DNA from: Quisquiliibacterium sp.
Lineage (GTDB): Bacteria > Pseudomonadota > Gammaproteobacteria > Burkholderiales > Burkholderiaceae_E
Length of the DNA stretch: 13,707 bases
Direction of reading: 5' to 3'
Assembly (NCBI GenBank): GCA_030830765.1
Contig: JAURMJ010000022.1
Span: forward strand, 1-13,707
Of the stretch, positions 1 through 13,707 are shown in pieces. Below the pieces are notes generated by a model that did no database searches, had not been told where the DNA came from, and worked only from the letters and a program-made list of their open reading frames with translations. Position 1 is the first letter of the stretch. Every line of letters begins with the position of its first letter. The translations under genes were made by a program, and so were the position numbers.

Positions 1-50
1 GACTGATCAGCCTCCCGCAAACTGAGGATGATTGACAGAGGCGCTTGAAC

Positions 51-98
51 ATGAATAAATCGCGTTTAGTCTCAACATATTGTTGCGGAGAAATTTGA
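51..98 (+). CDS. Possible 15-codon leader ORF before the needle-like gene
   Basis: An ATG at 51 opens a 15-codon frame reading MNKSRLVSTYCCGEI. It ends in a TGA (96-98) that shares its A with the ATG of the next gene, giving a TGATG junction. A purine-rich AGAGGCG lies 7 bases upstream of the ATG. The arrangement would suit translational coupling or a leader peptide, but the downstream gene has its own good ribosome binding site. No family is recognised and chance is quite possible for a frame this short. Confidence 0.22.
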   Translation: MNKSRLVSTYCCGEI

Positions 99-340
99 TG
101 GCAAGTTCACTGACGATTGCGAACTTGGGTGGCTACCTGAACAATGTGGTAGTGACCCAGGAAAATGCTATGGCTGCCAAAGTGGCCGAGTTGGAAGCCG
201 CTGGCGAGAACGTGTCCACGATTCAATTGCTTGAATTGCAACAAAGCATGACCCAGTGGACTTTGACCACTGACTTGCAGTCGCAAATGATGAAGACGCT
301 CAGCGACACTCTCAAGAGCATCATCCAGAAATCAGGCTGA
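98..340 (+). CDS. Small type III secretion needle-like protein (EscF/YscF/SsaG type)
   Basis: Encodes 80 residues, the usual size of type III secretion needle subunits (about 70-90). The ATG at 98 is preceded by GGAG at 87-90 with 7-base spacing; an upstream TTG at 80 in the same frame is less likely. There is no signal peptide, as expected for a type III substrate. The C-terminal half (about residues 43-80) has LLELQQSMTQW, then MMKTLSDTLKSII. It resembles by eye the conserved C-terminal helix of EscF and SsaG (LELQ...MLKTIKDL) and of YscF (LLADLQ...W...ILQKF). In that family the subunit polymerises into the extracellular needle that conducts effectors; the unified family name is SctF. No other secretion gene is visible; its neighbours would lie left of the window. 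A coincidental helical hairpin protein is the main alternative. Confidence 0.55.
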   Translation: MASSLTIANLGGYLNNVVVTQENAMAAKVAELEAAGENVSTIQLLELQQSMTQWTLTTDLQSQMMKTLSDTLKSIIQKSG

Positions 341-363
341 GCAGCGCGTCTGCATCGTGAACA

Positions 364-391
364 CTGACCGGACTCTGTTTGCTTCGGTCAG
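364..391 (+). terminator. Weak hairpin downstream of the needle-like gene
   Basis: CTGACCG (364-370) is perfectly complementary to CGGTCAG (385-391), with a 14-base loop. It starts 24 bases after the stop of the needle-like gene, where a terminator would be expected. There is no T-tract on the plus strand, so a classic rho-independent terminator is not supported. The hairpin overlaps the stop of the short minus-strand coding-like tail. Confidence 0.2.
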
Positions 392-507
392 CAGCGCGGC
401 GGGTAGGCACAGCCTTCCATGATCGCCCAGGTTTGCTGGGGGTTGTTGTAGTCTGCCAGCGAAGGCAAGTCGCCCTGATCCGGGTGGCAGTGCCACGTTT
501 CAGGCAG
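388..507 (-). pseudogene. Short coding-like C-terminal tail of unknown origin
   Basis: Just downstream of the glutamate-synthase-like gene, in the +1 frame relative to it, 39 sense codons run to a TGA at 388-390. The codons favour G or C in third position, and the peptide looks like a real protein end: it begins LPETWHCHPDQGDL and ends TWAIMEGCAYPPRC. A TGA at 508-510 blocks the frame immediately upstream, and the only starts available are CTG at the very beginning, an internal TTG and an internal ATG near the end. It could be the remnant of a deleted gene, a very small non-ATG gene, or an extension of the upstream protein cut off by a one-base change between 500 and 510. No family is recognised. 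Confidence 0.28.
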
Positions 508-2116
508 TCATCTGGTTTTTGAGGTTGAAGCTGGACCCATTGACCTGACTCCAGAACGTATCGATGCTTTCATCCCCGGTTGACAATCCATCCAGCAGGG
601 CGCCTTCGCGAACCGTCGGGTGGATTCGGTCCTCGAGGTGGATCTCCCCATCTGCGCTACGAGAGACGATGTGACGGCGGGTCATCTGACCAGGATGCGT
701 CAATCCGGTAGCCTCCAGCATTTCGGCCACCGCATGAACCGTGTTCTTATGAAAGTTGAAGACCCGGTTGGAGCGGTCTTCAATATTGAGCACCCGATAC
801 CGCTTGGGGTCCATGGTTGCGATACCGGTTGGGCACCGATTTGAAGCGCAGTCGCGCGCCTGTACGCATCCCAGCGCAAACATGAAGGGGCGTGCCATGT
901 TGACCCAGTCCGCGCCCAAAGCACAGGTTTTCAGGATATCGAAGGCACTGACAATCTTGCCAGAGGCTGCAATCCGGATACGGTGACGCAGTCCAGCCCC
1001 TCTCAGCGCATTATCGACGAAGACGAGTGCATCTTTCAGTGGGGATCCGATATGGTCGGTGAATTCGACGGGAGCAGCGCCAGTGCCGCCTTCCGCGCCA
1101 TCGACCGTGATGAAGTCGATTCGTTGTCCGGTGTGCAGCATGGCCTTCACAATGGAGAGAAACTCCCACGGATGGCCAATGCACAATTTGATGCCCACTG
1201 GTTTTCCGCCTGAAAGCTCTCGAAGGCGTTGGACAAAATCGAGCAGTTCAAGCGGGGTTGAGAATTCGGTGTGAAAGGGCGGAGAGAGGCAGTCCTTGCC
1301 GATTTCGACACCTCGAGCTTCAGCGATTTCCTTGGAGACCTTCGCCCCGAGCAGCATGCCCCCATGGCCAGGCTTGGCGCCCTGGCTCAGCTTGATTTCT
1401 ATCATCTTGACCTGGGGAAGCGTCGCCCTGCGGCGAAAGGCCTCCGGGTCAAATCGCCCCTGTGCCGTTCGGCATCCAAAGTAAGCCGTTGAGATCTGCC
1501 AGATCGTGTCTCCGCCGCCCGATTCGTGATATTTCGACAAGGATCCTTCGCCCGTATTGTGGGCAAATCCACCAAGGCGTGCGCCGGTATTGAGCGCTTG
1601 AATCGCGTTGGGCGAGAGCGCGCCGAAGGAAGTACCGGAGATATTCAGCACAGAGATTGAATAGGCCTGCGGGCCTTCGCCCACCAGCACCCGGAAATTG
1701 CTGTCTTTGATTTGCGTCGGCTGCATGGAATGGTTGAGCCAGGAAAATCCACGCTCATCCATGGATTCGATCGAGCCGAATGGTCGCACCGCAAGGATTT
1801 CTTTTGCCCGCTGGTAAACCATGGCGCGCTGGTTGCGGGAGTAGGGCAGTTCCTCGCTGTCTGATTCCCAGAAATATTGGCGCAGTTCGGGGCGAATCAA
1901 CTCGAAGAAAAAGCGAAAACGCCCCAGCAGTGGGTAGTTCCCGAGCAGGGTGCGGGACTGCTGGTTGTAGTCATAAACGCCGAGCACCGCCAGACCTGTT
2001 GTAGGGATGGCCCAGAGAATCGACCACCAGCCGATCAGCGCTCCCGTCAGCGTCAGCATTGCGCCAATGCACGAAAATAGAAAGACGGTGTATCTGCCCC
2101 AAAGGAGATCGCGCAT
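500..2116 (-). CDS. FMN-binding glutamate-synthase-like membrane protein
   Basis: A 538-residue protein of the stand-alone FMN-binding glutamate synthase family (GltB central/FMN domain only). Residues about 10-48 form two hydrophobic segments that would anchor it in the inner membrane. The TIM-barrel part includes IKLSQGAKPGHGG (241-253) and VDGAEGGTGAAP (338-349), typical of the FMN and 2-oxoglutarate site of glutamate synthases. C417, C423 and C428 follow the C-x5-C-x4-C spacing of the glutamate synthase 3Fe-4S cluster. It lacks the N-terminal amidotransferase domain and the NADPH-binding subunit, so it is not a complete GltBD enzyme and its true reaction is uncertain. The ATG is supported by GGAGG at 2121-2125, 4 bases upstream. 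It lies 112 bp downstream of the DUF5666 gene on the same strand and may share its transcript. Confidence 0.9.
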   Translation of the reverse strand: MRDLLWGRYTVFLFSCIGAMLTLTGALIGWWSILWAIPTTGLAVLGVYDYNQQSRTLLGNYPLLGRFRFFFELIRPELRQYFWESDSEELPYSRNQRAMVYQRAKEILAVRPFGSIESMDERGFSWLNHSMQPTQIKDSNFRVLVGEGPQAYSISVLNISGTSFGALSPNAIQALNTGARLGGFAHNTGEGSLSKYHESGGGDTIWQISTAYFGCRTAQGRFDPEAFRRRATLPQVKMIEIKLSQGAKPGHGGMLLGAKVSKEIAEARGVEIGKDCLSPPFHTEFSTPLELLDFVQRLRELSGGKPVGIKLCIGHPWEFLSIVKAMLHTGQRIDFITVDGAEGGTGAAPVEFTDHIGSPLKDALVFVDNALRGAGLRHRIRIAASGKIVSAFDILKTCALGADWVNMARPFMFALGCVQARDCASNRCPTGIATMDPKRYRVLNIEDRSNRVFNFHKNTVHAVAEMLEATGLTHPGQMTRRHIVSRSADGEIHLEDRIHPTVREGALLDGLSTGDESIDTFWSQVNGSSFNLKNQMTA

Positions 2117-2172
2117 TAAACCTCCGAAATTCGCCGATAGCCGGCCGGTTCGAAAAGCACACTGCGCGAGTA

Positions 2173-2196
2173 TCGCACCTTCATGCTGAAGTGCGA
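2173..2196 (-). repeat. Hairpin between the DUF5666 and glutamate-synthase-like genes
   Basis: Read on the minus strand, TCGCACTTCA and TGAAGGTGCGA form a 10-bp stem with one bulged base and a GCA loop. It sits in the 112-bp gap between two genes on the same strand. The stem is strong but no T-tract follows, so it could be a transcript-stabilising or processing structure, a factor-dependent stop, or an operator. It is not a standard intrinsic terminator. Confidence 0.4.
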
Positions 2197-2228
2197 CAAG
2201 ACGCGACCTTGCATCACCAATGAGGCAG

Positions 2229-3434
2229 CTACTCGAGGTTGATCAGGGTGGCCTCGTAGCGATTGGCTTGTGCCACCCAGGTGGCCAATATTCGTACCGG
2301 CATTCCGAGTGACAACTGGTCGAGTGTGGCGTCAACAGGCTTGATGAGCAGCCCCTCTGGTACAGGTCGGCCCAGCCAAATCTGCGTACCGTTGACTGTC
2401 ACGGTCTTGGTGGCTGGGTCCAGGACCTCAATCACCCCGTCAAATGCCTTGCTCGCTTGAAACTCTTCCTGGAGCGGAATCAGGACAGCATTTGCCTTGA
2501 GCACGCCGCCTGCTGCAACGCCGCGCGCCGAAGCGCGAGCGCCGATGGCCAGGCGCGCTGAGCCTTGAATGGCTGCGTCACTTGCATCGATACGCACGTC
2601 ATTGATCGAAAAATCTGTTGGCGTGCGAACGTCAGTGACAATGCCACCCACGCGCGCGTCACGACTGTCGATGATGGACATGGCCTGCGCAAACGTGTTC
2701 GCAGAAAAATCCGGATTTTCAGCGGTTGTTACCGCAAGCGAAAGACGCGTCATACGCCTCTCTGCGACGGCTTTGGGCAGATCCTCCGGGACGTCTCTCG
2801 CGATTGCGTAACTGATACGCGCATTACCAATGGTGATGGTCTTGTTGTCGGGGTCGATGGAGTCGAGAGGACCGTGAATCATCCAGCGCGTGGCGCCCGA
2901 CCGGGGGTCAATGCGGGTCGCGAGATAACTCTGTGTTTTGCGATCATAAAAACCAGAGATTTCGACGACTTGCCCGGGTTGCAGTCCGGCGAGTCCCTCC
3001 GTCATGCTCTGCGCAAGGACGGTATTCTGGTCAAGGCGGACCTGCTGATTTAAAACGATCAGCTGCTGTTGGATCGGATCAACCGAGCTGACGGGGCCCA
3101 GAAGGGCTGTGTCGACGATCACGCGATCGGCAACTGCAGAATTGCCGCCATTAGAAGAATCGACAATGGGACCTGAGGTTAATCGAACGATGCTCCCCAC
3201 CGCCAGGTCGGCACACGACTGGGGATCACCAAAGTCGTTTTGAATGATTGCGCTGTCACATTCGTATCTGACTCCCTGCACGAAGATCGATCCGAGCGCC
3301 GTGATGGGACCATATGCGTAACTTCCGGTGCCGCCGACCCCCACGCCGCCACAGCTTCCGACAAGAAGGGTGAGGCATGTCACCAGGAAGATTCGAAAGC
3401 TAGACAAGGAACTGACCTCGAATAATTGTTTCAT
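2229..3434 (-). CDS. DUF5666 repeat lipoprotein
   Basis: A 401-residue secreted protein. Residues about 13-27 are hydrophobic and end in LVGSC, a plausible lipobox with C28 as the lipidated residue, so it is probably an outer-membrane or periplasmic lipoprotein. A glycine-rich stretch (GGVGVGGTG) follows. The body is a series of short beta-rich repeats that begin with GPI, GPV, GPL, GIV or GVI and contain a 'V(D)P...TVTVNG' pattern. Examples are GPITALGSIFVQG, GPLDSIDPDNKTITIG and GVIEVLDPATKTVTVNG. This is the DUF5666 pattern; no enzymatic residues are visible and the function is unknown. It follows the DUF6502 gene after 12 bases and has no clear ribosome binding site of its own, so translational coupling is likely. 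This pairing recurs, to my recollection, in other betaproteobacteria. Confidence 0.82.
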   Translation of the reverse strand: MKQLFEVSSLSSFRIFLVTCLTLLVGSCGGVGVGGTGSYAYGPITALGSIFVQGVRYECDSAIIQNDFGDPQSCADLAVGSIVRLTSGPIVDSSNGGNSAVADRVIVDTALLGPVSSVDPIQQQLIVLNQQVRLDQNTVLAQSMTEGLAGLQPGQVVEISGFYDRKTQSYLATRIDPRSGATRWMIHGPLDSIDPDNKTITIGNARISYAIARDVPEDLPKAVAERRMTRLSLAVTTAENPDFSANTFAQAMSIIDSRDARVGGIVTDVRTPTDFSINDVRIDASDAAIQGSARLAIGARASARGVAAGGVLKANAVLIPLQEEFQASKAFDGVIEVLDPATKTVTVNGTQIWLGRPVPEGLLIKPVDATLDQLSLGMPVRILATWVAQANRYEATLINLE

Positions 3435-3446
3435 CAGGGATGACCA

Positions 3447-4337
3447 CTATCGGCGTTTGCTCAGCCGTCTGGGGATGCCAGGTTGTGGCGTGATTTGTTC
3501 CGGGGCAGAACCGCTTCCGTCATTATAGAAATAGAGTCCGATTCGCACGCGGTGGCTTGCCTCAGCGGGATTGGCTTCGTCTTTCGTGACGAGTGCCTGG
3601 AGCTGCGGGATCGTTGAATCAAGCACACGTTGCCAGAGCGGACCGATCGCCTGTTGAATTTGAGTAATTGAACTGTCTGTCAAGCCGTCGGCAAAAACGG
3701 CTTGTTCAAAATGCCGGTTTCCGCCAGCAAGCAAATTTTCAACGGCTGCGGTCAGGTGGTCGCCAACGTTGTCTGCGAGGATGCTGATCATGCTGCTCTG
3801 GTCGCCGCTTGGCACGAATGCCGTCCGTGTCAGCCGGATTTCGTCCGTTGCCAGATCGAATTCAATCAGACCGAGTCTGAGTAGTTCGTCCAGCATGCTG
3901 CGGGGATGTACATCACGAGTGACTTCGCTGACCAGGCTTTCGAAGCTCGGCTTGGGACCCTGCCTTGGCAATGCCTTCAGCGATCCGGATGGTGCGCGGT
4001 ACTCGTCGCTGGTAATCCAGCGCGCAAACACCTCGCTCGCCTTGGATTGCGGCTGACGTGTTTTCGAATCAGACTGTTGCAGAAGGCGTTTGATTTCTGG
4101 TCGGTTGATGCCAGTGATAACGCTGAGCTGGCTGACGCGTCGCTTTGATTTTTCGTCCGGATCTTGCGCCAAAGCAGCCTGGAGCACAGCTTGCTTCAGG
4201 GATTCCTGCAAGTTCTGATACGAGACGCCTTGTGCCAAGGCAAGCTTGGCAAGGGGAGCAAGCACTGCGTCGATGGCCTGCATCACCGCCGATCCCGAGC
4301 CCGTTGTCGGAATCTGATCTTGGGGTCCTGCGCTCAT
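3447..4337 (-). CDS. DUF6502 family protein, possible DNA-binding regulator
   Basis: From the ATG at 4337 the protein has 296 residues; an in-frame TTG at 4376 would add 13. Neither start has a clear ribosome binding site. The ATG is preferred because family similarity starts only after about 15 further residues. Features I associate with DUF6502 are the N-terminal LAPLAKLALAQGVSYQNL, a helix-turn-helix-like SQLSVITGINRPEIKRLL, EVFARWITSDEY, the strongly conserved RDVHPRSMLDELLRLGLIEF, NVGDHLTAAVENLL, and the C-terminal RVRIGLYFYN. The role is unknown; the helix-turn-helix-like part hints at regulation. It is the first gene of the DUF6502-DUF5666 pair, and a 16-bp tandem repeat lies just upstream. 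Confidence 0.8.
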   Translation of the reverse strand: MSAGPQDQIPTTGSGSAVMQAIDAVLAPLAKLALAQGVSYQNLQESLKQAVLQAALAQDPDEKSKRRVSQLSVITGINRPEIKRLLQQSDSKTRQPQSKASEVFARWITSDEYRAPSGSLKALPRQGPKPSFESLVSEVTRDVHPRSMLDELLRLGLIEFDLATDEIRLTRTAFVPSGDQSSMISILADNVGDHLTAAVENLLAGGNRHFEQAVFADGLTDSSITQIQQAIGPLWQRVLDSTIPQLQALVTKDEANPAEASHRVRIGLYFYNDGSGSAPEQITPQPGIPRRLSKRR

Positions 4338-4377
4338 TGTGGCTGTATTTAGCGGACGGCGTGAGAACTGATTCAAC

Positions 4378-4409
4378 GAATGTGCGATAACGCGAATGTG
4401 CGATAACGC
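4378..4409. repeat. Perfect 16-bp tandem duplication upstream of the DUF6502 gene
   Basis: GAATGTGCGATAACGC occurs twice with no gap, at 4378-4393 and 4394-4409. The copy on the left ends 41 bases upstream of the preferred ATG, and only 2 bases from the alternative TTG, of the minus-strand DUF6502 gene. It could be a paired operator, or a replication-slippage product within the leader. Confidence 0.85.
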
Positions 4410-4873
4410 AACGGATGGGCGGTACCGCAGCTTTTTCTAGTAAACGATAACCCTGGATTATCTCCTAAATCTGGCTCTTTGGGATGACCCCTCGCAATGC
4501 TTCAGAGAGACCTGCAAGGTCTCCAGACTGCGGCAAAGTGTGTGACCCGGTGCCGACTCGGCGCCTCGATGGCAACCCAGGTACGCGATTGCCTCCATTT
4601 GGCCAGGACTCCCGTTTTGACCGGGGTAAGTCAATCGACCCGGGATAAAGCCGGATAGAGGCCCGCGAAGCCTTGGCGACAGACTTTCAAGACGCGCCGG
4701 TTCGTAGGACCGTCGGTGACAGATCACCATCAAGTGCAGTCAGTCGGCACGTCATACAAGCCTGGATGACCCAACTGCTGCCTCTATATCCGGGGGCTGC
4801 GTGATATGACCGTCCTGAAGGTACACTTTCCCTGTCGATCAATCTCGATGATTCTTTCCAAGGGGTGTCACTG
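4410..4873. other. Intergenic region between divergent DUF6502 and STAS genes
   Basis: About 460 bases separate the two divergent units and should hold both promoters. I see no convincing gene, RNA or mobile element. Two short inverted repeats are present: GAGACC-TGCAA-GGTCTC at 4507-4523 and GGTGA-CAGA-TCACC at 4715-4728. Neither is followed by a T-tract. A 91-residue minus-strand reading frame here has a composition unlike protein and was not accepted. Confidence 0.5.
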
Positions 4874-5158
4874 ATGTCTGAGCCGGTAATTTATGTCCTG
4901 ACGGGGCGATTGGATGGCGGCAGCGCTGCCGGACATGAACAGGCGCTGGAGGCAGCGATCACCGATTCGCAACCGAATCTGGTCATTGACATGACTGGGC
5001 TCAATTACGTGAGCAGCGCTGGATTGCGCGTGTTGCTGGTCGCAGCCAAGCGTGCGCGCGGAAAGGGCGGTGATATCTCGCTGAAGCGTCCTTCCGCTGC
5101 GATCCGGGAAGTGCTTGAGATCAGCGGTTTCGACAAAATCCTGAAGATTGTCGACTGA
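4874..5158 (+). CDS. STAS-domain anti-sigma factor antagonist
   Basis: A 94-residue single STAS domain like SpoIIAA, RsbV and BtrV. The motif LVIDMTGLNYVSSAGLRVLL (37-56) is the diagnostic beta-strand and helix carrying the phosphorylated serine. Aligning on the following Gly-Leu with SpoIIAA points to S48, with S47 as the alternative. In this family the unphosphorylated form binds the partner kinase and releases that kinase's target, while a PP2C phosphatase restores it after phosphorylation. The ATG at 4874 has AGGGG at 4861-4865 at 8-base spacing; a GTG at 4865 overlaps that site and is less likely. The gene for its probable kinase follows after 88 bases, and a cognate-type phosphatase lies at the end of the same gene run. 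Confidence 0.9.
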   Translation: MSEPVIYVLTGRLDGGSAAGHEQALEAAITDSQPNLVIDMTGLNYVSSAGLRVLLVAAKRARGKGGDISLKRPSAAIREVLEISGFDKILKIVD

Positions 5159-5246
5159 AGGGTCCAGGATGCCGGCCGTTGCAACGGATCAGAGACGGGG
5201 GATGCGTTCCAAAGAGTATCCACCGGATCGTCTGGATTGAGATCGA

Positions 5247-5705
5247 ATGACGCCTTTGCCGCTCAACGATCCCGGTGCGCAGGTTTTGGAGCTGTCGGTC
5301 CATCTCCCGGAGGTGACCCGCGCAGTGGGCTGGCTTGAGTCGATTCTGGAAGCAGAAGGCCTTGATCCTGCGCGTATTTTTGGTTTCACGTTAAGCCTCG
5401 ACGAGGTTCTCACCAACATCATTGACTATGGTTTCCCGGCAACGGAACCTGACGCTCAACAAGCGGATGCAGCGCTGATTCGTCTTATTTTTCGACGCGA
5501 CGCTGAGAAATTGACCCTCGAGGTGCAGGACTGTGGCATCGCATTCGACCCCACCAATCAGCAGATTGAGGCGACAGTTTCCGATGTCGCGGAGGCACCC
5601 ATTGGGGGACACGGCCTCAGACTGATGCGGCACTACCTCGACTCGCTTGAGTATCAACGAAGGGATGGCTGGAATACGCTGCGCTTGACGATGCGCGCTG
5701 CGTAA
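5247..5705 (+). CDS. RsbW/SpoIIAB-like ATP-binding anti-sigma kinase
   Basis: A 152-residue GHKL ATPase domain of the HATPase_c_2 class. The N box SLDEVLTNIIDYG (50-62) has E53 as probable catalytic base and N57 as magnesium ligand. The G1 box VQDCGIAFDP (93-102) has D95 to contact adenine, and GGHGLRLM (120-127) is the G2 box. All key residues are intact, so it is expected to phosphorylate the STAS protein encoded upstream and to bind an unidentified target. The target need not be a sigma factor: BtrW-type relatives act on other regulators, and no sigma gene is visible here. The ribosome binding site before the ATG at 5247 is weak. Confidence 0.88.
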   Translation: MTPLPLNDPGAQVLELSVHLPEVTRAVGWLESILEAEGLDPARIFGFTLSLDEVLTNIIDYGFPATEPDAQQADAALIRLIFRRDAEKLTLEVQDCGIAFDPTNQQIEATVSDVAEAPIGGHGLRLMRHYLDSLEYQRRDGWNTLRLTMRAA

Positions 5706-5944
5706 TTCACGCCCGGTTATTTAGCCTTTGAGCGCCCGTGTCACGCTTGTTTGACCGGGTCGTTCCAGGATGGTCCAATGCATGCGGCGATGATCAAGCT
5801 GCGGTGACCGTAACTTGCGTGGTTAATGCCCATCAGCGGGTGTCCGACCAGTGATGGTTGTCATGCGGCCCAGGCATTTGGTCATTGCTCGCTGGCGGTA
5901 CGAGGATCACTGATCCGAGCAGGGAGTCGTGGAGGGCATGCCAG
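5706..5944 (+). other. Gap between the anti-sigma kinase and binding-protein genes
   Basis: This 239-base stretch separates the STAS/kinase pair from the four tightly packed downstream genes. The only structure I see is a loose inverted repeat, CCCGGT at 5712-5717 and ACCGGG at 5754-5759, with a 36-base loop. A separate promoter for the downstream genes could lie here but no clear -35/-10 pair is evident. Confidence 0.4.
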
Positions 5945-6985
5945 TTGAAGCGTCGTGAATTCATTCGGATTGGTCTGAGCGCCCCAGTCGTGTTGGGCGC
6001 AGGGCAGAGCCATGCTCAGCTGAGGTCGCCGATGAATAACCCTCGTATCCTCATCATCACCTATCGAGGGGCGACCGATGTTGAAAGAGGCTTCATAGCT
6101 CAGTTGAATGAAGCCGGGCTGCGACCGGAGTTGATGGTGCGGGACGTTCAGACTGATGTCACGAAAGTTCCCGCAATCCTGAAAGAGGCGCAGGCCTTCA
6201 GACCTGATCTGATCTTCACCTGGGGGACATCGGTTACCTTGGCGGTCACCGGAACCTACGATGCTCCCCGGCGGCACGCTTTGTCATCGGTCCCTGTGGT
6301 TTTTGCGCTGGTGTCAGCCCCGGTGGGGTCGAAAATCGTAGTGAGCAGGAGTGGGCAATCGCGCAGTATCACGGGCGCCGTGCATATCGTGCCCACCGAG
6401 ATACAGATGCGGACAATGCGGCTCTACAAGGATTTCGACAAGGTTGGCCTGTTGTACAACACGGCGGAGTCCAACTCCCGGATCATTGCCAGCGAGGTGC
6501 ATCGCTTTGCTTCGGCAAACGGCCTTGGGGTTGTCGAGCGCACGGTGCGCATGGATGCGAATGGGCGTCCTGTTGTCGACGGCATTGAAGATCTTGTGGC
6601 CCAGATTGCTGGTGAGGGCGCGCAATGGCTGTATCTGCCCCCCGATACTTTCGTAGGAAATGCGCTTCATCGGGTCGTTCCTGCTTCCCTGGAGCATCGC
6701 CTTCCCACCTTCGGCGCTGCCGAGCGCGCGGTCCGTCGAAGCGGTGCGCTCGCTGGTCTGATCAGCCGTTATTCCTCTGTTGGTCATCTGGCGGGCGCAA
6801 AAGCGCTCGAGATTCTTCGTGATGGCAGACCGGCGTCGGCTGTTCCGATCACCACGCTGAAGCGATTCTCATTGATCGTGAATATGCAGGTGGCCAAGGC
6901 GCTTGGTGGTTTTTACCCACCAATCGAGATGCTCAATTATGCCGAGGTGATTAATGTGCCCGTGCCGGGTGCTTCACGATCATGA
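5945..6985 (+). CDS. ABC_sub_bind periplasmic binding protein without transporter partners
   Basis: A 346-residue protein from the TTG at 5945, which has GGAGGG at 5931-5936 with 8-base spacing; a TTG at 5858 opens the frame earlier but would bury the signal peptide. The N-terminus KRREFIR with a hydrophobic stretch to SHA (22-24) is a Tat-type signal with probable cleavage after A24. The rest resembles the ABC_sub_bind family (PF04392, related to TrpX-like binding proteins). It has RILIITYRG (34-42), RPDLIFTWGTSV (86-97), VVFALVSAPVG (118-128) and VGLLYNTAESNS (167-178), and ends with YAEVINVPVP. No permease or ATPase gene is nearby. Its stop overlaps the GNAT start by ATGA, and membrane sensors follow, so a ligand-sensing role is more likely than transport. 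The ligand cannot be read from sequence. Confidence 0.82.
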   Translation: MKRREFIRIGLSAPVVLGAGQSHAQLRSPMNNPRILIITYRGATDVERGFIAQLNEAGLRPELMVRDVQTDVTKVPAILKEAQAFRPDLIFTWGTSVTLAVTGTYDAPRRHALSSVPVVFALVSAPVGSKIVVSRSGQSRSITGAVHIVPTEIQMRTMRLYKDFDKVGLLYNTAESNSRIIASEVHRFASANGLGVVERTVRMDANGRPVVDGIEDLVAQIAGEGAQWLYLPPDTFVGNALHRVVPASLEHRLPTFGAAERAVRRSGALAGLISRYSSVGHLAGAKALEILRDGRPASAVPITTLKRFSLIVNMQVAKALGGFYPPIEMLNYAEVINVPVPGASRS

Positions 6986-7710
6986 GCGAGTCCCCCGTTA
7001 TTGACTTGCCCGCCGGATTGCAGCTACGCATGCTTCAGGATGGCGATATCGATTCAATAGATTCGCTTCATCGTCTGGTGACTCGATCACTGGATGAGTC
7101 CGTCGTGAGACCCGTATCCAAAGACTATTTTGCACGGATACTCCAGGACAATGGCGCGATCGCAGGACTCGAAGCCGACGGTTTGCTCGTCGCTTATGGT
7201 GCCCTGCAGTGCAAGCTCGATGAATACGACGGGGCCAGCTTCCTGGAGGGTCGGACGCAGCCTGGTTTGCAGCTGTACAAACTTGCTGGATCCTCGGTGC
7301 ACCCTGACTGGCGTGGCATGCGACTGCAGCGCCGTCTGATCGACTTTCGGTGTAGGTTGGCGATTGGCGTGCAGGGAGTCTTTGCCACCGTTTCACCGGA
7401 CAATCCGGCCAGTCTGAGCAACTTCCTGGGATGCGGGTTTCAGGTCGAGGCGCTCAGGCGAGTCTATTCGGGGGTTATGCGTTTCGTCCTGTTCAAGTCA
7501 TTGCCGGCAGAAGCACTGCCCGTCCCTGAGCAGGGCGAATGCAGAATGGTCCCGCTCAACAAGATCGACGAACATGTACACCTGCTTGCCTCGGGCTGGA
7601 TCGGCGATGCGCTCGGTCAGGGTGGTCGCATGCTGCGCTACCGGGTTGCCCCTGGCCAGGTGCAGAGCATGGGTCGCGGCAATTCGTGTCGACGCAGCGA
7701 CCTGTCTTGA
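6982..7710 (+). CDS. GNAT-like acetyltransferase, probably frameshifted near its 3' end
   Basis: As written it encodes 242 residues, starting at an ATG that overlaps the upstream stop (ATGA). SSVHPDWRGMRLQRRLIDF (104-122) is the acetyl-CoA-binding motif A (RGxxLxxxL), and SPDNPASLSNFLGCGF (138-153) fits motif B, both standard for GNAT. Substrate unknown. The last residues, GRGNSCRRSDLS, look unnatural. The +1 frame continues with VAAIRVDAATCLECQVNV and runs to a TGA at 7769-7771 that overlaps the ATG of the next gene, matching the other junctions in the cluster. One surplus base, for example in GGG at 7671-7673, would explain this and give a 262-residue product. It sits between a binding protein and a sensor, so it may modify a component of this signalling set. 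Confidence 0.75.
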   Translation: MSESPVIDLPAGLQLRMLQDGDIDSIDSLHRLVTRSLDESVVRPVSKDYFARILQDNGAIAGLEADGLLVAYGALQCKLDEYDGASFLEGRTQPGLQLYKLAGSSVHPDWRGMRLQRRLIDFRCRLAIGVQGVFATVSPDNPASLSNFLGCGFQVEALRRVYSGVMRFVLFKSLPAEALPVPEQGECRMVPLNKIDEHVHLLASGWIGDALGQGGRMLRYRVAPGQVQSMGRGNSCRRSDLS

Positions 7711-7767
7711 GTGCCAAGTCAATGTGAGGTCTTTACACGCTGTGCAAGTGGTTCAGAAAACACAATC

Positions 7768-8538
7768 ATGAACTCCGCTCACCGACCCTTGACCTGGTGG
7801 TTTGCACCGTATCTTGCAGGCACCCTGACGGTGCTTTTGCTGCTGGTGATCGGGTTCGGGCATGGTCGGGTGGTTGACCAGCTTGAGCTGAGGCAACACG
7901 ACCGATTCCGCTTCCATCTGGCGCAGGTCAAGGCCGAAATCGAGACTGGTCTGCGGCTGGGTTTCCCGCTGACCCAGTTTCCAGACGTCCAATCGCTGCT
8001 CAACCGGGCAGAGGATCTCGATGCGGACATTTTCTCGGTTGATCTTTTTGACCGTCATGGGGTCATTGTGTCGACTTCGGATGAAGGAAGTCTTGCAGGG
8101 CGACTTCCGGCACCGCTCAGTGCCGATTGCCAGCAGTCTGATCCCGGGCTGCGGATTGGCCGTGAGGACAACAGTGGCTGGCAGTGCGTCCCAGTCACTG
8201 ACGCGATTGATCAGGGGGTCGGCGGTTTGCTGCTGCGCTACCGAATGACCATGCGCGAGGGCTTGGTTGAAACTGTGGCTGGGCAATGGCCGATGCTTCT
8301 GGGCATTTTGTTGACGTTTTCTTTGCTGGGTTCGTTGGCGAGCTGGTTGTGGCTGCGTCCTCTGGAGAGGCCCTATCTGCGTGTTCTGCGTGACCTTGAT
8401 TCCGGAGAGGCAGGCCGTGGCCGCGAGCTGCCAGAGCCGATTGCGATGTCGGTTGAAAAGCTTGACCAGTTCGAGGCGAGCATCCGGGTCATCGAGAAGC
8501 GAGTCGATGAAATCGATCAACTGGATGCCAGCGCATGA
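7768..8538 (+). CDS. Membrane sensor with HAMP-like linker and no output domain
   Basis: A 256-residue protein. A transmembrane helix (about 12-30) is followed by an extracytoplasmic region (about 31-172), a second helix (about 175-196) and a HAMP-like, then coiled-coil, C-terminus (about 197-252) with no kinase, cyclase or phosphatase domain. Residues 58-104 (IETGLRLGFPLTQF..., then SVDLFDRHGVIVSTS) resemble residues 60-106 of the phosphatase encoded next, so the two sensors are related. The ATG at 7768 is preferred; the GTG at 7711 would add 19 residues with poor coding character. Its stop overlaps the phosphatase start (ATGATG at 8535), suggesting the two proteins are made together and perhaps form a complex. 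Confidence 0.72.
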   Translation: MNSAHRPLTWWFAPYLAGTLTVLLLLVIGFGHGRVVDQLELRQHDRFRFHLAQVKAEIETGLRLGFPLTQFPDVQSLLNRAEDLDADIFSVDLFDRHGVIVSTSDEGSLAGRLPAPLSADCQQSDPGLRIGREDNSGWQCVPVTDAIDQGVGGLLLRYRMTMREGLVETVAGQWPMLLGILLTFSLLGSLASWLWLRPLERPYLRVLRDLDSGEAGRGRELPEPIAMSVEKLDQFEASIRVIEKRVDEIDQLDASA

Positions 8539-11471
8539 TGTTTGAGGATCTGGGTCAACGGCTTTGGCGGCGTTGGACGATCATCCTGCTGGTCTCCTGC
8601 CTGGCATCGGTCTTCGCAGCAGCCTGGTTTGCCGAACAGATTGTCAGGCAGTCCGGCCGGGAGGAGCTTGCCAAGACCGTGGCAGTCGTTGGCAATCAGA
8701 TTGCAGCCGATCTCGAACGGGCGATCGGGTTCGGAATTCCTGTTGCGCAACTGCGCGAAGTCGACAGCTGGTTCAGAAACATAGTGAATGGCAATGCCAT
8801 TCTTGAAAGCATTACATTGACTGATGAGCGCGGAAAACTGTTGGCCAGTCATCATCGGCAATCAGGTTCGGAGCGATCGCCGCAGTCAGTCAGTGATGAC
8901 AAAAGCGCTTCGCGACAGATGCCGATGTTCATCAAGCGACTCAAGCTTGCTGATCAAAAAGATGTCGGAGTGTTGCGAGTGGTCGCGGCTGCACCGGCGG
9001 TGGATTTCGTCGGTTATGCCCTCTGGGTTCTTGCCGGACTTGCCTCAGCAGCGTGTGCAGCGTTGGGGCTGCGCTATCTGGTCCGTACGCGGATCGCGAT
9101 GCCCCTGAGCGATTTGCGCAAGGCCTGTGAAATGCTTGGTCGCTCAACGCTGATGTCACCCAGAGCCCGATCGACAGGGCAGGTGGTCGATCGATTGAGC
9201 GCTGTCATTGCCGGGCGTATCGATAGGGTCACTGAGCGCAGGCGGCAGGCTCTCACCCGCGTCGCAGAGGTCAGGGCAGCGCATTTTGCACCGGGACCAC
9301 TCGCAGAAATCGATGCGCTGCAGGGCCGTTTGCTTGAGTGGAGCGAACTGTCTGCGCAACCGGCTCCGGCAGCGCATTTGGACCCAGCGCGGACATGGAC
9401 CTTGCCACGTCAATTGCGTGCCCTCGTGACAGCTGCGCTCTTGGCTTTCACCGGCTCTGGGCTTCTGGTGGCCCACAGTTTGGGGTTGGTCGCTGAGCAG
9501 GAGCTGATTCGCGAAACAGCGCGCGGACTGAAATATGTATGGCAGGCGGATCTGGGCTTCCAGCTCCCAGGGCTGCTGCGCAAAATGAACATGGTTCGCA
9601 CGCAGAGCGGTGTTGAAGAGACATTGCAGCGGGGCGATTTTGAACGACTGCCTCGCTTGCTGCAGTCCGCAGCCAGCGACGGCGAGTTAATCGCTATTTT
9701 CACTGAACGAGGCTCGCTGATTGCGAGCAATTTCGATCGCAGGAGCAACGCGGGAGTCCGGGAGGCGGAGACGCTCAAAAGACTGGCTGACAATGCAATC
9801 CCGGGGTTTTGGCAAGGGGCAGACCTTAGATTTCTGACCGGTATTGTGGATCGGATGGTCTCTTCGCAAGGTGCGCGCTATCTCGTGGTGATTGCTCATG
9901 CAGCAGACCAGCGATTAGCGCCTGTTCAGACCAAGCTGGGTGTGCGCGTCGCGCTGGCTGACTTACGCGGTCAATCTGTCGGGGACGACGAAGCAGGGTT
10001 GACCCGGCGCTGGCGATCAAATGAGCGGCAGCCTTTCGGGTACCGTGAAGGGAACCAGTCCTTTCTGCTCAACCAGATCCCACTGACGGATCCTTTTGGG
10101 CGCGAAATAGGAACCTTGCTGGCGCGTTTTGATCTCGAGAAGAGTCTGGGTGTCCATGAATGGATCGAGATCCTCTGCGCTCTGGCGCTCGCCGGTTTGG
10201 GCATTGCGTTGTTGTTCCGTTGGGGGGTTGGCGCAGTCGATGCACTAGAGACTCCTGTGTCGCGATTGCAGCGCCTGGCTAAAGCGGGCGACGGCGACAA
10301 GTCATCGGAGCCCGCACCATTGAGTGCACAAGCGGTGTCGTCGACGGTTGAGCGTATTGAATCGATCATGTCCAACTTCGAATTGATGCGCAGGTCTCGT
10401 GACCGCCAGGGCTATCGGCAAAGCCGTTTCATGCGTCATCAGATCAAATCACTCGCTGATCGACTCGCTCCGGATGCGAGCAAGGCGCTGCTCGAAGATC
10501 TCGCCCGGATCGAGTCAACAACGGATGGCGACGCGATGGCTATACCGGGGCGCGCTGATGCAAGTTCTGTTGCAGCAAGCCGGTCTGCACAGGAGGATGA
10601 AATTGGCGTGCTAGCGGTCGGCTTTCAGACCCTGATGGCCCGGGTCGGCGATCAATATGAAGAACTCAATCGCTTGGTGGACGAGTTGCGTGAGGCATTA
10701 CGAGTCAAGACGCAATTTGTTGCGATCCAGCGAGAGTTGGAAATTGCAAGCAAGATGCAATTGGCGATTCTGCCAAGACCTTTTGAGAGTGTGGGCGGCT
10801 TGCGGATCGAGGCGACGATGCAGGCCGCCACGGATATCGGTGGCGACTTCTATGATTTCTTCAAGCTGGACGAGAATCGGGTCGCGTTGGCGATCGCGGA
10901 TGTATCGGGCAAGGGCATTCCAGCCGCCCTGTTCATGGCCGTTTCGCGCACATTGCTTCGTGCGGTTGCCCAGTTCAGCCAAACCCCTGGGGATTGTCTG
11001 GTCAGGCTGAACAATCTCTTGGCTGAAGAAAACGAACGCATGATGTTCGTCACGCTGTTCTATGCGGTTCTTGATTTAAATACCGGACAGTTGAGTTTTG
11101 CCAATGCGGGTCACAATCCACCGCTTCTTTTGCGTGCCAACGGTGAGATTGAGGAAATTGGCCGGGCTGGTGGTACTGCACTTGCCGTCATGGAGGGCCT
11201 GCCGTACACAAACCAGAGCATCCAGGTGAACCGTGGCGACCGACTGTTCCTGTACACCGATGGCGTGACGGAAGCCTTTGATCCGGACCGGAATATGTTC
11301 GGTGTCGAGCGTTTGTACAGCCTGCTGGAGCAGTTGCGGACCATGCCGCTGCAGGAGGTGCCCGCGCAGGTTCTGGCGCAGGTCATTGCGTTTGAGCGAG
11401 GTGGGGAACAAACCGATGACATCACCTGTCTCGTGGCCTCGTTTGATCCCCCGGATTCCCGCGAATCGTAA
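8535..11471 (+). CDS. Multi-sensor SpoIIE-type PP2C serine phosphatase
   Basis: A 978-residue inner-membrane protein. It has a helix at about 15-35, an extracytoplasmic sensor (36-156), a helix at 157-181 and a HAMP-like cytoplasmic segment (182-290). A third helix (293-317), a larger second extracytoplasmic domain (318-544), a fourth helix (545-563) and HAMP-like/coiled-coil linkers (about 570-735) follow. The C-terminal PP2C domain covers about 737-970. Metal-binding motifs are intact: DIGGDFYD (767-774), IADVSGKG (787-794), LYTDGVTEA (906-914) and TDDIT (960-964). ANAGHNPP (856-863) is typical of RsbU/SpoIIE. Known relatives dephosphorylate STAS antagonists, so the STAS protein at 4874 is the likely substrate. 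The start overlaps the sensor gene by ATGA. Confidence 0.9.
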   Translation: MMFEDLGQRLWRRWTIILLVSCLASVFAAAWFAEQIVRQSGREELAKTVAVVGNQIAADLERAIGFGIPVAQLREVDSWFRNIVNGNAILESITLTDERGKLLASHHRQSGSERSPQSVSDDKSASRQMPMFIKRLKLADQKDVGVLRVVAAAPAVDFVGYALWVLAGLASAACAALGLRYLVRTRIAMPLSDLRKACEMLGRSTLMSPRARSTGQVVDRLSAVIAGRIDRVTERRRQALTRVAEVRAAHFAPGPLAEIDALQGRLLEWSELSAQPAPAAHLDPARTWTLPRQLRALVTAALLAFTGSGLLVAHSLGLVAEQELIRETARGLKYVWQADLGFQLPGLLRKMNMVRTQSGVEETLQRGDFERLPRLLQSAASDGELIAIFTERGSLIASNFDRRSNAGVREAETLKRLADNAIPGFWQGADLRFLTGIVDRMVSSQGARYLVVIAHAADQRLAPVQTKLGVRVALADLRGQSVGDDEAGLTRRWRSNERQPFGYREGNQSFLLNQIPLTDPFGREIGTLLARFDLEKSLGVHEWIEILCALALAGLGIALLFRWGVGAVDALETPVSRLQRLAKAGDGDKSSEPAPLSAQAVSSTVERIESIMSNFELMRRSRDRQGYRQSRFMRHQIKSLADRLAPDASKALLEDLARIESTTDGDAMAIPGRADASSVAASRSAQEDEIGVLAVGFQTLMARVGDQYEELNRLVDELREALRVKTQFVAIQRELEIASKMQLAILPRPFESVGGLRIEATMQAATDIGGDFYDFFKLDENRVALAIADVSGKGIPAALFMAVSRTLLRAVAQFSQTPGDCLVRLNNLLAEENERMMFVTLFYAVLDLNTGQLSFANAGHNPPLLLRANGEIEEIGRAGGTALAVMEGLPYTNQSIQVNRGDRLFLYTDGVTEAFDPDRNMFGVERLYSLLEQLRTMPLQEVPAQVLAQVIAFERGGEQTDDITCLVASFDPPDSRES

Positions 11472-11481
11472 TCCTCTCGGT

Positions 11482-11495
11482 CCGGCAGATGCCGG
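11482..11495. terminator. Short GC-rich hairpin between convergent genes
   Basis: CCGGCA-GA-TGCCGG is a perfect inverted repeat 11 bases after the phosphatase stop, in the 101-base gap between convergent genes. It has no T-tract on either side, so it is at best a weak or factor-assisted terminator. Confidence 0.25.
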
Positions 11496-11572
11496 GGATG
11501 CTCTGAAACCGGTGGCTGGATTGCCGCATTGGCGCGCCCCGGGTGTGCGGGCTGAAGGCTCGAGATGGATCT

Positions 11573-12571
11573 TCAGCGCTCCGGCACAAACGCCTGATCC
11601 AGAAACTGCTGCACCGCCCTGAACAGAAGCAGCCGATTGCGTTCCATGATGATCGTGTGGGTGCCCTCACCGATCTCGATCATCTGTCGATACGGCGCGT
11701 TGATCAGTCGGGCAAAGTAGCCCTGCATCATGCTGGCTGGCAGATCGACATCCCACTCGGCATGGACAAGCAGCGTCGGCACGCAGATCTCGCCAGGGTC
11801 GTATTGCGGCCTGCCCTGTGCCCAGTAGTCACGTCGATCCTGCACGACGCCGTTGGGGGCGCGCAGCTGCGGCGGGTTCATTGCCAAGCCGATCGGATCG
11901 GTGGCCATGGTGGCATCGGCCCAGGTGTCAAACCAGCCGGCCGGGATCAGGCCATCGAGCTTGTCAGCCGGCACGTTGGCGACCCAGCGCTCGTGCATCT
12001 GCTCGCGGGTCACGCTGCGCCAGGCCCCAACCGGCTTTTCCGGGTTGCCCGGGTCGATCATCAACCGGTTATCACCGACCCACTGCGGTGCATACAACAC
12101 CAGTTTGTTGACCTTGGCGTTGTTCTGAGCGGTGTACCAGCCCATCAGCGTCGTACCCCAGGACCAGCCTAGAAGATTCAGTTTGTCGATGCCTCGGCGT
12201 GCGCGAATAAAGTCGACCGCGCAGCCGACATCACTGATCGCAACCGGGGCGCTGACGATCGCCGGGTGCTCCTCTGCTGGCGCATCCATCGGTGCAGGTC
12301 GGGTTGAGCGGCCATATCCGCGCACATCCACCAGGTACACGTCGTAGCCATGCGAGGCGATGTAGTCCATCCATGAGAACCCGTTCAGCGTCAGATCGAA
12401 GGCGGTTTCGGCCGGGTAGGTGGCACCGTGGACGAACAGCAGCGTTCGTTCAGGCTCAAAGGAATTCAGGTCGACGGGGTGCTTATTGCGCAGAAACAGT
12501 GAGATATCCGGGTCAGCGGCCGGGATCATGAATTCTTCAGTCGTAAGCGGTGTCTTCGATGTCATGAGCAT
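11573..12571 (-). CDS. Alpha/beta hydrolase with Ser-Asp-His triad
   Basis: A 332-residue cytoplasmic alpha/beta hydrolase with no signal peptide. Strand and oxyanion loop LLFVHGATYP (44-53) precede the strand-loop DVRGYGRSTRP (82-92), which is characteristic of the fold. GWSWG (135-139) is the nucleophile elbow with S137. D274 in HAEWD and H305 in GEGTHT complete the triad. The nucleophile is serine, whereas polyhydroxyalkanoate synthases use cysteine, so it is more likely an esterase, lipase-like or depolymerase-like enzyme; the substrate is unknown. The first ATG at 12571 and another two codons in both lack a clear ribosome binding site. It converges on the phosphatase gene and diverges from urtA, so it shares the intergenic region with the nitrogen-type promoter, but I see no sign that it is controlled by it. 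Confidence 0.85.
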   Translation of the reverse strand: MLMTSKTPLTTEEFMIPAADPDISLFLRNKHPVDLNSFEPERTLLFVHGATYPAETAFDLTLNGFSWMDYIASHGYDVYLVDVRGYGRSTRPAPMDAPAEEHPAIVSAPVAISDVGCAVDFIRARRGIDKLNLLGWSWGTTLMGWYTAQNNAKVNKLVLYAPQWVGDNRLMIDPGNPEKPVGAWRSVTREQMHERWVANVPADKLDGLIPAGWFDTWADATMATDPIGLAMNPPQLRAPNGVVQDRRDYWAQGRPQYDPGEICVPTLLVHAEWDVDLPASMMQGYFARLINAPYRQMIEIGEGTHTIIMERNRLLLFRAVQQFLDQAFVPER

Positions 12572-12655
12572 GCGTCAGGATGGGGCGAGAGGGTGGCGCA
12601 GCCAATCTGATACTCAGGTATGGCCGTAATCAGAGTGTTTTATGCAGAGGCAATT

Positions 12656-12672
12656 TGCACCAAGTCTGTGCG
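12656..12672. promoter_or_regulatory. NtrC-like enhancer site upstream of urtA
   Basis: TGCACCAAGTCTGTGCG contains the dyad GCAC-N7-GTGC (12657-12660 and 12668-12671), the spacing of NtrC sites (TGCACC-N5-GGTGCA). The right half has T in place of one G. It lies about 130 bases upstream of the sigma-54 -24 element, a usual enhancer distance. The TGCACCAAG half recurs at 12822-12830. Confidence 0.5.
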
Positions 12673-12676
12673 AATT

Positions 12677-12689
12677 ACCAGAACCTGGT
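12677..12689. repeat. 13-bp palindrome in the urtA upstream region
   Basis: ACCAG-AAC-CTGGT is a perfect 5-3-5 inverted repeat a few bases from the NtrC-like site. It may be an additional operator; no known consensus is matched. Confidence 0.4.
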
Positions 12690-12792
12690 CGGGAAAATGC
12701 GCGAGAAAACCGGTCACATCCCCTCAGGACGGGTGATCCGTCGCTCAGGCTGAGTCCGCGTTACGAATGGGGAAGCAGCCTGTTTGTATGAA

Positions 12793-12809
12793 CTGGCACG
12801 AAATTCGCT
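12793..12809 (+). promoter_or_regulatory. Sigma-54 (RpoN) promoter of urtA
   Basis: CTGGCACGAAATTCGCT matches the -24/-12 consensus YTGGCACGRNNNTTGCW with one mismatch (C for T in the -12 box). The essential GG (12795-12796) and GC (12807-12808) are separated by exactly 10 bases. The transcript should start near 12820, leaving a leader of about 58 bases before urtA. With the NtrC-like site upstream this indicates activation under nitrogen limitation. Confidence 0.75.
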
Positions 12810-12819
12810 AGATACCTGT

Positions 12820-12835
12820 CGTGCACCAAGGCACG
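12820..12835 (+). promoter_or_regulatory. Hairpin at the 5' end of the predicted urtA transcript
   Basis: CGTGC-ACCAAG-GCACG is a perfect 5-bp stem with a 6-base loop at the expected transcription start. It could stabilise the 5' end of the message. It also contains a copy of the TGCACCAAG half-site of the NtrC-like element, so a downstream regulator site is an alternative. Confidence 0.35.
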
Positions 12836-12877
12836 GTCATCCTTCCTACTCCAACTTTTCCCGACAGGGGGCTAAAC

Positions 12878-13707
12878 ATGCAACGTCGTAACTTTGTCAG
12901 AGCAACTGCGATGTCAGTTGCTTTCGCAGCGGCTGGCCTGAGCGCTGCACCCGCCCTTGCAGCCGACACCATCAAGGTCGGCATTCTCCATTCGTTGTCA
13001 GGCACGATGGCGATCTCCGAGACTGCCCTGAAAGAAACCGCGCTGATGACGATCGAGCAGATCAACAAGGCGGGCGGTGTGATGGGCAAGAAGCTTGAAC
13101 CGGTTGTTGTCGATCCGGCTTCCAACTGGCCGCTTTTTGCCGAGAAGGCTCGCCAACTGCTGACGCAAGATAAAGTTTCCGTCGTGTTCGGCTGCTGGAC
13201 GTCGGTTTCTCGCAAATCGGTGCTGCCAGTCTTCAAGGAGCTGAACGGGTTGCTGTTCTACCCGGTGCAGTACGAGGGCGAGGAACTTGAGAAGAATGTT
13301 TTCTACACCGGCGCCGCTCCCAACCAGCAGGCAATTCCCGCGGTTGAGTATCTGATGAGCAAGGACGGCGGTTCGGCCAAGCGCTTCGTGCTGCTTGGAA
13401 CTGACTATGTCTACCCGCGCACGACCAACAAGATTCTGCGTGCCTTCCTCAAATCCAAAGGGGTGGCCGACGCCGACATCATGGAGGAGTACACCCCGTT
13501 CGGGCACAGCGATTACCAGACGATCATTGCCAAGATCAAGAAGTTCTCCTCCGAAGGCAAGAAGACTGCAGTCGTGTCCACGATCAATGGCGACTCGAAC
13601 GTGCCGTTCTATAAAGAGCTTGGTAATGCCGGGCTGAAGGCCACCGATGTGCCCGTGGTTGCGTTTTCTGTCGGTGAAGAAGAATTGCGCGGGGTGGATA
13701 CCAAGCC
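12878..13707 (+). CDS. urtA: Urea ABC transporter substrate-binding protein UrtA (3' end outside window)
   Basis: The first 276 residues are present and the frame is open at the window edge; full-length UrtA is about 400-430 residues. The ATG has AGGGGG at 12866-12871, 6 bases upstream. The N-terminus QRRNFVRA followed by a hydrophobic stretch ending ALA-A is a Tat-type signal for export to the periplasm. [17 protein letters not shown] and the downstream [38 protein letters not shown] and GSDYVYPRT-like (here GTDYVYPRT) are hallmarks of UrtA, the urea-specific member of the branched-chain amino-acid binding protein family. It delivers urea to the UrtBCDE permease, whose genes would normally follow to the right. 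The sigma-54 promoter and NtrC-like site upstream fit nitrogen control. Confidence 0.95.

Follow-up and report, generated by a model that had tools for sequence, protein, structure and literature searches.

The Rsb system (RsbU/V/W) and Chlamydia RsbU follow a PP2C/kinase/STAS logic; Chlamydia RsbU reportedly has a periplasmic sensor domain, as a paper title puts it, and no binding protein is known in either. Pseudomonas SiaABCD uses a membrane SpoIIE phosphatase that acts with a STAS protein and a kinase. Few of the signals sensed by proteobacterial partner-switch phosphatases are known. The Bordetella btr locus, a regulator of type III secretion comprising BtrV, BtrW, alr, BtrO, BtrU, BtrN, BtrM, BtrA and BtrS, is tabulated as containing a STAS protein, a kinase, alr, an MFS protein (BtrO), a SpoIIE phosphatase and an "ABC transporter" (BtrN), and in that table the function of BtrN, BtrO and alr is given as unknown (PMC7498569).

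The DNA analyzed here (the window, 13,707 nt) is one entire contig of a Quisquiliibacterium sp. assembly that is 72% complete and consists of 441 contigs. The gene identities read from it in an earlier note, all on the plus strand, were confirmed (PBP denotes the PF04392 periplasmic binding protein throughout, not a penicillin-binding protein):

4874..5158, plus strand: STAS protein (RsbV/SpoIIAA/BtrV-like; Pfam STAS 1.5e-16, STAS_2 4.2e-16)
5247..5705, plus strand: HATPase_c_2 serine kinase of the anti-sigma type (RsbW/BtrW-like; Pfam HATPase_c_2 1.8e-19)
5945..6985, plus strand: PBP, PF04392, TrpX-like, TTG start (Pfam 2.8e-22; twin-arginine signal MKRREFIRIGLS)
6982..7710, plus strand: GNAT-like protein, overlapping the PBP gene by 4 nt (Acetyltransf_1 17.6 bits)
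7768..8538, plus strand: membrane sensor (TM helix at ~12-30, single-Cache domain, TM helix at ~176-194, C-terminal helix)
8535..11471, plus strand: PP2C/SpoIIE phosphatase of 978 aa, overlapping the sensor gene by 4 nt (Pfam SpoIIE 2.3e-55)

The Pfam cut-offs were exceeded for STAS, HATPase_c_2, ABC_sub_bind and SpoIIE, whereas the GNAT-like protein fell below that of Acetyltransf_1 (17.6 versus 20.7 bits), which was passed by one of eight GNAT-like homologues tested (L139, 24.7 bits). The earlier description of overlaps joining the last four genes holds for the PBP/GNAT and sensor/PP2C junctions but not for GNAT/sensor, since the likely sensor start, ATG 7768, lies 57 nt past the GNAT stop; an alternative start, GTG 7711, would abut the GNAT gene. 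Gaps of 88 nt and 239 nt separate STAS from kinase and kinase from PBP, respectively, so that the genes may belong to more than one transcript; GTG 4865 is an alternative STAS start. As had also been noted, no permease or ATPase gene lies beside the PBP gene: no ABC permease or ATPase was found among the ten window proteins scanned. One PF04392 copy is present in the genome as assembled (72% complete).

Judged by sequence, the parts of a partner switch are all present: the PP2C metal aspartates, the kinase N, G1 and G2 boxes and the STAS serine. The STAS protein matches 4qtp, 1sbo and SpoIIAA entries in the PDB and contains the motif DMTGLNYVSSAGL; from its alignment to 1sbo and from what is known of the family, S51 (numbered from GTG 4865) is likely the phospho-serine. 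The kinase, for which no PDB sequence match was found at 1e-3, contains DEVLTNIIDYGF, DCGIAF and GGHGLRLM, which we take to be the N, G1 and G2 boxes, respectively. In the phosphatase, whose metal-binding aspartates are intact by motif check and whose PP2C fold resembles those of RsbU and SiaA (6k4e), an N-terminal sCache-like sensor is followed by a second, larger extracytoplasmic domain, a helical linker and the PP2C domain (~746-973). The second domain (~292-535) appears dCache-like, a label taken from predicted strand order because structure matches of the PP2C model were to PP2C domains only. The separate sensor has a single-Cache (sCache) fold between two TM helices, and many of the Cache structures that it matched carry small ligands; a phmmer search with this sensor returned one match, 98% identical, among 4070 candidates. 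Of the PP2C homologues in 101 relatives, the two closest (G049 and G004, E 1e-100 or better) share a block with the two best PBP homologues.

The TTG start of the PBP gene is supported by the twin-arginine signal that follows it, and the RR motif is kept in all 15 members of the clade described below. Profile matches of the PBP included 6hni, 3lkv and 3lft, a profile search gathered 303 clusters of homologues, and the score against the TrpX equivalog, 89.1 bits, was far short of the cut-off of 390.

The earlier note had proposed a search for this neighbourhood across proteobacteria. Among 58 named loci collected by PBP alone, with genes counted within the fetched stretch, the same sensor domain is encoded in 49, a fusion of this sensor to an MFS transporter (sensor-MFS) stands immediately upstream of the PBP gene in 48, and a GNAT homologue is present in 32. 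A PP2C is present in 21 loci (with a kinase in 19) and an alanine racemase in 12; SpoIIE PP2C is missing from the fetched stretch in the other 37. The neighbourhood is thus conserved, and the gene association is beyond chance. The window PBP belongs to a supported clade whose 15 members come from alpha- and betaproteobacteria. A PP2C lies in the locus of 14 of them; in the remaining member, from Xanthobacter, the PP2C, kinase, STAS, sensors and sensor-MFS are encoded elsewhere in the genome, so that the module is split. Gene order varies between lineages and most of the content is kept, with no STAS gene seen in the stretches fetched for the three Castellaniella loci. In Comamonas testosteroni, PBP, GNAT, two sensors, PP2C, kinase and STAS stay together, and the genome gave only weak matches to a sensor-MFS query (best E 4e-8), a set that fits PBP input to the sensors. 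When 60 sequences were roughly scanned by motif, ABC-ATPase-like frames were seen only outside the module, 2.5-9 kb from the PBP gene (L083, L088, L090 and L108). These locus and clade counts indicate that the usual partners of the PBP are Cache sensors joined to MFS or PP2C, and not ABC subunits.

The reading that we favor, at about even confidence, is a Btr-like partner switch in which the PBP provides input via Cache sensors to the PP2C. The PBP, exported by the Tat route, would bind a small ligand in the periplasm and, in either its loaded or its empty state, would dock on the bare sensor and on the PP2C via the Cache domains of both, thereby altering PP2C activity. The PP2C would dephosphorylate the STAS serine and the kinase rephosphorylate it, as suggested by the intact motifs and by knowledge of the family, from which we would also expect unphosphorylated STAS to bind the kinase and so free or block the kinase target. 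The path from PBP to sensor to phosphatase was the core of the earlier proposal and gives the best fit. It is supported by the joint inheritance of the PBP with extracytoplasmic Cache sensors and, within one clade that spans alpha- and betaproteobacteria, with the SpoIIE/HATPase switch. In most loci, however, a sensor-MFS fusion adjoins the PBP gene, so that the primary partner of the PBP may be a transporter. Neighbouring genes for a binding protein and a sensor can also mislead: in Pseudomonas, three binding proteins whose genes lie close to those of two sensor kinases reportedly showed, when tested, no sign of acting on the kinases (PMC11113362).

It is doubtful, though arguable, that the PBP instead feeds the sensor-MFS in binding-protein-dependent MFS transport, with the MFS Cache domain as the docking site, the PP2C reading transport, and the window MFS lost or on a missing contig. 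The position of the fusion directly upstream of the PBP gene argues for this, as do the two sensor-MFS matches in a sample of 274 genomes, which both end close to a PBP match (161 and 83 nt; genomes were drawn by class and the best three candidates per genome scored, so that a sensor-MFS could be missed), and the overlapping ATGA junctions of MFS with PBP and of PBP with GNAT in Castellaniella L084. Comamonas, however, keeps the PBP with the PP2C where a clear sensor-MFS is lacking, the MFS domain scores best to efflux families of NCBIfam (all far below their cut-offs), and a transport review, in the part consulted, names ABC and TRAP as binding-protein systems and has TTT among its references. 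An MFS protein with its own extracytoplasmic sensor and an adjoining binding protein would be unusual in itself.

That the PP2C and sensors bind the ligand directly, as the Chlamydia RsbU title might suggest, and that the PBP is an operon hitch-hiker, we consider unlikely. The Cache domains could themselves bind ligand, given the small ligands in many matched structures, and a PP2C, kinase and STAS occur at L072, and a PP2C and STAS at L070, with no PBP nearby, so that the PBP is not essential to this type of switch; against this, the PBP stays with the PP2C in two classes despite rearrangement and the splitting of the module in one genome. Similarly improbable is that one Tat-exported PBP serves Cache receptors with two outputs, an MFS "transceptor" and a PP2C switch setting secretion activity, the window having shed the transporter while retaining its phosphatase arm; if true, this would account for the unassigned btr genes BtrN, BtrO and alr. 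An ordinary ABC-importer PBP with permease and ATPase encoded elsewhere is very improbable, since PF04392 membership, TrpX similarity and the incompleteness of the genome are outweighed by the low TrpX equivalog score, the lack of ABC-ATPase-like frames within the module in the motif scan and the steady company of sensors, MFS and PP2C. A search for PF06541 permeases (0 of 36 genomes) has no bearing here, as TrpY-type permeases presumably belong to another family, PF02653.

Under the favored PBP-to-PP2C reading, the best candidate targets would be secretion systems, in some relatives. Type III genes (SctR, SctT, SctU and a secretin) accompany the PBP-less switch at L072, and a secretin gene accompanies L070. 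T6SS genes lie inside 10 of the 58 PBP loci, eight of them from one Massilia/Pseudoduganella/Rugamonas group (three with TagF only) and the others being L130 (Herbaspirillum, same family, separate PBP clade) and L114; L116 (27%) and L066 (24%, outside the 58), with weak secretin matches only, were left out of this count. Of the 49 module genomes searched for TssB, 26 contain it. Because a T6SS is missing from the vicinity of many full modules, and no TssB was found in the window's incomplete genome, T6SS was rejected as a general output and its link appears lineage-specific. A peptidoglycan or D-amino-acid theme is no more than an idea, the racemase being present in so few loci; by alignment the racemase retains a Lys and a Tyr that we take to be catalytic, and a penicillin-binding protein gene adjoins the Duganella PBP gene. 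A PBP that co-travels with the Cache sensors of a phosphatase offers a handle on the ligand, as it can be purified and screened, and if the Btr link is true the btr locus, too, may respond to this class of ligand.

Among known systems, the TrpXYZ ABC importers share the PF04392 family with the window (3lft, 3lkv, 6hni) but include a permease and an ATPase, neither of which was found in the module. Binding protein-sensor pairs such as LuxP-LuxQ and TorT-TorS, a class also treated in PMC11113362, likewise combine a membrane sensor with a periplasmic binding protein, with a histidine kinase as output where the window has a PP2C phosphatase. Pseudomonas SiaA shares the PP2C fold match 6k4e; the window PP2C nevertheless scored 63.6 bits against the SiaA equivalog (cut-off 700), and no diguanylate cyclase was found among the ten window proteins scanned. 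The Rsb and Chlamydia RsbU logic is shared, with no sigma B partner seen in the window.

In the literature searched, of which the results were partly sampled, a PP2C switch accompanied by a binding protein is described only in the btr table, which weakens the earlier statement that the combination is undescribed (PMC7498569). The btr-like set of STAS, kinase, PP2C, racemase, MFS and PBP occurs at L077, L078, L079, L083, L085, L088, L089 and L090, a likeness of parts lists in which BtrN and BtrO are compared by tabulated description and not by sequence. No recognizable Bordetella locus for BtrN was found among 121 relatives of Castellaniella, and no Bordetella name appears among the 120 listed of 269 homologues. 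Compared with btr, the window contig has no alr, no MFS and no type III match (tblastn with four type III proteins against 13.7 kb), and no sigma factor among the ten proteins scanned; in G000, MFS matches were weak (E 1e-4 at best), and a racemase match of 26% lies on a different contig. Since the contig is without sensor-MFS and alanine racemase, the window is best described, with moderate confidence, as a reduced Btr-like switch, a variant of the known partner-switch kind.

The window is the entire contig G000:C110 of a 2.63 Mb assembly (72% complete, 441 contigs) and carries six genes on its plus strand, encoding a STAS protein, a HATPase_c_2 kinase, a periplasmic binding protein of family PF04392 (PBP), a GNAT-like protein, a sensor with two TM segments and a PP2C phosphatase of 978 aa. 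Features used below are:

5945..6985, plus strand: PBP
5945-6020, plus strand: twin-arginine signal of the PBP
8535..11471, plus strand: SpoIIE-type PP2C phosphatase
flanking genes, minus strand: glutamate-synthase-like, DUF5666, DUF6502 and alpha/beta hydrolase

The flanking genes look unrelated to the cluster, and neither a sigma factor nor a cyclase was present among the ten window proteins scanned. Four of the six cluster genes pass Pfam cut-offs; no Pfam family was found for the sensor at 1e-3, and the GNAT-like protein falls below the cut-off, with its homologue in locus L139 above it. The last four genes had been described in the earlier note as overlapping, which is true of the PBP/GNAT and sensor/PP2C junctions (4 nt each) but probably not of GNAT/sensor, where the likely sensor start is ATG 7768. 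STAS and kinase are separated by 88 nt, and kinase and PBP by 239 nt.

Among 101 relatives, the only PP2C homologues at E <=1e-100 (genomes G049 and G004) share their block with the two best PBP homologues, and the G055 block from this search holds a PP2C end fragment, an MFS transporter and a PBP. In G049 the genes run from the sensor-MFS fusion through PBP, GNAT, alanine racemase, sensor and PP2C to an opposite-strand kinase and then STAS. A scan of named genomes with a PBP alignment yielded 58 PBP loci, three of which coincide with the G049, G004 and G055 places and were counted once. Gene content, scored by profile HMMs built for this analysis, included the sensor in 49 loci, an MFS in 49 (in 48 immediately preceding the PBP in the same orientation), GNAT in 32 (matching between MFS and PBP in L124), alanine racemase in 12, a Na/Pi transporter in seven and GPP34 in two. 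PP2C was present in 21, with the kinase in 19 and with kinase and STAS in 15.

The nine loci lacking an MFS are L086, L087, L115, L117-L120, L123 and L127, the last a 4-kb contig. In L117 (7479-11658), L118, L119, L120 and L123, where the vicinity holds no sensor-MFS, the PBP gene directly precedes a PP2C_2-type gene; in L117 the PBP gene itself comes after a frame of the class-A penicillin-binding protein cluster, the called frames overlapping by 4 nt. Where SpoIIE PP2C is absent, a Ser/Thr kinase lies near the module in L065, L093-L100, L103, L106, L107 and L113 (dCache plus HAMP by Pfam in the L094 copy, other copies by tblastn), accompanied by a PP2C_2-type phosphatase except in L065, L093 and L096. 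A Na/Pi cotransporter gene lies within or beside the module in L077 (the L062 place), L078, L080, L083, L085, L089 and L124, and between kinase and STAS in L083, L085 and L089. Genes for a class-III aminotransferase, a PLP-dependent enzyme and a GlcNAc-epimerase-like protein directly follow PP2C in L101 (13556-18132).

Of 274 genomes drawn by class, three contain PBPs of the window's subfamily (E <=1e-88), the window's genome among them; sensor-MFS, scored on the best three MFS candidates per genome, was found in two, its matches ending 161 and 83 nt from a PBP match. Eight further, weaker PBP matches (5e-34 to 5e-21) in this sample fall in genomes without a sensor-MFS match. Of the 121 Castellaniella relatives, a PBP at E <=1e-20 is present in 65 but the subfamily in only five; in one of these (G457), the 20 kb fetched contained only sensor, sensor-MFS and PBP.

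On the PBP tree, the window groups with L077-L080 in a starred five-row set (96/90) within a starred 15-row clade (100/99) spanning Comamonadaceae, Alcaligenaceae, unplaced Burkholderiales, Xanthobacteraceae, Paracoccaceae and Roseobacteraceae. The PP2C label requires six changes on this tree, whereas shuffled labels average 18; PP2C-linked PBPs outside the clade are L125, L128 and L129 with L114, L130 with L133, L101, and L124. PP2C is in the locus for 14 of the 15 members, the exception being Xanthobacter tagetidis, where sensor-MFS, sensors, PP2C, kinase and STAS occupy another genome stretch; L140 (Xanthobacter, 7396-16202) holds these genes away from its PBP-GNAT-racemase block. In L083, L085, L089, L088 and L090 (hosts Azorhizobium, Aquabacter, Pseudogemmobacter and Rubellimicrobium), the PP2C and sensor genes are transcribed divergently from the MFS-PBP-GNAT-racemase-kinase-STAS arm. 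The L080, L087 and window loci have no racemase, and the stretch fetched for each of the three Castellaniella rows yielded no STAS. Because content is kept through rearrangement and splitting, these arrangements argue for a module that works as a unit. An RR pair (e.g., KRREFI, DRRLFI) is present at the PBP N terminus in all 15 clade members, which the tally covered. This motif, which we take to be a Tat signal, suggests Tat export of the clade PBPs; to our knowledge, such a signal is unusual for PF04392 binding proteins.

Relative to loci with sensor-MFS and racemase, the window is a reduced form of the module. Neither sensor-MFS nor a module-type racemase was found in its genome, of which about 28% may be missing. 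The draft genome of Comamonas testosteroni, a named isolate, carries this reduced set too, with no match to the sensor-MFS query better than 4e-8; the PBP with the PP2C arm can therefore occur in the absence of the MFS.

The partners that steadily accompany the PBP are Cache sensors, joined to either MFS or PP2C. From the observed gene content, motifs, predicted folds and conservation, the simplest reading is that the PBP signals to Cache sensors, which would set PP2C and then STAS and kinase; its putative steps are ligand binding by the PBP, docking, PP2C control and the target. The excerpt of PMC11113362 describes binding proteins acting through membrane sensors for histidine kinases, and cautions that adjacent genes need not be linked, the three binding proteins tested there giving no sign of kinase activation.

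Type VI secretion (T6SS) genes lie within 10 of the 58 PBP loci (L114 and nine from Oxalobacteraceae, the latter split between two PBP clades) and beside the module in the Vibrio plasmid copy L138. In some lineages the output may reasonably be guessed to be secretion control, a guess that does not extend to the window. TssA/B/C/M or TagF occur in the stretch fetched around the sensor-MFS/PBP module in L094, L098, L099, L100, L103, L106, L107, L113, L114, L130 and L138, and T6SS-associated modules belong to separate lineages, the Vibrio plasmid included. In L072 (2732-13803), a PP2C/kinase/STAS set that lacks a PBP has type III genes (SctR, SctT, SctU and secretin) beside it, and in L070 (88-8020) a secretin lies beside PP2C and STAS.

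Judged by the parts list tabulated in the excerpt of PMC7498569, the Bordetella btr locus is the closest known system. Listed there are BtrV (STAS), BtrW (kinase), alr, BtrO (MFS), BtrU (SpoIIE phosphatase), BtrN ("ABC transporter"), BtrM ("gamma-glutamylcysteine synthetase"), BtrA and BtrS, with the function of alr, BtrO, BtrN and BtrM entered as "unknown". This list is close to that of the module, a likeness at the level of the table's annotations, which makes BtrN and BtrO putative homologues at most; btr has alr and an MFS, whereas the window has neither. We therefore call the window Btr-like rather than file it as a btr locus.
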